In this document: piece after piece, positions 1 through 64,000 of the stretch
Position numbering within the stretch: position 1 is the stretch's first letter
Layout: every line of letters begins with the position of its first letter
Assembly (NCBI GenBank): GCA_019163175.1
Contig: JAFLKN010000043.1
Span: 1 to 64,000 of the forward strand
Direction: 5' to 3'
DNA length: 64,000 bases
Source of the DNA: Prolixibacteraceae bacterium
GTDB lineage: Bacteria; Bacteroidota; Bacteroidia; Bacteroidales; Prolixibacteraceae
Notes under the pieces: generated by a model
Told to the model about the DNA's origin: nothing
Database searches by the model: none
Seen by the model: only the letters and a program-made list of their open reading frames with translations
Translations under genes and position numbers: made by a program

Positions 1-114
1 TCCGGCAGTGTAATTGCTTATTACCTCAAAACACCCTCAGTGAATGGAGACCTGCCCGGAAACTCTGTGATAATATCGTCAAGTTTTCAGAATGATGTTT
101 TGAAATGGGTGTAA
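1..114 (+). CDS. C-terminal end of an unidentified protein (partial)
   Basis: Frame 1 is open from the first base and closes with TAA at 112-114, giving 37 residues that end in DVLKWV. The gene begins outside the window, so its identity cannot be judged. The composition is protein-like, but a 37-codon open stretch is weak support on its own. Confidence 0.35.
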   Translation, partial: SGSVIAYYLKTPSVNGDLPGNSVIISSSFQNDVLKWV

Positions 115-217
115 GCAATTACAAGATCAAAACTAGTTTAGGACGAGGAGGTCTGAAATACAGAATTTACCGTAATCGCCTACGACTTTTACCGTATTTT
201 GGAGAAGAGGCGAGAAC

Positions 218-318
218 TCCCTTCGATACTCAGGAAGCGGCGCTTTAAATAGCATGAACTGTTTTGGTTGAACAAAGTAAATCTCATCGCATTCCGCTGC
301 CAGAGTTTGTCGAAGGCG
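218..318. repeat. Degenerate REP-like palindromic element
   Basis: The left end CCTTCGATACTC (220-231) pairs with GAGTTTGTCGAAGG (303-316) allowing a 2-nt gap. Inside it AGCGG (236-240) pairs with CCGCT (294-298). The words CCTTCGA and TCGAAGG are typical of short dispersed palindromes in Bacteroidota intergenic DNA. This looks like an eroded copy; family membership is inference. Confidence 0.45.
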
Positions 319-372
319 GTCAATCGACTAGGAAGACAAAATATATTTATCAAAAAGCCCGGTTGATTGGTG

Positions 373-397
373 AAAAGTAATGATCTTCATTACTTTT
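373..397. promoter_or_regulatory. Perfect 11-bp inverted repeat upstream of acetyltransferase gene
   Basis: AAAAGTAATGA (373-383) and TCATTACTTTT (387-397) are perfect complements around a 3-nt loop. It lies 33 bases before the ATG at 430. It could be an operator, or a terminator for the gene ending at 114, though it has little GC for a terminator. Confidence 0.4.
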
Positions 398-429
398 GAT
401 TATGCTATAAACAAGATGAAGTAAATGAG

Positions 430-879
430 ATGAATAAAGAGATTTCAATAGCCCGCATGAATGATTTACCTGAACTCGCCAATTTGCTGAACGATCTGTT
501 TACCCAAGACATTGAGTTTGTGCCCGATTTGAAAAAGCAAAAGGCTGGGCTGGTGGCAATAATCAACAATCCAGAATTTGGCGAAATACTTGTGCTGAAG
601 GGCAATGGCCAGATCTTGGGAATGGTAAGTTTGCTTTATAGCATTAGCACCGCTTTAGGCGGAAAAGTAGCGATTTTGGAGGATATGATTATTCATAAGG
701 ATCACAGGCAAAAGGGACTTGGCAAGGAATTGCTTGGCGAAGCCATTTGTTTTTCGAAAGAGCGGAACTGCTTGCGATTAACCCTGCTAACTGATTTCAA
801 TAATGACCCTGCAATTAACTTTTACCAACAGTTTGGATTTGTAAAATCGGACATGATACCGATGAGATTGGTGTTTTGA
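430..879 (+). CDS. GNAT family N-acetyltransferase
   Basis: This 149-residue protein has the size and layout of a single-domain GNAT acetyltransferase, which moves an acetyl group from acetyl-CoA to an amine. The acetyl-CoA loop is visible as RQKGLGKELL near residues 97-106, after a beta-strand ending in LEDMIIHKDH, and the C-terminal part has the FYQQFGF motif common to the family. No signal peptide is seen, so it is cytoplasmic. The substrate cannot be inferred, and the gene stands alone between a repeat-rich gap and a shared terminator. Confidence 0.85.
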   Translation: MNKEISIARMNDLPELANLLNDLFTQDIEFVPDLKKQKAGLVAIINNPEFGEILVLKGNGQILGMVSLLYSISTALGGKVAILEDMIIHKDHRQKGLGKELLGEAICFSKERNCLRLTLLTDFNNDPAINFYQQFGFVKSDMIPMRLVF

Positions 880-893
880 TAAATGAAACCAAA

Positions 894-931
894 AGAAAAA
901 GCCGTCCCAATTCCATTTGAGACGGCTTTTG
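894..931. terminator. Bidirectional terminator between convergent genes
   Basis: AAAAGCCGTC and GACGGCTTTT form a 10-bp stem around a 15-nt loop (about 897-930). A-rich sequence on the left and T-rich on the right would let it stop both the acetyltransferase gene and the convergent propeller gene. Confidence 0.75.
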
Positions 932-951
932 TGTTCCTTGGAGTCGACTTT

Positions 952-2268
952 CTACCGAATGCAATAAATGGCTTTTTCTCCCCTGAAAACATACGAGCCA
1001 TTTGCAATGGCAGTCGATGCCCAGAAAATATCGTTCTCCAGTGTATTCTTTTCTAACTCTTTGAAAGTTTTACCTGCCTCAATGACATGGGTTGTTCCTT
1101 TTTCTTCGAGGCAATAAATTTTACCCTTGTAAGCCCATGGAGAAGCCCAAAAAGCTTTGGCGCCGGTAATTTTAGTGCCGGGGTAAACTACTGCTCCTGA
1201 AGTCGCGTCGTAGCAATACAATTTGCCCAGGTTCCGGTCGGCGAGGTAAATCAGGCCTTCGTAAAACAGGGGCGATGCCATTGCAATTCCCGATTCGGGT
1301 ACCGACCAGACTACGAACTCGTTTGAGGATTTTCCTTCAGCTAACGAGATATCTCCGGAAGCACCGGCATTAATGCCAAATAAAGTGCCACCGCCGTCAC
1401 TGCGTTTTTCATTTCCCAGAAAGAGCATGTCGGCATTAGTTACCGGTGATGAAATAGTCCGGCCACCTTTCAGGTCGAGTTCCCAGTTCAATTTGCCGTT
1501 TTCAGGATTATAAGAACGGGCTTTTTTGCCTGGGGTAATCAGTTCGGTGCGCACACTGTTTTTCCAAATAATTGGCGTTCCCCAAGTCGATTTTTCGTCG
1601 CGATCGACTCGCCAAAGTTCTTTACCGGTTTTTGAATCAAGCGCCGCCAAAAATGATTTTTCTTCATTGTCAATTTGCATGTACAATACATTGTTGTAAA
1701 GTAGCGGCGAAGTTGAAGTCCCCCATCCCGATTGCATCGGGTAATTTCCAAGATCCTTTTCCCAAACTTTATTCCCGTCCATATCGAAGCAATACAATCC
1801 GGTCATTCCAAAGTAGGCAAACACATTTTTACCATCGGTAACCATGGTTTCCGGAGCATAATTGTTATCGCGATGGGTTTTGTATTTCGGCAGACCGTGG
1901 TACGCTACCCTTTTCCAGATTTCTTTTCCTGAAACTAAATCAAGGCAAACTACCTCAAAATTATAAATAACGTCTGATGGATTTTCAGCTCGACCACCTC
2001 TAGGTGAAGAAGTTAAAACCGATGGATCTTCCAAGACAGCGTTGGTGAAAAACACTTTGTTTTCCCAAACAATCGGACACGACCATCCCCGGCCAGTCAG
2101 ATCATATTTCCAACTCAGGTTTTGGGTATTACTCCATTCAACAGGGAGTTTTTGCTCCGATGTGAGCTGATTGCTGGTGGGTCCACGGAAACCGGGCCAG
2201 TTGTTGGTTGTCGTGGCATTAAAAATGGCGAAAGCAAAAGTCAGGGCTAAAAGTTTCAGATTAGTCAT
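952..2268 (-). CDS. Exported PQQ-like beta-propeller protein
   Basis: This 438-residue protein begins with a Sec signal peptide (hydrophobic run at residues 5-17) followed by a WPGFRGP motif near residue 24. That motif is typical of the quinoprotein-alcohol-dehydrogenase-like proteins of Bacteroidota and Planctomycetes. Repeated propeller-blade motifs follow, such as GKEIWKR, GNKVWEKD, GKELWRVD and GKLNWELD, each a tryptophan-docking strand. Proteins of this class fold as eight-bladed propellers. Many lack bound PQQ and act as scaffolds, so enzymatic activity is uncertain. It is likely periplasmic. No close operon partner is present. Confidence 0.8.
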   Translation of the reverse strand: MTNLKLLALTFAFAIFNATTTNNWPGFRGPTSNQLTSEQKLPVEWSNTQNLSWKYDLTGRGWSCPIVWENKVFFTNAVLEDPSVLTSSPRGGRAENPSDVIYNFEVVCLDLVSGKEIWKRVAYHGLPKYKTHRDNNYAPETMVTDGKNVFAYFGMTGLYCFDMDGNKVWEKDLGNYPMQSGWGTSTSPLLYNNVLYMQIDNEEKSFLAALDSKTGKELWRVDRDEKSTWGTPIIWKNSVRTELITPGKKARSYNPENGKLNWELDLKGGRTISSPVTNADMLFLGNEKRSDGGGTLFGINAGASGDISLAEGKSSNEFVVWSVPESGIAMASPLFYEGLIYLADRNLGKLYCYDATSGAVVYPGTKITGAKAFWASPWAYKGKIYCLEEKGTTHVIEAGKTFKELEKNTLENDIFWASTAIANGSYVFRGEKAIYCIR

Positions 2269-2436
2269 TGGTTAGGTTTTAGGTTCGAATGTTGCAATTT
2301 CCTGACGGTCAATTTAAAGACGAGCCGGGTAATTAAGCCCCAAAAGTGTTCGCTTAATTCTGCGTTTAAAAATAGGCAAAAAATGAATACGACTAAGTGA
2401 TTGGATGAACTCCAGCCACCCCGTCACTAAACAGAA

Positions 2437-5136
2437 TTAGGGTTTGCTACACGAGGCTTTGGGATCAACCGTTTTGGGGTTCGATTCGATGGCTGAAATC
2501 ACTTTCAGCAGTTGCTCGCCCATGCCGATTTTATAGCCTGATGAGTACAGGTAAACATTTCCGGTTGCATCGCAAAACAGCACTAAAGGCAGTTTATCTT
2601 TCAATCCTGAGCCGTAAATAGCTGAAATTGCATTCAGAATCTGGTCGTTTGGATCAATGCCACTCTCCATTTTGGACGGCAGTTGATAGGTTTTCAGCAC
2701 TCCGGCCTGTCCGGCTTTTTCGGCTGGCATGGCAAACACGAATTGTCCGCCCCATTTGTTGAAATGATCGACATACGGGCCCAAATCGTTCAGAATGTGT
2801 TTCGATGGTTCCTTGTCAGGGTCGAGCACCACCAAAACAGCAAATTTCCCGCCCACAACCGACGATAAGCTCACAACATTACCATCACTTGTCTTTTGAA
2901 GGTTCAGCGCATTAAAATCGAGTTTTCCGGTAGGTTTCAGCTCTCCTGATTGTTTGCGCAATTCTACCGGAACGGTAGTCGTTTTGCCTTTTTCGATGGT
3001 GAAGAATGTCATGCTGCTTAACACCGAACCATCTTCCAGCCGGTTACCGGTAATCAGCGAATATTGTCCCACTTCCAGTTCGAACGGCTTGGCTGTGTTC
3101 GTCAAGCTGGCTCCTTCCGGAAATTCGAGGGTGCGGTAAAAACCATTTTTCAGAAACCCAATGGTATAATGCAGGTAATATTGCGGAGTAACCGGATTGT
3201 TCTTTTCGGTCAGTTTCAGCAAGCCTTTTTCAGGTTGAGCAACGATTTCGGCATCGAAACCGGCCCGCAGCCATTCGCCGTTTTTGTTGTACTCCGGAAT
3301 CTGCGTTTCAGGATTTAGTCGTGCCGGAATGCCAAACGTACGGCAGACGGCTACGAAGAAAATGTCGCGCGAAAGCGGATCGGCCACACGGAGGTTGTAC
3401 ACCCCAACCGGAGTGAGTGGCGCCCGCGAATGTTTATTGGCCACAGTATTTATCCGGATGTTTTCGCGAATCCAGTTGGTGAGCACAGAAATATCATTGC
3501 GGGAGGATTGAGCCATTTCAGTGCCAAACGAGGTGGCCAGAAAACTGCGCCACGGACTTAAATTTTCGAGTGCAATGCGAGGTCCGAGCACATATTTGGT
3601 AAACAATTCCTTCGACGGTACCAATTTTTGGGTTCCCGATTGAGCGGTTTGAACGAGGTGATCGGTCAGGATAGATTCAGGAACATCGCTGTAATCTTTG
3701 TCGGCCAGTTGAATGGCCAATTCGAGAACGGTGCTGCGGTTGGTAGCAGCATTCTTTTCGAGGTAAGCCGAAACCTGGTCCCAGTTGCCGTAACTTAGTT
3801 TGATTAAACGAAAAATGGTATCGGCTGGCAGTTGGGTTTTGGCTGCAAATCCGGCAATCCAAACCGAATCTTTAAACGTGGCCATTGTGGCATTCCGGAT
3901 GGAATCTTCTTTGGCCAGGCGGATATCGTTGGCCTTTTTCGCTTCCTGAGTGACCGAATTTTCTACTTTGGCGGCATGTGGCGGAACCAGGTCGAAGATT
4001 TCGCCCTGGTTTACCGGAGAGGTTTGATTTAGCACCAGTTCGAGCGTATCTTTTTCAGGAACCGAAAGTTTTTGGTAGCCGAATTTGCCGTCTTTGGCAG
4101 CCCAAATAACGAGGTCGCCCATGCCGGTGTTTAGGCTTGTGAAACCTACTGTGTTGGTGAATCCAGTTGCAATCGGATAATATTCGGCGTAATTGTACAG
4201 TTGGTATTCTACATTGGCGCTGTCGGCAGGCGTTCCGTCGGCTTTTTTCACCGAAACAGTTATTCTTTTAGTGGTGGCATAGTTCGATGTCAGGTTCAGT
4301 TCCGAAAAACGGTCTTCGGCAATCACTACATCTTGGCTACCCATGTAGCGACCGTAAGCGCGGGTGTGCACCAGCATGGTGCGGCGCGAAGGTTCGCTAA
4401 ACCAGCCCATGTTCAGGTCAACATCGGGTTCGCAGGCACCGAGGTACTGCCATTGGCCATCGATCCAAACTTCAACCCAGGCATGGTTGTCATCGGAGTG
4501 GGCCCAGCGTGGTGTGTAAACCTGGCGGGCAGGAATTCCGGCGGTGCGCATGGCGGTAACGGTGAAAGTTGATTCTTCGCCGCAACGTCCGAATGTCTTT
4601 TTCACCGTGCTGAGCGGTGCGCTGGTGCGTGAATCTGTTCCGCGGTAATTTACTTTTTCGTGGCACCAGTGGTTAATTTCAAGTGCAGCCTGTTTCATGT
4701 TCATGCCTTTCACACGTTGAGTGATTTCGTCGTACATCACTTCACGGAAATTATCGAGGTTTTCGTTGTTCACCCTTAAAGGCAAAACAAAATGCAGGAA
4801 TTCTTCTTCCGGAATCGTTTTCCCCCAAGGCATTTCGGCACGGGCTTTCAGGCTGTACTGAATGTTCTTCAGGAAAAATTCAGGTTGGTAATCGGCCAGG
4901 TCGCTGAGCGGCATGTAGGCGTAAACGAATTCCAAAGCCTGTTTTTCTTCGATGGAAAGTTGCGTGTTAAAAATGTCCCAGATCGGAACCTGACTTTTGG
5001 AAGTCAACTCTTTCTGAACCGACAACATGCGCTGAATGTCGGTTAAACGGTCAGGATTTTGAATAAGTTGCTGCTTTTTTGCGCACGAGGCAAACAGGAC
5101 AGAAATCAGGATTACAGCTAAAAATTTGGATGCCAT
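2437..5136 (-). CDS. Lipoprotein with two transglutaminase-like domains
   Basis: This 899-residue protein has a lipoprotein signal (lipobox LFASC, acylated Cys18), so it should sit on the outside of a membrane. A transglutaminase-like core follows with a visible Cys-His-Asp triad: Cys185 in FGRCGEES, His218 in DNHAWVEVW and Asp238 in CEPD. An Ig-like segment comes next. Around residues 560-640 a second, weaker transglutaminase-like fold appears (FVAVCRTFGIPARL) without an obvious His partner. The C-terminal 150 residues include a thioredoxin-like stretch (FAVLVVLDPDKEPSKH). Such proteins can be cysteine proteases or crosslinking enzymes; the substrate is unknown. It is probably transcribed alone. 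Confidence 0.8.
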   Translation of the reverse strand: MASKFLAVILISVLFASCAKKQQLIQNPDRLTDIQRMLSVQKELTSKSQVPIWDIFNTQLSIEEKQALEFVYAYMPLSDLADYQPEFFLKNIQYSLKARAEMPWGKTIPEEEFLHFVLPLRVNNENLDNFREVMYDEITQRVKGMNMKQAALEINHWCHEKVNYRGTDSRTSAPLSTVKKTFGRCGEESTFTVTAMRTAGIPARQVYTPRWAHSDDNHAWVEVWIDGQWQYLGACEPDVDLNMGWFSEPSRRTMLVHTRAYGRYMGSQDVVIAEDRFSELNLTSNYATTKRITVSVKKADGTPADSANVEYQLYNYAEYYPIATGFTNTVGFTSLNTGMGDLVIWAAKDGKFGYQKLSVPEKDTLELVLNQTSPVNQGEIFDLVPPHAAKVENSVTQEAKKANDIRLAKEDSIRNATMATFKDSVWIAGFAAKTQLPADTIFRLIKLSYGNWDQVSAYLEKNAATNRSTVLELAIQLADKDYSDVPESILTDHLVQTAQSGTQKLVPSKELFTKYVLGPRIALENLSPWRSFLATSFGTEMAQSSRNDISVLTNWIRENIRINTVANKHSRAPLTPVGVYNLRVADPLSRDIFFVAVCRTFGIPARLNPETQIPEYNKNGEWLRAGFDAEIVAQPEKGLLKLTEKNNPVTPQYYLHYTIGFLKNGFYRTLEFPEGASLTNTAKPFELEVGQYSLITGNRLEDGSVLSSMTFFTIEKGKTTTVPVELRKQSGELKPTGKLDFNALNLQKTSDGNVVSLSSVVGGKFAVLVVLDPDKEPSKHILNDLGPYVDHFNKWGGQFVFAMPAEKAGQAGVLKTYQLPSKMESGIDPNDQILNAISAIYGSGLKDKLPLVLFCDATGNVYLYSSGYKIGMGEQLLKVISAIESNPKTVDPKASCSKP

Positions 5137-5253
5137 AGACGAAGAAATTTAAATTTCAGGTTGCTGCACAAAAGAAGTAATTTTTCAGGTAAAATCTGGT
5201 TGAAAAAATACAGGATTTCTAATTTAAACCTTTCCTGTATGGGAAATACCAAC

Positions 5254-5814
5254 TCAGGATTGAAATTCCTTCAGTAATGCCAGCGCATAATCTCTCAGTG
5301 GTTTTTGACGTTTTTTCCAGATGATATATCCGACCAGAAATGCAATCACCATCACGAAGAAATAACTTATTTGAAAAAACAGAATTCGGTTGAGTGGCTC
5401 AAGATTAGTAAAATCATCGAACATCATTAGATTTAACCCGATGCCTTCAAGTAAGAGCGGTGCCAATACGTATAAACCCCGCCATTGAAATAACTCATAA
5501 CGGATCGCGGCTTTTTTCAACATTTCAATTGTTGGAATTCCGTAATCTATTGTCTTGTATTCCTTGTAATAGCTTCTGAAAAGTAATGCGAACGCGACAA
5601 ATGCCACCAAAGTCAGAAATCCACCTAATTTGTCATACCAGGAGGTAGTCATTATAAATTTCAATGCAGAAATAAACACATAGACTGCTGCTATTCCCCA
5701 CATCATTGATTGGATGTTGAGCATCAGCTTAAGGTTTCGTGCATCTTCGGTTTTTAGTCCACTGATTAATGATTCGAGATCGATGGGTGATTGATTGATA
5801 TGATTTGTTTCCAT
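5254..5814 (-). CDS. Four-TM membrane protein paired with ECF sigma factor
   Basis: This 186-residue protein has a cytosolic N-terminus of about 30 residues, then two hydrophobic segments (about 34-50 and 62-80), a loop, and two more (about 112-130 and 147-165), ending in a basic tail. I do not recognise a named family. It starts 13 bases after the sigma-factor stop on the same strand, so the two genes are almost certainly co-transcribed. That position is typical for an anti-sigma or signal-transmitting partner, but no zinc-finger anti-sigma motif is visible, so the role is inferred from position only. Confidence 0.65.
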   Translation of the reverse strand: METNHINQSPIDLESLISGLKTEDARNLKLMLNIQSMMWGIAAVYVFISALKFIMTTSWYDKLGGFLTLVAFVAFALLFRSYYKEYKTIDYGIPTIEMLKKAAIRYELFQWRGLYVLAPLLLEGIGLNLMMFDDFTNLEPLNRILFFQISYFFVMVIAFLVGYIIWKKRQKPLRDYALALLKEFQS

Positions 5815-5827
5815 GATTGCTGTGCTT

Positions 5828-6352
5828 TTATGAATTCTGATTGTATTTGCTCATATTCCGTTTAAGGTCTTCCTTAATCCGGTGAATTTTTACCTTTACA
5901 TTAGGCTCGGTAAGGCCGATAACATCGGCGATTTCGCGCATCGAAAGTCCTTCAAGTACCAGCGAAATCAATGCTTTATCGATAACAGACAGTTGATTGA
6001 GCTGCGTTTGTAGTTTTTCCAGATCGGCTTCCTGTTTCAATTTTGCTTCCAGGTCATCGTCATCAAGTAGCATTGTCAAATTTTGCTGTTCGGTGTTGAT
6101 TTGCATCTTCATGTGACGGAATGCCTTCCCTGTAAAACTGAGCGAAGTATTTACAGCAATCCGGTAAATCCAGGTGCTGATAGCCGATTCACCCCGAAAT
6201 TTATCCAAGCTATTCCAGATATTCACCAGAATTTCCTGGTACATGTCTTTCTGATCTTCCTTATCCGGATTGTAATAGCGGCAAATACGCGCGATCCGGT
6301 CGCCGTTTTCGGCGATGATCTTTTTAAACTGTTCCTCTTTTTGTTCCTTCAT
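5828..6352 (-). CDS. ECF-type RNA polymerase sigma factor
   Basis: This 174-residue cytoplasmic protein has sigma-70 region 2 (ICRYYNPDKEDQKDMYQEILVN, and FRGESAISTWIYRIAVN near residues 60-76) and region 4 (LEGLSMREIADVIGLTEPNVK, about 137-157), a complete ECF architecture. I chose the ATG at 6350-6352 because it begins MKEQKEEQF directly before region 2. A longer reading to 6508 adds 52 cysteine-rich residues that look like untranslated leader. It leads an operon with the four-TM protein and is divergent from the desaturase gene, which may be a target. The signal it senses is unknown. Confidence 0.85.
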   Translation of the reverse strand: MKEQKEEQFKKIIAENGDRIARICRYYNPDKEDQKDMYQEILVNIWNSLDKFRGESAISTWIYRIAVNTSLSFTGKAFRHMKMQINTEQQNLTMLLDDDDLEAKLKQEADLEKLQTQLNQLSVIDKALISLVLEGLSMREIADVIGLTEPNVKVKIHRIKEDLKRNMSKYNQNS

Positions 6353-6591
6353 TTGAAAGGGTTTTGTACATTTAGTAGGATAGGGTCGTGATTGGTTACA
6401 TTTTTTTTTGCAATCAGTGAAAATTTGAAATTCAATACGGCAATCAGGAAGTTTTAGACACCGAAAATGAACGAATGTATCCGAAGATTTACCACAAAGA
6501 AAATGCACTAACAGTATTTAACACAAAATTGAAAACTTAAGGGACTCTATATTCGTTTAACGATTTGTATTTCAATAAAAAAATAACGAAC

Positions 6592-7602
6592 ATGAATCCT
6601 TTAGAAAACAAAAATACAGAAACGAATCCCTGGATTGCAATCAGCAAGAATATAGAAAAGTACCAGAAACCCAGTCTCGGGAGAAGTCTATGGCAAATTG
6701 CAAATACCTTTATTCCATACATTGGGTTGTGGATTTTAATCGTGTACAGCCTTTCCATTTCATACTGGCTTACCGCTTTTCTTATCCTTCTCGCAGCCGG
6801 ATTTTTGGTTCGGTTGTTCATTATTTTTCACGATTGCGGACACGGATCATATTTTAAATCGCAAAAAGTCAATCGGTTTGTCGGGATGTTTTTTGGAATT
6901 CTTGCCTTTACTCCATACGACAAATGGCACAACCAGCATATGCGGCACCACGGCACAGTGGGAAACCTCGACAAGCGTGGGGTGGGAGATGTGTGGACGA
7001 TGACCAAAGAGGAATACCAGGCGAGTGACAAGTGGAGTCGGGTCAAATACCGGATTTACCGCAATCCGCTGGTCATGTTTGGAATAGGTTCGCTGTACGT
7101 ATTCCTGATTCAAAACCGCCTGACCAAAAAAGATATGACCAGGAAGGAAAAACTGAATATATATTTCACCAATGCCGCACTCCTGATAATTTTTACGGGT
7201 ATGAGCTTTGCTATTGGGTTTGGAACTTTCGTGATCATTCAGCTTTCTATTCTTTATATCGCTGCTATTTCCGGCTTGTGGTTGTTCTACCTGCAACACC
7301 AATATGAAGATGTGACCTGGTTCAGAAACAAAGAATGGAATTACCGGACAGTAGCCCTGGAAGGCAGTTCGTTCGTCAAATTTCCGAAATTACTGCAATG
7401 GTTCTCCGGAAATATCGGGTTTCATCACATTCATCACCTGAATGCCCGGATTCCAAACTATTACCTCAACACCTGCTACCGCGAAAACTCCGTTTTTAAA
7501 GAAGTAAAACCGGTAACTTTCATGATGAGCCTGAAATCGCTGAAGCTCCGCTTATGGGACGAACAAATCCAAAAGATGGTATCTTTTAACGGAAGACAAT
7601 AA
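6592..7602 (+). CDS. Membrane fatty acid desaturase
   Basis: This integral membrane di-iron enzyme has 336 residues and the three histidine boxes of the FA_desaturase family: HDCGH (near residue 80), HNQHMRHH (near 116) and HHIHH (near 283). Hydrophobic pairs precede the first box and lie between boxes two and three (IIFTGMSFAIGFGTFVIIQ and the next segment). It should insert a double bond into acyl chains of membrane lipids using O2. The ATG at 6592 was chosen over one at 6565, which adds only nine residues. The gene is divergent from an ECF sigma operon, and a near-consensus box TATATTCG lies about 40 bases upstream. Confidence 0.85.
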   Translation: MNPLENKNTETNPWIAISKNIEKYQKPSLGRSLWQIANTFIPYIGLWILIVYSLSISYWLTAFLILLAAGFLVRLFIIFHDCGHGSYFKSQKVNRFVGMFFGILAFTPYDKWHNQHMRHHGTVGNLDKRGVGDVWTMTKEEYQASDKWSRVKYRIYRNPLVMFGIGSLYVFLIQNRLTKKDMTRKEKLNIYFTNAALLIIFTGMSFAIGFGTFVIIQLSILYIAAISGLWLFYLQHQYEDVTWFRNKEWNYRTVALEGSSFVKFPKLLQWFSGNIGFHHIHHLNARIPNYYLNTCYRENSVFKEVKPVTFMMSLKSLKLRLWDEQIQKMVSFNGRQ

Positions 7603-7609
7603 CCTTATA

Positions 7610-7675
7610 AACCACAAAGACACATAGATCACATAGATTTGATTTTTCTATTGTGTCCTATGTGCCTGTGTGGTT
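7610..7675. repeat. AACCACA...TGTGGTT palindromic element, likely bidirectional terminator
   Basis: The left arm starting AACCACAAAGACACATAG (from 7610) and the right arm ending in CCTGTGTGGTT (to 7675) are imperfect complements over about 27 bp with a short AT-rich centre. It fills the gap between the convergent desaturase and GH38 genes, so it probably acts as a terminator for both. A related sequence occurs at 56952-57023. Confidence 0.6.
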
Positions 7676-7682
7676 CAATTCT

Positions 7683-10600
7683 CTACCAGTTCAACGTATA
7701 AAATCCACTTCCCAATGGCTTCAAAACTGCAGTTCCATCGGGAATCGTTTCTCCCAGAACATTTACCTGATTGATTTTAAACGATGTTCCTGTAACTTGT
7801 TTTAGTGAAGCCAGATCAGCCGTTTTTCCATTGGTTTCGCGAACCTGAACAAGAATTGCTTTCTCGCCTTCAATAGGTTGGGCATTGACCAGAATCACAT
7901 TTTCGGGCCAGCCTGAAATCAGTGATTTTTGCCAAACCGATTCACCCTTGCCACCTCCGGGTAAAATTCGGGTCAGGAATGGGATGCGTGTTCCCCAGCC
8001 AAAGCGGCTTGCCTCACTGTTCGATACATCGCTACCCGAAGTGAGGTAATACGACCATTGGTGTTGCCCTTTCTGATCGGGATTGAAGTTGGTAACCCAG
8101 TAATTGTTCATTGGCCACGAGTACATGTGCGTGGTTTCGGGCAAAGCTCCGGCTTTGTAGCGTCCGGTGTTGATACCTCCAAACTGCATGAGCGGAATTT
8201 CAGGGCTTCCCATGATAATCTGTGCTTCGTTGTTTCGCAGCACCGAGAAATGCTGAACGGTATTCCAGTCGTTCGATGAGCCCGGGATCTGATCTTTTCC
8301 GGCTTCAACCACGCCACCCTGCACATCAAAGAAAAGCTTTCCGTTATCCAGCTGGAAGGGGAATGCAATGTAAATTCCTTCCGGATCGACAATCGGTTTT
8401 TTCACGATCGAATAAGCCAGATCGATGCGTTTGGTCGTGTTAAACAGACGGATTTCCATGTCAACTTCGTAGCCTTCGTATGAAGCGGCTGTTTTTCCTT
8501 TCAGGTGAATGGTATTCCAGACAGGACCTTCAGCATAGCTGTCGAAACGTGCTTCATCAAACGGGAAACGCTTAAAATCGTCGAGTTTTTTTTGCTCCAT
8601 TTGGTGACGGTTGCCTAAAAGTTCGTAGATAAATTCGCCCATGGCGTGCGGCGCTTTGGGGTCAACCAACTCCTTATTTAATTTTTTGTCGAACCACGAA
8701 GTCAACACCGCTTTTTTGGGGTCAACCTGAACGGAATACCACTGATTTTCGAGTTTTGTTGTCAGGGTTTTACTTTGCTTTTCCTGAAGTCCGTCAACCG
8801 GTTCGATCTGTAATTTTTTGTAGCCAAATGCAGGAATGTCTTTCACCCAAATGGCCCAGGTTGTTCCATCGGAACGGTGACTAAGTGCTTGTGCCTTGTA
8901 AGTATTTCCTGCCTGATCGGTAACATTGGGATGCGTATTTCGCGGCACAAGCTGATGGTCGATGTAAACGGTCACCAATCCGTCGCGGATCCAGTTGAGC
9001 GTGTTGAAAACTACCAGAGATGGTTTGGCTTCGTTTTTTATGTGACTTTGGAGCAGCCCCATGGTTTCTTCGCCCACCATTTTTGCACGTCGGTACGATT
9101 CCCAGGCATACGATTCCTTGATGGCCCGTTGCTCCATGGTTTGTTCGTGGTAAGGTTCGCGCACGCTCTCGGAATAACCAACGGTGTGTTCGGTATAAAA
9201 CAACAGTGCATTGTTCACCTGATCCATCCGTTCGGCAATGTTTTTTGGCAAAACAGAACCCTGCACCTCGGCCATAGCTAAACCACCCGAGTTGGCTGTC
9301 AGGTCAGACTGAGCTTTGCGGGCAGCAGCCACTTCGCGGGCCGATGCACCGAAACCGTCGGTCCACCAATCGGGCCAGGCACCGCGATAAACTGGGAACG
9401 AAGCTGCATATTTGCCTTCCATTTCCTGGAAGAAGCTGGTTGCTGTTGCCGTCTTTAGTTTTGGCCATTCGTAGATTTCGTTCCATTTGCGAATCACATC
9501 CGAAGCGATGGTTGAGGGCGGTGAATTATCAGTCAGATAACCCGAATGCTGAATGGAAATTACGTCATATTCATAACCTTTTTCTCCCAGCGAAGTGAGG
9601 TAATTCAGCAGGCGGGTTTCGAAATTCGGAATATCGCCTTTGTCGATCTGGAAAACAGTATTTCCGGTCATGTAATGTTCTGCCCGGTAGGCCAGCATTC
9701 GGTTTCCTGAAGGAGATTCCCACCAGAACAGGGTAGGTTTGTCGAAGCAAATCAGTGCACGATGACCATGCGTTCCCATGTTCAGGTATTTTACGCCCAG
9801 ATCGTGATAAAAATCGTTCATGCACCAGGCAATTCCGTTCACATCGTTTTGCATGGCCATTAACGGCTTCAATCCGTTTTCCCTGAAGCGTTTCAGTGGT
9901 TGCAGCGAGGCAGCCAGCACTTGTTCTTCGGGCAGTTCGTCGAAATTGAAATACATCGAAGCAATTTCAATCCTTCCCTCTTTTACCCGTTTTTTGAACC
10001 GCTCAATTTGTTCTGCCGGACGACATTTCAGGAATTCGTCAACAGCCCAGGCCGCTTCGCAGGTCCAGCGGAATTTAGCATCGTCCGGATAAGTATCAGT
10101 GGCATCGCAGTAGTCGAGCGCATAATCGATGTAGCGGAGGTGCTCGGCCAGAATGTCGGTTTGCGAGCGTGTGTAACCAATGTCGGTGTGCGAATGCTGC
10201 ACCAGATTAACCTGCCACTGGCGAACCGGAAACTGCTCCAGCTTTAACTCCTGAGAGTAATTCCCGGCTTCCAACTTAAATTTAACTGTTTTCTTTTGTT
10301 TTACCTCCGGAAGTCCCAAGCGAATGTAATTGGCGCCGAATTTAAGTTCCTGTTCTTTGACTAATTTGCCATTGAGGTAAATTTTGGCCGTTTCTGCGAG
10401 CCCGAAATACAGAATATTTCCTGAGGCCAGTTGCATATTCTGTCCGTTTTCTTTGATGATTGCCGGGAATGGTCGCACTGTAAGGCCTGAACGAACAGGC
10501 ATCTGGAAAGTCATATACCAGGATGTTTTCTGGTCGTTTCCACCCGTCATTTTAAGGGTAAGTGGTTTTCCTTTCTCCACCTTTTCCGAAGGAATCCGCA

Positions 10601-11042
10601 GAAACATAAAACCAAATTTATCGCCTACCTGATCTTCCATGTCGGAATGAAAGAACAATTCGCTACCATCGTTCGATTGGATTTTCCAGTCTTTTTTGCC
10701 GTCGGTATGGAATATGATTTTTGAGCTATTATTCACCGCTAAGGTCATTTCAGCGAAACCCGGACTAGAGCCAATTCCTGCCAGCCAGGCGAAAGTGACG
10801 TATTTCTCTTTGATTGTTGCCGGCACCTTTTCGGTTTGCCATTCCATCGAATAGTTTCCGTTGGTTGCCCTGATAATCAGTGATTTTTCGATTGCCGGAA
10901 TCGATGAATGGTACGAAAAATCGTCACCCGAAATTTTTCGTTCGAAGCCGTTGACCAGGTGGTCGTCAGTCGTAATGAGGCTTTGCCCGAATCCCGCCAG
11001 GGACAAGAGAACAAGGCCGATCATCCATGTGATTTTTTTCAT
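7683..11042 (-). CDS. GH38 alpha-mannosidase
   Basis: This exported enzyme of 1119 residues begins with a signal peptide (MKKITWMIGLVLLSLAGFGQ). The first ATG of the frame, nine codons upstream, gives a poorer signal, so 11042 is chosen. About 270 residues of beta-rich accessory sequence precede the GH38 catalytic domain, where the zinc motif HTDIGYT is at about 285-291 and a candidate nucleophile Asp lies in YFNFDE near 368. GH38 enzymes remove alpha-linked mannose with retention. The C-terminal half is the long beta-sandwich typical of the family. It is the last gene of the minus-strand GH29-GH2-GH29-GH38 set, 33 bases after the preceding stop, which suggests N-glycan or high-mannose substrates. 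Confidence 0.88.
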   Translation of the reverse strand: MKKITWMIGLVLLSLAGFGQSLITTDDHLVNGFERKISGDDFSYHSSIPAIEKSLIIRATNGNYSMEWQTEKVPATIKEKYVTFAWLAGIGSSPGFAEMTLAVNNSSKIIFHTDGKKDWKIQSNDGSELFFHSDMEDQVGDKFGFMFLRIPSEKVEKGKPLTLKMTGGNDQKTSWYMTFQMPVRSGLTVRPFPAIIKENGQNMQLASGNILYFGLAETAKIYLNGKLVKEQELKFGANYIRLGLPEVKQKKTVKFKLEAGNYSQELKLEQFPVRQWQVNLVQHSHTDIGYTRSQTDILAEHLRYIDYALDYCDATDTYPDDAKFRWTCEAAWAVDEFLKCRPAEQIERFKKRVKEGRIEIASMYFNFDELPEEQVLAASLQPLKRFRENGLKPLMAMQNDVNGIAWCMNDFYHDLGVKYLNMGTHGHRALICFDKPTLFWWESPSGNRMLAYRAEHYMTGNTVFQIDKGDIPNFETRLLNYLTSLGEKGYEYDVISIQHSGYLTDNSPPSTIASDVIRKWNEIYEWPKLKTATATSFFQEMEGKYAASFPVYRGAWPDWWTDGFGASAREVAAARKAQSDLTANSGGLAMAEVQGSVLPKNIAERMDQVNNALLFYTEHTVGYSESVREPYHEQTMEQRAIKESYAWESYRRAKMVGEETMGLLQSHIKNEAKPSLVVFNTLNWIRDGLVTVYIDHQLVPRNTHPNVTDQAGNTYKAQALSHRSDGTTWAIWVKDIPAFGYKKLQIEPVDGLQEKQSKTLTTKLENQWYSVQVDPKKAVLTSWFDKKLNKELVDPKAPHAMGEFIYELLGNRHQMEQKKLDDFKRFPFDEARFDSYAEGPVWNTIHLKGKTAASYEGYEVDMEIRLFNTTKRIDLAYSIVKKPIVDPEGIYIAFPFQLDNGKLFFDVQGGVVEAGKDQIPGSSNDWNTVQHFSVLRNNEAQIIMGSPEIPLMQFGGINTGRYKAGALPETTHMYSWPMNNYWVTNFNPDQKGQHQWSYYLTSGSDVSNSEASRFGWGTRIPFLTRILPGGGKGESVWQKSLISGWPENVILVNAQPIEGEKAILVQVRETNGKTADLASLKQVTGTSFKINQVNVLGETIPDGTAVLKPLGSGFYTLNW

Positions 11043-11075
11043 GTGCTTTAGTTTGGCTTTTTGTGTCAAGTTTGT

Positions 11076-12569
11076 TTACTGGCATTCCAGTTTAATAACT
11101 ACCGCTTCCTGCGCGGCGAGAGAAGCCCTGAGATTTTTAGGGATCAATACTTTAAGTCCGCCGTCGGCCGACTGTACGGTAAGTTTTTGCCGTGTTGCAA
11201 TCAGGCTTGCTTTCGGTTTCCCGGGCAATTTGGCGCTGACAGATATTTCGGCAGGCAATTCTTTTTCGTTTTTTGCAGGCAGGTAAATAGCATAAATTGT
11301 TCGGTCGTTTTTAGCGGTGTACGCCACCTGTCCTTCGCTGAAAGGCTCAACAGGATAGGTGTCGTAAATGGCTTCACCGTTCACATTGAGCCATTTGCCG
11401 AACGTTTCCAGGTTTTCATATACCTTGGGCTCGAATTCACCTTTACCGTTTGGACCAATTCCGAGCAACAGGTTACCGCCTTTAGACACAATGTTGACCA
11501 GCAAATTGACCAGTTCTTTGGAGGATTTATACCGATCGTTCGGAACCCAGCCCCATGCCCCGCCCATGGTGATACAGCTTTCCCACGGAACAGGCAGCGC
11601 TTTTTCTGGAGTTTTTTGCTCTGGCGTTAAATAGTCTTCGTATTCGCTTTGGACCCAGCGATCGACAACCAGCATTCCGGGTTGTTTGGCCCGTGCCCGC
11701 TCAGCAATCAGTTTCATGTTGATGTCCATATCGTGCGGATAAACGCAGAATTCCTTTACCTTTTCGGTGATTGAAGATTTGGGCATCACCCAGCAACCAT
11801 CCAGCCACAGAATATCTACTTTCCCGTATTCGGTGGTTAGTTCGTTGATTTGATTCTGTGTGTAATCCACAAACTTCTTCCAGCGGTCGGGGTGTTTGGT
11901 GATGTCGTACGTAGGGTTGCGGTCTTTGGGCGGATAGTAAGGCCACCAGAAATAGGGCGTTGTCCAGTCTGGCTTCGAGAAATAAACGCCGGTCACCAGT
12001 CCTTCTTTGCGGGTGGCATCCAGAACTTCTTTCAAAACGTTCGACTTTGGGTTGGATGAAAACGGGCATTCCTTGTCGGTGACTTTAAAATCGGTGTATT
12101 TTGTGTCGTACAGGCAAAATCCGTCGTGGTGTTTCGAGGAATAGATCATATACTTCGCACCAGAGCCTTTAAACATTTTTGCCCACTTCTCCGGATCGAA
12201 GTTTACCGGATTGAACCTATTTTTGGTGTTTCGGTAGTCGTTGCAAAACTTGTAATAATCGTCGTAGCCATCGCGCGTGATCCACTCTTCGGGACACAAG
12301 GCCCACGATTCAATGATACCCAGTTCGGAATAAAGGCCCATGTGAATGAGCAAACCGAACTTGTATCCTTGCCATTTTTTAAGATTTTCCATTACCAATG
12401 GATCTTTGGGCCAGGTATATCCAAATTCGTTCGACAACTGCTGAGTTAGTTTTGCGGTCATCGGATCATCTTTTGATACATTCTTTGTATCGGTTCCTGT
12501 TTGGGCTAGCAAATTACCGGCTCCTATGAGCAGGCCAAATAAGATTGCAGAAAATAATTTTGATTTCAT
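11076..12569 (-). CDS. GH29 alpha-L-fucosidase (first copy)
   Basis: This 497-residue secreted enzyme has a signal peptide (to about residue 22, LLAQ) and a GH29 TIM barrel. Family marks include FGLLIHMGLYSELG (71-84), SSKHHDGFCLYDTKYTD (144-160) and VDILWLDG with the nucleophile Asp257. The C-terminal 90 residues form a small beta domain. GH29 releases alpha-L-fucose. It is clearly paralogous to the GH29 at 15275-16723, sharing the FSKPDW and RNPxYD segments. It lies between GH2 and GH38 in the operon; the different barrel loops of the two copies suggest different fucose linkages, which is inference. Confidence 0.9.
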   Translation of the reverse strand: MKSKLFSAILFGLLIGAGNLLAQTGTDTKNVSKDDPMTAKLTQQLSNEFGYTWPKDPLVMENLKKWQGYKFGLLIHMGLYSELGIIESWALCPEEWITRDGYDDYYKFCNDYRNTKNRFNPVNFDPEKWAKMFKGSGAKYMIYSSKHHDGFCLYDTKYTDFKVTDKECPFSSNPKSNVLKEVLDATRKEGLVTGVYFSKPDWTTPYFWWPYYPPKDRNPTYDITKHPDRWKKFVDYTQNQINELTTEYGKVDILWLDGCWVMPKSSITEKVKEFCVYPHDMDINMKLIAERARAKQPGMLVVDRWVQSEYEDYLTPEQKTPEKALPVPWESCITMGGAWGWVPNDRYKSSKELVNLLVNIVSKGGNLLLGIGPNGKGEFEPKVYENLETFGKWLNVNGEAIYDTYPVEPFSEGQVAYTAKNDRTIYAIYLPAKNEKELPAEISVSAKLPGKPKASLIATRQKLTVQSADGGLKVLIPKNLRASLAAQEAVVIKLECQ

Positions 12570-12662
12570 GTGTATATTTTTTTTTTTTTATTGCCACATG
12601 GAATTCGCATGATAAGAAAATATTCATTTCAAATGGTGTTTTCTGGAATCATACTCATTTCA

Positions 12663-15263
12663 TTATTGAATTTTTAATGATTCAGGTTTCACGTTCCAAC
12701 CCTCAGCAATGAGTTGTAACGATTTTGATTTATAATTTTCCGGTAGCAGGAAAGTGTCGATTGTGATCTTTTTCGTTTCGCCGGGCAGCAAGGTGATGTA
12801 ATTGTCGCTCATAAAGACTGGCAAAACAAGTTCACCACTTTTTTCGTCAACCAGTTTCAGGCGGATAAAAAAGGCTGTTTCTCCGGATGGATTACTGATT
12901 TGTGCCTCATTTTGGCTGCTCTCAATTTGAAGTTCAACTGGTTTCAGTTCGTTCAGTTTTTCGAAGCTTTTCCCGGGTTTGGCCAGCCAGTAGAAATTCT
13001 CGTCTTTCATTGCCCCGTCTTTGTCTTTCAGTTTGAAACGCAAAAAGAAAACATCGTCGTTTACCATTTTTGTGTTCACTTTTTTCAGAACAGTCACCGA
13101 ATTGGCTTTCACCGAGGCAGGATATTTTTCTTCGGAAATCAGTTTTCCGTGAATGTCGAACAATTCAGCCGAAACCGACAGGTCATTCTGGTCGAACACC
13201 GTTTGATTGACGATGCAGGCCGTCGAATCGTTAAGGTTGAGCTGAATGTGCAATGGAACTGCTCCATGCTGCTGACCGTAAAATCCACCGTTTTGCTCCA
13301 GAAAAACATCGTAGAATTGGCCACGCAATGCGGTCCACGGATTTTGGTTTTTCCAGACCAGCATTCCGGTGTATTTAGTCCACATTCCGGCATTAAATCC
13401 TTCCTGAAGTGCCCGGTATTGCTCGTAATTGGCCAATTGTGCCTTTTTGCAGAAATCATCAATTCCGGTAACTTTTCCGTACTGATTGATGAAATTTCCG
13501 TAACCAAGGTATTTGTGGTACCGCCAAACCGGATTGGCCTTGTCGTCAACCGGAGGAACCAAGTCTTTTTCCTCCATCATTTTGCGCATAGTTTCCACGT
13601 TTGGAACGCCAACAGAACCAAGCTCGGGGTTGAACGGATAGGAAGTAACCGTAAAAAAGGTGGAAGGAATCTGGATTCCATATGGGCCGTCACCATTACC
13701 TCCCAGCGTATTTTGGGCCAGCTCGGTCGAGGTAGATTCGTTGAGGTAAAAACGTGTGCCATCGAATTTGGGGAACACTTCGTTTTTCAGCGTTTTATCG
13801 ATGTCGGCGGGTGGAGGAAATTCATTTCCCCCGCACCACAAATACAGGCTAGGGTGGTTTCGCAGCATTTTAACCTGATCAATGACTGAATTTACAAATA
13901 AAGAATGTTTGTCGGGATAAGCCCGGCGACGTTCCTGGGTTTCTTTTTTCATCGGATCGAACCAGCGTCCATTGCAGTCGCCCGAGATCCACAGATCTTG
14001 CCAAACCAGCAATCCGTATTTGTCGCAGGCATCATAAAATTCAGGCCGTTCAGTCATTGCACCACCCCAAACGCGAATCATGTTCATGTTCATTCCGGCG
14101 TGCATTTTCACCTCAGCCTCGTAGCGTTCGGGCGACAAACGGAGCAAAGCGTCCGAGGCAATCCAGTTTCCGCCTTTGATGAAAATATCCTGCCCGTTTA
14201 CCGAAAATATTTGAGCACGGAGTTTCACATCGTATCGGTTGCTGGTTTCACGAATGCCAAACGAAACCGCCTCGTTATCTGATTGCTTTCCGGAAGAAAG
14301 AACAAAAGAAAACTCCATTTTGTAGAGAGGATGTTCGCCAATACCGTTTGGCCACCACAAATCGGGGTTTTCTACTTTTATTTCCGGAAGCGTGACTGAG
14401 GTTTTTGATTCCGCGGCAAGTTCAAGTGTTTTCGAAACCTCCAGTTTCCCACATCTGATAATTAATTTTCCGCTCTGCTTTTCGGCCGAAGTGTTTACCA
14501 AATCAGCCGAAGTTGTAATAAATGCCGGTTCCTGTTTACCTGAGGGAAGTCGTTTACCCGGCACACGGGTGCGAACAAACGGATCGAGAAGATCGACGTT
14601 GCCAGTTGTTTCAAGAGAAACTTCGTCCCAGATGCCGGTATTTCGGTCGCGAATCGGGCAAATCCAATCCCAGCCTGCGGTGAATTGCATGGCTACAGAT
14701 TTTCCTATCACACCATCGCCACCTTGTCCATCAGGTTTTCCGGGCGGATCAGGAGGATGTACAATAACAGCCAGTCGGTTTGTTCCTTTTTCCAGAAAGG
14801 GAGTAATCCGATATTTCTCGCGCAGAAACATGCCTTCATGGGTGTCGGTGTTTACTTTTTTGCCGTTCAGGTAAACATCGGCGGTGTAATTTATTCCCCT
14901 GAATTTCAGCCAGACCTGCTGATCTGACAGCAATTCAGTGGATTGAAATTCGTTGTAAAACCAATAAGTATATTCGCTGGCGCCGGTTTGGTAAATGTCT
15001 GGGATGAGTTCGTTATTCATCCCGAAAAACGGATCAGGTATTTTCTGATTGTGGAGCAAGGTTGTCAATACCGTTCCGGGAACAACGGCATCCATCCAGC
15101 CGTAAAACTGAAAATTCTTGCCTGTAATTACAGTTCCGTCAACCAAAATTTCAGAGGCATTTTTAGCTTTCCAGCCTGAATGCAGCTTTAATGCTGACTC
15201 CTGCGCTTCGATCTGACTGCAAAAAGCAATCAGGAAAAAGAAAAGAATTACTTGTGGCCTCAT
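12663..15263 (-). CDS. GH2 beta-mannosidase, endo-beta-mannosidase-like
   Basis: This 866-residue secreted enzyme has a signal peptide to about residue 20 and a GH2 layout: a galactose-binding-like jelly roll (FRGINYTADVYLNGKKV, 121-137), an Ig-like domain (NPDLWWPNGIGEHPLY, 299-314), a TIM barrel and a C-terminal beta domain. The catalytic acid/base is Glu481 in WCGGNE and the likely nucleophile is Glu547 in FNPELGSVGVP. The segments NPELGSVGVP, KAQLANYEQYRAL and WKNQNPWTALRGQFYD closely recall, from memory, plant mannosylglycoprotein endo-beta-mannosidases that cut Man-beta-1,4-GlcNAc in N-glycan cores. Exo-beta-mannosidase or exo-glucosaminidase remain possible. It sits 11 bases after the upstream GH29 stop. 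Confidence 0.8.
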   Translation of the reverse strand: MRPQVILFFFLIAFCSQIEAQESALKLHSGWKAKNASEILVDGTVITGKNFQFYGWMDAVVPGTVLTTLLHNQKIPDPFFGMNNELIPDIYQTGASEYTYWFYNEFQSTELLSDQQVWLKFRGINYTADVYLNGKKVNTDTHEGMFLREKYRITPFLEKGTNRLAVIVHPPDPPGKPDGQGGDGVIGKSVAMQFTAGWDWICPIRDRNTGIWDEVSLETTGNVDLLDPFVRTRVPGKRLPSGKQEPAFITTSADLVNTSAEKQSGKLIIRCGKLEVSKTLELAAESKTSVTLPEIKVENPDLWWPNGIGEHPLYKMEFSFVLSSGKQSDNEAVSFGIRETSNRYDVKLRAQIFSVNGQDIFIKGGNWIASDALLRLSPERYEAEVKMHAGMNMNMIRVWGGAMTERPEFYDACDKYGLLVWQDLWISGDCNGRWFDPMKKETQERRRAYPDKHSLFVNSVIDQVKMLRNHPSLYLWCGGNEFPPPADIDKTLKNEVFPKFDGTRFYLNESTSTELAQNTLGGNGDGPYGIQIPSTFFTVTSYPFNPELGSVGVPNVETMRKMMEEKDLVPPVDDKANPVWRYHKYLGYGNFINQYGKVTGIDDFCKKAQLANYEQYRALQEGFNAGMWTKYTGMLVWKNQNPWTALRGQFYDVFLEQNGGFYGQQHGAVPLHIQLNLNDSTACIVNQTVFDQNDLSVSAELFDIHGKLISEEKYPASVKANSVTVLKKVNTKMVNDDVFFLRFKLKDKDGAMKDENFYWLAKPGKSFEKLNELKPVELQIESSQNEAQISNPSGETAFFIRLKLVDEKSGELVLPVFMSDNYITLLPGETKKITIDTFLLPENYKSKSLQLIAEGWNVKPESLKIQ

Positions 15264-15274
15264 GGTTTTCGGCT

Positions 15275-16723
15275 TTACTTATTTACCTGACTAACTTTCA
15301 ACACTACAGCATATTTTGAAGGTAATGCTTTTGACTGACTTTCAGGGATTGAAACCCTGAATCCGGTTCCGTCGGCTTTCCACTTCAGCGAATTTCCTTT
15401 TGAGCCAAGCATAGAAATTTTGGCGTCTTTTGCCGGAATGAAACCTTTCACCTGGATTTCGTTCGGAAGTTTTTCATTTTCATCAAGTAGGTAAATGATG
15501 TTGGCTGATCCGTCTTTTCCTCGCGTGAAGCGCAGTTTCCCGTCGAAATAAGGAGCAATGGTACGGGTGCTATAAATGGCGGTGCCATTAATTTTTAGCC
15601 ATGCGCCAATTTCTTCCAACCGGTTGTAAGCTTCGTCGTACCAGGTTCCATCGGGACCAGGGCCAATGTTGAGCAAGAGATTTCCGCCCTTGGCAACAAT
15701 ATCAGTAAGCATGTGAATAGCTTTACGTGAGGGCATCATATTGGCATTGAATGAATACGACCAGCCACCGCCTAAAATCATACACGATTCCCATGGATAA
15801 GGAAGCATTTTGTCAGGTACTTGATTTTCGGGAGTAAGGTAATTCTGATTTTTGCCCTCTACCGCGCGGTCAACCACAATGCAATCGGGTTGTTTCGAAC
15901 GGATTTTATCGACCAGTTCATCCATTTTGATGTCCTGGTTGGCCATTTTTTTATACCTGTAACCGGGAACTCGCTGGGGCTTTTCGGTAGGCGGATCGTT
16001 TTTTTGAACTTGACCACCGTCGAACCACATCAAGTCAATTTTTCCGTAGTTGCTGCAAAGTTCCATCACCTGGTTGTGTGTGAATTCTACAAACTGGGTC
16101 CATTTTTCAGGATAGCGCTCCAGATCGTAATTAGGGTTTCGATCGAACGGTGGGAATTGCGGCCACCAGTAGTACGGGCTGTGCCAGTCGGGTTTCGAAA
16201 AATAGGCGCCAATCCACAATCCTTCGTTGCGAAAGGCATTGAAAATCTCTTTGGTAACGTCGGCTTTCGGGTTGGTGTGAAACGGACAGCCTTTCGATGT
16301 AATCTTATAGTCGGTGTATTTCGTGTCGAACATACAAAAGCCGTCGTGGTGTTTGGTGGTGAAAACCACATATTTCATTCCCGCATTTTTGGCTGCTTTG
16401 GCCCATCTTTCCGGATCAAATTTCGTCGGATTGAAAGTCTTTCCCAGGTTTTCGTACTTTTTTTTGTAGGCAAAATAGTCTTTCACTGTGTCGGGTACGC
16501 ACCAGCCTTCGTCTTCCGGGCAAATCGACCACGATTCGACAATTCCCCACTGGCTGTATGGTCCCCAGTGCATAAGCAGACCGAACTTAATGTCCTGCCA
16601 TTCATCAATTCGTTGCTGAATACGCGGATTGGGATCGGGCACATAAGTCTGATCTTCGTGCTGAGCAGAAACTTTTAAAGCCAAAATAATCAGAACCAGA
16701 AAAATAAGTTTTAAGCATTTCAT
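15275..16723 (-). CDS. GH29 alpha-L-fucosidase (second copy)
   Basis: This 482-residue secreted enzyme has a signal peptide ending near residue 20 (KVSAQ). GH29 hallmarks are FGLLMHWGPYSQWG (47-60), TTKHHDGFCMFDTKYTD (122-138) and IDLMWFDG with the nucleophile Asp235. It cleaves alpha-L-fucosides by retention. It is the first gene of the minus-strand operon, with the promoter region in the 188-base gap shared with the divergent GH20. It is paralogous to the other GH29 but shorter at the N-terminus and different in the loop after the nucleophile (GGQVQKNDPPTEKP). Confidence 0.9.
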   Translation of the reverse strand: MKCLKLIFLVLIILALKVSAQHEDQTYVPDPNPRIQQRIDEWQDIKFGLLMHWGPYSQWGIVESWSICPEDEGWCVPDTVKDYFAYKKKYENLGKTFNPTKFDPERWAKAAKNAGMKYVVFTTKHHDGFCMFDTKYTDYKITSKGCPFHTNPKADVTKEIFNAFRNEGLWIGAYFSKPDWHSPYYWWPQFPPFDRNPNYDLERYPEKWTQFVEFTHNQVMELCSNYGKIDLMWFDGGQVQKNDPPTEKPQRVPGYRYKKMANQDIKMDELVDKIRSKQPDCIVVDRAVEGKNQNYLTPENQVPDKMLPYPWESCMILGGGWSYSFNANMMPSRKAIHMLTDIVAKGGNLLLNIGPGPDGTWYDEAYNRLEEIGAWLKINGTAIYSTRTIAPYFDGKLRFTRGKDGSANIIYLLDENEKLPNEIQVKGFIPAKDAKISMLGSKGNSLKWKADGTGFRVSIPESQSKALPSKYAVVLKVSQVNK

Positions 16724-16911
16724 GCAAGTGATTTTATTGTTGATAGTATTATTTCCTGACCGTAAATTTAAAACAATGAATCATATCTGTTCAATAGAAA
16801 ACTCACTCTTTTCGAATTTTTAGCAGCACACTCCATGATAATGCATGAACCGTCGAATAAAAAAAAGAAAATATCCTATCTTGGTGGTTCCAAAAACTAA
16901 ACGAAATCACA

Positions 16912-19257
16912 ATGAAACAAACATTTGCAGGAGTTTTAATTTTGCTTTGCTGTGCAATGTTATGGAATTGCAAGCCCAACAAAACTTTTTCGGAAAATGA
17001 AATATCCCTGATTCCTCAGGTTCAGAAAATGAGTATGGGCGAATCTTCTTTCAAATTTACGAAGGGAACCCAATTGGTTGTTGAAAACGTCGATCAGCAG
17101 GTAATTGCCAGTCAGTTTGCCGATTTTTTGGAGAAGGCAACCGGGTGGAAATTTCAGATTGTGGTAGGAGGCAACGAAGGTGGAAATCAGATTTATTTCA
17201 AAACCGAGCAACTCATGGGGCCAGAGGCTTATTCGCTTGAGGTTACGAAAAATAGGATTGAAGTAAAAGCATCAAAACCTGCCGGATTCTTTTATGCCAT
17301 GCAAACCCTCAGGCAGCTACTTCCAGCTGAAATTGAAAGTTCCCAAGAGCAGGCAAAAATGGAATGGCTTGTTCCTGCGGTTAGCATTACCGATAGCCCT
17401 GCCTTTAAATGGCGAGGTTATATGCTCGATGTTTCGCGCCACTTTTTCCCAAAAGAAGATGTTTTTCGCATGATCGACAATCTGGCTCTGCACAAGATCA
17501 ATACTTTTCATTTCCATTTGGTCGATGATCAGGGCTGGCGAATCGAAATTAAGAAATACCCTAAACTGACCGAAATTGGTGCCTGGCGTGTTGATCGCGA
17601 AGACAAACACTGGAACTCCCGACCCAAACAGGAAGCCGGAGAAAAAGCTTCATACGGAGGTTTTTATACTCAGGATGACATTAAGGAAATTGTTGCTTAT
17701 GCACAGAAGCATTTCATCACCGTTGTTCCTGAAATAGAAATGCCTGCGCATGTTACTTCGGCTCTTGCAGCCTATCCCCAGTATTCCTGTACCGGTGGAC
17801 CTTTCACCGTTCTGCCGGGTGGTGTTTGGCCAATTACTGATATTTACTGTGCCGGAAAAGATTCAACCTTCCTGTTTCTGGAAGACGTGCTGAGCGAAGT
17901 TATTGACTTGTTTCCATCGAAATACATCCATATTGGAGGCGACGAAGCCACTAAAACCGAATGGGAAAAATGCCCGGATTGCAAAAAGCGCATTAAGACA
18001 GAAAAGCTGAAAGATGTGAAAGAATTGCAAAGCTACTTCATCAAACGCATAGAAAAATTTGTCAACTCGAAAGGCAAAATACTGCTGGGTTGGGATGAAA
18101 TTCTGGAAGGCGGATTACCGGCTGAAGCTACCGTTATGAGTTGGCGCGGATTTGAAGGTGGTGTTGAAGCTGCCAATCAGGGACACGATGTGGTGATGAC
18201 ACCCAATTCGGATTGTTATATCGATTATTATCAGGGTCCAATGGATCAGGAGCCCCTGGCCATTGGGGGATATCTGCCACTTAGCAAAGTGTACAGCTTT
18301 AATCCTGTTCCTGAAGAATTGAGCGCTGAAGGTGCTAAACATATTTTGGGTGGTCAGGCTAATCTGTGGACAGAGTATGTGTCCAACCTGAAACAGGCTG
18401 AATATATGACTTTCCCGCGAATTGCAGCCTTGGCCGAAGCATTGTGGAGTCCGAAGGAAACGCGCAACTGGGAAGACTTTTCACGCAGGATTCAGCAATT
18501 TATGAAACGCTACGATCAGTTAGGAATTAACTATGCAAAAAGTGCTTACAAAGTAACTGCTAAAGCTGAGTTTAATGCAGAGAAAAAGCAGCTTGGCGTA
18601 AGCCTGAGCAGTGAACTGGCCGGAGTAGATATTCATTTTACAACCGACGGAACTGAACCTACTGTTTTGTCAACCTTATACTCCGAACCTGTTTTGCTCG
18701 ATAAAACCTCGACACTGAAAGCATGTTCATTCATCAATGGAAATCCTGCCGAAAAGTCGCTAAGCCAATCGTTTAATATCAATAAGGCCACGGTTAAGCC
18801 AGTAAAATATGCGATTCCTTTCAACGAACACTACAAAGGTTCGGGCGAATATACGTTGGTGAATGGCATCCATGGAACCACCAATCATCATGATGGAGAA
18901 TGGCAGGCCTGGTCAGGGAGCAACATGGAAGTGGTTATCGATCTTCAGGGAGCTGCAGAAATTCATCAGATTTCGGTCGGTGCACTGCAGAATGTTGGCG
19001 CCTGGATTTTCTTTCCGAAGAAAGTAGATTTTTTTGTTTCGGCCGATGGCGTAAAATTTCAGAAAGTTGGCGAAGCAGTTAATGATGTTGATCCGCTTTC
19101 GGGTGAAAAACAACTTAAAGACTTCTCTGCCTCATTCAATCCAATTTCAGCTAATTTTGTGAAAGTGGTTGCAAACAGTTTGGGTAAAGCCCCTAAAGGA
19201 CACGCCGGTGAAGGTAAAGACGCCTGGCTGTTTGTTGATGAGATTGCTGTGGAATAA
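16912..19257 (+). CDS. GH20 beta-N-acetylhexosaminidase with C-terminal carbohydrate-binding domain
   Basis: This 781-residue exported enzyme has an N-terminal hydrophobic signal with Cys20 (MLWNC), a non-canonical lipobox, so membrane anchoring is uncertain. The GH20b domain (about 30-155) is followed by the GH20 barrel with FHFHLVDDQGWRIEIKKYPKL near 200 and the catalytic pair Asp344-Glu345 in HIGGDE. A chitobiase-type C-terminal segment (TTDGTEPT, about 570-625) and an F5/8-type-C-like domain (about 630-780) follow. It removes terminal GlcNAc or GalNAc using substrate-assisted catalysis. It is divergent from the GH29/GH2/GH38 operon and probably works on the same glycans. Confidence 0.9.
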   Translation: MKQTFAGVLILLCCAMLWNCKPNKTFSENEISLIPQVQKMSMGESSFKFTKGTQLVVENVDQQVIASQFADFLEKATGWKFQIVVGGNEGGNQIYFKTEQLMGPEAYSLEVTKNRIEVKASKPAGFFYAMQTLRQLLPAEIESSQEQAKMEWLVPAVSITDSPAFKWRGYMLDVSRHFFPKEDVFRMIDNLALHKINTFHFHLVDDQGWRIEIKKYPKLTEIGAWRVDREDKHWNSRPKQEAGEKASYGGFYTQDDIKEIVAYAQKHFITVVPEIEMPAHVTSALAAYPQYSCTGGPFTVLPGGVWPITDIYCAGKDSTFLFLEDVLSEVIDLFPSKYIHIGGDEATKTEWEKCPDCKKRIKTEKLKDVKELQSYFIKRIEKFVNSKGKILLGWDEILEGGLPAEATVMSWRGFEGGVEAANQGHDVVMTPNSDCYIDYYQGPMDQEPLAIGGYLPLSKVYSFNPVPEELSAEGAKHILGGQANLWTEYVSNLKQAEYMTFPRIAALAEALWSPKETRNWEDFSRRIQQFMKRYDQLGINYAKSAYKVTAKAEFNAEKKQLGVSLSSELAGVDIHFTTDGTEPTVLSTLYSEPVLLDKTSTLKACSFINGNPAEKSLSQSFNINKATVKPVKYAIPFNEHYKGSGEYTLVNGIHGTTNHHDGEWQAWSGSNMEVVIDLQGAAEIHQISVGALQNVGAWIFFPKKVDFFVSADGVKFQKVGEAVNDVDPLSGEKQLKDFSASFNPISANFVKVVANSLGKAPKGHAGEGKDAWLFVDEIAVE

Positions 19258-19277
19258 GAATAATTTCAATGAAATAC

Positions 19278-19311
19278 AAACGGGGTGCCTGGTAAAATGG
19301 GCACCCCGTTT
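19278..19311. terminator. Strong bidirectional terminator
   Basis: AAACGGGGTGCC (19278-19289) and GGCACCCCGTTT (19300-19311) form a perfect 12-bp GC-rich stem. It lies just after the GH20 stop and before the end of the convergent TolC-like gene. Confidence 0.85.
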
Positions 19312-19346
19312 GGCTTTGTATTGGATCATTGCTTTTGTAGCTGCAA

Positions 19347-20522
19347 TTACAAATACTGATTTAATTCGGCTACAACTTTATTCAGATTTCGCTCCGATTC
19401 GAGCATTTGATTTACACTTTGGTAATAGATTGAAAGTTCGAGAATGTAATCGATCAATTCAATCTGGCCTTTGTCCAGCGCCTTTGCAACCAAGTCTGAA
19501 CTGTCCAGCGCTTTTAAATTTTCGCGATAGTCATTTAAACTTTTCTGTAAATCAATGGCTTTGGCGTGTAGCTTCTTCAGCTCAGTATAGAATTGCAGTT
19601 TATTGTCTTTTTCAATACTTTCGGCCGCGATAGTCTGGGCTTTGGCGTATTTTACGGCATTCTTGTTTTCGTACAAAGGAATTGAAATGCCCAGCGTTAT
19701 ACCCTGAAAATGTTCGCCAACGACTTTTTCGCTCATATAACCCGCCTGAAGTTTGGGTAAACCCAAGGCCAGATTCAGTTTTTCCTGTTTCTGACGAAGC
19801 TCAATTTCTTGTTTGAGCCACTTTAAAACGGGATTATTCTGCTCGGCCTGAACGTACCATTGCTCAAAATCATCAGGAATGGCTGTTGTCTGAAACTCCT
19901 GCCCGATAAATTCAATTGGAGCGCCTCCGTTCAAACTAGCCAGTTCTGCCAACAATTCATTCCTGTTCAATTCAACAGTTTCCAGTTCCTTTGACAAATT
20001 AAGCAGGTTTAACTGCGCCCTGTTGAACTCCAGAATATTGGTTTCACCAACATTGAATTTTGCTTTGTATGAATCAGCAATGTGTTGCGAATGAAGCAAT
20101 CTTTTTGAAAGTTCAGATTTTACTGCATTTGTGAAAACCAAATCGATACAAATCAATCGGGCTTGTAAGAGAATTGATTTTCGTTGTTTGTTGTATTCGA
20201 GTTCTGCCTGTTCATTCCGGAAATTAGAAATCTGGTTCCGATAACTATAAGCCGTAGGAAAATCAAATGTTTGCCGAATGCTTATGTCCGTCCGATTTCC
20301 TATCAGAGAAGGATTTCCCCAGAGATAATTAAATTCAACTTCAGGATTTTGCAGGTAAATTCCGGTTTTGTTTCCTATTTTTTCAGCATCCACACTTTTG
20401 CGCAATGCAGTCAACGTGGTGTTGTTCTTTTCAAGCTCGGTTAAAACCTGTTCAATCGCATTCTGTGCAAAAAGTGGAAAAGTGAATGCTGATATGCTGA
20501 TGATTAAAATGATACGTTTCAT
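19347..20522 (-). CDS. TolC-like outer-membrane efflux protein
   Basis: This 391-residue protein has a signal peptide to about residue 19 (FPLFAQ) and the long alpha-helical repeats of the outer-membrane efflux (OEP) family, such as YNKQRKSILLQARLICIDLVF and the matching C-terminal half. It should form the outer-membrane channel of the tripartite pump encoded just upstream. Its ATG overlaps the stop of the RND gene by four bases (ATGA), so translation is coupled. It is the last gene of the efflux operon and is followed by a strong terminator. Confidence 0.88.
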   Translation of the reverse strand: MKRIILIISISAFTFPLFAQNAIEQVLTELEKNNTTLTALRKSVDAEKIGNKTGIYLQNPEVEFNYLWGNPSLIGNRTDISIRQTFDFPTAYSYRNQISNFRNEQAELEYNKQRKSILLQARLICIDLVFTNAVKSELSKRLLHSQHIADSYKAKFNVGETNILEFNRAQLNLLNLSKELETVELNRNELLAELASLNGGAPIEFIGQEFQTTAIPDDFEQWYVQAEQNNPVLKWLKQEIELRQKQEKLNLALGLPKLQAGYMSEKVVGEHFQGITLGISIPLYENKNAVKYAKAQTIAAESIEKDNKLQFYTELKKLHAKAIDLQKSLNDYRENLKALDSSDLVAKALDKGQIELIDYILELSIYYQSVNQMLESERNLNKVVAELNQYL

Positions 20523-23500
20523 ACCTTTTCTGTTTTTAGGTTTTTGCGACTGCTGAAAATACTGTAAACAATGGGCACAATGTAGATATTCAGCAAAGTT
20601 GAAGTTAACAACCCGCCTAAAATCACTTTTGCCATAGGACTTTGAATCTCATTGCCTGCCAAATCGCCTTTATAAGCCAATGGAATTAATGCCAAAGCCG
20701 CTGTTAATGCGGTCATTAAAATTGCATTCAACCGGTCGGACGAACCTTTGGTTACCGTTTCGTAGAGCGAAACACCTTGGTTTTTCAATTTCTGGTAATT
20801 CGAAATGAGCAATATTCCGTTTCGGGTGGCAATGCCAAAAAGCGTAATGAACCCAATAATAGCCGGAATACTTAAAATGCCCGATGTTACCCAGATAGCG
20901 AACACACCACCAATCAAAGCCAGCGGCAGATTGAGCAAAATGATGCCGGCAAGCTTGAAATTTTTAAACTCCTGAAACAGCAAAAGAAAGATGATGATAA
21001 TAGCAATAATCGAGGTCAGCATAAGTGTTTGCGATGCTTTTGCCTCGCTTTCGAACTGTCCGCCGTATTCGATCCGATAACCTTCGGGCAAATCAATCTT
21101 TTCATTGATATTGGTCTGAATGTCTTTCACAACGCTTCGCAGATCGCGTTCGGCAACATTGGCTGAGATCACAATTTTGCGCTGCACATTCTCTCTGCTG
21201 ATGGAACTTGGTCCCGAAACTGACATGATATCTGCCACTTGTTCCAGAGGAACTTTTTTGCCGTCGTGCGTGTCGATCAATGCCGAACGAATTCCTTCAA
21301 TCGATTCGGTGTAATCCTTATTCAGCCGCAAAACCAGATCAAAACTTCGTTGTCCTTCATAGATATCGGCAAGTTTTTCGCCACCAAACGAAATGTCGAC
21401 AAACTCATTAAACTGCGCGGTTGTAATTCCGTATTGCGCCAGCATATCACGGTTGGCACGAATCTGAATCTGTGGAATTTCAACTTGTTGGTCCACATTT
21501 ACATCAACCAAGCCTGCAATATCCACAATCGAACTTTTAACCTGATTGCCAATGGAGAACATCTTGTTCAGGTCGGTCCCGAAAAGCTTGATGGCAATGT
21601 TTGCCCGCGTTCCTGAAAGCATGTGGTCGATCCGGTGTCCGAGAGGCTGGCCTACAGTATACGCAATTCCGGGAATCCGGGCTAAGGTAGTTCGCACATC
21701 GGCCATGAATTCAGGCTGACTGCGTTCTTTAAGCATGAAATTCACATCAATTTCGGCGCTGTTTGTTGTTTGCGAGTGTTCGTCGAGTTCGCCACGTCCG
21801 GTCCGGCGTGCAGTACTTGATACTTCAGGAATTGCCAACAATTCTGTTTCGACCAGATTCCCCAAACGGTTGCTTTCTTCGAGCGAAGTGCCTGGTTTTA
21901 TGACTACCGACAGCGTTAAAGCGCCTTCATTAAACTCCGGAAGGAAACTTCTTCCGAAGCTTGAAAAGGCGATAAGTGAAATCACAAACATTCCAAGGGT
22001 CGAAAAAATGATCGACTTTTTGTGCTTTAAACTCCAGCCAAGGGATTGCTCGTAAGAATGGGTTAGTTTACGTACCAGCCATTTTTCATTCTCGTTTTTT
22101 GCAAGGTATTTTTCGTTGGCCAACAGCATTTTCGAAAGCAGGGGAGTTAAAGTCATGGCCACGACCAGCGACATAAACAAGGCCACGATAAATGCAATTC
22201 CGAGTGGTTGCAGCATTCGTCCTTCCATTCCTGAAAGGAAAAACAAAGGCAGGAAAGCTACCATAATAATGAGTGTTGCATTAAAAATGGAAGCCCTGAT
22301 TTCTTTTGAAGCTTCGAAAACCACCGTGAACGATGATTGCTGTTCATGCTCAGGTTTCATTCGGTTCTGCCGGAGCCGTTTGTACACATTTTCTACGTCG
22401 ATAACCGCATCATCAACCAACGAACCAATGGCTATGGCCATACCTCCCAAGCTCATGGTATTGATGGTCATTCCAACCATTTTCATAACCAAAATGGCGC
22501 CCAGCAAAGAAAGTGGAATAGCAAGCAGCGAGATAATTGTTGTGCGGAAACTGCCCAGAAAAACAAACAAAACGATGATGACGAAAATACCACCTTCGAT
22601 TAAAGCGCCCTGCACATTGTTGACCGATGTTTCGATAAAATCGGCCTGACGGAAAATTTTGGTATCGAGTTTCACGTCTTTCGGTAAGGTTTTCTGCAAT
22701 ACCGCAAGGTTTTCCTCTATCCGTTGAGTAACCGCCAAAGTGTTGGCATTGGGCTGTTTCGATATGGAAATGATAATGGCAGGTTTTGCATTTTCAGAGG
22801 CATAACCCATCTTGGGTGCGCTTCCAATCACCACTTCAGCCACATCATTAATCCTGACCGGTTTGCCGTTATTCGATTTAATGTACGAATTGCCCAGAAC
22901 ATCAATATCCGAAGAACGGGCCATGCCCCGCACCACATATTCGTTGCCGAATTGCCGAACCACGCCGCCGGTCGAATTTTGACTAATTCCTTTGCAAACG
23001 TTAGCCAATTCGGTCATTGAAACCTGGTAGTATTTCATTTTTTGTGGATTGGATAAAACCTGGTATTGCTTGTAATCGCCACCAATAATGGTAACCTGCG
23101 AAACGCCGCCTGTAGCCAGAATGAGCGGTTTTACGTTCCACTCGGCCATGGTACGCATGTCCATCATGCTCGTGCTGTCGGCCTGCATCCCGATAAAGAA
23201 AATTTCACCCATCACGCTCGACTGTGGAGCCAGAGCGGGTTGCCCAATGCCCAAAGGCATTTGCGATGAAACGCTGATAAGTTTTTCACTTACAATTTGC
23301 CTGGCTTTAAAAATATCGGTTCCCCAGTCAAATTCGACCCAAACGAACGAAAAACCCTGAGAGGAAGAAGATCGCACCCGACGGACATCGGTCGCACCGT
23401 TCATCGCCGTTTCAATTGGGAAAGTAACCAACCGTTCAACTTCTTCTGAAGCCATTCCGTGGGCATCTGTCATCACCACAACGGTTGGAGCCGTGAGATC

Positions 23501-23617
23501 AGGAAATACATCGACATCCATATTTGAGGCAGTTCTCATCCCGAAAACCACCAGCAGCACCGAACCAAGTAAAATGAGATACTTGTTGTTCAGCGAAAAT
23601 TTGATAATATGATTCAT
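20519..23617 (-). CDS. CusA/CzcA-type heavy-metal RND efflux pump
   Basis: At 1032 residues this matches the usual length of heavy-metal-efflux RND pumps. An N-terminal transmembrane segment (14-30) is followed by the family motif DVFPDLTAPTV near 35-45. The TM4 segment carries the charged motif IGSLVDDAVIDVENVYKRL (about 392-410), which relays protons. Large periplasmic loops follow TM1 and TM7. It exports metal ions, probably monovalent copper/silver or divalent cations; the sequence alone does not settle which. It forms an operon with the adaptor gene and the TolC-like gene. Confidence 0.9.
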   Translation of the reverse strand: MNHIIKFSLNNKYLILLGSVLLVVFGMRTASNMDVDVFPDLTAPTVVVMTDAHGMASEEVERLVTFPIETAMNGATDVRRVRSSSSQGFSFVWVEFDWGTDIFKARQIVSEKLISVSSQMPLGIGQPALAPQSSVMGEIFFIGMQADSTSMMDMRTMAEWNVKPLILATGGVSQVTIIGGDYKQYQVLSNPQKMKYYQVSMTELANVCKGISQNSTGGVVRQFGNEYVVRGMARSSDIDVLGNSYIKSNNGKPVRINDVAEVVIGSAPKMGYASENAKPAIIISISKQPNANTLAVTQRIEENLAVLQKTLPKDVKLDTKIFRQADFIETSVNNVQGALIEGGIFVIIVLFVFLGSFRTTIISLLAIPLSLLGAILVMKMVGMTINTMSLGGMAIAIGSLVDDAVIDVENVYKRLRQNRMKPEHEQQSSFTVVFEASKEIRASIFNATLIIMVAFLPLFFLSGMEGRMLQPLGIAFIVALFMSLVVAMTLTPLLSKMLLANEKYLAKNENEKWLVRKLTHSYEQSLGWSLKHKKSIIFSTLGMFVISLIAFSSFGRSFLPEFNEGALTLSVVIKPGTSLEESNRLGNLVETELLAIPEVSSTARRTGRGELDEHSQTTNSAEIDVNFMLKERSQPEFMADVRTTLARIPGIAYTVGQPLGHRIDHMLSGTRANIAIKLFGTDLNKMFSIGNQVKSSIVDIAGLVDVNVDQQVEIPQIQIRANRDMLAQYGITTAQFNEFVDISFGGEKLADIYEGQRSFDLVLRLNKDYTESIEGIRSALIDTHDGKKVPLEQVADIMSVSGPSSISRENVQRKIVISANVAERDLRSVVKDIQTNINEKIDLPEGYRIEYGGQFESEAKASQTLMLTSIIAIIIIFLLLFQEFKNFKLAGIILLNLPLALIGGVFAIWVTSGILSIPAIIGFITLFGIATRNGILLISNYQKLKNQGVSLYETVTKGSSDRLNAILMTALTAALALIPLAYKGDLAGNEIQSPMAKVILGGLLTSTLLNIYIVPIVYSIFSSRKNLKTEKV

Positions 23618-23679
23618 GTAATTTTAAATGTTAAATTTAAAATGTTGAAAGCTGAAAAATGCTTTGATGTGTTGAATGT

Positions 23680-23718
23680 TTTTTCATTCAAAATTCAAAA
23701 CTTATCATTTAACATTTT
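23680..23718. repeat. Direct repeat copy A beside the four-helix-bundle gene
   Basis: This 39-base AT-rich stretch (words TTTTTCATT, AAAATT and ATCATT) matches 24061-24099 with five differences, all transitions. It overlaps the last codons and stop of the four-helix-bundle gene. Together the copies bracket that gene. Confidence 0.6.
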
Positions 23719-24058
23719 CCTGAGTGGTTTTTACAATCGCAGTTAGAATATTCACAATATGATCAATCTCATCAAGGTATTCTTTAACGTCAACACTTGC
23801 GATTTGACTTTTATCTATTAATCGCAGCCAGTAGCGTGTTTCCCGTGCTTCTTTGGATGCAATCGACATTTTTGCTGCAAAATCTTTTTTAGAATATCCG
23901 GCTGATGCTTCTTCTACATTAGCTCCGATGCTAGTTCCGCTTCGAAGTATTTGTTTAGACAATACAAATTCCTTTTGTTCGGTCATTTGCCTATACAATT
24001 CAATTATTTTCAGTGCAAACTCAAAACTTCTATCGAGAATTATATTTTCTTTTTTCAT
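23705..24058 (-). CDS. Four-helix-bundle protein (23S rRNA intervening-sequence family)
   Basis: This 117-residue protein shows the hallmark of the 23S-rRNA-IVS four-helix-bundle family: an RSFEFALKIIELYRQM opening helix, the SKQILRSGTSIGANVEEA core (about 37-54), then KKDFAAKMSIASKEARETRYWL. Members occur inside rRNA intervening sequences and scattered through Bacteroidota chromosomes; their biochemical function is not established. Here the gene is wedged between the adaptor and pump genes of an efflux operon, flanked by near-identical direct repeats, which suggests insertion of a small cassette. It has no apparent link to metal export. Confidence 0.85.
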   Translation of the reverse strand: MKKENIILDRSFEFALKIIELYRQMTEQKEFVLSKQILRSGTSIGANVEEASAGYSKKDFAAKMSIASKEARETRYWLRLIDKSQIASVDVKEYLDEIDHIVNILTAIVKTTQENVK

Positions 24059-24060
24059 TG

Positions 24061-24099
24061 TTTTTCATTTAAAATTTAAAATTCATCATTCAACATTTT
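24061..24099. repeat. Direct repeat copy B beside the four-helix-bundle gene
   Basis: This is the second copy of the 39-base repeat, between the adaptor stop and the four-helix-bundle start. It contains TCATCATTCAACATT, a word also seen in near form at about 54070-54088 after the U32 gene. Confidence 0.6.
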
Positions 24100-25618
24100 A
24101 ATGAACGTGTCCTGAATGAGCATCCAAAGAACCAGTAGCCTGCGCCAGTTTGATAAGAATTGCACCTTTGGTTACAACCCGCTCATCGCTGTTAAGCCCG
24201 GTCCGGATTTCAGTTCGGACGCCATCGGTAGCCCCAATCTTTACTTCCCGTTTTTCGAAAAGTTCAGGCGTAACCTGCACATATACAAAGAAAGCTCCCT
24301 GATCTTCGAGAAGCGAAGTGGTTGGAACAGTCAATGCAAGTGTGTTGGTAACTGTTTTCAGATACACTTCAACAAATCCTCCGGCTGTAAAACTGCCTAT
24401 ATTGTCGATTTGCAGAGCGACCGGAATAAGGAAATTGTCTGAATTGGTTGCCTTGCCAAACGACAGAACTTTGCCATTTAGTTGTTCGAGCGAATACGTT
24501 TGGTTGTCTTGTACCGTGCGGATGTTGGCTGATACAATTGACCCCAGCATCGACGCGTATTTTTGCTGAACTTCGGCATTCAGCAAGAGTGTTTTGTTTT
24601 GTGCCACAACTACAATTGGCTGACCAGCATCAACGTAAGTGCCGTTTTTGATCAGCACCTGCTTTACAAAACCGCTCATCGGACTTTTTACACTCTGCCC
24701 TGATGCGCTGAAATTGGTATTCAGATTGTCAAATACTGCTTTGGCGTTATCGTATTGATTCTTTGCGCTAAGCAAATCTTTTGCTGAAACAATTTTATCT
24801 TTTGCCAGCTCAGTTGACCGTTCGTAATCAGCTTTTGCTTTTTCGAGGTTATTTTTGGCTTCGGAGTAACGAACCGAGATGTTGTTGTCGGCCATTTCGC
24901 TGCCGGAAATAGAGAACAAAACCTGTCCTTTTGAAACATCTTTTCCTTCCAATACAGCGTTGCCGGAGATCATCACGATGCCATTTGTTTTTGCTGAAAC
25001 AATGATCTCATCACCCTGTGACGACTGAACCTGTGCCGTGGTTTTGATTACCTGACCAAACGGCTCGTTGCGGGGAAAATCAGTGGCAAAATCAACTTTC
25101 CACGTCTGTTCTTTGGTAAAAACGGTAGTATTGGTTTTAGAGATAACCAATTTTCCTGAAGCTTCAAGTGCTTCTTTGTCAGATGTAAAAACAGTAATTT
25201 CAGGCACAACTACTTCAAAAGTTCCATTATCACTTTGGATTACAAATTTTAAAGAACCTTTCCCTGCGGTTTCGGGTTGAATGTCGAAACTGTAAATGCC
25301 TTTTCGGCTTGGTTTATCTAGCTTCTGGCTTACTTCTTTGCCGTTCACCATCAGGTAAATTGTCATACTTCCGCTTTCCAAAGCTTTAAAATCAGGTAAT
25401 CTGGAAAAATGCGACAGCACATTTGCTTTTTCACCAACGACAAAGGCATCGGCTTCGGCAAACACTTCGAAATCGGCACTGTATGCGGTGTATTGAAATT
25501 TTACTTCATCGTGCGTATCATGAGATTCTGTTGTCTCACTGGGCTTCTGTTTAGAACTATTCTGGCAGCTCGCAAAAGCAATTGCAATCAATGCCGTTAA
25601 AAACATCTTGTTTAACAT
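24098..25618 (-). CDS. RND efflux periplasmic adaptor (CusB/CzcB-like lipoprotein)
   Basis: This 506-residue membrane-fusion protein has a lipoprotein signal with Cys18 (AFASC). An N-terminal extension (about 40-155) resembles the extra domain of heavy-metal adaptors. Then come the barrel-sandwich hybrid halves, a helical hairpin (ISVRYSEAKNNLEKAKADYE), and the second half ending in GFVKQVLIKNGTYVDAGQPI. Histidines cluster at both ends (SHDTHDE near 33-39, HSGHVH at the C-terminus), which fits metal binding. It links the inner-membrane pump to the outer-membrane channel. The operon continues through the four-helix-bundle gene to the pump and channel. Confidence 0.88.
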   Translation of the reverse strand: MLNKMFLTALIAIAFASCQNSSKQKPSETTESHDTHDEVKFQYTAYSADFEVFAEADAFVVGEKANVLSHFSRLPDFKALESGSMTIYLMVNGKEVSQKLDKPSRKGIYSFDIQPETAGKGSLKFVIQSDNGTFEVVVPEITVFTSDKEALEASGKLVISKTNTTVFTKEQTWKVDFATDFPRNEPFGQVIKTTAQVQSSQGDEIIVSAKTNGIVMISGNAVLEGKDVSKGQVLFSISGSEMADNNISVRYSEAKNNLEKAKADYERSTELAKDKIVSAKDLLSAKNQYDNAKAVFDNLNTNFSASGQSVKSPMSGFVKQVLIKNGTYVDAGQPIVVVAQNKTLLLNAEVQQKYASMLGSIVSANIRTVQDNQTYSLEQLNGKVLSFGKATNSDNFLIPVALQIDNIGSFTAGGFVEVYLKTVTNTLALTVPTTSLLEDQGAFFVYVQVTPELFEKREVKIGATDGVRTEIRTGLNSDERVVTKGAILIKLAQATGSLDAHSGHVH

Positions 25619-25715
25619 GGAATTTTATTGCTTAAATTTCTGAAATAATTGAATGATGAATGCGTGTAATTGCATGTTAAAAGCAGATTACATCAAAACA
25701 TTCAGGAGAAGAAAT

Positions 25716-26147
25716 TTAAACAATTGGAGGAGCACGTAAGCCGATGCCAATGCTTACAAATTGAGGTTTAAAAGAAGGTTTATAGTTCTGCCATTCGACA
25801 GTAAGATAATCAATCGGCAAATTACTGTAGCCTGAGGTGAAAAGTACAGAATGAAAGGCATCAAAATTAGCGTTATCATCGCCACAAACCAGGCATTTAA
25901 ATTCTGGCCTGATTTGATTAACCGGAATAGTGACGACTTGTTTTAGTACACAGCAATCGTAGTGTTCTTTGCTGCTGCCGTTATGCTCGCAATCGCTGTG
26001 TCCAAGAGATTTTTCGTCTGTTTGACAAGCAGAACTTTCGGTGCAGACTTCATTGTTGTGATGATGATGATGCGGAATAACAGCATGTGCCAATAAAATA
26101 ATATTGGCAATCAGAATAAATGCTACTGCTGTTTTTCTTTTTATCAT
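25716..26147 (-). CDS. Small His/Cys-rich exported protein of the metal-efflux locus
   Basis: The protein has 143 residues from the ATG at 26147; an ATG four codons upstream is possible, but it would leave almost no leader after the -7 box at 26168-26175. A signal segment (AVAFILIANIILLAHA) is followed by a natural HHHHH run, and by cysteines in CTESSAC, CEHNG, DCCVL and CLVCG. This pattern fits metal binding in the periplasm. It is the first gene before the adaptor on the same strand, 97 bases away. It resembles small uncharacterised Bacteroidota proteins found beside CusA-type pumps; its function as a metal chaperone or sensor is inference. Confidence 0.7.
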   Translation of the reverse strand: MIKRKTAVAFILIANIILLAHAVIPHHHHHNNEVCTESSACQTDEKSLGHSDCEHNGSSKEHYDCCVLKQVVTIPVNQIRPEFKCLVCGDDNANFDAFHSVLFTSGYSNLPIDYLTVEWQNYKPSFKPQFVSIGIGLRAPPIV

Positions 26148-26167
26148 ACCGTGAGCCAATTTTCGTT

Positions 26168-26175
26168 CAAAGATA
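26168..26175 (-). promoter_or_regulatory. Bacteroidota -7 box TATCTTTG for the metal-efflux operon
   Basis: Reading the minus strand gives TATCTTTG, matching the Bacteroidota TAnnTTTG consensus. A TTG lies 22 bases further upstream (26198-26200), close to the expected -33 spacing. Confidence 0.5.
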
Positions 26176-26278
26176 ATGCGAAATGAATTGGTTGATCCAA
26201 TGGTTGAAAAAATTATACATCCACCTACTGTATTCGGATATAGGTAAAAAGCGAAAGAATAACTTTTAACAGGAAAGA

Positions 26279-27190
26279 TTAATTAATTCTCAACACCCGT
26301 CCAATTTTAAGGGTGGTTTGAGCTGTAATCTTATTTGCAGCACAAATTTTCCTCACCGAAGTATGGTATCTCCGGGCTATTGAAGACAGGTTATCTCCTT
26401 TGCGAATCACATGTTTGGTGCCTCCGCCAGCTGCCAGAGCGCCCCCATCAGAAGGCAAAGGTTTCTTTTTAAAGTTAGCCTTGTCGATTTCGAACCGCTT
26501 ATTGGCATAGTAAATTTTATCTGTGCGAAGCATGCCTGTTTCAAAATCGATGTATTTGTTCGAGTCGAATGCCTGTCCAAACAAACGGGTTTCGAAGTGA
26601 AGATGATCGCAGCTTGCCCTACCTGTTCTTCCTCCAAGTCCGATTAAATCGCCAGCCTTAATGGTGTCGTTTACTTTAACTTTGATGGCTTTCAAGTGTC
26701 CGTAAATGGTTTCCAATCCATTGTTATGCCTCACCAAAACCAGGTTTCCATACCCACTGAAGCGTTTGGCAAGCCGAACTTTACCATCAAAGGCACAACG
26801 TACAGTATCTCCCGAATTTAGTTTGACATCAGTTCCGGTATGCATACGTCCGTGGCGTGGACCGAACTTAGAAATTACCTTGCCATTGTATGGGTGAAAG
26901 TATGGCCGGTCACCCTGATTGGTAAATGTAATAGCTATAGTGTCGGTTTTATTGGGCAGGGTATTGGTTGGGTAGTGTATCTGAGTACTGTTCCAGATAT
27001 TCTTGTAAAGTGTTTCGTCAAGCGATTTAAGCGAATCTTCGTGAATTTCTTCGATTGTGCTCAGTAGGGAGTCCATTTCGCTGATTTCGACCTTAGCTTT
27101 TAGCGTGTCAGGAAGTGTTTGCTGAGCAAGGCTATAGATGGAAAAGAACAGGCAAATAGATAGTGTTAATGTTAGAGACTTCATCTTCAA
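26279..27190 (-). CDS. M23 family metallopeptidase with LysM domain
   Basis: This 303-residue exported protein has a signal peptide to about residue 22 (IYSLAQQ). The M23 (LytM) domain spans about 100-210 and shows the zinc residues in HTGTD and HLHFET. A C-terminal LysM domain (about 258-303) begins HVIRKGDNLSSIARRYH and binds peptidoglycan. It should cut cell-wall peptide bridges in the periplasm or regulate amidases, and both metal motifs are intact. The gene is monocistronic and divergent from the lytic-transglycosylase-like gene. Confidence 0.9.
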   Translation of the reverse strand: MKMKSLTLTLSICLFFSIYSLAQQTLPDTLKAKVEISEMDSLLSTIEEIHEDSLKSLDETLYKNIWNSTQIHYPTNTLPNKTDTIAITFTNQGDRPYFHPYNGKVISKFGPRHGRMHTGTDVKLNSGDTVRCAFDGKVRLAKRFSGYGNLVLVRHNNGLETIYGHLKAIKVKVNDTIKAGDLIGLGGRTGRASCDHLHFETRLFGQAFDSNKYIDFETGMLRTDKIYYANKRFEIDKANFKKKPLPSDGGALAAGGGTKHVIRKGDNLSSIARRYHTSVRKICAANKITAQTTLKIGRVLRIN

Positions 27191-27311
27191 AATTTGGGTT
27201 AATACTTAGCTCAAAAATTTGAACGGGAGGCGAAGGTAACTTTTTCATTATTAAATCTCGCATTTTCTGTTAAAAGACATGGTGCTTTTAACAAAGAATA
27301 ACACCTTTTTA

Positions 27312-27319
27312 TACATTTG
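27312..27319 (+). promoter_or_regulatory. -7 box TACATTTG upstream of 27349 gene
   Basis: TACATTTG matches TAnnTTTG exactly and lies 30 bases before the ATG, a normal distance for a Bacteroidota promoter. A -33 element is less clear. Confidence 0.5.
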
Positions 27320-27348
27320 CGGCAGTTTTACAAGAGGATTATTTAGAA

Positions 27349-28467
27349 ATGAAAAATAGTGGTTTCCGCAAGATTTTGAAGTATTTAGGAATTGGAGTTG
27401 CGGGTTTTTTCGCGTTAATCGGTTTGGGTTTGACCTTAGGTTTTTTTGCAGTCAAATTTCATTTAACCAACGACCCCGGAGTTGTTGACCTGAACGACCG
27501 GTATTTTCAGGAGATAAAAGACAAGTATGGCCGTGGAACAAATACTGCTGATGCTACCGTAGATTTTAGTGAAGCGCGCTTCCTTCATAACCTTTCGGTT
27601 TTGGGCAAATATTATCCGGCCAATGCGTATTACATTCAGAATGCCTACTACCAAAGCCATAACCTGAAAGAAGCGCAGCGCATGATAGAAGCGGTAAACA
27701 TTCACATGCAGGATAATGCTGAATACCATGCCGAAGTGGCTAATTTTGTTGAAAACAGCGACCCGCAGCAAAGCAAGATTAAAGCAAAAAGTGTTTTTGA
27801 ATGGATGAACATCAGAGAATGGCAGGATTTTAAACTGGCCGTTGCCAAAGATAAAAACCTGATTGATTCGGCCGCAATCCTTACAGGCGTTGAACCCCGA
27901 ATGATTGTTGCAGTGTTGGTGGGCGAACAAATTCGTCTGTTTAACTCGAACCGCGAGGCCTATAAAAAATGGATCGGCCCATTAAAAATACTTTCAGTTG
28001 AAACAACTTTTTCGCTGGGGGTAACAGGAATAAAGGTTCCAACGGCCCAAACCATAGAGAAAAATCTGAAGGACAGTACGTCCATTTTTTATTTGGGCAA
28101 ACAATACGAAAGTCTGCTCGATTTCAAGACCAAAAATATTCAGCAGGAGCGGTTTAACCGACTTACATCATACAAGAATCACTTCTACTCGTACATGTAT
28201 GCAGCCCTCAATGTAAAACAGATTAATGCGCAGTGGGAGCGGGCAGGCTATCCGATAAGCGATCGGCCTGAGATTCTGGCAACTCTGTACAACATTGGGT
28301 TCGAAGTATCGGTTCCCAAAGAAAATCCACTGGTTGGTGGCTCAGGAATAAATATTAAGGGCAAAAGTTATACATTTGGTTCTGTGGCTTACGAATTCTA
28401 TTATTCAGGAGAGTTATTCGATTTGTTCCCCTTTAAAAATTCAAGATTCGATTTTACGGATGTGTAG
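27349..28467 (+). CDS. Membrane-anchored protein, possibly lysozyme-like (DUF1402-like)
   Basis: This 372-residue protein has one N-terminal transmembrane segment (about 14-34) and an exported helical domain. The C-terminal half contains EPRMIVAVLVGEQIRLF, FSLGVTGIKVPTA and RPEILATLYNIGF. It ends in GGSGINIKGKSYTFGSVAY followed by EFYYSGEL. These recall DUF1402-type lytic-transglycosylase-like proteins; a catalytic Glu could be the one in VGEQIR. Family assignment is from memory and tentative. Its stop overlaps the next start by eight bases, so the two genes form an operon, perhaps in envelope maintenance. Confidence 0.6.
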   Translation: MKNSGFRKILKYLGIGVAGFFALIGLGLTLGFFAVKFHLTNDPGVVDLNDRYFQEIKDKYGRGTNTADATVDFSEARFLHNLSVLGKYYPANAYYIQNAYYQSHNLKEAQRMIEAVNIHMQDNAEYHAEVANFVENSDPQQSKIKAKSVFEWMNIREWQDFKLAVAKDKNLIDSAAILTGVEPRMIVAVLVGEQIRLFNSNREAYKKWIGPLKILSVETTFSLGVTGIKVPTAQTIEKNLKDSTSIFYLGKQYESLLDFKTKNIQQERFNRLTSYKNHFYSYMYAALNVKQINAQWERAGYPISDRPEILATLYNIGFEVSVPKENPLVGGSGINIKGKSYTFGSVAYEFYYSGELFDLFPFKNSRFDFTDV

Positions 28468-29335
28468 ATTAAGCAATACCAAATCAGACTCGTGCAGAAT
28501 TTTCGGCCTGTTTTTCGGTCTGGTTCTGTTGATTCCCTTTGGTAGTATGGCTCAGACACACTGGATCAGTGAAATACCCTGGACCAACCTCATGGATGGT
28601 TTGCAATATGCAGAATTGGATGCTCCTGAAAAATCGGTGGTAAACGACTCCAAGCTTAGCATCCTGAAAATAGATACCCACAAATTAGATTTTGATTTTC
28701 TGACGGCATCTGAGCGGGGCAAACATCCGCGCACCGCACCCGATTGGGCTACAGAATTCGACAAAAATGTTATTATCAATGCCGGAATGTACAAGTACAA
28801 CAAAATGCAGTCGAACAAAGGCTATATGAAGAATTACGAGCACTTGAACAATCCGGTAAAGACCACCTACTACAATGCCATGTTGGCCATGCACCCCAAA
28901 GACAAGCAGAAAGCGCCATTTGAAATTATCGATATTACCTGTCAGGACTGGGGAAAAGTGCAGCACGAATACCACTCACTTTGCCAGGGAATGCGCATGA
29001 TTAGTTGCAATGGTGAGGGAATGGAGTTTTCAAAAAGACCCGATCAGTCGTGCAGTATGGTGGTAGCAGCAACCGATGTACAGGGAAATATCTACATTGT
29101 ATTTACCCGGTCGCCCTACACACACCGCACCATGATTGGCTTTTTAAAAGGATTGCCTTTTGATATCCGCACGTCTGTTTACCTGGAAGGAGGACCCGAA
29201 ACCAGTTTGTATATCAACACTGGCGACACCGTAATAGCCAAATATGGCAGCTACGTTTCGAACACCTGCGACAACGATGATAACGACCATTTCCGGAAAA
29301 TTCCGAATGTAATTGCAATAAAGAAAAGGAAATAG
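28460..29335 (+). CDS. Phosphodiester glycosidase family protein (NAGPA-like)
   Basis: This 291-residue exported protein starts with MCRLSNTK and a hydrophobic signal segment ending near GSMAQ. The ATG at 28460 overlaps the previous stop (ATGTGTAG), which supports this start over one 28 codons upstream. Family motifs are INAGMY, LCQGMRMI and LEGGPETSLYI, the last resembling the DGGGS-type segment of N-acetylglucosamine-1-phosphodiester alpha-N-acetylglucosaminidase-like domains (DUF2233/NAGPA). Members hydrolyse sugar-phosphodiesters, so a cell-wall or teichoic-like substrate is conceivable. It is translationally coupled to the lysozyme-like gene. Confidence 0.7.
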   Translation: MCRLSNTKSDSCRIFGLFFGLVLLIPFGSMAQTHWISEIPWTNLMDGLQYAELDAPEKSVVNDSKLSILKIDTHKLDFDFLTASERGKHPRTAPDWATEFDKNVIINAGMYKYNKMQSNKGYMKNYEHLNNPVKTTYYNAMLAMHPKDKQKAPFEIIDITCQDWGKVQHEYHSLCQGMRMISCNGEGMEFSKRPDQSCSMVVAATDVQGNIYIVFTRSPYTHRTMIGFLKGLPFDIRTSVYLEGGPETSLYINTGDTVIAKYGSYVSNTCDNDDNDHFRKIPNVIAIKKRK

Positions 29336-29342
29336 GGTTGGT

Positions 29343-31814
29343 TTATTTCTTTGCTTCCACAATCCGTTGTTTTACCAAATCATTCAATTCTTCGGGGTTC
29401 ATTCCTTCAGGATAAATGGCAGGCAAGAATTCGATGCTTATTTTTTCACCCTTTTTAATTTTTTTAGCGCCCGACGACATTGCTGCATAAGCTCCGGTTA
29501 TGGCTACCGGAACGATCGGGATATTCAACTCGGTACTTAAAATGGTATAGGTTTTCTTGAACTTGCCAATTTCGCCATTTAGCGTGCGGGTTCCTTCCGG
29601 AAAAATCAGGATCTTCTTACCTTGTTTCACTACCTCGGCCATTTTTTGGATAGAATGCTTGAGGTCTTTCGACAAGTCCATTACAATTACATTGGTGCGA
29701 CTTGCCAGATATTTACGGATACCGCTTTTAACGTGGTCTTTTTTGGCGTATGAGAAGGTGTTTTTCAGGGTCTGTTTGTCGAGGTACGAAAGCACCAGAA
29801 AAGCGTCGAGTTTACTTTCATGATTGGGTGCAAAAAAGCAAGGCCCTGCCGGAATATTCTCCATTCCTTTACCTTCGAATTTGAAAAATAAGCGAAAAAA
29901 GCCACGAACCGAACTCACAATTGGGCCAAGCAGAAAAGAGGTTTTTGGCAAAATCACCTCAGCATCTTCTTTTAGATCACCCGACCAGCTTGACTCTTGC
30001 TCCGTTTTGTGAAAAAGCTTGTTGTTTTGGATATGCTCGGCAATTTTACGGATGGAAGGGAATTTGAGTAATTGCTCTTCGTCGAACTTAATCCCGAAGC
30101 TTTTTTCGATGTAGTCAATCAGGCTCAATTTGCTGAGCGAATCCATCGAAATGTCGAAGACCAGATGGTGGTCGGGCAAAACATCCATATCGACCTGACT
30201 TTCGATAAATGATTTAATGGCAAGGTATTCCGAAGAATCGGGCTCTTTGGTTATGCTCTTTTGATTCTCTTTGGGGATCAGTAATTCGGCCAGTTTAAAC
30301 CGCTGAAGCTTGGACAAGCGTGTGCGCGGCAATTCGGTTGTAATAAGCGTAAACTGCATGATGCGCTTGTACGAACTCATCTCGGCATTGAATGGTGAAA
30401 TAACCTGCTCACGAAAATATTGATTAATGTCCTCAACTGCATTTTCAGCCAGAAAACTAAAATCAGGAAGAATTACAGCATGCAACATTTCGTTGTGCAT
30501 AAAAACACCGGCTTCCTTTATTGATTTCGAAAAACCTTCCAGTTTCATTTCAACCTCAACCGGATTAATATTTTTGCCGTTGGGCAATACAATAATTTCC
30601 TTTTTCCGTCCGGTAATGTAGAGGAATCCATCTTTATCCAAATGACCCAGATCGCCGGTGTGCAACCAGCCGTCAATAATCACCTCAGCTGTTTCTTCTG
30701 GCCGATTGTAATATCCTTTCATGATGCTTGGCCCTTTGGCCACAATCTCGCCATCATGTATTTCAACAGTCAATCCCGGTAATGCTTCACCTGTTGAGCC
30801 AATCTTTACCCTTCCAGGGCGCGGAAATGTAATCATTGGCGCAGCTTCGGTCATGCCAAAACCTTCCAGAATGTCGAAACCTATTCCATAGAAAAAATGG
30901 CCTACTTCCTTGTTCAGGGCAGCGCCTCCGGCAATCATAAATTGCAGATGTCCACCAAATCCCTGGTGTACTTTTTTGAAGATTTTCTTTCCGAGATTAC
31001 GATTTTTGGTTTTCAGCACCAGCCAAAGCAAAGCCCGTCCCACCGAACTTTTATCGATTTTAGCTTTTATTCCTCGGTACATCAGTTCGTACAGGCGGGG
31101 TACACCCAAAAATACACCCACTTCATTATCGGTGAAGGTTTTCATCAGGTCGGTTGATTGCATCGACGGAACCATTGGAATGGTGCATCCCACGTAAATA
31201 GGAGTTATCATGGAACCAACCAGCGGGAAAATATGATGAAGTGGTAAAAAAATCATAACCTGCCGTTCGGGAATGAAAATCTTGCAGTTGATTACACCAG
31301 CCATATTCTCATGAATGTTGGTGTACGAAAGCATCACCCCTTTGGGGCTTCCGGTCGTTCCTGAAGTGTAAATAATTACTGCCGTAGTTTCGTTGTCTTC
31401 CGGAGCCAGCCACTGGCTTTCAGGAAAGGTTTCATCCAGAATAATATCATCGAAAACGATTACTTCCGGTTTGTGCGTGGTTTTCAGGTCAATTTTGGCA
31501 ATCGACTCGGCCATTCCGTAACTTGTAAAAAGGATATCGGGCTGGCAATCGTCGATGATATAGGAAACATCATCAGCCGAAGCCAGAAAATCGATAGGAA
31601 TTGCGATACAGTTGTTTTGCAACGCGGCATAAAACGCATAAACCCACGCCGAACTATTTTCGGCATAAATGGCAACTTTAGTGTAGCCTTTGCTTTGGAA
31701 AAGCCGGGCATACTGCTCTACATGCTTCAGCAATTGGCTGTAGGTAACATCGCCTTGTGCGGTAATCAGTGCTTTTTTTTCCGGATAAGTCCTGTTGATG
31801 ATTGGTTTAGTCAT
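29343..31814 (-). CDS. Acyl-ACP synthetase / ACP / acyltransferase fusion (Aas-like)
   Basis: This 823-residue three-part protein starts with an adenylate-forming domain with the P-loop IIYTSGTTGSPKG (about 147-159), GFGMTEAAP and the GYYNRPEETAE segment. An acyl-carrier domain follows with the phosphopantetheine serine in DISMDSLSKL (near 556). The C-terminal domain is a PlsC-type acyltransferase with NHESKLD (H-x4-D, near 664) and FPEGTR. It likely activates fatty acids and transfers them to a lysophospholipid or other acceptor, comparable to E. coli Aas but with its own carrier domain and the opposite domain order. It appears monocistronic. Confidence 0.85.
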   Translation of the reverse strand: MTKPIINRTYPEKKALITAQGDVTYSQLLKHVEQYARLFQSKGYTKVAIYAENSSAWVYAFYAALQNNCIAIPIDFLASADDVSYIIDDCQPDILFTSYGMAESIAKIDLKTTHKPEVIVFDDIILDETFPESQWLAPEDNETTAVIIYTSGTTGSPKGVMLSYTNIHENMAGVINCKIFIPERQVMIFLPLHHIFPLVGSMITPIYVGCTIPMVPSMQSTDLMKTFTDNEVGVFLGVPRLYELMYRGIKAKIDKSSVGRALLWLVLKTKNRNLGKKIFKKVHQGFGGHLQFMIAGGAALNKEVGHFFYGIGFDILEGFGMTEAAPMITFPRPGRVKIGSTGEALPGLTVEIHDGEIVAKGPSIMKGYYNRPEETAEVIIDGWLHTGDLGHLDKDGFLYITGRKKEIIVLPNGKNINPVEVEMKLEGFSKSIKEAGVFMHNEMLHAVILPDFSFLAENAVEDINQYFREQVISPFNAEMSSYKRIMQFTLITTELPRTRLSKLQRFKLAELLIPKENQKSITKEPDSSEYLAIKSFIESQVDMDVLPDHHLVFDISMDSLSKLSLIDYIEKSFGIKFDEEQLLKFPSIRKIAEHIQNNKLFHKTEQESSWSGDLKEDAEVILPKTSFLLGPIVSSVRGFFRLFFKFEGKGMENIPAGPCFFAPNHESKLDAFLVLSYLDKQTLKNTFSYAKKDHVKSGIRKYLASRTNVIVMDLSKDLKHSIQKMAEVVKQGKKILIFPEGTRTLNGEIGKFKKTYTILSTELNIPIVPVAITGAYAAMSSGAKKIKKGEKISIEFLPAIYPEGMNPEELNDLVKQRIVEAKK

Positions 31815-31969
31815 GATCGCTTTTTTTATTAAAACTCAAAATCTGGCCAAAAGATTCATTCCCACCCGGAATGATTTTATTTTCTGCACCTAATGTAAGT
31901 GAATAAAATGGGAATAAAACAGACATTTATGGTGTTCTGCGCAAAGTTATTCTTTCCATCGGGTTCTTC

Positions 31970-33553
31970 TCATTTCTTTGGTCCGGGCAATTCAGGTGTT
32001 CTTTCTGGATTTACAGGATCGAAAAAGGTAATTTTTTGCTCTTTGTACAGCCGAAACGACACTTGCATTTTCTTTAAGAATGTGCTGTAATCGGGCGAAT
32101 TGTTTTTGCTCCAGGCGACTTCGGCCAAAGCTGCCATTCGTGGGAAGGTCATAAAATCAAGTCTTTCTTCGGAATGAATGGTTTCTGTCCAGATATTAGC
32201 CTGAATTCCATCAATCAGATTCGGATATTTTGTAAGCGGTTCGGCATATGTCTGGTTAAATGCGAGTATTTTCTCAATCGGCGCATATTCTTTAGCCCAA
32301 TATCGACCGGAGCGATGTGAATTGTGCTGAACAAAATCGAAATAAAACGGAATGCGTGGGCATAAGATAGTGTGATAACCCTTCTCTAAAGCCAGTTGTA
32401 GCTGTTCGGGCTTATCGTGCCGCCACCACATAGTCAGGCATTTTTCGGCAGGTACTCCTGAGGTTACAATTTCGTCCCAACCAATCATGGTTTTGTTCAG
32501 TGCAGCAATCGAATCGGTCATTCGGTTGATGAAGTAAAACTCAACAGCCTGCAAATCTTTTAGTTGGTGTTTTTGCATTAGGGACTGAACATCGGCATTG
32601 GTATTCCACTGTTGATTGCCAAAATGAACTTCGTCTCCGCCAAGGTGAATGTATTTGGATGGAAACAGTTGAACTACCTCTCTGAGGATGTCGGTCAAAA
32701 AGCCGTACGTATGTTCCTTTCCAGGGTTAAACGTAAACTCCGGATATTTCTCTGAGCCGCCGCCACTAAATTCGGGATAAGCCCGGTTGGCCGCTGCCGC
32801 ATGTCCGGGCATGTCAATCTCAGGAACAACTTCGATGGACCTTTCAGCAGCATAGTGTACGATTTCTTTGATATCTGCCTGAGTATAAAACGCGGCCGGA
32901 GCTTTGGGATCGTGGAAATTTCCGATAGCGCCGACAGAAGTCAGTTTCGGATACTTTTTAATTTCAATCCGCCAACCCGGTTCGTCGGTTAAATGCCAGT
33001 GAAAACGGTTGAGTTTGTAAAAGGCCATCCAATCGAGTAGCTGTTTTACTTTTTCTTTTCCGAAGAAATGCCGCGACTCATCGAGCATTAATCCGCGCCA
33101 GACATACCTTGGATTATCCTGAATTGTTCCATGAGGAACCCGAAAGCCGGATGCCACTGAATTCGAAACAGCAAGTTGAGTTAACGACTGAAGCCCATAA
33201 AACAAGCCAGTTTCTGATGAGGCTGTCAGTTGAATCTGTTGAGGGGTAATTGTCAGTGAATATGCCTCTAAACCTATTTGCTTTTGGGTATCGATTCCGA
33301 GAATCAGGTTGGCCGTTTTTGGTCCTGATTTTTTGATATTGCCAAGTTTAATTCCGAATCCGGCCAGTTGATTACTGAAATTCTGAATCAAAATTTCCTG
33401 CGCAGGTTGACACGAAAATCTGATTTGATCAATATACAGATACCGGCTTTCTGAAAACTGGCATGAAGCAGGTTCCGGAATAATGGAATTCTTTTGGGCA
33501 TAGCCCAACGAAGCCAGAAAGAGCAAAACAAGTACTAAAAAAATTATTCGCAT
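31970..33553 (-). CDS. GH20 beta-N-acetylhexosaminidase (second copy)
   Basis: This 527-residue secreted enzyme has a signal peptide to about residue 20 (LGYAQ). A GH20b domain (about 22-145) precedes the barrel, with WRGLMLDESRHFF (152-164), FHWHLTDEPGWRIEIKKYPKL (184-204) and the catalytic Asp307-Glu308 in HLGGDE. It ends with the barrel and lacks the C-terminal binding domain of the GH20 at 16912. It cleaves terminal beta-GlcNAc or GalNAc. It shares strand and spacing (44 bases) with the upstream GH5 gene, so the pair may be co-transcribed. Confidence 0.9.
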   Translation of the reverse strand: MRIIFLVLVLLFLASLGYAQKNSIIPEPASCQFSESRYLYIDQIRFSCQPAQEILIQNFSNQLAGFGIKLGNIKKSGPKTANLILGIDTQKQIGLEAYSLTITPQQIQLTASSETGLFYGLQSLTQLAVSNSVASGFRVPHGTIQDNPRYVWRGLMLDESRHFFGKEKVKQLLDWMAFYKLNRFHWHLTDEPGWRIEIKKYPKLTSVGAIGNFHDPKAPAAFYTQADIKEIVHYAAERSIEVVPEIDMPGHAAAANRAYPEFSGGGSEKYPEFTFNPGKEHTYGFLTDILREVVQLFPSKYIHLGGDEVHFGNQQWNTNADVQSLMQKHQLKDLQAVEFYFINRMTDSIAALNKTMIGWDEIVTSGVPAEKCLTMWWRHDKPEQLQLALEKGYHTILCPRIPFYFDFVQHNSHRSGRYWAKEYAPIEKILAFNQTYAEPLTKYPNLIDGIQANIWTETIHSEERLDFMTFPRMAALAEVAWSKNNSPDYSTFLKKMQVSFRLYKEQKITFFDPVNPERTPELPGPKK

Positions 33554-33597
33554 AAAATGAGAATTAAGGGAATTTGAAACCTGAAATCTGGAACTCG

Positions 33598-34848
33598 TTA
33601 GGGCTTCATCCCCATAGCTTTCACATAACTTTCGTTCACTTTACAATTGCTGTATTTGCAATTTTCAACCAACTGAAGCATGGCTTTTTTCATCAGCTCC
33701 TGATCTTGACGCGCTTTGCGAATTTCATCAAAGCCATTTCTGGATGCCTCGGTGAACTCCACAATTTTGTTCCAGTTTTCGGGTTGAGCAATGTTTACCA
33801 TTGAACTTGGGCGACCCATTTTTTTGTAAGGCCAGTAAGTCCAGCCAATGTTGTTGCGTTCCATCAGCCGTGTCCATGCACCAATCCACTGATCCGTATT
33901 TTCGCCGGTTTCGCCCATATATATTGGCAGGTTAACCGAGTCGCGGAAATGCACAAAATCCTGAATATTTGCCTGAAGTGTATCGCACCAATAGCGGTGG
34001 CAAGTATACATCAGTTTATCATCGAATTTGGAGTCGGTAAAAATCCTGAAGTTGCTGTTCCATTGCGCACCTCCCAGCAAAACAATGTGGTTTTTATCTA
34101 CTTCGCGAATGGCAGCAACGGCTTTTTTATAAACGGGTTCGAGGGCTGCATTTAGTTTATCTTTTTCGTCACCAAAATAGGTGGCTATAGGTTCGTTCAA
34201 CAAATCGTAACCCAATACAACGGGTTCATTTTGATAATGCTCAGCAATTTTTCTCCAGATAGCCACAAACTGGTTCTGGCTTTCTTCGCTTGTCATTAGC
34301 CACGGATAGCCGTAACTGTCGTCGATGTTGTCGCCGGTTTGTCCGCCGGGAGCATCGTGCATGTCCAGAATCAGGTAAATTTCTGACTCACGGCACCAAC
34401 TCACCAAGCTGTCAATTCGCTGAAATCCGTCTTGTGCAACCGATAAACCCATGTAATCTTCATCAGTAAAAAGTTTGTAATGAAATGGGATTCGGATGGT
34501 GTTCATTCCTGTTTTTCGGATGTACCGGATATCATCGCGGGTCACATAATTGTCTTTAAACTGTTTCCAGAACTGATTGGTAAAATCGGGGCCAACCATT
34601 TCGCGGAATGCCTGATCAATCAGCCGAGCCGAGCTGGTGCGTTTAAATTCAAACATATAACCTTCAGGATTGAGCCAGTTGCCAAGGTTAATTCCCCGGA
34701 TAAAAAACTTTTCGCCATTGGGTGAAATCAGATTATGGCCTTCTATTTTAATAAAGGCATCCTGAACAGCAACTTCTTTTTTTGGAGCAGGATCACAGGC
34801 TGAAAGTGTAAGCGCAATAAGGAGACAGAATAGCACATTTTTGGTCAT
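33598..34848 (-). CDS. GH5 family glycoside hydrolase (lipoprotein)
   Basis: This 416-residue protein has a lipoprotein signal with Cys18 (TLSAC). The GH5 barrel shows FIRGINLGNWLNPEGY (49-64), LDMHDAPGGQ (161-170), the acid/base Glu219 in LLNEP and the probable nucleophile Glu313 in MGETGEN. GH5 cleaves beta-glucans, beta-mannans and related glycans; the subfamily and so the substrate cannot be set by eye. It is the first gene ahead of the second GH20. The terminator of the PspC operon lies just before it. Confidence 0.85.
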   Translation of the reverse strand: MTKNVLFCLLIALTLSACDPAPKKEVAVQDAFIKIEGHNLISPNGEKFFIRGINLGNWLNPEGYMFEFKRTSSARLIDQAFREMVGPDFTNQFWKQFKDNYVTRDDIRYIRKTGMNTIRIPFHYKLFTDEDYMGLSVAQDGFQRIDSLVSWCRESEIYLILDMHDAPGGQTGDNIDDSYGYPWLMTSEESQNQFVAIWRKIAEHYQNEPVVLGYDLLNEPIATYFGDEKDKLNAALEPVYKKAVAAIREVDKNHIVLLGGAQWNSNFRIFTDSKFDDKLMYTCHRYWCDTLQANIQDFVHFRDSVNLPIYMGETGENTDQWIGAWTRLMERNNIGWTYWPYKKMGRPSSMVNIAQPENWNKIVEFTEASRNGFDEIRKARQDQELMKKAMLQLVENCKYSNCKVNESYVKAMGMKP

Positions 34849-34900
34849 GACTGTCGAGGTTTGGTTGGTTAATTGATTAGCTAAATTAGTAATAAAAACA

Positions 34901-34950
34901 AAAGGCCGCCAATTTACTGGTAGCCTTTAATCTGATTCACGAAAGAATCA
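34901..34950 (-). terminator. Terminator pair after the PspC operon
   Basis: On the minus strand, a stem AAAGGC...GCCTTT with inner CCA/TGG pairing (34901-34928) is followed by TTTTGTTTTTATT, a good intrinsic terminator. A second small hairpin (TGATTC/GAATCA, 34933-34950) sits between it and the PspC stop. Confidence 0.7.
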
Positions 34951-34965
34951 GGGTATTTTGGAGAT

Positions 34966-36582
34966 TTACTTCTTTATACTCAGCGTATCCTTTTTCAAGG
35001 CTAGCCCATCTGCAGTCATGGTCCAGGTTTTGCCAACCATATCGCCATCCCACATATTATCCACATTTTCAATGTCGTAGATAATTTCGGTCAGGTTGTT
35101 GTTCAGGTAAACCGATTTTCCTTCCGGAACTTTCAGAATCATGGAGACTTCCTGTTCGCGCCATTTTGAATTTTCTTTCAGGAAATAATAGGGATCAAAC
35201 TTTAAGGTCGAATCTTTCTGGCTGAAATTGTATTCGATTTGTTCTACATTCTTCTGTGCATCTTCGGTACTGCTTCCACGGGCACGTTTTTTTATCAGGA
35301 GTAAATATTCGCCTGTACTGCTTTTTTCTACTGTAAATCGGGGATGTCCCAGCAGTTTTTCTTTTCCCTTAACCATGGCTATTTTCATCCGGTCGAGCGA
35401 AATATGGTCTTCAATCATCGATTCGTACAAATCGTCGGTTGTTTCGAGGTAAATGGTTTTGCAGGTCGTACAATCTACCTTTTGGGTAATGGTCTGGCTT
35501 GTTTGTTTGCCGAAATTTCCAACCTGATTTACACTCACAACAATTAGTGTGATTAAGGCTACCAGCCAAAGTCCGAAAGTTCCCAAGCCGATCAGTTTGT
35601 TGTTGGTTTTATACCTGAATAAAAGTTTTGTACCAACGAAAAGGATTAGTAAGATCGGGATTCCGATCAGAACCGAAATGGCGATCAGCGAAATGGTATA
35701 GGCACCTGGACTTACAAAGTGCTCGAGCAATCCGGTCATATTAATGTCCGAGTCCCATCCGAAATTCCATGGCCCTCCGTGCATAATAGAATGTCCGACA
35801 GCGATTGAAGTTACAAAGCCAATCAGGCCAGCTATTCCTCCAATAATAAGGGCGGCGCCAAATAGAAGAACCACAACCCGAAGAACAACTTTTAATACAC
35901 TGGTTACCACATCACCAAACCGTTCAATCCGCGATTGTCCTTTATCGTTTGATGGCGAATTCATGAACTTGTTGTAGTTTTCGCCAACTTCGTTCATTTC
36001 TTCTTTTATCGATTTTTCGATATTCGAAACGGTGGCTTCCTTGCCTTTCATTTCGAGCCTTTGCGCTGTAGTTTTTGCTTTCGGTACTGCAATCCAAAGT
36101 ACAATGTAAACGATCATTGCTGTACCTGCACTTAGGAAGAAGGCCAGAACAAATATTACGCGAAGGATTACCAGGTCGATGTTGAAATAAGCTCCCATAC
36201 CTGAACAAACACCTCCAAGTACGCGGCTGTCTCCATCGCGGTACAAACGTCGGCGCATTTTCTGTTCGCCTTCCAGTGGAGCTTCGGCTTGCGTTTTGGC
36301 TGAGGCTTCTTCTTCGCCCGGTTCCATAAAATCTTCAGGTTTTCCCATACGGGCAATCACTTCGTCAACCATCACATCGGTGATAACTTCTACTTTATTG
36401 CTGGTTTTTTCGATAAGAAGCTCGGCAATACGTGCTTCAATATCCTGAAGTATTTCCTGTCCTTCGATGACTGCGCCGAAGTGGCGGTTCAGCATGTGTA
36501 GGTATTTTTGTAGCTTTTCGTAGGCATCTTCGTCGATGTGAAAAATGCTTCCACTTATGTTGATTGTAAATGTCTTTTTCAT
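34966..36582 (-). CDS. PspC domain membrane protein
   Basis: This 538-residue protein has a cytosolic N-terminus of about 105 residues (KKTFTINISGSIFHIDEDAY) that recurs in Bacteroidota PspC proteins. The PspC domain follows (RRLYRDGDSRVLGGVCSGMG, about 110-129, then two hydrophobic stretches). Four more hydrophobic segments lie between about 225 and 355. The soluble C-terminal part (about 365-538) is likely periplasmic. PspC-type proteins act in envelope-stress responses. It lies 45 bases after the PadR gene and is probably co-transcribed and controlled by it. Confidence 0.85.
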   Translation of the reverse strand: MKKTFTINISGSIFHIDEDAYEKLQKYLHMLNRHFGAVIEGQEILQDIEARIAELLIEKTSNKVEVITDVMVDEVIARMGKPEDFMEPGEEEASAKTQAEAPLEGEQKMRRRLYRDGDSRVLGGVCSGMGAYFNIDLVILRVIFVLAFFLSAGTAMIVYIVLWIAVPKAKTTAQRLEMKGKEATVSNIEKSIKEEMNEVGENYNKFMNSPSNDKGQSRIERFGDVVTSVLKVVLRVVVLLFGAALIIGGIAGLIGFVTSIAVGHSIMHGGPWNFGWDSDINMTGLLEHFVSPGAYTISLIAISVLIGIPILLILFVGTKLLFRYKTNNKLIGLGTFGLWLVALITLIVVSVNQVGNFGKQTSQTITQKVDCTTCKTIYLETTDDLYESMIEDHISLDRMKIAMVKGKEKLLGHPRFTVEKSSTGEYLLLIKKRARGSSTEDAQKNVEQIEYNFSQKDSTLKFDPYYFLKENSKWREQEVSMILKVPEGKSVYLNNNLTEIIYDIENVDNMWDGDMVGKTWTMTADGLALKKDTLSIKK

Positions 36583-36627
36583 TTCCGGATAATTTTTCAG
36601 ATTTATTTTCTTTATACTGAAGATGAC

Positions 36628-36957
36628 CTATTTATGTTCCTTGATCATTCTAACTGCTTCAACCAACTCATCCCACGAGGCGCCCATTTCGTTCAGGAAA
36701 TAGCGACCTTCATCGGTCAGTTCGTAGTATTTGCGTGGTGGTCCCTGGGTCGATTCTTCCCATTTGTAGGCCAGTAATCCATCATTTTTCAGACGGGTAA
36801 GCAGCGGGTAGAGCGTTCCTTCCACAACAATCATCTTCGAACGGCTGAGTTCATCAATGATGTCGCTTGCATACAAGGGCTTTCCGTCGATTACCAGTAG
36901 GATACAGTATTCGAGAACCCCCTTGCGCATTTGAGCTTTTGTATTGTTCAGATCCAT
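36628..36957 (-). CDS. PadR family transcriptional regulator
   Basis: This 109-residue cytoplasmic winged-helix protein is typical of short PadR regulators. MRKGVLEYCILLVI (about 11-24), EGTLYPLLTRLKNDGLL (the recognition helix, about 46-62) and PPRKYYELTDEGRYFL (the wing, about 73-88) are clear. PadR proteins usually repress a neighbouring gene until an effector binds. Here the PspC gene follows directly and the repeat-containing gene at 37010 lies 52 bases upstream, so autoregulation of this three-gene set is likely. Confidence 0.9.
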   Translation of the reverse strand: MDLNNTKAQMRKGVLEYCILLVIDGKPLYASDIIDELSRSKMIVVEGTLYPLLTRLKNDGLLAYKWEESTQGPPRKYYELTDEGRYFLNEMGASWDELVEAVRMIKEHK

Positions 36958-37009
36958 TATTTTTCCTCCTTAAAGTTCGTTCAAAATTTTTACCCCGTAA
37001 TCCCAACAA

Positions 37010-37510
37010 TTAATTGTTCCAAATCTTGTCGTCCAGCATCCATGCTTCCGTTTGCAAAGCAGGTTCACTTTCAGCTGCAACTACCGGAAGATTGAAATAG
37101 ATGTTATTAATCATCCAGTTTTCGATTTCAAAAGGTTTTTCCTGTGCAACCTGGTTGTTCATAAGGTTTGAACCAAAATAGGTTTCATTGGTCATCCAGC
37201 TTTCAATTTCCAGATTTTTCTCCTTGGCAGTTTCAATCCCGAATAGACCTGTTGCAATGGTCGATTCTGAAGCTGGAGCAAAAGCTGACTGCGTAGAAAA
37301 GGCCAAAAGTGCTTCATTTTCTTTTTGCTGATCAACCATCAAAGTGGCCATTTTACCGTAAGTGTTGTTTACAAGCAATTGTTTCCAAAATCCGTTGGCA
37401 CTTACGGTAAGGCTAATCAGAACCAGGCTTAATACTACAGCGAAAGTTTTGCTTACCGGGTTTTCAAGTTTCTTGTTTTCTGTTTTCTGTGCATTGTTTG
37501 TTGTTTTCAT
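37010..37510 (-). CDS. Small membrane/exported protein with a three-fold E-x-WM repeat
   Basis: This 166-residue protein has a basic N-terminus (to about 24) and one hydrophobic segment (about 24-40). The C-terminal part holds three copies of a short motif about 30 residues apart: LEIESWMTNETYFG, FEIENWMINNIYFN and LQTEAWMLDDKIWN. I do not recognise a characterised family. It lies just upstream of PadR and PspC on the same strand and is probably in their operon. A TATGTTTG box lies about 185 bases upstream. Confidence 0.6.
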   Translation of the reverse strand: MKTTNNAQKTENKKLENPVSKTFAVVLSLVLISLTVSANGFWKQLLVNNTYGKMATLMVDQQKENEALLAFSTQSAFAPASESTIATGLFGIETAKEKNLEIESWMTNETYFGSNLMNNQVAQEKPFEIENWMINNIYFNLPVVAAESEPALQTEAWMLDDKIWNN

Positions 37511-37693
37511 GGCTTTGAGCTTTGTTTCTGAATTGTTTCTGTTTTCTGTTTTTGTTTTTCGAACACGTTTTCTTGTTTTCTGATGTTGTTTTCTTGTTTT
37601 CTCTGTTTGTAAGACGATCGGTTTATGTTTTCGTTACAGTTGCAAGGAACTTTTTTTAAACTTCTACCTTCTCTTACATTGTTATTGGCTTTA

Positions 37694-37701
37694 CAAACAT
37701 A
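37694..37701 (-). promoter_or_regulatory. -7 box TATGTTTG upstream of 37010 gene
   Basis: The minus strand reads TATGTTTG, with TTTGTGTTG upstream leaving about 21 bases of spacing. The flanking 12-mer GTATGTTTGTAA recurs upstream of the 55492 gene. Confidence 0.5.
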
Positions 37702-37923
37702 CGAAGTTTAAATGGTTCTATGCAACACAAAGTACTAAAATTTTTAAATTATTTTTAAAATATTTTTTAATGTATTGAAATTCAAGTTTATATAAATTCA
37801 ATAAAAACAAAAAATTTTTACTGAGAGATGTGAAAAGTTAAAAAAAGGCATTTTGAAGCTTGCGTTGAAGCAAAAAAAGTTCTGAAAAATGCTGAATTAT
37901 TGAAAATAAAAACCAATAAAAAG

Positions 37924-37957
37924 CAAAAAACCTCCAGATCAATTCGATCCGGAGGTT
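37924..37957 (-). terminator. Intrinsic terminator after hcp
   Basis: On the minus strand AACCTCCGGATC pairs with GATCTGGAGGTT around a 5-nt loop, followed by a T run. It lies about 30 bases after the hcp stop. Confidence 0.85.
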
Positions 37958-37985
37958 CTCAATTCATAACAAATCCACCACTCTG

Positions 37986-39662
37986 TTATTTCTCAAATTC
38001 TTCTTCCATTTCTTTTTCTGTCTGGAGAAACAGTTTTAGATCTTCATCAACTGACTGGATTCCGGCTATTCCAAAGTTCTGCACCAATACATTGGCTACG
38101 TTTGGCGACAGGAAGGCTGGTAATGTTGGCCCAAGGTGGATGTTTTTCACACCCAGGTAAAGCAAGGCCAGCAATACGATTACCGCTTTTTGCTCGTACC
38201 AGGCGATGTTGTAGGCAATCGGCAAATCGTTAATGTCTTCCAACTCAAAAATTTCTTTCAGCTTTAAAGCCACTACTGCCAGAGAATAGGAGTCATTGCA
38301 CTGTCCGGCATCGATCACGCGCGGAATACCGTTGATGTCGCCCAAAGGCAGTTTATTATAGCGGTATTTGGCACAGCCGGCTGTTAAAATTACAGTATCG
38401 GTTGGTAGTTTTTCGGCAAACTGGGTATAATAATCGCGCTCTTTCATGCGGCCATCGCAACCGGCCATCACAAAGAATTTACGGATTGCTCCGGTTTTAA
38501 CGGCTTCAACAATTGGTCCGGCCAACTCGAAAACCTGGTTGTGTGCAAAACCGCCAATAATTTCACCGGTTTCGATTTCGGTTGGTGTACCGCATATTTT
38601 AGCATGTTCTATAATGGCATGAAAATCTTTGCGCTGTCCGAGTTTACGATCGGGGAAATGAACGGCTCCCGATAATCCGCTTGCTCCAGTGGTATAAATA
38701 CGGTCGCGGTAACCTGCTTTTTCCATCGGGGGAACGATACAATTAGTCGTGAACAGAATCGGGCCGTTGAAGCTTTCGAATTCCTCTTTTTGTTTCCACC
38801 ATGCATTTCCGTAGTTGCCTGCCAAATGTTTGTATTTTTTGAATGCCGGGTAGTAATTGGCCGGAAGCATTTCGCTGTGGGTATAAACATCCACACCGGT
38901 TCCTTCTGTCTGAACCAAAAGATCTTCCAAATCGCGTAAATCGTGACCTGAAATCAGGATTGCCGGATTTTTACGGACACCAATGTTTACTTTGGTCATT
39001 TCAGGATTTCCGTAACTGGTGGTGTTTGCTTTATCGAGTAAAGCCATCACATCGATACCAAATTTTCCGGTTTCGAGGGTCAGTGCAACCAACTCGTCGG
39101 CTGATAAATCCTGGGCGGTAGCGGCCAGTGCGCGCTCCAGAAAGGCAAATACTTCTTCGTTTTCGTGGTTCAGGTTGTAAGCATGTTCGGCGTAAGCAGC
39201 CAACCCTTTCAAGCCATAAATAATCAGCTCTTTCAGCGAGCGGATGTCTTCGTTCTTTTCGCTCAAAATTCCAACTTCGATGGCTTTGGCTTCGAACTCT
39301 TCGGTTGTTGAGGCCGACCAATTAACCGATTCGTGAGACGGTAATGCGATTCCGGCAGCTTCAGCTTTCGAACGCAATTCGTCGCGTACTTTCAGCGTTT
39401 TTTTGATGCGGATCGAAAAAGCCACATCGTCGAAATTGGCGTTGGTGATGGTGCTGAACAGCCCATCAAAAATTACTTTATTCACTTTGGGTTCGGCCAA
39501 CCCGGCTTTGCGCAATTCGCTGTTTAGAGCGGCAACACCTTTAAGTACAAATAATAACGTATCCTGAAGGTTTGAGACATTGCTGTCTTTTCCGCACACA
39601 CCTTTAATTGTGCAACCAATTCCTTTGGCTGCTTCCTGACATTGAAAACAAAACATGTTCAT
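37986..39662 (-). CDS. hcp: Hydroxylamine reductase / hybrid cluster protein
   Basis: This 558-residue cytoplasmic protein opens MNMFCFQCQ, with the N-terminal cluster cysteines in C-x2-C-x8-C-x5-C spacing (CFQC, GC, VC), as in class I Hcp. Further conserved segments are [30 protein letters not shown] and [12 protein letters not shown], which carry hybrid-cluster ligands. Hcp reduces hydroxylamine and has been linked to nitric-oxide detoxification and protein S-nitrosylation. I start at 39662 because upstream codons precede the conserved opening. It follows the iron-sulfur protein gene with a 185-base gap on the same strand, likely an operon. Confidence 0.93.
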
Positions 39663-39751
39663 AGCTAATTTTTTGGAAATGAGAAGGGCTGTCTGCATGA
39701 ATTTGCAGATCAGATTCTCAATTGATTATTAAAATTTTAATTGATTTTTTA

Positions 39752-39789
39752 AGTGCCTAAAGTTTGGAGTGCCTAGAATGCCTAAAGTT
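39752..39789. repeat. Short tandem GCCTAAAGT-type repeats
   Basis: Three imperfect copies of a unit reading roughly AGTGCCTAA lie in the gap between the iron-sulfur gene and hcp. They are followed by an AT-rich string with repeated AACTTGAAACTT-like words. Confidence 0.5.
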
Positions 39790-39846
39790 AAACATAGGCA
39801 AACTCAGCATAACTTGAAACTTAAAACCTTGAACTTGGAACTGGTT

Positions 39847-40725
39847 TTACACCCAGCTTTCGTCCAGAATTTCGCCTTTGATGCTGACGATGATTTCTTT
39901 TACCGGAACTTTTCGTGTTGCCTGGGCTGCAGCCATTTTCACTAATTGAGATAAACCTCCGCAGCACGGAACTTCCATCATCATCACGGTTATTGTATTC
40001 ACACGGGCTTCGTCGATGAGGCGGCGAATTTTTTCCACGTATATTTCTTTACCCTGATCGAGTTTGGGGCAGGCGATGACCAATGATTTTCCGGCCAAAT
40101 GTTTCGAATGAAAATTTCCCATGCTGAAAGCCACACAGTCGGCAGCCAAAAGCAAATCGGTTCCCTGAAAGCTTGAAGCGGCAGGATTAATCAAGTGCAT
40201 TTGAACTGGCCATTGACGCAGAGCTGAAGGAACTTCAGTTGCTGCTGCTGCCGGTGCAAAACGTAAATTCTGTGGTTCGAAACTGACAGCTTGTGAGCCA
40301 GGGCAGCCACCGCTGGCACAACCCGATGATTCAACTTTGGTGGAATGAACTTCGGCAATCACTGCTTCAACACTAAACGGAATTTCCGAAGCATGTAATT
40401 TCAGATAGCCAACAGCTTGTTTCAGGAACCCGGTTTCGCCGTGTTCTTTCAGGTGCTTCATATGGGCAACCAGTGTGTTTTTGCCTTTCGGGATGATTTG
40501 TTTCACCACAACCACTTCGTCGTATTCGTCGGCTTCGCGTTTTTCAATGGTAATCGCACCTTCGGGGCAATGGCCAAGACAGGCTCCCAATCCGTCACAC
40601 ATCAATTCACTAATGAGCCTGGCTTTTCCATCTATAATTTGCAATGCACCTTCGTGGCAATTTGGAACACAAACTCCACAACCGTTGCACAAGTCTTCGT
40701 CTATATTTACAATTTCGCGTATCAT
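39847..40725 (-). CDS. Iron-sulfur protein with two 4Fe-4S clusters, Hcp partner
   Basis: This 292-residue cytoplasmic protein begins with two ferredoxin clusters: CNGCGVCVPNC (about 14-24) and CDGLGACLGHC (about 43-53). The middle carries CASGGCPGS (near 137-145), and the C-terminal part ends in a PCCGGLSQL motif (near 256). Proteins of this layout often accompany hcp and probably supply its electrons. The start codon follows a long leader from the -7 box at 40797-40804. It is divergent from the Crp/Fnr gene, whose product probably controls it. Confidence 0.82.
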   Translation of the reverse strand: MIREIVNIDEDLCNGCGVCVPNCHEGALQIIDGKARLISELMCDGLGACLGHCPEGAITIEKREADEYDEVVVVKQIIPKGKNTLVAHMKHLKEHGETGFLKQAVGYLKLHASEIPFSVEAVIAEVHSTKVESSGCASGGCPGSQAVSFEPQNLRFAPAAAATEVPSALRQWPVQMHLINPAASSFQGTDLLLAADCVAFSMGNFHSKHLAGKSLVIACPKLDQGKEIYVEKIRRLIDEARVNTITVMMMEVPCCGGLSQLVKMAAAQATRKVPVKEIIVSIKGEILDESWV

Positions 40726-40796
40726 TTTGATTGATTATTTATGATTGATGAATGTTGATTCATCTTTTCAGTTACTAATTTTGTATTTTTCTGAAA

Positions 40797-40804
40797 CAAA
40801 AGTA
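40797..40804 (-). promoter_or_regulatory. -7 box TACTTTTG of the iron-sulfur/hcp promoter
   Basis: The minus strand reads TACTTTTG, an exact TAnnTTTG match. It predicts a start site near 40793. No good TTTG -33 element is seen, which fits an activator-dependent promoter. Confidence 0.55.
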
Positions 40805-40825
40805 CAGCCGTTCGGTTGTTAAAAC

Positions 40826-40841
40826 TGTAACGAATGTTACA
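40826..40841. promoter_or_regulatory. Crp/Fnr-type palindrome TGTAAC-N4-GTTACA
   Basis: TGTAAC and GTTACA are perfect 6-bp arms around GAAT, the usual geometry of Crp/Fnr-family operators. The centre lies about 40 bases upstream of the start site predicted from the -7 box at 40797-40804, the normal place for a class II activator. It is in the shared region with the divergent regulator gene, so autoregulation is possible. Confidence 0.65.
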
Positions 40842-40892
40842 AACACAAAAAAACAATAGAAACAATTTAGGAACAACAGAAACGACTAAAAA

Positions 40893-41567
40893 ATGATACA
40901 AACCGAAATACTTTGCCAGTCGCCCATTTTCCGGGGTATTACTTCTGATGGTCTTCAGGAATTATTTAGCAAGATACATTACCAGGTCAAAAGCTACCAG
41001 AAGAACGAATTGATCACAATTGGCGGTGAAATTTGCGACCGCCTGCTCATTATTCAGCAAGGTAGTGTAAAAGCCGAAATGACTGACTATTCAGGGAAGA
41101 CCATCAAAATTGAAGACATGATGGCACCGTGGCCTTTGGCTACTGCGTTCCTGTTCGGAAAGGAAAATCGCTTCCCCGTAACCGTTTCGGCAACTTCCGA
41201 TGTTGAAATGGTGTCGATACCCAAGCCAGAGTTTGTAAAAATGCTGCAGCTGAATGCGCTGATTCTGAACAATTACTTGAATACAATTTCCACACGTGCA
41301 CAGTTTTTATCGCAAAAGCTGAAGTTTCTTTCCTTCAAAACCATCAAGCAAAAAATTGCCCATTACCTTTTGGAAAAGGCTGGCGACCGGCTTCAGACGG
41401 TTGAAATTCAACAATCGCAGGGGCAGCTGGCTGAGATGTTTGGCGTTACCCGACCATCGCTGGCCCGAACTTTGGGCGAAATGTGCCAGGAGGGCCTGAT
41501 CGAAACAGATCGTCGCTACATTAAAATTCTGGATAAAGTAAGGATGAATCAATTGCTTTTAGGGTAG
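40893..41567 (+). CDS. Crp/Fnr family transcriptional regulator (HcpR-like)
   Basis: This 224-residue protein has an N-terminal cyclic-nucleotide-binding-type barrel (about 15-120, with GGEICDRLLIIQQGSVKAEM) and a long dimer helix. A C-terminal winged helix has the recognition segment GQLAEMFGVTRPSLARTLGEM (about 173-193). It lacks the N-terminal cysteine cluster of FNR, so any NO or redox sensing would use another cofactor such as heme. Its position beside hcp and an operator-like palindrome suggests it activates the hcp operon in response to nitrosative stress, comparable to HcpR; this is inference. Confidence 0.88.
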   Translation: MIQTEILCQSPIFRGITSDGLQELFSKIHYQVKSYQKNELITIGGEICDRLLIIQQGSVKAEMTDYSGKTIKIEDMMAPWPLATAFLFGKENRFPVTVSATSDVEMVSIPKPEFVKMLQLNALILNNYLNTISTRAQFLSQKLKFLSFKTIKQKIAHYLLEKAGDRLQTVEIQQSQGQLAEMFGVTRPSLARTLGEMCQEGLIETDRRYIKILDKVRMNQLLLG

Positions 41568-41680
41568 ATTAGCGGTCAGGTTCAGTGTTGAATCTCGAAA
41601 CGGTCATTCATACTTAAAGCGACAAAAGTCATATATTGCTCTAATTACACTGCCTATAATTGCGCAAAAATTTTTTAACG

Positions 41681-42451
41681 ATGAGAAAATTGATTCAGGG
41701 ACGGCTTTCGGTATTTAAATTCGAGAACTTCAAAAAATATAAAGATATCACCCATTTTATCACAACGAAAGAGGGTTGGGTTTCGGGCCGTAAATCAAGA
41801 TTTACCGGCGATCGCGAATCGGAGTACAGTGAATTTCGCAAAGAACTGGCTATTTCGTGTGAGTCAGACGCCAGCCAGTTTGTGTTCCCACGTCAAACCC
41901 ATTCTGACCACGTTGTCGTTGTTACTTCAGAAAATGAAAATACAATTACTGATACCGATGCTTTGATTACCAGCGAGCCGGGCTTGTTTATTTGTGTACA
42001 AACTGCCGATTGTGTTCCAATTTTGCTTTACGATCCGCAAAAGAAAGTGGTGGCTGCCATTCACGCAGGATGGAAGGGAACAATTTCAAAAATTGCGCTG
42101 AAAACAGTTCAGAAAATGACTGCTCAATTTGGTTGCCAGCCTGCAGATATTGTTGCCGGTATCGGACCTTCAATTCACATGCATGCCTATGAAATCGGAC
42201 CTGAAGTTGTTGAAGCCGTTCGGGATAATTTCAGCAATTCGTCTGCCTTGCTTAAGCCATCGATGAATTCAGGTAGGGCTTATTTCGATTTGTGGGAAGC
42301 GAACCAAACGGTGCTGATTGAGGCTGGAATTCCGGAAGAAAATATTGAAGTGATGGGTCTTTGTTCGTTCGAACATGCCGATCTGTTTTATTCGGCCCGC
42401 CGTGATGGTGCTGATACGGGAAGAATGGTCAGTGGAATCAGGTTGTCGTAA
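41681..42451 (+). CDS. pgeF: PgeF/YfiH-type peptidoglycan editing factor (polyphenol oxidase family)
   Basis: This 256-residue protein carries the family zinc/active-site segments: PRQTHSDHV (near 74-82), QTADCVPILLYDP (near 114-126), AAIHAGWKGT (near 131-140) and GPSIHMHAYEIG. Family members, once called multicopper laccases, include E. coli YfiH, which acts on mis-incorporated residues in peptidoglycan precursors. They also show adenosine phosphorylase/deaminase-like activities. I use the ATG at 41681 and not a TTG seven codons earlier. It stands alone and ends in a strong shared terminator. Confidence 0.88.
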   Translation: MRKLIQGRLSVFKFENFKKYKDITHFITTKEGWVSGRKSRFTGDRESEYSEFRKELAISCESDASQFVFPRQTHSDHVVVVTSENENTITDTDALITSEPGLFICVQTADCVPILLYDPQKKVVAAIHAGWKGTISKIALKTVQKMTAQFGCQPADIVAGIGPSIHMHAYEIGPEVVEAVRDNFSNSSALLKPSMNSGRAYFDLWEANQTVLIEAGIPEENIEVMGLCSFEHADLFYSARRDGADTGRMVSGIRLS

Positions 42452-42452
42452 A

Positions 42453-42485
42453 AAAACCTTCCAGAGCAGCGCTCTGAAAGGTTTT
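42453..42485. terminator. Bidirectional terminator
   Basis: AAAACCTT-c-CAGAGC and GCTCTG-a-AAGGTTTT form a long stem with a 3-nt loop. It ends pgeF on the plus strand and the 42520 gene on the minus strand. Confidence 0.85.
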
Positions 42486-42519
42486 AACTGAATCAACTTA
42501 TAACATGCCGTTTGCCTGA

Positions 42520-43110
42520 TTATTTGATTTCAACATCGTAGGTATAATCTTTGTCTTTGGTCGAAAGAACCGCTGTATAAGTTCCTTTGTCTAGCTTTGA
42601 AATGTTCAAGGCTTCATTCACATTGAAACTACGGCCCATTTCCTTGGTGTATAACAATTGCTTCTGATCATAGAAGTTCAGAGTCAGGTTTTCCTTGGGG
42701 AAATTCAGATAACTGCATCTTAGTAATCCATTATTGTATCCAAAATAAGGTTCAAGGACCGTTTTTTCGTCGCCAACTTCGATTTTCCAGCTTTTAATTT
42801 CGAATTCACGTTCGGCGGTCAACCTATCACTTTCTACCGAAAGTTTGTACTGACCAGCTTCAAGGTCGGAGAAATCAAACACTTTTTTGTAGTCTCCAGC
42901 GGGGTCGGTAACTTCTTTGTAATAAACGATAAGTCCCCGACTGTCTTCTACTTTAATTTTCAGGTTGCTTTCAGTAAGGCTCGAAATGGCTACAATAGCT
43001 TTTTCTGCTGATAGCGGTTGGATGTTCACTTTCAGGTTTCCGCTGGCAAATAAGGTGTTCGCAAATGCTACAAACGCGAACATTAAAGTCACTTTCAAAA
43101 TTGTTTTCAT
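42520..43110 (-). CDS. Small secreted beta-rich protein (paralogue of 55492 gene)
   Basis: This 196-residue protein has a signal peptide (about 1-22, FVAFANTLFASGNLKV) and then beta-rich sequence with SAEKAIVAISSL, GLIVYYKEV and LEAGQYKLSVESD. It ends in SKLDKGTYTAVLS. It aligns along its whole length with the 199-residue protein at 55492. I do not recognise a family with known function; the repeated pattern of a Gly-x-Tyr strand suggests two Ig-like or secretion-tail-like sandwiches. It is likely periplasmic or surface and transcribed alone. Confidence 0.6.
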   Translation of the reverse strand: MKTILKVTLMFAFVAFANTLFASGNLKVNIQPLSAEKAIVAISSLTESNLKIKVEDSRGLIVYYKEVTDPAGDYKKVFDFSDLEAGQYKLSVESDRLTAEREFEIKSWKIEVGDEKTVLEPYFGYNNGLLRCSYLNFPKENLTLNFYDQKQLLYTKEMGRSFNVNEALNISKLDKGTYTAVLSTKDKDYTYDVEIK

Positions 43111-43295
43111 GGTTTTCTGCTTTTAAATTGTTTATTGTTTTAATTATTTAATTGTGCGACCTGCATGGCGTCAGGTCTGTTTTTCTCTGAACTTTTGTTT
43201 TCTGTTTTGTCTGTGAAAAAGGCATAGACATCCTGAGTCAGTACTAAACTGACTGTATTTGAACGAAAAAGGATATTTGAGATCGGGGAGTTTGG

Positions 43296-44015
43296 CTATC
43301 TTCCGTGAACGTCGCCGCCGCTTGATTCGTTTATGTCTTTGCTTTTTGGATTTCCGGAGTAGGTAATATCGCCTCCGCTGCTGGCATTGGCATCGAGTTC
43401 CTCCGAAACGTTTACCCGAATGTCTGATCCGCTAGAAACGCTGGCATTGCATTTTCTAGCCAGAAGTTCGCTGGCATTGATGTCGCTGCCGCTTGAAGCA
43501 CTGGCCTGTAAAAAATCGACTTTCCCTTTTACAAAAATGTCGGAACCGCTGCTTGTTTCCACGCTCAACTCGTTAGCTTCTAATTCAAGCTTAATATCAG
43601 ATCCGCTGCTGGCATCCAGATTAAGTTTAGTCAGCTTTAAGGCACCTTGTGAATTGACATCCGAACCTGCTGAAGCTTCCAGTTTATCCAGATCTTTGAA
43701 TGAAACATAGACTTTTCGGGGATCATTTCCCCAATTCATACTTAACCAGGATTTTTCTTTCACGTAAATTTTAAGGATGCCGCCTTCTACTTCTGTAATT
43801 ATCTTTTCCAGATCGTCAGCATCGGCTTCGACAAAAACTTCTTCAACATTTTTTTGTGTGAGGTAAACATCGATTCCACTTGAAACCGAAACTCCGTGAA
43901 ATCCGGTTATTTGTCGTTTCTGGCGGCCATCATTTTCATTGGCGGCCTTTAGCTGGTTGGCCTGAAACAGGACTGTGCCAATAAGAATAAGTGTAAAAAT
44001 TTTCATTGTTTTCAT
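43296..44015 (-). CDS. Head-GIN domain (DUF2807) secreted protein, copy 1
   Basis: This 239-residue protein has a signal peptide (to about 24) and the DUF2807 head-GIN fold, with ITGFHGVSVSSGIDVYLTQ near 36-54. It continues as a repetitive right-handed beta-helix with a recurring ASSGSDI/TSSGSDI motif about every 18-20 residues. DUF2807 proteins are abundant in Bacteroidota and may act as adhesins or surface polymers; function is unproven. It lies 35 bases downstream of a second copy (44051) on the same strand and is paralogous to it. Confidence 0.75.
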   Translation of the reverse strand: MKTMKIFTLILIGTVLFQANQLKAANENDGRQKRQITGFHGVSVSSGIDVYLTQKNVEEVFVEADADDLEKIITEVEGGILKIYVKEKSWLSMNWGNDPRKVYVSFKDLDKLEASAGSDVNSQGALKLTKLNLDASSGSDIKLELEANELSVETSSGSDIFVKGKVDFLQASASSGSDINASELLARKCNASVSSGSDIRVNVSEELDANASSGGDITYSGNPKSKDINESSGGDVHGR

Positions 44016-44050
44016 GTGTTTCTGTTCTGAGCGTTTATAACTGAGTTTTC

Positions 44051-44773
44051 TTATTTGCGATGAACATTTCCTCCTGAAGAAGTATCAACATCGGTTGAGC
44101 CTGGTTCGCCGTAATACACTACATTTCCGCCACTTGAGGCCTTGGCTTCAAGCTTATCGATTACAGTTGAAGCTACATTTCCACCACTGGATGCACGCAT
44201 TCTGCATTGGCCAACTTTTAATTCTTCACCTTTCAGGTTTGCTCCCGACGAAGTTTCCAGTTCAGCTTCTTTGGCCGCCCCCGATAGCCTGATGTTTGCG
44301 CCTGAAGAACAATCGGCTTTCAGGTATTGTGCGTCAACTTCCATTTTCAGGTTTGCGCCCGAACTAGCTTTTAATTCAAGATTGTCAGCGGTAAATTTGG
44401 CTTGTGTATAGCCATTGGATCCGGAACTGGCTTCAACGCCGGTAAGTTTTTCGACGGTTATCATCACCTTTTTTTCTTTGGCCCAACGTATATTTTCGTT
44501 AGCAGTTACTTTTAAAACATCACCCTCTACTTCAGTTTCAATTATTTCGTGCAGATTGCTGTCGGCAATAACTACAACTTTTGCGGGACTGCCCTGAGTA
44601 ATATATACATTCATTCCACGGCTTACTTTTATCTGGTCAAATTGGCCAACCTGTCTGATCTGCTCGGTAACTTCTCCATTTCCTTTTACTGATGGACCTA
44701 AAAACCAACAGGATGTAAAAATGATGCTTAGCAAAGCAAAAATCCCGATAAGTTGAAATTGTTTCCGTTTCAT
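44051..44773 (-). CDS. Head-GIN domain (DUF2807) lipoprotein, copy 2
   Basis: This 240-residue protein has a lipoprotein-like signal (SIIFTSCWF, Cys22) and the head-GIN opening VGQFDQIKVSRGMNVYITQ. Beta-helix repeats with ASSGANL, TSSGANL and ASSGGNV follow, ending SSGGNVHRK. It is closely related to the next gene, with alanine in the repeats where copy 1 has serine-aspartate. A -7 box (44822-44829) lies about 49 bases upstream, so this is the first gene of the pair. Such proteins often accompany PspC genes in Bacteroidota; one lies 8 kb away. Confidence 0.75.
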   Translation of the reverse strand: MKRKQFQLIGIFALLSIIFTSCWFLGPSVKGNGEVTEQIRQVGQFDQIKVSRGMNVYITQGSPAKVVVIADSNLHEIIETEVEGDVLKVTANENIRWAKEKKVMITVEKLTGVEASSGSNGYTQAKFTADNLELKASSGANLKMEVDAQYLKADCSSGANIRLSGAAKEAELETSSGANLKGEELKVGQCRMRASSGGNVASTVIDKLEAKASSGGNVVYYGEPGSTDVDTSSGGNVHRK

Positions 44774-44821
44774 AGTTTGATTGTTTTAGATGAATAGACG
44801 CTTGAAAATTAAATTCGTTAC

Positions 44822-44829
44822 CAAAATTA
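44822..44829 (-). promoter_or_regulatory. -7 box TAATTTTG for the DUF2807 pair
   Basis: The minus strand reads TAATTTTG, matching TAnnTTTG, about 49 bases before the start of the 44051 gene. The -33 element is unclear. Confidence 0.45.
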
Positions 44830-44933
44830 TGACCTGAGTTTCATGAAAGTGCATTTTTTTCGTTGAACGACCTTTTTTTACCGGCAAATACAAATTATTC
44901 AGGATTAGGATACTTAGGCGATCCAAAATAAAG

Positions 44934-44965
44934 CAGGCCAATCTTGGTTTAACGAGATTGGCCTG
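44934..44965 (-). terminator. Intrinsic terminator after the CBM9-like gene
   Basis: CAGGCCAATCT (44934-44944) and AGATTGGCCTG (44955-44965) form an 11-bp perfect stem with a 10-nt loop. On the minus strand it is followed by CTTTATTTT. Confidence 0.85.
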
Positions 44966-45036
44966 TTCGATATAATTTCTGAAGCGATTGAAATCGGATA
45001 GGGGATAGAAAAAGTTAAATTTAGTTGATCGGCAAA

Positions 45037-45681
45037 CTATTCAAATTCTAAGCCACCAAAAAATTCAGGGACGTGAAACGAAGGTTGAGGTGTTTTAATT
45101 TTAGTCCAGGAAACGAAGTGAGGAACAGTAAGTTCGTCACCACATTTGTAAAAGTTTCCACGCATTTTCATTCCTGAAGCTAAGTTCAGCTCGTGTTTGA
45201 AGAATACTTTCCACGGAATTGCAATGGTGATTTGCCATTCTGTTTGTTCTTTTCGTTCAGCTAAGGGCTTGTTTCCCAATGAAGAAACTCTGCGGATGCT
45301 TGCAATTTGCTCATCCGAAGCATGAACTGTGGCATCTCCTTTTTTCCGGAAGCCAAGCAGGGCTGTTCCAATGCAGGTCATTTCCAAATTGTAATATTCG
45401 TCGTTTCCTTCAGGCGAAAGAAAAAACTCAACACAGCTGTCGGTCCATACCCGCCCATTGCTTTCGCTCACAACTGCTTTTACCGATTGTTCTTTTACTT
45501 TATATTGCAGGAAAAGCTCATCTTCGTTATATGCAATTTGCACTGCAACATCCGGATGGTAAGGAAACTCTTCCCAGTTCACTGTTTCAAGTTTTAAAGG
45601 AGTTATCTCCAGATCGAGTGTTTCGGCGATCAATTCCAAGGGCGGATTCGAAAAACCTTCGAGTATTTGTTGAACTTTCAT
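45037..45681 (-). CDS. CBM9-like carbohydrate-binding protein
   Basis: This protein has 214 residues from the ATG at 45681. An upstream reading of the same frame would run into the phosphotransferase gene, so the shorter form is preferred. It matches carbohydrate-binding family-9-like domains: VRVTDSCVEFFLSP-type strand (visible as VWTDSCVEFFLSPEGND), then TEWQITIAIPWKVFF and a C-terminal tryptophan-rich strand. No signal peptide is seen in this form, so it may act in the cytosol or be exported without a standard signal. It directly follows the kinase-like gene on the same strand, linking it to sugar use. Confidence 0.7.
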   Translation of the reverse strand: MKVQQILEGFSNPPLELIAETLDLEITPLKLETVNWEEFPYHPDVAVQIAYNEDELFLQYKVKEQSVKAVVSESNGRVWTDSCVEFFLSPEGNDEYYNLEMTCIGTALLGFRKKGDATVHASDEQIASIRRVSSLGNKPLAERKEQTEWQITIAIPWKVFFKHELNLASGMKMRGNFYKCGDELTVPHFVSWTKIKTPQPSFHVPEFFGGLEFE

Positions 45682-45760
45682 GCTTTGGTTTTTAGGATCG
45701 GATTTTTCAGTAGTAATACGTTGATTTGCTTTTTGATAATTTACAGATTCTGGAGACCGG

Positions 45761-46855
45761 CTAAGCCAACTCATCAGCAATAGTGCGCACAATCTTACAC
45801 ATTTCATCGTATTGTTCCTCCATGCTGGTTAATAATTTATACTGGGCCAATGTGCGTTGATAGTTGTGCTCCGGACCTTTAATTTTGTAGTAGTTGTCGC
45901 CATCAATGTAATCCATCAAAAAGCGAAGAACCTGCTCGTAGGTAATGTATTTGGCCGAGAATGCCAGATATTCCAGCTCTTTCCTGGTAAGAAAACTGAT
46001 GGCTTGCGACAAATATCCTTTGGTAAATCCTTCGAATATGGAAATGTTGGAAGAAACTGCATCCAGATTTTCATCATCTTCTTCTCCGGTATTGGTGTAC
46101 GAACGCATAGCATCGCCAAAATCGTTCAGACACGTGCTGTTCAGAACTGTATCAAGGTCGATCACACAAAGAACATCGCCTTTCAAATCAAACAAGATGT
46201 TGGTGATTTTTGTGTCGTTGTGGGTGATGCGTGTAGGTATTTCGCCAGTTTCAACCAGTTTCCAGAAGTTGAGCATTTCTTCGCGGCGACTTTCAATCCA
46301 GCTGATTTCTTCGCTTAGGTTTGCTTTTCGGCCAACCGGATCTTTTGCCAAAACGGCATCCCACTGATTAAACCGGTAACGAATGTTGTGAAATCCAGGT
46401 AAAATATCGGTAAGCGGTTCGTTCAAATCAGCAACCATCGATTGAAACATGCCAATTCCTTTTCCGCCCTGATAAGCCAATTCCGGAGTTTTTGCCGAAC
46501 TGTATGTGATGGTATCACTGATATAAACACAGACAGCCCAGAATTCTCTATCTTCATCCTGAAAATATAACTTTCCATCGGTTGCCGGAACGATAGTCAT
46601 AGCTTCGCGGGTCGGATCGCCATTTCTTGCAATTACCTTTTCCTTTACATGATTACACACCTTTTGGATGTTTTCCATCATGGCCGGAACATTGGTAAAT
46701 ATCCGTTTATTTTTTCGCTGCAACAGGTAATTTGGAGTCTGCACATCCTGCGTGTGAATGATAAAGGTATCATTTATAAATCCTTCACCCAGTTGCTCAA
46801 CCCGATCAACTATTCCTTCAAGCTTAAAATTTGCTGCTATTTTTTTTAGGTCCAT
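45761..46855 (-). CDS. Aminoglycoside-phosphotransferase-fold sugar kinase (NahK-like)
   Basis: This 364-residue cytosolic protein has a kinase fold. The catalytic loop HNDTKITNILFD (about 213-224) supplies Asp and Asn, and VIDLDT (about 231-236) the metal-binding Asp. Its size and N-terminal LGEGFINDTFII glycine loop match aminoglycoside-phosphotransferase-fold kinases. Relatives include N-acetylhexosamine 1-kinase (NahK) and homoserine kinase-like enzymes. With glycan-degrading genes nearby and a CBM9-like gene in the operon, GlcNAc or GalNAc phosphorylation is my preferred guess, but it is inference. Confidence 0.72.
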   Translation of the reverse strand: MDLKKIAANFKLEGIVDRVEQLGEGFINDTFIIHTQDVQTPNYLLQRKNKRIFTNVPAMMENIQKVCNHVKEKVIARNGDPTREAMTIVPATDGKLYFQDEDREFWAVCVYISDTITYSSAKTPELAYQGGKGIGMFQSMVADLNEPLTDILPGFHNIRYRFNQWDAVLAKDPVGRKANLSEEISWIESRREEMLNFWKLVETGEIPTRITHNDTKITNILFDLKGDVLCVIDLDTVLNSTCLNDFGDAMRSYTNTGEEDDENLDAVSSNISIFEGFTKGYLSQAISFLTRKELEYLAFSAKYITYEQVLRFLMDYIDGDNYYKIKGPEHNYQRTLAQYKLLTSMEEQYDEMCKIVRTIADELA

Positions 46856-46882
46856 GGTTGTATGTCTAATAGTTTAAAAAAC

Positions 46883-46890
46883 CAAAGATA
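46883..46890 (-). promoter_or_regulatory. -7 box TATCTTTG for kinase/CBM9 operon
   Basis: The minus strand reads TATCTTTG, about 28 bases before the ATG. It matches the TAnnTTTG consensus; a well-spaced -33 TTG is not evident. Confidence 0.45.
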
Positions 46891-47088
46891 TATTCCATTT
46901 CCGAGTTTTAATACTGAAACAAGTCATGCCTGCCAATTTTTTCAGAAATCAAATCATTGAATGATTTTCAATCTGCGCAACTACAACTACGATAATCCTA
47001 CTTTTTGCTCCAAGTCTGGATTTAAGGCATGGACAAATTCATTTTTATAATGGAGATTTATTCCATTTTGACTTTTAAATCCAGCAGG

Positions 47089-47121
47089 TTTGTTGTCATC
47101 CGTCCAATTTTATTATTTTTG
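47089..47121 (+). promoter_or_regulatory. Promoter of the cytochrome-FGE operon
   Basis: TTTGTTG (47089-47095) and TATTTTTG (47114-47121) match the Bacteroidota -33 and -7 consensus elements with about 18 bases between TTG and the -7 box. The ATG is 43 bases downstream. Confidence 0.6.
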
Positions 47122-47164
47122 AACCACTTGAATTCTTATGTATTAACCCATAACTAAACCATCA

Positions 47165-48718
47165 ATGTTCAAAAAGATAGGAAACTTCCTTCGTAAACGG
47201 GTTCTGCTCGTTTTATTCTTCTCATTTACCATTGGAATTTTAGCTACTATTTTTGCTGATCGCACCATCGAATATACTTCAACCGACGAGTTTTGTGCTT
47301 CGTGCCATGTTCATCCACATGTATTTCCTTCATGGAAACTGTCATCTCACTACGACAATAAGGGTGGAATACAGGTGCATTGTGTCGATTGCCATTTACC
47401 GCCCAAAGGCGAAGGCTACCTTGTAGAAAAAACCAAGCTTGGGCTTAAAGATCTTTATGGTTACATCTTCAAAGATTCAGCCGAATTTAACTGGGAGATG
47501 AAGTCTGAACTCGAACATGCTGTGAAGTATATCCCGAATGCATCGTGCAAACATTGTCACCAGAACCTGTTCCCGAAAAATTTAGTTGACGCAGGTATAG
47601 CTGCGCACCTTTACTACGAGAATAACGAGAAGAAACTGGATTTGCAGTGCATTAGTTGCCACCTCGACGTCGGACATTATAACCCAAACTACAAGCACGG
47701 CAAGATGACCGGCATACCGGGGCAGGCAGAGGGCGAAACCGACAGTTCGAAACCCGCTTTTGAACAGGCGACCAGCGTAACAACTTTTGCCGACTACACC
47801 GAGCAAATTCCCGGCACATCGGTATCGTTCAAGATGATTGCTTTAAAAGGCGGCGCCTTCAACATGGGTAGCCCCGAAAAAGAACCTTTCCACCAACCCG
47901 ACGAATCGCCGGTGCGACAGGTTACGGTCAGCCCGTTTTTCATGGCAGAAGTGGAAACAACCTGGGAAGAGTACTGGGCATTTTACGGTAACACAATGAG
48001 CGAAGGACGCACTCCGCCCGAACAGATTTATGCCAACAACAGTAACCCTGACGTGGATGCCATTTCCGGCCCCACCCCGCCTTATGGACGACCCGATCAG
48101 AACTGGGGTTTTGGTAAACGCCCGGCAATTACCATGACCCATTATGCGGCGGAAACCTTCTGTCAATGGCTTTCAAAGAAAACCGGCAAAAAATACCGCC
48201 TACCCACAGAAGCTGAATGGGAATACGCTGCTCGCGGTGGCACCGAAACGCCGTATTTCTTTGATGGCAAACCAAATAAATTCTCTAACAAAGGATTATG
48301 GCGTAAATTCTCGGACGCCGATACCGACCCGATTTCGCAGTACATCATATACACAAACAATGGCAAAGGCAAAACGCATTTGCCCGAAGAGGTTAAGTCT
48401 AATCCGTTCGGCCTGAAAAATATGCTGGGCAATGTAATGGAATATTGTGCCGACCACTATGCACCGGATGCTTATGCCAAGAACAGTGGAAATGTGACTA
48501 ACCCACTTGCAACTGAAGGCGACGAATGGGTTGTACGAGGAGGCAATTATAGTTCGGATGCCGCCGATGTACGCGCAGCAGCCCGCGACCACAGCCAGCA
48601 CGACGCATGGCTGAAAACCGACCCGCAACAACCCAAAAGTATCTGGTGGTATTCCGATATTAAAAGCATCGGCTTCAGGGTTGTTTGTGAGCCAGATAAT
48701 TCAATAAAAATTCAATAG
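47165..48718 (+). CDS. Membrane tetraheme cytochrome fused to an FGE/SUMF1-like domain
   Basis: This 517-residue protein has an N-terminal membrane anchor (about 12-31) and a NapC/NirT-type cytochrome region with four CxxCH heme sites: CASCH (44-48), CVDCH (73-77), CKHCH (128-132) and CISCH (162-166). After a linker a formylglycine-generating-enzyme-like (SUMF1/EgtB) domain runs from about 220 to 510, with GGAFNMGS, YRLPTEAEWEYAARGG, LGNVMEYC and WVVRGGNYSS. The FGE active cysteines are absent (RGGNYSSDAADVRAAARDH has none), so sulfatase activation is unlikely. NapC relatives pass electrons from quinol to periplasmic partners. It heads a three-gene operon and stands 34 bases before the next gene. 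Confidence 0.85.
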   Translation: MFKKIGNFLRKRVLLVLFFSFTIGILATIFADRTIEYTSTDEFCASCHVHPHVFPSWKLSSHYDNKGGIQVHCVDCHLPPKGEGYLVEKTKLGLKDLYGYIFKDSAEFNWEMKSELEHAVKYIPNASCKHCHQNLFPKNLVDAGIAAHLYYENNEKKLDLQCISCHLDVGHYNPNYKHGKMTGIPGQAEGETDSSKPAFEQATSVTTFADYTEQIPGTSVSFKMIALKGGAFNMGSPEKEPFHQPDESPVRQVTVSPFFMAEVETTWEEYWAFYGNTMSEGRTPPEQIYANNSNPDVDAISGPTPPYGRPDQNWGFGKRPAITMTHYAAETFCQWLSKKTGKKYRLPTEAEWEYAARGGTETPYFFDGKPNKFSNKGLWRKFSDADTDPISQYIIYTNNGKGKTHLPEEVKSNPFGLKNMLGNVMEYCADHYAPDAYAKNSGNVTNPLATEGDEWVVRGGNYSSDAADVRAAARDHSQHDAWLKTDPQQPKSIWWYSDIKSIGFRVVCEPDNSIKIQ

Positions 48719-48752
48719 ATAACTGACTATCCACATTTAAAATTTATCCATT

Positions 48753-50168
48753 ATGAAAAAAGGTGTTGACAGACGTTCATTCTTGAAAAGCTCGGCTTTG
48801 GCCGGGGCATTGGGCGCAATTGGTACTGGAAGTGTTGCAACTTTAGCATCGTGTAGCAGTACTCCAAAAATACAGCCTTTGAAAGAGCCTGGCTCTTATT
48901 ATTTACCCAACTTGGTTGATCTGGCTACAGACGGTAAACCGCTGAAAGCTGGAATAATCGGCTGCGGCGGGCGAGGCTCTGGTGCAGCGTTTAATTTCCT
49001 CAACGCGGCCAATAATGTTACCATTGTGGCTTTGGGCGATACTTATGCTGACCGTCTGGAAGGCTTAGCTGAAAAGCTGAAAAAAGAGAAAAATATTGAC
49101 ATTGCAGCAGACAAAAAGTTCGTGGGGCTCGACGCTTATCAAAAAGTTATTGATAGCGATGTGGATGTGATTATTACTGCTACGCCACCCAATTTCCGCC
49201 CCGAAATTTTCAAGTACGCGGTGGAGAAAAACAAACATTGCTTCCTCGAAAAACCGATTTGTGTTGATCCGGTAGGTTACCGCACCATTGTGGCTACTGC
49301 CAAACAGGCTCAAGCAAAAGGCCTTTGCGTGGTAACCGGTACGCAACGTCACCATAAGCGCGATTATGTAGCTTCATACGAACAAATCATGAATGGAGCT
49401 ATCGGTGAAATAACCGGCGGAACGGTATACTGGTGTGGTGGTATGCTCTGGTTCAGGGACCGTGACCCAAAATGGTCGGATCTGGAATGGATGATCCGCG
49501 ACTGGGTAAACTGGGGATGGCTTTCGGGCGACCATATTGTTGAACAGCACGTTCACAATCTGGATGTATTCACTTGGTTCTCTGGATTGAAACCAAAATC
49601 AGCACTTGGATTCGGTTCGCGCCAACGCCGTGTTACCGGTAACCAGTTCGACAATTTCAGCGTCGATTTTGAAATGGAAAACGGCATTCACATTCACAGC
49701 ACTTGCCGCCAGATCAGCGGAACAGAAGGTGGCGTTTGGGAATTTATCCAGGGCACCAAAGGATCATGGTCTGCAACTTCCGACGGACATATTATCAAAG
49801 ACCTGAAAGGAACCGAAATTTGGAAATACGACCACGATGCTGAAAAAGCTAAATTCAAACAGATCGACCCATATACGTTGGAACACGTGAATTGGATTAA
49901 CCATATCCGCGCCGGAAAACCGATTGATCAGGCATCCGAAACAGCTGTTGCCAACATGGCTGCTATCATGGGACGCGAATCGGCATACTCCGGAAAGAAA
50001 GTCACTTGGGATGAAATGACTGCTTCGCCGCTTGATCTTTTCCCGAAAGATATTGACATGACAAAAAGTATGGCTGCTGTCCAAAACGGGTATGGCGCTG
50101 GGAAAGAATTTAAGCTACCTGAATTTATTCACATTGCAGGAACACCGCAAGGAAACCAAACACGATAG
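48753..50168 (+). CDS. Tat-exported Gfo/Idh/MocA family oxidoreductase
   Basis: This 471-residue protein has a twin-arginine signal (RRSFLKSSA, residues 7-15) followed by a lipobox-like LASC (Cys34), so it is likely an exported, lipid-anchored enzyme. The Rossmann NAD(P) motif is GIIGCGGRGSG (67-77), with EKPIC (166-170) and the catalytic region SGDHIVEQHVHNLDVFTW (258-275). Family enzymes oxidise sugars or cyclitols, often with tightly bound cofactor; export through Tat implies folding with cofactor first. It lies between the cytochrome-FGE fusion and a TIM-barrel protein and ends three bases before the latter. Confidence 0.85.
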   Translation: MKKGVDRRSFLKSSALAGALGAIGTGSVATLASCSSTPKIQPLKEPGSYYLPNLVDLATDGKPLKAGIIGCGGRGSGAAFNFLNAANNVTIVALGDTYADRLEGLAEKLKKEKNIDIAADKKFVGLDAYQKVIDSDVDVIITATPPNFRPEIFKYAVEKNKHCFLEKPICVDPVGYRTIVATAKQAQAKGLCVVTGTQRHHKRDYVASYEQIMNGAIGEITGGTVYWCGGMLWFRDRDPKWSDLEWMIRDWVNWGWLSGDHIVEQHVHNLDVFTWFSGLKPKSALGFGSRQRRVTGNQFDNFSVDFEMENGIHIHSTCRQISGTEGGVWEFIQGTKGSWSATSDGHIIKDLKGTEIWKYDHDAEKAKFKQIDPYTLEHVNWINHIRAGKPIDQASETAVANMAAIMGRESAYSGKKVTWDEMTASPLDLFPKDIDMTKSMAAVQNGYGAGKEFKLPEFIHIAGTPQGNQTR

Positions 50169-50170
50169 GC

Positions 50171-51076
50171 ATGTCGCTTAACAGAAGATCTTTTATCGGA
50201 ACGGCCGTTTCTGGTGCTGCATTAGCAGCATCAGGCGGCCTTTTCTCTTCTTTTAAGGGTGAATCTGCCTCAGGCAAAAAGAAATCCGGCAAATTGAAAA
50301 TTTCGTGTCAGGAAGGTGTTGCCCCAGGCAATACGCTGACCGAAAAACTCGATTTCATGGAATCTCTGGATATTGTTGGCCTTGAAATTTGGGGTGGCGG
50401 TCTTGAAAAAAGAGTGAACGAAATCCAACAGGCTTTGCAGAACCGCAACATGAAAGTGAGTGCGATTTGCGCCGGCTTTGAAGGTTGGCTTATTGCCGAC
50501 GATCCTGCCATTCAGAAAAAGTGCATGGATTCGCTGAAGGTGATTATTGGCGCCGCTGGTGAACTGGGCTCGACCGGGGTAATTTTTGTACCTGCTTTCA
50601 ACAATCAGAAATCGTTGCCCGACAAATACGCGCGCGAATTGCTAATTGGACAAATGAAAGAACTCGGCGATTATGCACTTCAGCATAAAACCCGAATTTT
50701 ACTCGAACCTCTGAACCGTCAGGAATGCTATTTCTGTCGGCAGGTTGCTGATGGCGCTGCAATCGTGCGCGATGTAAACAGTGCCGGGGTTGCTGTAATG
50801 GGCGATTTCTGGCACATGACCTGGGAAGAAACCAATGATCGCGCAGCATTTCTGGCTGCTGGGGATTACCTTCATCATGTGCATATTGCCAGCCGCAAAC
50901 GCCGCAAAATGCCCGGAGAAGACGGTGTAGCAGATAACTACATCAACGGATTTCGTGGTCTGAAAGAAATTAATTATCAGGATTACGTGAGTTTTGAATG
51001 TGGCTCGGTAGGCGATTCGAAAATAACTTTGCCCGCAGCAGTAAAACTGATGCGCGAACAATGGAAAAAAGCCTGA
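50171..51076 (+). CDS. Tat-exported TIM-barrel isomerase/epimerase-like protein
   Basis: This 301-residue protein begins with a twin-arginine signal (RRSFIGTAVSG, residues 5-15). The rest is an AP-endonuclease-2/xylose-isomerase-type TIM barrel with metal-ligand candidates in LEPLNRQECYF, VMGDFWHM, LHHVHIASRKRR and YVSFECGS. Such proteins isomerise or epimerise sugars, or hydrate keto-sugar intermediates. It follows the oxidoreductase gene by two bases. Pairing with a Gfo/Idh/MocA enzyme recalls glycoside 3-oxidation pathways known in Bacteroides, but the exact substrate is unknown. Confidence 0.82.
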   Translation: MSLNRRSFIGTAVSGAALAASGGLFSSFKGESASGKKKSGKLKISCQEGVAPGNTLTEKLDFMESLDIVGLEIWGGGLEKRVNEIQQALQNRNMKVSAICAGFEGWLIADDPAIQKKCMDSLKVIIGAAGELGSTGVIFVPAFNNQKSLPDKYARELLIGQMKELGDYALQHKTRILLEPLNRQECYFCRQVADGAAIVRDVNSAGVAVMGDFWHMTWEETNDRAAFLAAGDYLHHVHIASRKRRKMPGEDGVADNYINGFRGLKEINYQDYVSFECGSVGDSKITLPAAVKLMREQWKKA

Positions 51077-51126
51077 TAAGCTGAAATGATAATCAATGTA
51101 TTTGATCCCGAGAGAATCATTTACTG

Positions 51127-51160
51127 ACCCGGATTCGGAAGAGTCCGGGTTTTCTGTTTT
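51127..51160 (+). terminator. Intrinsic terminator of the cytochrome operon
   Basis: ACCCGGA and TCCGGGT with inner TC/GA form a GC-rich stem (51127-51150), followed by TTTTCTGTTTT. It lies about 50 bases after the TIM-barrel stop. Confidence 0.85.
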
Positions 51161-51193
51161 ATGGAGTCATAGACTTTACTGAAAATTTGAATC

Positions 51194-53971
51194 TTATTCA
51201 ATCCGGTAATTCACTAAGGAATTTCCTTCTGCGCCAACAACCAGATTGTGCCAGCTTGAAGCATCGTTAAATTTACCGAGAATGAAGTTGCTATTGCCGT
51301 CGAGTGGAAATCCTTTCATAATTGATCCATTTTTGTCAAGCAAATAAATCTTATTCTCGCCACCAACAACAACTCCGATTTTTTGGATATCCTGACCAAA
51401 TGAGGTGACAAAAGGAGTTTCTGTGATATTGTCAGCGAAAGAACGTTCAAATAGCTTTTTGCCATCGGTTGCGAAAACAGTAAGTTTTTTCCCTTCAGCA
51501 AACAGGTATTCAGGCGATCCGTTTCCATCCAGATCTTCGGCAGCAAAACGATGTCCTGCTCCAAATTTTCCAAGCTCTTTGATTTCGGCTTGCCCTGTAA
51601 AATCCTGAATATGAATCTTCCCTGATGGGTCGGTTGTGATTATTCTTGGACTGCCGTCCTGGAAAAAATACATTTGATTTCCGGAGTGATCGAACGGAGC
51701 CGATTGAATTTCGCGGCTCTTACCTTGCCGGTCAAGGAAATACGTATTTTGCTTATCAGAAAAAACTAGGTAATCTTTGCCATCGATTTCGTAATGCCTG
51801 ACAGGTTTTGTGACCATGCTTTCTGCTCCGGCAAAGTTCCATTTCGGAACTATCTTTCCATCGCGGTCAAAGGCATAAACTTGCTGATCTTCACCGGCAA
51901 CAAAGAAACGGAATTCCTGATTCTGCCCATATTCTGCAATAGAAACACCGTTTGATGCCATTGACTTTAGGGTAACCGGATACTTTCCAACCTTATTTCC
52001 CATACGATCAACAACGAACAGTTGCGTTTTGGTATTGAAAATATATTGAAACTTGTTGTTGCGGTACAAATCAATTTGATGAACATCGGAAACGATTTCG
52101 CCGGGGAGCGTCATCGTCCACAGTACAAGTCCTTCTTTGTCAATAAGCGAAACATTGTTTTGGTTATCAGAAGCAATAACTTCACGATTGGGCAAATCTT
52201 TGTGATTCAAAACAAGTACTGGTTTCTTTACCAGTTGCCCGGCCAGTTTTAATTGCCATACAGCCTGCGGTTCTTCTTTGAAGTTGGGATCATACCTCAG
52301 ATTAATCTGGTTTTTGATCATGTTATCGGAAACAGAAAACTGCCACGAAAAAGTACTGAACTTGCGAATGATATCTTCGTTTTCAGATAGCATGGTACAG
52401 ATTTCAGGTTTCAGAAAATCATTTTTCAGCCTGAAAGTTTTTGGGACTTTGGCATACAGGTAAAAGTTAGGATTTGACAACCTGTCTTTGCTGTATAATT
52501 TGTAAATGGAATCGTTTGCCATGGTTTTTGAGGATGCCAGACTCTGAAGATAACTTTTCAGTCCTGGCAAATTATCACCCCATATCAGGTACTTGTCATA
52601 CACCACAAAATATTCACCCTGAATTCCTGAAAATGCCCGTCCAAAAAGCGATTCAGCCATATTTTTGATGGGCAACTGGTAAATATCCAATGTCTTTTTC
52701 CCGTCAGCTTTATACTCAGTGTGGAGTTTATTCACGTCGGTTTTGTCAGTGCGACCAAGTTCTGCAACCGCTTTTTTGAATTTCTCGTTAGCCAAAGTCT
52801 GATCTACCAGTTCGGCCACAAAAAAGCGATTTTGTGTGGTATTCGATTTATTGATGTTGGTGTAAACACCTGCAAACTGAGTTCCGCTGATCTCTTTAAT
52901 CAGCTTTACCGGATCGGTATTTGTTTTATTTTTAAACTCAATCAGGTTCATCTCACGCGGATAATAATGATCGTTTGCCTTAAGATAAGACTCATACCGA
53001 TCGATGAACGTGCTTGTATTGTTCAGATTTAGCGCAACAAAGAAAGAGGCGTTTGCCGGAATGGCCTTCTCGATCGTCATCTTTTCTGCTTCCTGTTGGC
53101 GAAAAATATTCAGAAAATTGTCGCTTGAGTCTTTGGTCAGACTGTATCCATTCAATTGCAAATCGTTTGAATTCATTGACAAATCGAGATTGGTCCAGTT
53201 CGAATAACTTGCGGTCTGGGCAATCATCTTTTTAATTTCAGGAGTAACTAATCTGGCCAAAACCTGATGAAATGTAGCATGGTTGATAAAAATATTGGCC
53301 AAGGCTGTTTCCTCAATTGTTTTGTACAACTCGGTAAATTCAAAGTTCTCCAATAAATTTTGCGAATTCGAATGCCGAATGGCTTCCTCTACCAGAATAA
53401 AATCTTCGCTCACCATAAAAATATCGTTGGTGCAGGCGAAGTAGAAATTTAATTCTGCTGATTTTGCTCCATAGATGGGTGTTGTATCGTAGTTTCTACT
53501 GGTTATGGTGTAGGTGGAGCCAAGGTCGCCCGAAACGATCTGTGTGGCCGAATTTGATTCGCTTTGATCGTTTAACTGAACCAGAAAAAGATTGGTGAGC
53601 TGATTCTTACCGGTAGGATTTACTGAAACGATAATCGATTTTCCTTTTAAAAGCTTACTTACTCCTGAATTTGCCGTGATAAAATCCCTGAATCGGCTGA
53701 TGTTCGAGAAGAGGTCCTCGAACTCTTTTATGCGTCTTAATTCGGCAAAGGCAGGTGCATCTCCTTTTAGCAGATTGAAAAGTCCATCCTGATTTTTTAC
53801 TTCAATTACCAGTGGGCTTTTTCGTGGAACTGCTTTGAATGCAGGGTTCTGTTTGGTTGAAAAAGTCTGGATAACTGGCTGATCTGATTTTGACGGGAAA
53901 TATTTAATAGCTAAAAAGGCTGCGGCTGCAACCACGATAACAACTCCGGCAATAAGAATAACTTTTCGCAT
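51194..53971 (-). CDS. Large DUF3352-like exported protein with C-terminal beta-propeller
   Basis: This 925-residue protein has one N-terminal transmembrane segment (about 4-22), so it is anchored with a large periplasmic body. The first 550 residues carry DUF3352-like sequence (PRKSPLVIEVKN, GKSIIVSVNPTGK, AIPANASFFVALN). The rest, from about 580, has recurring propeller strands such as VWQLKLAGQ, LVLWTMTLPG, QQVYAFDRDGK and GSPEYLFAEGKK, close to FG-GAP/PQQ-like blades. I assign no biochemical function. It is monocistronic with a -7 box (53991-53998). Confidence 0.65.
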   Translation of the reverse strand: MRKVILIAGVVIVVAAAAFLAIKYFPSKSDQPVIQTFSTKQNPAFKAVPRKSPLVIEVKNQDGLFNLLKGDAPAFAELRRIKEFEDLFSNISRFRDFITANSGVSKLLKGKSIIVSVNPTGKNQLTNLFLVQLNDQSESNSATQIVSGDLGSTYTITSRNYDTTPIYGAKSAELNFYFACTNDIFMVSEDFILVEEAIRHSNSQNLLENFEFTELYKTIEETALANIFINHATFHQVLARLVTPEIKKMIAQTASYSNWTNLDLSMNSNDLQLNGYSLTKDSSDNFLNIFRQQEAEKMTIEKAIPANASFFVALNLNNTSTFIDRYESYLKANDHYYPREMNLIEFKNKTNTDPVKLIKEISGTQFAGVYTNINKSNTTQNRFFVAELVDQTLANEKFKKAVAELGRTDKTDVNKLHTEYKADGKKTLDIYQLPIKNMAESLFGRAFSGIQGEYFVVYDKYLIWGDNLPGLKSYLQSLASSKTMANDSIYKLYSKDRLSNPNFYLYAKVPKTFRLKNDFLKPEICTMLSENEDIIRKFSTFSWQFSVSDNMIKNQINLRYDPNFKEEPQAVWQLKLAGQLVKKPVLVLNHKDLPNREVIASDNQNNVSLIDKEGLVLWTMTLPGEIVSDVHQIDLYRNNKFQYIFNTKTQLFVVDRMGNKVGKYPVTLKSMASNGVSIAEYGQNQEFRFFVAGEDQQVYAFDRDGKIVPKWNFAGAESMVTKPVRHYEIDGKDYLVFSDKQNTYFLDRQGKSREIQSAPFDHSGNQMYFFQDGSPRIITTDPSGKIHIQDFTGQAEIKELGKFGAGHRFAAEDLDGNGSPEYLFAEGKKLTVFATDGKKLFERSFADNITETPFVTSFGQDIQKIGVVVGGENKIYLLDKNGSIMKGFPLDGNSNFILGKFNDASSWHNLVVGAEGNSLVNYRIE

Positions 53972-53990
53972 ACAGGGTAAAAATTTATCT

Positions 53991-53998
53991 CAAAAATA
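53991..53998 (-). promoter_or_regulatory. -7 box TATTTTTG for the 51194 gene
   Basis: The minus strand reads TATTTTTG, 20 bases ahead of the ATG, so the leader would be very short. Exact consensus match. Confidence 0.45.
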
Positions 53999-54005
53999 CG
54001 AAGAT

Positions 54006-54088
54006 TGTTGAATGAAAGAGTTTTGAGTCTTGAATCATGAACAAAAATTCATTTATTATTCAAGATTCAAGATTCATCACTCAACATT
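54006..54088. repeat. Imperfect palindrome of ATTCAA/TTGAAT words
   Basis: The left part (GTTGAATGAAAGAG, then AGTCTTGAATCATGAA) pairs imperfectly with the right part (TTCAAGATTCAAGATTCATC, then ACTCAAC). Its right end shares the ATTCATCAyTCAACATT word with the repeat at 24061-24099. It lies between two minus-strand genes, at the U32 3' end. Confidence 0.45.
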
Positions 54089-55343
54089 ATTGCTGTTTCA
54101 CTTCCGACGCATCCACAATTTTATACAGTTTGTCCGATTTCCTGATTTTTGTATCAACCGGAATAGAGATATACGAACCTTTTGGCGCCTCTGTAACCGA
54201 CTGTTTGTCAAGTTGAATTTCGGTTACCACAGTTTTTACCAAACCGGTTGTTGGGCCAGTAATGTAAATTTCGTCGCCAACTTTCAGTGGCCCGGTTTCA
54301 AGTTTAAACTCAGCAACTTTCAGGTTCGAAAAGTAGTTCAGTCCTTTGCCTACATAGAGTTTCCGATGTGTAGCCAGAGAACCGTAATTTTTACTCCATT
54401 CGCCCAAATGTTGCCCAAGATAATAACCATCCCAGAATCCACGGTTGAAAACACTGGCCAGACGATTATCCCAGTCAGCCACCTTTTCGTCGATAAACTC
54501 ATCGTCAAAATAGGCTTTCACGGCTTCACTGTAGCATTCAACAACGGTATAAACATATTCGGGAGAACGTGCCCTGCCTTCAATTTTCAGCACCGAAACT
54601 CCGGCATCGAGTAATTTATTCAGGAAATGAATGGTTTTCAAATCTTTGGGCGACATGATGTATTCGTTGTCTACCTCTAGTTCGGCGCCGGTCTCTTTAT
54701 CGGTAACGATATAGGCACGCCGGCACGATTGCATGCAACTTCCGCGGTTGGCCGACGAGTTCATTTCGTTGAGGCTAAGGTAACATTTGCCTGAAATGGC
54801 CATGCACAACGCGCCATGCACAAACATTTCGAGTTTCACCAGTTCGCCTTTTGGCCCTTTAATGTTCTGTTCTCTGATCTGTTTGGAAATTTCCCAAACA
54901 CGGCCAATATTCATTTCACGGGCAAGAACCACAACATCGGCAAATTGCGCATAAAATTTAACAGCGTCGATATTGGTAATATTTACCTGAGTTGAAATAT
55001 GGACTTCGACACCAACCTGGCGCGCATACATAATGGCCGAAATGTCGGCAGCAATTATGGCCGAAACTCCAGCTTCTTTTGCGGCATCAATAATCCGATG
55101 AAGTTGATCAAGCTCGTTATCAAATACAACCACATTAACAGTCAGGTAGGTTTTTACTCCTTTTGAATGAGCTGTTTCAGTGATTTTTTTTAAGTCTTCA
55201 ATGGTAAAATTGTTCGATGACCGTGCCCGCATATTCAGTTGTTCCACACCAAAATATACCGATCCTGCTCCTGCCTGAATAGCTGCCATAAGTGATTCAT
55301 ATGAACCAACCGGTGCCATTATTTCAACCTCATCTCTTCTCAT
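54087..55343 (-). CDS. U32 family peptidase-like protein
   Basis: This 418-residue protein matches the U32 (YegQ/RlhA-like) family: MAPVGSYESLMAAIQAGA (about 10-27), VYFGVEQLNMRAR, and the cysteine-bearing core GALCMAISGKCYLS with SANRGSCMQSC (about 178-205), which may hold an iron-sulfur cluster. KIEGRARSPEYV (about 255) and a C-terminal barrel-like domain follow. Relatives act in tRNA or rRNA hydroxylation or ubiquinone synthesis and not simply as peptidases, so the specific role is undecided. It is cytoplasmic and monocistronic, with a -7 box at 55366-55373 (TAAATTTG). Confidence 0.85.
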   Translation of the reverse strand: MRRDEVEIMAPVGSYESLMAAIQAGAGSVYFGVEQLNMRARSSNNFTIEDLKKITETAHSKGVKTYLTVNVVVFDNELDQLHRIIDAAKEAGVSAIIAADISAIMYARQVGVEVHISTQVNITNIDAVKFYAQFADVVVLAREMNIGRVWEISKQIREQNIKGPKGELVKLEMFVHGALCMAISGKCYLSLNEMNSSANRGSCMQSCRRAYIVTDKETGAELEVDNEYIMSPKDLKTIHFLNKLLDAGVSVLKIEGRARSPEYVYTVVECYSEAVKAYFDDEFIDEKVADWDNRLASVFNRGFWDGYYLGQHLGEWSKNYGSLATHRKLYVGKGLNYFSNLKVAEFKLETGPLKVGDEIYITGPTTGLVKTVVTEIQLDKQSVTEAPKGSYISIPVDTKIRKSDKLYKIVDASEVKQQ

Positions 55344-55365
55344 ACTTAAATGAATTATTGAGCTG

Positions 55366-55373
55366 CAAATTTA
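55366..55373 (-). promoter_or_regulatory. -7 box TAAATTTG for the U32 gene
   Basis: The minus strand reads TAAATTTG, 22 bases before the ATG at 55343. Exact match to TAnnTTTG. Confidence 0.45.
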
Positions 55374-55441
55374 ATTTTTATTTGGCTTGAATTCAGATGA
55401 CTTATTCTCTATCAGGCAAGTCTCACAATTGGGCAAAAAAA

Positions 55442-55464
55442 ATGCGGTCCAATTTAGACCGCAT
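55442..55464 (-). terminator. Intrinsic terminator after the 55492 gene
   Basis: ATGCGGTC and GACCGCAT form a perfect 8-bp stem with a 7-nt loop. On the minus strand it is followed by a run of eight T residues. Confidence 0.88.
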
Positions 55465-55491
55465 CAATTTTGAAGGAGATATACGAATTGA

Positions 55492-56091
55492 TTATTCGAC
55501 ATTCAGATTGTATGTATAACTTTTTTCGTTTGATGAAAGAACTACTGAATAGGTTCCTTTTTCAAGTTTCGAAAGATTAAAACCTTCGCTAACATTGAAT
55601 TTATTACCAATTTCTTTGGTATAAACCAAGTTATCCCTGTCATAAAAGTTCAGGCTAAGGTCTTCTTCCGGGAAGTTCAGGTAAGAAAGCTTCAAAACGC
55701 CATCTTTGTAAGCAAAGAAAGGTTCCAGAATGCTTTTTTCTTTTCCAACAGCAATGTTTTTGCTTTCAATTTTAAACAAACGCTCAGTAGTTAAGGCATC
55801 AACGGTTACTGATAATTTGTAATCTCCTTTGTCGAGATTCGAAAAATCAAAAACCTTGCGGAAATCTTTGCTATCGGCATCGGTTTCTTTGTAATACACA
55901 ACTTCACCTTTTTCATTTGCTATACTTATTTGGAAATTGGCTGCTGCTGTGTTTGAAATTGCTACCACAGCTTTTTCAGCTGTTAGTGGAAGGATGTTAA
56001 CTTTTAAGTTTCCTGTTGCCATTAATGTGTTTGCAAATGCTACAAATGCAATCAACATTGTTACTTTTGAAATTGAATTAATTGTTTTCAT
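55492..56091 (-). CDS. Small secreted beta-rich protein (paralogue of 42520 gene)
   Basis: This 199-residue protein has a signal peptide (about 1-25, IAFVAFANTLMATGNLKV) and the same architecture as the protein at 42520. Matching segments include AEKAVVAISN, GEVVYYKE, KGDYKLSVT and SKLEKGTYSVVLSS. The pair diverged but kept the NxLKVNI opening and the GTY strand. Function is unknown; secretion and beta-rich repeats suggest surface or envelope association. Its upstream region carries a promoter box and three 16-bp-spaced repeats. Confidence 0.65.
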   Translation of the reverse strand: MKTINSISKVTMLIAFVAFANTLMATGNLKVNILPLTAEKAVVAISNTAAANFQISIANEKGEVVYYKETDADSKDFRKVFDFSNLDKGDYKLSVTVDALTTERLFKIESKNIAVGKEKSILEPFFAYKDGVLKLSYLNFPEEDLSLNFYDRDNLVYTKEIGNKFNVSEGFNLSKLEKGTYSVVLSSNEKSYTYNLNVE

Positions 56092-56115
56092 GTTTTTCTG
56101 TGTTTAAATACATTA

Positions 56116-56123
56116 CAAACATA
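56116..56123 (-). promoter_or_regulatory. -7 box TATGTTTG upstream of 55492 gene
   Basis: The minus strand reads TATGTTTG, inside a 12-mer also found upstream of the 37010 gene. It overlaps the first of three 16-bp-spaced repeats. Confidence 0.5.
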
Positions 56124-56157
56124 CATGTTTTGCAACATACATGCTGAAAAACATACG
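56118..56157. repeat. Three AACATAC repeats at 16-bp spacing
   Basis: AACATACATG starts at 56118 and again at 56134, and AACATACG at 56150, an exact 16-base period. They sit directly upstream of the -7 box of the minus-strand gene, so they could be a regulator array or spurious AT-rich sequence. Confidence 0.45.
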
Positions 56158-56271
56158 TTAATGATCTATTATCCTTTTGTTAACGGATAACCTGTATATT
56201 AATCTATTGTAAATAGTTTTATTTAAATATTTGGTATTTAGATGTTTAAAATTAGAAATACATAGAAAATT

Positions 56272-56961
56272 ATGAAGATTGAGATCTTACAATTGCTCGA
56301 CGGAGCCAAAAAAGCACAGGGATTGACCGTAATAATTGATGTATTCAGGGCTTTTTCAACGGCTTGTTATGCATTTGGCAATGGCGTAAAGCGCATTTTT
56401 CCGGTTGGAGACCTCGAAATAGCTTATCAGTTAAAAGAAATAAACCCTGATTATATATTGGTTGGAGAGCGTAATGAGCAAAAACCTGAAGGTTTTGACT
56501 TTGGAAATTCTCCCTCCCAATTGTTGGAAACCGATCTGAATGGGAAGACAATGGTTCATACAACAAGTTCAGGAACGCAGGGAATTGCCAATGCAAAAGG
56601 AGCAGATGAAATAATTACCGGGAGTTTTGTTAATGCACAGGCTATTGTTAATTACATACGCAAGCAAAATCCCAATCAGGTTTCGTTGGTTTGTATGGGC
56701 TACAGTTGCCAGTATCCCACCGACGAAGATACACTTCTGGCTGTTTACGTTAAAAACGAGCTGGAAGGAATACCAAATGATTTTCAGGCGATGGTTGACC
56801 AAATCAGAAAGGGAGATGGCGCACGTTTTTTTGCTCCTGAAAAGCAGGAATGGGCACCGGCTGCCGATTTTGATCTTTGCCTTTCACTAAATCGCTTCAA
56901 CTTTGTGCTTAAAGTAGAACAGGAGAACGGAGTAAATTATTTAAGAAAAATAACCACATAG
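56272..56961 (+). CDS. 2-phosphosulfolactate phosphatase family protein (ComB-like)
   Basis: This 229-residue cytosolic protein matches the ComB family: VIIDVFRAFSTAC (20-32), LVGERNEQKPEGFDFGNSP (61-79), VHTTSSGTQGIANA (95-108) and GYSCQYPTDEDTLLA. ComB removes phosphate from 2-phosphosulfolactate in coenzyme M synthesis, but many bacteria carry it without making CoM; sulfolactate metabolism or another phosphatase role is possible here. The stop codon lies within an intergenic repeat copy (56952-56978). No other CoM genes are present. Confidence 0.8.
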   Translation: MKIEILQLLDGAKKAQGLTVIIDVFRAFSTACYAFGNGVKRIFPVGDLEIAYQLKEINPDYILVGERNEQKPEGFDFGNSPSQLLETDLNGKTMVHTTSSGTQGIANAKGADEIITGSFVNAQAIVNYIRKQNPNQVSLVCMGYSCQYPTDEDTLLAVYVKNELEGIPNDFQAMVDQIRKGDGARFFAPEKQEWAPAADFDLCLSLNRFNFVLKVEQENGVNYLRKITT

Positions 56962-57023
56962 ACACATAGGGCACATAGTTATATTTGTTTTTAATTCTTT
57001 TCTCCCAAGTGTTCTATTTGGTA
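56952..57023. repeat. Second AACCACATAG-type element overlapping the 56272 stop
   Basis: AACCACATAGACACATAGGG and CACATAG (56952-56978) match the left arm of the 7610 element. A degenerate right arm, read on the minus strand as ACCAAATAGAACACTTGGGAG, lies at about 57003-57023. The TAG within the left arm is the stop codon of the ComB-like gene. Confidence 0.5.
56980..56987 (+). promoter_or_regulatory. -7 box TATATTTG for the MalY-like gene
   Basis: TATATTTG lies inside the repeat element and 49 bases before the ATG. If used, the element supplies the promoter of the downstream gene. Confidence 0.4.
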
Positions 57024-57036
57024 AAAATGTAAACAG

Positions 57037-58206
57037 ATGAAAACATACAATTTTGACGAACTGATTGATCGTACGGGCACCAACACGGTCAAATACGACG
57101 GACGTAAAATTTTTTTCGGAAATGCAGATGTGATGCCACTTTGGGTGGCCGATATGGATTTCAGAACGCCCGACTTTATTCTCGATGCCATCAGGAAACG
57201 TGCTGAACACGAAATATTCGGATATACTTTCCGTGCTGAATCCTATAGCCAGTCAATTGTAAACTGGTTAAAACGCAGGCACAACTGGGAAATTAAACCC
57301 GAGTGGATTTCTTTTAGTCCGGGAGTGGTGGCCGGTCTAACAATGGCCATTGAAGCTTTGTCGAAACCCGGAGATGGTGTTATTGTGCAGCCACCGGTTT
57401 ATTTCCCATTTTTTGATTCAGTAAAGGGGACTGGACGACAAATGATAGAAAATCCACTTCGGCTTGAAAACGGACGCTATTATTTTGATTTGGAAGACCT
57501 GAAAAGTAAAATCACACCAACCACCAGATTGTTGTTGCTCAGTAATCCGCATAATCCAGGTGGAATGGCCTGGAATGAGGCGGAATTGACGGCGCTTGCT
57601 CAAATCTGTCTCGAAAATAAAATACTGATCATTTCAGACGAAATTCATTCGGATCTGATTTTTGACGGATTCCGTCATACTCCTTTGGCTAACATATCTG
57701 AAGAAATAGCCCAAAACTGTGTTATTTGCATGGCTCCAAGTAAAACTTTTAATACTGCGGGCTTAACCACATCATTCCTGGTTATTCCCAACAAAAGACA
57801 TTTTGTTGCTTACGAACGGGTAATGAGACTTCCGCATTTACACATGGGAAATATATTTGGTACAGTTGCTCTTGAAGCTGCATATACCTATGGCGACGAG
57901 TGGCTGGCTCAATTACTTCAATACCTTCAGGGAAATTACGCTTTTCTGGAGCAGTTTTTCAAAGACAATCTTCCTGAAGTGAAAGTGATGAAACCTGAGG
58001 CCACATATTTAATCTGGATCGATTTCTCAGCTTTAGGACTTACGGATGAGGAGCTGAATCAGAAACTGATTGATGGTGGAGTTGGACTTAATCGCGGGGT
58101 GCAGTTTGGTAAACAGGGCAGTGGATTTATGCGCTTAAATATGGGTTGTCCGCGGTCTGTATTGCAGGAAGCATTGCGGTTAATTGCGAAGAGCCTGGGT
58201 TCTTAG
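57037..58206 (+). CDS. MalY/PatB-type aminotransferase (cystathionine beta-lyase-like)
   Basis: This 389-residue cytosolic PLP enzyme of fold type I has SNPHNPGG (169-176), SDEIHSDL (200-207) and the PLP lysine Lys236 in MAPSKTFNTAG. PLWVADMDF (34-42) is the signature of the MalY/PatB subgroup. These enzymes cleave C-S bonds of cystathionine or cysteine; some act as regulators. It is followed by a strong shared terminator and is monocistronic. Confidence 0.9.
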   Translation: MKTYNFDELIDRTGTNTVKYDGRKIFFGNADVMPLWVADMDFRTPDFILDAIRKRAEHEIFGYTFRAESYSQSIVNWLKRRHNWEIKPEWISFSPGVVAGLTMAIEALSKPGDGVIVQPPVYFPFFDSVKGTGRQMIENPLRLENGRYYFDLEDLKSKITPTTRLLLLSNPHNPGGMAWNEAELTALAQICLENKILIISDEIHSDLIFDGFRHTPLANISEEIAQNCVICMAPSKTFNTAGLTTSFLVIPNKRHFVAYERVMRLPHLHMGNIFGTVALEAAYTYGDEWLAQLLQYLQGNYAFLEQFFKDNLPEVKVMKPEATYLIWIDFSALGLTDEELNQKLIDGGVGLNRGVQFGKQGSGFMRLNMGCPRSVLQEALRLIAKSLGS

Positions 58207-58242
58207 CGCTCTTTTATCATCAATCCACTCATTATAAAACAA

Positions 58243-58281
58243 AAATGGACTGAGGATAAATTAAAAATCCTCAGTCCATTT
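58243..58281. terminator. Bidirectional terminator
   Basis: AAATGGACTGAGGAT (58243-58257) and ATCCTCAGTCCATTT (58267-58281) form a perfect 15-bp stem with a 9-nt loop. It separates the MalY-like gene from the convergent GH95 gene. Confidence 0.9.
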
Positions 58282-58294
58282 ATTTTTATCAGAG

Positions 58295-60613
58295 TTATAA
58301 ACTTTTTAAATTTCCGTCAAACGAATAGGTTTTGCCTTTTTCGGTAGCAAGTTCAATTACTTTTTCGCCATATCGAAGCGTACATTTTTGTCCGGCTTTC
58401 GAAACAAGCTGAATCTTTTGCAGTTTGCCAGCTTCCCAGTTGAAGTTGAGTTCGAACCCGCCACGTGCACAAACTCCTGAAATTTTACCTGAAGGCAGCG
58501 CATCGGGCAACGCCGGAAGTATTGAAATTTCGTTTAACTGACTTTGAACCAGCATTTCGATCATTCCGGCAGGTGCACCAAAATTACCGTCAATCTGGAA
58601 TGGTGGATGGGCGTCGAACAGGTTTGTGTAAGAACCGCCTCCTCCGGTGTAAACCGTATTTTCAATTTGTACCGGGCGGAAAAGCAATTTGATCATTTCA
58701 TAAGCGTGATTGCCGTCGAGGAATCGCGCCCAGAAGTTTATTTTCCATGCCAGACTCCAGCCCGTGCCTTCGTCGCCGCGGTAAATGAGCGACTGACGGG
58801 CAGCTTTCATTAGTTCTGGAGTTTCTTTCCAGTTAATTTCGTTTCCGGGATGTACGCCCCACAAATGCGATACGTGGCGGTGTTTATCGGTTGGGCTATC
58901 TTTGTCTTCCATCCATTCCTGAAGCTGACCGTATTTCCCGATTTGGTTGGGTGCAATTTTGGGCAACATATCTTTCAGTTTGCTTGCAAATGCCTGATCG
59001 GTACCCAGAATTTCGGAAGCTTCAATGCAGGAGCGGAATAAAGCCCTAATAATTTGGTGATCCATGGTTGGTCCGGCAACCAAACCACCATTTTCCGGTG
59101 AATTGGATGGAGTGCTGATCAGGTATCCGGTCTTGGGGTCTTTAATCAGGAATTGAGTAAAAAATTCGGCAGCACCTTTCATAAGCGGATAAGCTCGGTT
59201 TGCCAGAAATTCTTTATCCTGCGAAAATTGGTAATGTTCCCACAAGTGACGGCTCAACCAGGCACCACCCGAAACCCAAATCCCATGATTGGCATGGTTT
59301 ATTGGGGCTGCTCCTCGCCAAATATCGGTGTTGTGATGCAGTACCCATCCGGTGGCATTGTAATGCTCCTTTGCCACCGATTTTCCGGTTTCGGCACAAT
59401 CCGCAATCATGCCGTAAAGTGGCTCCTGACATTCGGCCAAATTAGCCACTTCAACAGGCCAGTAATTCATTTCGGTGTTAATATTTACTGTCCACTTGCT
59501 ATCCCATGCCGGTTTTAGCTGGTCGCACCAAATCCCCTGAAGATTTGCAGGTTGTGTTCCCGGGCGGCTGCTCGAAATTAACAAGTACCGGCCATACTGA
59601 ATGTAAAGGGCTAAAAGCTGTGGATCATCCGCATTTTTGCTGAATTCAATAATCCGTTCGTTGGTAGGTAGTTTTACCCGCTCGTTTTCTGTGAACTTAA
59701 CATCGAAACGGTTAAATAATTTCTGATAATCGGCCACATGAGAAGATCGGATTTGTTCGTATTTCCTGGCTTGGAGTTTAGCCAAAATTGCTTGTACTTT
59801 TAACTCCGGATTTCCGCTCACATCTTTGTAATTGACGTAATTGGTAGCGGCTGCTAAATAAATAGTTGCCGTTTTTGCTCCTGAAACCGAAAGCTCATTT
59901 CCTTTTACGGCAACAGTTCCGTCGGAAACAACTTTAAGAGAAGCGACTCCGTGCAATGCACCATCTTTCACCTGAACTTTCAAAGTCAGGTTATTGCCGT
60001 TTGCTTCCATGCTTTTGGCTTCGTGCAAAGCATCAAAACCGATGGTAAAATTTAGCGCCTTTTTCTGATCGGCGGTTAAGCGTATAGCGATTACCTGATC
60101 AGGATTTGAGGATAAATATTCGCGGGTAAAATTTACCCCGTTCGATTGGTATGAAACCCGTTGCACGGCATTTTTCAGATCGAGTTCGCGATTATAATTG
60201 GTAAACGAAGTCTGATTCAGAAAATGTAAATTCAGATCGCCAAAAGCCTGATAAGTTCTCTGGGTTAACGGAACGCTCATGAATTCGGCCATTGCCAAAT
60301 CTTCGGCTTCCTTTTGTTTTCCGGCAAAAAGTAATTGTCTGATTTTATCCAGATGTTGAACTGCTCCTTTGTGTGCGTAATCGTTTGGAGAACCTGTCCA
60401 TAGCGTTTCTTCGTTAAACTGGATGCGGTCGTTTTCAACACCACCAAAAATCATGGCTCCAAGTCGTCCGTTACCAATAGGCAAGGCTTCGGTCCATTTT
60501 TTTGCTGGTTGGGTGTACCAGAGTTTTAACTGATTGGGGCTTTCTTTTGCTGATCCCAGTGCTGAACTGGCCAGAATTGCCAGCAGAAGAAATAGAATTG
60601 ATTTGGTTTTCAT
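58295..60613 (-). CDS. GH95 alpha-L-fucosidase family protein
   Basis: This 772-residue secreted enzyme has a signal peptide to about residue 20 (ASSALGSA). The N-terminal beta domain shows LKLWYTQPAKKWTEALPIGNG (29-49) and GAMIFGGVENDRIQFNEETLWTG, the classic GH95 opening. The (alpha/alpha)6 barrel carries NWPVE-type strand (NINTEMNYWPVEV), HHNTDIWRG and HRHVSHLWGVHPG, with GNFGAPAGMIEML near 690. GH95 mainly releases alpha-1,2-fucose by inversion, and some members act on L-galactose. It is separate from the two GH29 genes, so the genome has three fucosidases in the window. No SusC/D partner is nearby. Confidence 0.9.
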   Translation of the reverse strand: MKTKSILFLLLAILASSALGSAKESPNQLKLWYTQPAKKWTEALPIGNGRLGAMIFGGVENDRIQFNEETLWTGSPNDYAHKGAVQHLDKIRQLLFAGKQKEAEDLAMAEFMSVPLTQRTYQAFGDLNLHFLNQTSFTNYNRELDLKNAVQRVSYQSNGVNFTREYLSSNPDQVIAIRLTADQKKALNFTIGFDALHEAKSMEANGNNLTLKVQVKDGALHGVASLKVVSDGTVAVKGNELSVSGAKTATIYLAAATNYVNYKDVSGNPELKVQAILAKLQARKYEQIRSSHVADYQKLFNRFDVKFTENERVKLPTNERIIEFSKNADDPQLLALYIQYGRYLLISSSRPGTQPANLQGIWCDQLKPAWDSKWTVNINTEMNYWPVEVANLAECQEPLYGMIADCAETGKSVAKEHYNATGWVLHHNTDIWRGAAPINHANHGIWVSGGAWLSRHLWEHYQFSQDKEFLANRAYPLMKGAAEFFTQFLIKDPKTGYLISTPSNSPENGGLVAGPTMDHQIIRALFRSCIEASEILGTDQAFASKLKDMLPKIAPNQIGKYGQLQEWMEDKDSPTDKHRHVSHLWGVHPGNEINWKETPELMKAARQSLIYRGDEGTGWSLAWKINFWARFLDGNHAYEMIKLLFRPVQIENTVYTGGGGSYTNLFDAHPPFQIDGNFGAPAGMIEMLVQSQLNEISILPALPDALPSGKISGVCARGGFELNFNWEAGKLQKIQLVSKAGQKCTLRYGEKVIELATEKGKTYSFDGNLKSL

Positions 60614-60804
60614 CGGGTTTAGTTTTACGAATTATTTACAGCTCGAAAATAAGCAATTTAACTCAACAACTGTCCTGTTCCATGCTGCTAAAATAACCTA
60701 CAGGATTAGAAGAAAAAAATAGTGAAGTAATTTATTGACAGTTAAGAAATCCCATTGTCAGAAAGTTATGCTGGTTTTTATTGCAATGCCATTCATAAAA
60801 TAAA

Positions 60805-60832
60805 AACCCACCTTCTCGTAAGAAAGCGGGTT
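60805..60832 (-). terminator. Intrinsic terminator, minus strand (metG)
   Basis: On the minus strand AACCCGCTTTCT pairs with AGAAGGTGGGTT using two G-U pairs and a 4-nt loop, followed by TTTATTTTATG. It lies about 210 bases after the metG stop, so the transcript would run through the intervening hairpins. Confidence 0.75.
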
Positions 60833-60845
60833 CGATTTATAGAGA

Positions 60846-60884
60846 GTAAGCAACCGATCCGCCAGAAGCGGTACTGAGGCTTAC
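60846..60884. repeat. Two-level hairpin
   Basis: GTAAGC (60846-60851) pairs with GCTTAC (60879-60884) around an inner CCGC/GCGG stem (60859-60862, 60868-60871). Confidence 0.5.
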
Positions 60885-60887
60885 GAA

Positions 60888-60915
60888 AATTGCACCAACA
60901 GTAGTTGGCGCAATT
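60888..60915. repeat. 12-bp hairpin
   Basis: AATTGCACCAAC (60888-60899) and GTTGGCGCAATT (60904-60915) pair with a single mismatch around a 4-nt loop. Confidence 0.6.
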
Positions 60916-60938
60916 ATATTTTTATAAAACTTTTTGTA

Positions 60939-61031
60939 AGGTCATCCTGAACTTCCTGCCCGCTAACTTGTCAGGCAGGGTTTCAGGATCTCAACCAATA
61001 GCAGATCCCGGAATAAATTCGGGGATGACCT
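60939..61031. repeat. REP/MITE-like multi-branched palindromic element
   Basis: AGGTCATCC (60939-60947) pairs perfectly with GGATGACCT (61023-61031), enclosing two inner hairpins: CCTGAAC...CCTGCC with GGCAGG...GTTTCAGG (60946-60987), and GATCCC with GGGGAT (about 61004-61026). The words GTCATCCTGAAC and TTTCAGGATCT are typical of dispersed palindromes in Bacteroidota. It ends ten bases before the metG stop codon. Confidence 0.6.
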
Positions 61032-61040
61032 ATGCATCAA

Positions 61041-63074
61041 TTATTTTATCTCCGACCCGTTTTTAACCGGTGTGGTTGGAGTCACAAATTTAAGTGCGCC
61101 ATCGGCATCCTGCGCCATCAGAATCATTCCCTGCGATAGAATTCCTTTCAGTTCGCGTGGTTCGAGGTTCACCAGAATGCTCACCTGCTGCCCGATAATT
61201 TCTTCCGGATTGTAATATTCGGCAATGCCCGAAACCACAGTACGCTTGTCTATTCCGGTGTCGATAGTCAGTTTCAGTAATTTCTTGGTTTTTGCAACTT
61301 TCTCCGCTTCAATAATTGTTCCGGTGCGGATGTCCATTTTCGAAAAATCGTCGAAAGTGCAGTTTTCTTTGGCCGGAGCAACGGTTGCATTGGCTGCCTC
61401 GTTGGCTTTTTTGGTAGCCAGCAACTTATTTACCTGATTTTCGATTACATCATCTTCAATCTTTTCGAACAGCAATTCCGGAGTATTGGTTTGGTGACCG
61501 ACTTTCAGCAAATCGGTACGGCCGAGGTTGCTCCAGTTCAGTTCGTCCATGTTCAGGAAAACACGGAGTTTATCCATACTGAATGGAAGGAATGGTGCGA
61601 AAATAATGGTCAGGTTGGCGGTAATTTGCAAACACACGTTCATGATGGTTTCCACTCGGGCAGGATCGGTTTTTACCACTTTCCAGGGTTCGGCATCGGC
61701 CAGGTATTTGTTACCCAAACGAGCCAGATCCATGGCAAATTTCAATGCTTCGCGGAAACGGTATTGCGAAATGCTCTTTTCAACTTCAGTTTTAATTACT
61801 GAAATTTCGGCCAATGCCAGTTGATCGGTTTCGGTCAACGCTCCGGCAGCCGGAACTTTTCCATCGTAATATTTCTGAGTCAGCACCAAAGCACGGTTCA
61901 CGAAGTTGCCAAGCACAGCCACCAATTCGTTGTTGTTGCGGGCCTGAAAATCTTTCCAGGTAAAATCGTTATCCTTGGTTTCTGGAGCATTGGCAGTGAG
62001 TACATATTTTAGCACATCTTCCTTGCCCGGAAATTCATCCAAATATTCGTGCAGCCAAACGGCCCAGTTGCGCGAAGTGGAGATTTTGTCGCCCTCCAAA
62101 TTCAGGAACTCGTTGGCCGGTACATTTTCAGGCAAAATGAAAGTTCCTTCGGCTTTCAGCATGGCCGGGAAAATGATGCAATGGAATACAATATTATCTT
62201 TCCCGATGAAATGTACCATCTTGGTTTCCGGATCTTTCCACCATTTTTCCCAGTCGGGCGTCCATTCTTTGGTGGCCGAAATGTAACCAATCGGTGCATC
62301 GAACCAGACGTAGAGCACTTTTCCTTCGGCTCCTTCAACCGGAACAGGCACGCCCCAGTCGAGGTCGCGGGTTACGGCGCGTGGCTGCAAACCACTGTCG
62401 ATCCATGATTTGCATTGGCCGTATACATTCGATTTCCATTCCTTGTGACCTTCCAGAATCCATTCTTTCAGCCAGCCTTCGTATTGGTCGAGTGGCAAAT
62501 ACCAGTGTTTGGTTTCCTTCATCACTGGTGGGTTTCCGCTCAAAGTCGATTTCGGGTTGATCAGATCGGTAGCATTCAGCGTACTTCCGCAGGCTTCACA
62601 TTGGTCGCCATAAGCGCGTTCATTGCTACATTTGGGGCAGGTTCCGGTGATGTAACGGTCTGCCAGAAATTGCTTGGCTTCCTCGTCGTAATATTGTTCC
62701 GATGTTTTTTCGATGAATTTACCGGTATCGTATAGTTTTTTGAAGAAATCAGAAGCTGTTTGGTGGTGTACCGGTGCGCTGGTGCGCGAATACACGTCGA
62801 AAGAAATACCGAAGCGGGCAAAAGCATCTTTAATGATGTTGTGGTATTTATCCACGATATCTTGCGGGGTAACGCCTTCATTTTTGGCTTTCAGGGTAAT
62901 TGGCACGCCATGTTCGTCGGAGCCGCCGATAAAAGCCACATCTTCGCCATTCATGCGAAGGTAACGGGCATAAATATCAGCCGGAACATATACACCGGCC
63001 AGGTGACCAATGTGAACCGGTCCGTTGGCATACGGCAAAGCCGAGGTAATGAGGGTACGCTTAAAGTCAGTCAT
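61041..63074 (-). CDS. metG: Methionyl-tRNA synthetase
   Basis: This 677-residue cytosolic enzyme charges tRNA-Met with methionine. The HIGH motif is HIGH (21-24) in [13 protein letters not shown] zinc-knuckle with CPKC and CEAC (about 147-164) is present, as is the KMSKS equivalent KISTS near 330. A C-terminal EMAP/Trbp-type tRNA-binding domain (about 568-677: [18 protein letters not shown]) promotes dimerisation. The -7 box at 63100-63107 (TATCTTTG) fits its start. Length and domains are complete. Confidence 0.95.
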
Positions 63075-63099
63075 TGTAAAATGATTTTATTGAGGGTGA

Positions 63100-63107
63100 C
63101 AAAGATA
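63100..63107 (-). promoter_or_regulatory. -7 box TATCTTTG for metG
   Basis: The minus strand reads TATCTTTG, 25 bases before the ATG at 63074. Confidence 0.45.
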
Positions 63108-63194
63108 GGAATTGAGAATTAAAAATTTGGAGTTATTGATCAACTTAGGTTGTTTAATTTTATGAAAGGATAAGTCAGAAACTTTGAAAATGAT

Positions 63195-63202
63195 TATATT
63201 TG
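63195..63202 (+). promoter_or_regulatory. -7 box TATATTTG upstream of the 63242 gene
   Basis: TATATTTG lies 39 bases before the ATG and matches the TAnnTTTG consensus exactly. Confidence 0.45.
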
Positions 63203-63241
63203 ATAAATACCGTTTCTGTTTTAAAATATTAAATGTGAATT

Positions 63242-64000
63242 ATGAAGCGTTTGATTCTCTTTCCTTTTTTATTGATGACTTTTTTATGTACGTTCTCTCA
63301 AATAAAACCTGTGGCAGATTCATGCGTGGTAGTTTTTGGGCTAACAAGTAATCTAAATGTTCCTTATTCATCACGAACTATAATTTTTAGCAATAGCGTT
63401 AACGGGCAATCTTTGGCAGAGGTTACCGATAGTTTTGGGAAAGCTACTTTCCTTTTGCCTAAGAATACTAAATTCGAGATTCAGGTTATGAATGGAACGG
63501 TGCAAGTTGCACGCTATGAGTATGAAACACCGGGAATGAAAGGTTTGGTAACTACCAATTATGATGTAAAATGTGATATTTTTGAAGAGGATCGTGAAGG
63601 CGAAAATTTTAAAACTAATTTTTTTAGCCTCGTTGATACTTTGCAGCCTACCGATTCGATGATACTTGTTCGTGTGACTCTTTCCGACAAATCAAAAGAG
63701 CCGATAAGGCAGGCTTCGGTGTTGTTTCGAAATGAAATTTCTAAGGAGGTCTTTGTGGGTCAAACGAGTGATGACGGCAAATTCCAGATACTTTTACCTA
63801 AAGAACAAGTGTATGGCATCAGATTAATAGAACAAGGAAACCGTGTTCCTTTTGGCGAAATCTCAACAAAATTGGGTGATGGAAGATATACTTTAGCGCT
63901 AAATCTGGAGTATAATTATACCGAAGAATGGAGTTATTATGAGAAAACTTTAAGGCATAAGGCAGTTCCCAAAGCCAAAGATATTTCACTTCCGGACATG
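63242..64000 (+). CDS. Secreted protein with tandem beta-sandwich repeats (partial, 3' end missing)
   Basis: From ATG at 63242 the frame is open for 253 codons to the window end. A signal peptide is clear (LILFPFLLMTFLCTFS). Two similar beta-rich segments follow, roughly residues 25-110 and 145-230, each with a D-x-x-GKA/GKF turn and strand (TDSFGKATFLLPK and TSDDGKFQILLPK), typical of carboxypeptidase-regulatory-like or Ig-like domains. The C-terminal continuation is outside the window, so the main domain is unknown. Confidence 0.7.
   Translation, partial: MKRLILFPFLLMTFLCTFSQIKPVADSCVVVFGLTSNLNVPYSSRTIIFSNSVNGQSLAEVTDSFGKATFLLPKNTKFEIQVMNGTVQVARYEYETPGMKGLVTTNYDVKCDIFEEDREGENFKTNFFSLVDTLQPTDSMILVRVTLSDKSKEPIRQASVLFRNEISKEVFVGQTSDDGKFQILLPKEQVYGIRLIEQGNRVPFGEISTKLGDGRYTLALNLEYNYTEEWSYYEKTLRHKAVPKAKDISLPDM

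Follow-up and report, generated by a model that had tools for sequence, protein, structure and literature searches.

A tetraheme cytochrome–FGE fusion paired with a Gfo/Idh/MocA enzyme in Bacteroidales: a candidate respiratory outlet for periplasmic nicotinamide

Composition of the three-gene unit

The window, i.e., the whole 64,000-nucleotide stretch of a Prolixibacteraceae genome analyzed here, contains an operon of three genes separated by 34 and 2 bases (Table 1). The first encodes a cytochrome with an FGE-like domain fused to it, the second a Gfo/Idh/MocA enzyme exported by Tat (hereafter Gfo) and the third a xylose-isomerase-type barrel that is likewise Tat-exported. A sequence-only reading had described this operon with four CxxCH sites, a membrane anchor and Tat signals, which is borne out by the open reading frames, the Pfam profiles, an N-terminal helix in the fusion (residues 7-37) and the motifs RRSFLK (gene 2) and RRSFIG (gene 3). 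The promoter and terminator claimed for the unit can both be located. The match to TTTG-N21-TANNTTTG, which follows what we take to be the Bacteroidota promoter consensus, ends 43 bases 5' of the ATG of the fusion gene; as the window holds two such matches versus 1.6 expected, only the position of this one is telling. Terminator-like sites number eight over the window versus 6.2 expected, and a sigma-70 promoter scan of the window (nine sites versus 7.7 expected) is uninformative here.

Table 1. Position of the genes, domains, motifs and signals of the unit in the window.
Feature	Position	Strand	Basis or detail
Bacteroidota-type promoter, TTTG-N21-TANNTTTG	47089..47121	+	pattern match
NapC/NrfH-like tetraheme cytochrome with fused C-terminal FGE-like domain (517 aa)	47165..48718	+	ORF and Pfam profiles
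Cytochrom_NNT domain, CxxCH at residues 44-48, 73-77, 128-132 and 162-166	47198..47689	+	
FGE-sulfatase (PF03781) domain without catalytic cysteine pair	47831..48598	+	profile and residue counts
DAISGPT (D298-T304), ApbE-motif-like; FMN attachment predicted at T304	48056..48076	+	
Subfamily signature DPQxPKSxWW (D486-W495)	48620..48649	+	D486, P487, P490, S492 and W494 each 65/65
Gfo/Idh/MocA oxidoreductase, 471 aa; Tat signal (R7 R8), lipobox Cys34, NAD-site D96, EKP Lys167, His268	48753..50168	+	
Tat-exported xylose-isomerase-type TIM barrel, 301 aa; relative of PDB 3kws and 6wn6	50171..51076	+	
Terminator-like hairpin, intrinsic, 11 pairs then T-rich tail	51126..51151	+	hairpin scan

Residues 12-175 of the fusion match Cytochrom_NNT (PF03264) with 106.4 bits (curated score 24.1), as expected for a NapC/NirT domain. 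All 65 fused proteins used for residue counts carry four CxxCH motifs (L117, L119 and L143, without an adjacent Gfo gene, were left out). K89 and D96, each present in 65/65, align with the Lys and Asp of NrfH (2j7a) that serve its quinol site. The earlier assignment to a quinone-type cytochrome is supported. The protein shares with the NrfH/NapC quinol dehydrogenases the N-terminal anchor, the four c-hemes and these two residues, but adds a C-terminal FGE domain and has a Gfo enzyme as partner. At heme 1 it reads CxxCHxH (H50, 65/65), whereas both NrfH 2j7a and the L003 protein of the same genome have Met in the last position; quinol-site equivalence to NrfH is therefore not assured. Membership in NrfH proper (TIGR03153) is rejected on this residue and on a score of 71.4 bits versus a curated score of 134.2, and the TIGR02161 cut-off is not reached either. 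Cytochrome c assembly genes are present in the genome.

The C-terminal part (residues 223-478) matches FGE-sulfatase (PF03781) with 132 bits. Catalysis by formylglycine-generating enzymes depends on a pair of copper-binding cysteines (Cys336/Cys341 of SUMF1). A Cys within 16 residues after [RK]GG occurs in 11 of 92 FGE domains and not in the window protein; the three cases among the 65 fused domains are each single, in an R-C-A-A-R context. Since the catalytic pair is absent, a role as sulfatase activator is rejected. The subfamily shares its fold with FGE/SUMF1 and PvdO, but differs in the missing cysteine pair, the DPQxPKSxWW signature, the D298-T304 segment and the pairing with a Gfo gene. 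The fold search of the fusion yielded known FGE-fold proteins and no flavin site among the 50 matches listed.

Gene 2 is assigned to GFO_IDH_MocA (PF01408, 48.6 bits), with which the fold matches agree. Hallmarks of this family are a Rossmann NAD site, the EKP lysine and an active-site His; the corresponding D96, K167 and H268 are each found in 92/92 proteins. A lipobox, LASC with C34, is a further feature of this enzyme that the first description did not include. FAD-dependent glucoside 3-dehydrogenases with a cytochrome c subunit (GMC type) also oxidize sugars and pass electrons to a c-type cytochrome, but the catalyst there is a GMC flavoenzyme instead of an NAD-binding Gfo enzyme. The unit further shares its putative 3-keto-sugar logic with the BT2158-type glycoside 3-dehydrogenase of Bacteroides. 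The latter is likewise a periplasmic Gfo-type enzyme according to PMC11300592. The window Gfo is nonetheless rejected as a BT2158-type enzyme, as it scores 28.8 bits against NF058561 with a cut-off of 750, which three proteins elsewhere in the same genome do exceed.

Gene 3 (AP_endonuc_2) is closest to PDB 3kws (392 bits) and also matches the 3-keto-D-glucoside 4-epimerase 6wn6 (84 bits). Six candidate metal-site residues, which we take to be of the Glu/Asp/His/Glu kind, are kept in 19/19 barrels except for two gaps at E276 (17/19); E179, D212, H215 and H238, each 19/19, point to a predicted 6wn6-like metal site. The barrel is not a 5-keto-L-gluconate epimerase IolO by profile (NF041099, 98.2 bits versus a curated score of 300). 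Sugar-type enzymes, as proposed before, are thus supported. A close relative of the barrel occurs at 19 of 68 fusion loci, and the barrel is optional in the unit.

Conservation of the FGE–Gfo pair

The 68 fusion loci, all encoding full-length relatives, include the window and its paralogue in the same genome; L042 and L157 are one and the same contig, leaving 67 distinct loci. Of the 48 fetched loci, 46 were chosen among the matches listed in one search and two came from another, mainly for genus spread and with extra second copies, with their neighbors unread beforehand (G486 proved the same as L042). FGE-only loci number 62; the FGE reading frame was recovered in 53, and the other nine stand outside all counts on 53. 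Structure alignments A2 and A3 draw on 48 of 70 and 41 of 42 related rows, respectively.

A Gfo gene lies directly downstream of the fusion in 64 of 68 loci, including both fusions of the window's genome, and directly upstream in one. Given that Gfo proteins make up approximately 1% of the genes of this genome (an estimate; 43 matches in 5.9 Mb), such an order is beyond chance. The gene unit is conserved in many Bacteroidales, so that the search for the same order in relatives, proposed along with the initial description, turned out in its favor. The five other FGE proteins of the genome are more than 35 kb away from, or on other contigs than, all 43 Gfo places. When the FGE-like protein is unfused, Gfo is the next gene down- or upstream in 31 of 53 cases, in records named Flavobacteriaceae, Chitinophagaceae, Planctomycetota, Verrucomicrobia, Acidobacteria and others; 22 have no directly adjacent Gfo. 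Over all 62 FGE-only loci, a Gfo-like reading frame occurs within five reading frames in 36. These 31 pairs show that the core of the unit consists of FGE and Gfo, and not of the cytochrome and Gfo. Heme domains have been fused to the same subfamily a second time, as PSCyt1, and L070 alone among six such fusions has a directly adjacent Gfo.

Among genus-mates, a block made up of hemes 3-4, the FGE domain and Gfo has been exchanged as a whole; its flanks are conserved, and hemes 1-2 lie outside it. No hybrids between FGE and Gfo types occur in the 21 genomes in which both genes were read (window included); G015, a member of the genus set, lacks a neighboring gene upstream on its stretch, so G015 may lie elsewhere. 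The FGE domain and Gfo show a distance correlation of 0.86, the cytochrome part and Gfo one of 0.78. As this difference is not specific, the mirror tree is rejected as proof of partnership and the block exchange is used as evidence instead.

A putative flavin site and its ApbE linkage

A segment specific to the subfamily, D-A-[VI]-[ST]-x-[PA]-[TS], resembles the motif at which ApbE flavinylates its substrates, D-x-x-[ST]-G-A-[ST]. A relaxed version (D..[ST].[AP][ST], anywhere in the protein) is found in 67/68 fused and 41/53 unfused FGEs versus 0/118 Gfo and 28/887 other reading frames. The strict motif D..[ST]GA[ST] is found in 8/68, 5/53, 0/118 and 2/887, respectively; the window segment departs from it by Ala to Pro, as do 60 of 68 fusions in having Pro at this place, and R-P-[ST] replaces G-A-[ST] in 12 of 18 ApbE-linked FGEs. 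None of the five other FGE proteins of the window's genome carries the motif. In the alignment, D-A-V also occurs at this place in a true FGE, so the Asp is no independent evidence for flavinylation, and the motif loop of the predicted fusion structure has a pLDDT under 50.

An ApbE flavin-transferase gene lies at most 4.3 kb from the FGE gene in 18 of 53 unfused loci (35 have none nearby) versus 0 of 68 fusions, where a BLAST search with one ApbE query found none. ApbE is the next reading frame in 12 of these 18 and is on the opposite strand in seven; 14 of the 18 ApbEs form one clade (support 100/98). Apart from the FGE, the strict motif is absent from all reading frames at these 18 loci. 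In the MAG of L055, the FGE-linked ApbE is the sole one found, and neither FMN_bind nor DUF2271 gave a match. DUF2271 occurs in two of five and FMN_bind in three of ten ApbE-linked genomes tested, and the window's genome has one ApbE and three FMN_bind places as other possible substrates. The subfamily resembles the ApbE-flavinylated extracytosolic carriers (FMN-bind, NqrB/RnfD, DUF2271, DUF3570, Flavodoxin_4, FMN reductase) in the motif or a close variant of it, in ApbE linkage and in a predicted link to membrane electron transfer, but most members deviate at the G or A of the motif. In the parts consulted, neither PMC8238504 nor PMC11334425 names the FGE fold as a class of substrate; the former reports that 4% of genomes in its dataset have ApbE but no known substrate. 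No paper of the literature library searched joins 'ApbE' or 'flavinylation' with 'formylglycine-generating', and among the entries listed there was nothing on point for the fusion, 3-keto pathways with cytochromes or FGE with NapC. The FGE-like domain may well carry a flavin, which would supply the missing carrier between Gfo and the hemes.

A possible respiratory outlet and competing explanations

Few routes are known by which a periplasmic nicotinamide enzyme without access to soluble NAD(P) is re-oxidized. We consider the chances even that the unit is a respiratory outlet for such a dehydrogenase, from Gfo-NADH through a covalent FMN on the FGE domain and the hemes to menaquinone. Tat would export Gfo in folded form together with its NAD(H), and the enzyme would oxidize a sugar or sugar derivative. 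Its hydride would pass to an FMN attached by ApbE to T304, and the NrfH-like part with its four c-hemes would relay single electrons from there to menaquinone. In units with a barrel, the latter would then isomerize, epimerize or cleave the keto-sugar. A flavin at this place would bridge the gap between two- and one-electron steps in the initial proposal. The gene order, FGE–Gfo co-exchange, absence of the cysteine pair, motif, ApbE linkage, heme residues and Tat/lipobox signals are all read from sequence. The outlet is disfavored by the deviations from the strict motif, the D-A-V of a true FGE and the low pLDDT of the loop, by the fusion loci and the 35 unfused loci without ApbE, the seven ApbEs on the opposite strand and the other possible ApbE substrates, and by the unfused and PSCyt1-type FGEs that have no adjacent Gfo, the His at heme 1 and the distance correlation of the cytochrome part.

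Alternatively, the FGE-like domain may be a docking or substrate-binding scaffold, with Gfo and the barrel running a redox-neutral keto-sugar cycle that recycles NAD inside Gfo, while the cytochrome occasionally rescues over-reduced enzyme or serves another partner. This is consistent with the absent cysteine pair, with unfused FGE–Gfo pairs without fused cytochrome, and with PorK/GldK among the FGE-fold matches, in which the fold has a structural role. Preliminary evidence on an A. tumefaciens operon has also led to the proposal that a Gfo enzyme encoded there reduces 3-keto-glucose (PMC10628242). The recurrent ApbE neighbors, mostly of one clade, the two unrelated heme-domain fusions and the invariant K89 and D96 make a scaffold unlikely, however.

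The FGE-like domain could also itself be the catalyst, a PvdO-like oxidoreductase acting on the Gfo or barrel product with the cytochrome as acceptor or, reversed, as quinol-fed donor. PvdO is both its top fold and its top NCBIfam match, and is described in PMC6206403 as needed for a periplasmic oxidation, yet purified without detectable cofactor and inactive, with its electron transport unclarified. We regard this as rather improbable, since the ApbE linkage and Gfo block exchange are not explained by it and the NF051459 score is 89.8 versus a cut-off of 500. The original proposal, a periplasmic sugar-oxidation module in which the tetraheme cytochrome exchanges electrons directly with the nicotinamide enzyme, fits the gene order, block exchange and quinol-type cytochrome but is highly improbable. 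A direct step from nicotinamide to heme is chemically unlikely; a flavin is normally required between a hydride donor and hemes that take up one electron at a time. In addition, the FGE domain belongs to the exchanged block while hemes 1-2 do not, and FGE–Gfo pairs without cytochrome exist.

For the respiratory outlet, the bound NAD, the FMN, the path and direction of the electrons and the substrate are predicted. In a broader and more tentative form, possible rather than probable, this FGE-fold subfamily would have turned into flavoproteins with a covalent flavin. In some lineages, the flavin would be attached by an ApbE clade devoted to the subfamily, which reads the shifted motif R-P-[TS]. 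As a plug-in electron carrier, the subfamily would serve NAD-dependent Gfo enzymes exported by Tat and would supply quinones via NapC-type hemes in Bacteroidales and, in other groups, via carriers such as PSCyt1 hemes or YceI, and so would let protein-bound periplasmic nicotinamide enter respiration. If so, the subfamily would be a candidate substrate for orphan ApbE genes, and the FGE half of a heme protein would be a new kind of flavin-carrying protein predicted from sequence. PvdO and other FGE-fold oxidoreductases might then also find a model in it. Genomes like that of the window hold many Gfo/Idh/MocA proteins (43 matches), some of them exported.

Conservation of the cytochrome-FGE/Gfo unit

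All elements of the operon described in the sequence-only reading (three ORFs with their gaps and domains, promoter and hairpin) were found in place. The Gfo of the window carries a lipobox (Cys34) behind its Tat signal, and heme 1 of its cytochrome has a CxxCHxH site. Two similar, probably exported proteins of 196 and 199 aa flank the region, one on each side (42520-43110 and 55492-56091, minus strand), and SSGSD/SSGGN turns recur in two adjacent, probably exported proteins (43296-44773, minus strand).

Operon elements in the window and BT_2158-family enzymes elsewhere in the same genome (G000; contigs C1 and C15)
Feature	Position	Strand	Basis and remarks
Bacteroidota-type promoter	47089-47121	+	pattern match; 1.6 chance occurrences expected per window
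Fusion ORF (FGE + tetraheme cytochrome)	47165-48718	+	ORF + domain search
Gfo ORF	48753-50168	+	ORF + domain search; 34-base gap after fusion ORF
Barrel ORF	50171-51076	+	ORF + domain search; 2-base gap after Gfo ORF
Terminator-like hairpin site	51126-51151	+	terminator scan
BT_2158-family glycoside 3-dehydrogenase	G000:C15:1981-3435		over NCBIfam cut-off
BT_2158-family glycoside 3-dehydrogenase	G000:C1:188235-189719		over NCBIfam cut-off
BT_2158-family glycoside 3-dehydrogenase	G000:C1:186594-188051		over NCBIfam cut-off

The 517-aa fusion has some match in 139 of 140 family genomes (E <= 0.001, FGE-only matches counted in), and full-length family relatives among the matches listed are 53-91% identical to it. 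In a phylum-wide even draw, 3 of 394 genomes, including its own, match at E <= 1e-60. The best 80 of 521 relatives in a GTDB genome scan comprise 62 FGE-only proteins and 18 full fusions, the latter from Tannerella, Parabacteroides, Dysgonamonadaceae, Sunxiuqinia, Mariniphaga, Maribellus and records labelled just Bacteroidales, Bacteroidia or Bacteroidota. Together with 48 fetched loci and two of the own genome, these 18 give 68 fusion loci (L157 duplicates L042). Gfo is the immediate downstream gene in 64 and the immediate upstream gene in one (L041); it is non-adjacent in L117 and L119 (2 or 3 ORFs upstream) and in L143, where none was found near the fusion within the locus stretch. A close barrel relative occurs at 19 of the 68 loci; looser clustering yields 22, in 21 of which it lies at position +2. 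The three-gene order, sought in other Bacteroidota genomes, is kept for fusion and Gfo; the barrel is optional. In the own genome, Gfo matches lie at 43 places, and a second fusion (56% identical) is on C1, with its own Tat-type Gfo followed by another; apart from the two fusions, the genome's FGE proteins are all distant from every Gfo place. We conclude that the cytochrome-FGE/Gfo unit is real, conserved and co-inherited. At the second locus (L006:3827-8093; G000:C1:360500-378000), the additional Gfo is also of Tat type and an 852-aa protein lies in front.

FGE plus Gfo as the core

An FGE ORF could be called at 53 of the FGE-only loci, which lack the NapC-type cytochrome part. Gfo is immediately downstream in 28 of these 53 and immediately upstream in three, with records including Bacteroidota, Planctomycetota, Verrucomicrobia, Acidobacteria and others. 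The core of the unit is FGE plus Gfo. Two locus forms exist in the genus of the window, form A in 10 genomes (with the window) and form C in 12. They are not separated by the upstream gene (80-85%; present in 20 of 21 genus-mates), cytochrome residues 1-100 (63-86%) or the barrel where present (74-95%), which is absent from the form-C stretches L167, L172 and L173 (the L179 stretch is too short for judging). Hemes 3-4 (43-50% versus 86-93%), FGE (55-59% versus 90-94%) and Gfo (54-56% versus 92-95%) differ together as a block. The FGE and Gfo trees show an identical two-group split (100/100 support), whereas three form changes are needed on the upstream-gene tree and likewise on the barrel tree (one-change trees in 0 of 200 bootstraps); if just the well-supported branches are counted, one change is still required in the former and three in the latter, these including one long row, genus-set genome G015. 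No A/C hybrid of FGE and Gfo occurs among the 21 genomes (with the window) having both genes read. Taken together, the FGE half moves along with Gfo, and hemes 1-2 remain. Compared with the window, identity in L118, L120, L125 and L126 falls within the cytochrome gene near codon 100-110, likely a recombination breakpoint.

Possible flavinylation of the FGE domain

Because the catalytic cysteine pair is missing from all 92 FGE domains scanned, they would not be expected to carry out formylglycine chemistry. PvdO is closest by both fold and NCBIfam score; PMC6206403 describes it as a putative oxidoreductase, inactive when purified and with no detectable cofactor, whose electron transport is unclarified. 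Assigning the unit to any one known system fails on the features tested for membership.

ApbE is an FAD:protein FMN transferase. It lies <=4.3 kb away in 18 of 53 unfused loci (as the adjacent ORF in 12 and on the opposite strand in 7) versus 0 of 68 fusion loci (single-query BLAST; Fisher p = 5e-8). These cases are L056:2470-5828, L061, L069, L091, L108 and 13 others; six unfused FGEs adjoin a YceI-like gene (L076 by Pfam; L062, L075, L077, L092 and L105 by BLAST). All ApbE copies were examined in 10 of the 18 ApbE-linked genomes, amounting to 1-4 each with the FGE-linked copy among them. FMN_bind is missing in 7 of 10 such genomes tested and DUF2271 in 3 of 5. For L055, a MAG, the genome search found no ApbE besides the FGE-linked copy, and searches for the two substrate families FMN_bind and DUF2271 found no match. 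On the tree, a single clade (100/98) with members from several phyla holds 14 of the 18 FGE-linked ApbEs; the label requires three changes, either three recruitments or one gain plus two losses.

A passage in PMC12052999 places the FMN on the final residue of D-x-x-[ST]-G-A-[ST]. All 68 fusions carry D-[AG]-[IVF]-[STA]-G-[PA]-T within a low-confidence loop, with strict conformity in 8; in unfused FGEs the aligned columns fit D..[STA].[AP][ST] in 48 of 53, strictly in 5. The relaxed D..[ST].[AP][ST] occurs anywhere in 67/68 fused and 41/53 unfused proteins, 0/118 Gfo, 28/887 other ORFs and 0/5 of the own genome's other FGE proteins, and no other ORF (>= 110 aa) of the 18 ApbE loci has the strict motif. 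Several observations count against flavinylation: Pro replaces the motif Ala in 60 of 68 fusions, R-P occurs in 12 of 18 ApbE-linked FGEs, a true FGE also has D-A-V at the aligned position, and the own genome's single ApbE has other possible substrates at three FMN_bind places. Ala at position -1 occurs in nine unfused FGEs, none with ApbE nearby (0/18 versus 9/32, p = 0.018), as expected if canonical motifs were served by a general ApbE and shifted motifs by a dedicated one, which we infer from small numbers.

Proposed electron path

The twin arginine is present in 92 of 92 Gfo proteins and, as Tat exports folded proteins, Gfo is probably exported folded with NAD(H) bound. Its D96, K167 and H268 are invariant (92/92). 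Of the Gfo proteins paired with fusions, 62 of 65 have a lipobox; among those paired with unfused FGEs, 8 of 27 match when scored with the same loose pattern. In the cytochrome, K89 and D96 are kept in 65 of 65 fusions and line up with a Lys and an Asp of NrfH, which we take to be quinol-site residues. The protein-bound periplasmic NADH of Gfo would require an acceptor close by. If the FGE domain carries a covalent FMN, this would take the hydride and hand single electrons to the hemes. By potentials, electron flow from sugar to menaquinone is thermodynamically favoured. The barrel, which closely resembles PDB 3kws and is a relative of 3-keto-D-glucoside 4-epimerase, would act on the keto-sugar. 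A flavin bridge of this kind would explain the unit most economically and can be tested directly.

A second, unrelated heme capture by the FGE subfamily fits a redox role: it is joined to PSCyt1-type cytochrome c domains, one or two per protein, in L059, L070 and L084 (Pfam) and in L080, L081 and L106 (CxxCH and similar sequence), although L070 alone among these six has Gfo directly behind it. The records are named Verrucomicrobia, Opitutia/Opitutales, Chthoniobacteraceae and Acidobacteriales. The own genome also encodes three BT_2158-family enzymes (see table) and, at L005:57-2577 on C1, a NapC-domain multiheme cytochrome after an oxidoreductase gene, presumably GMC-type from its sequence; this pair is possibly a flavin-type counterpart of the window's system.
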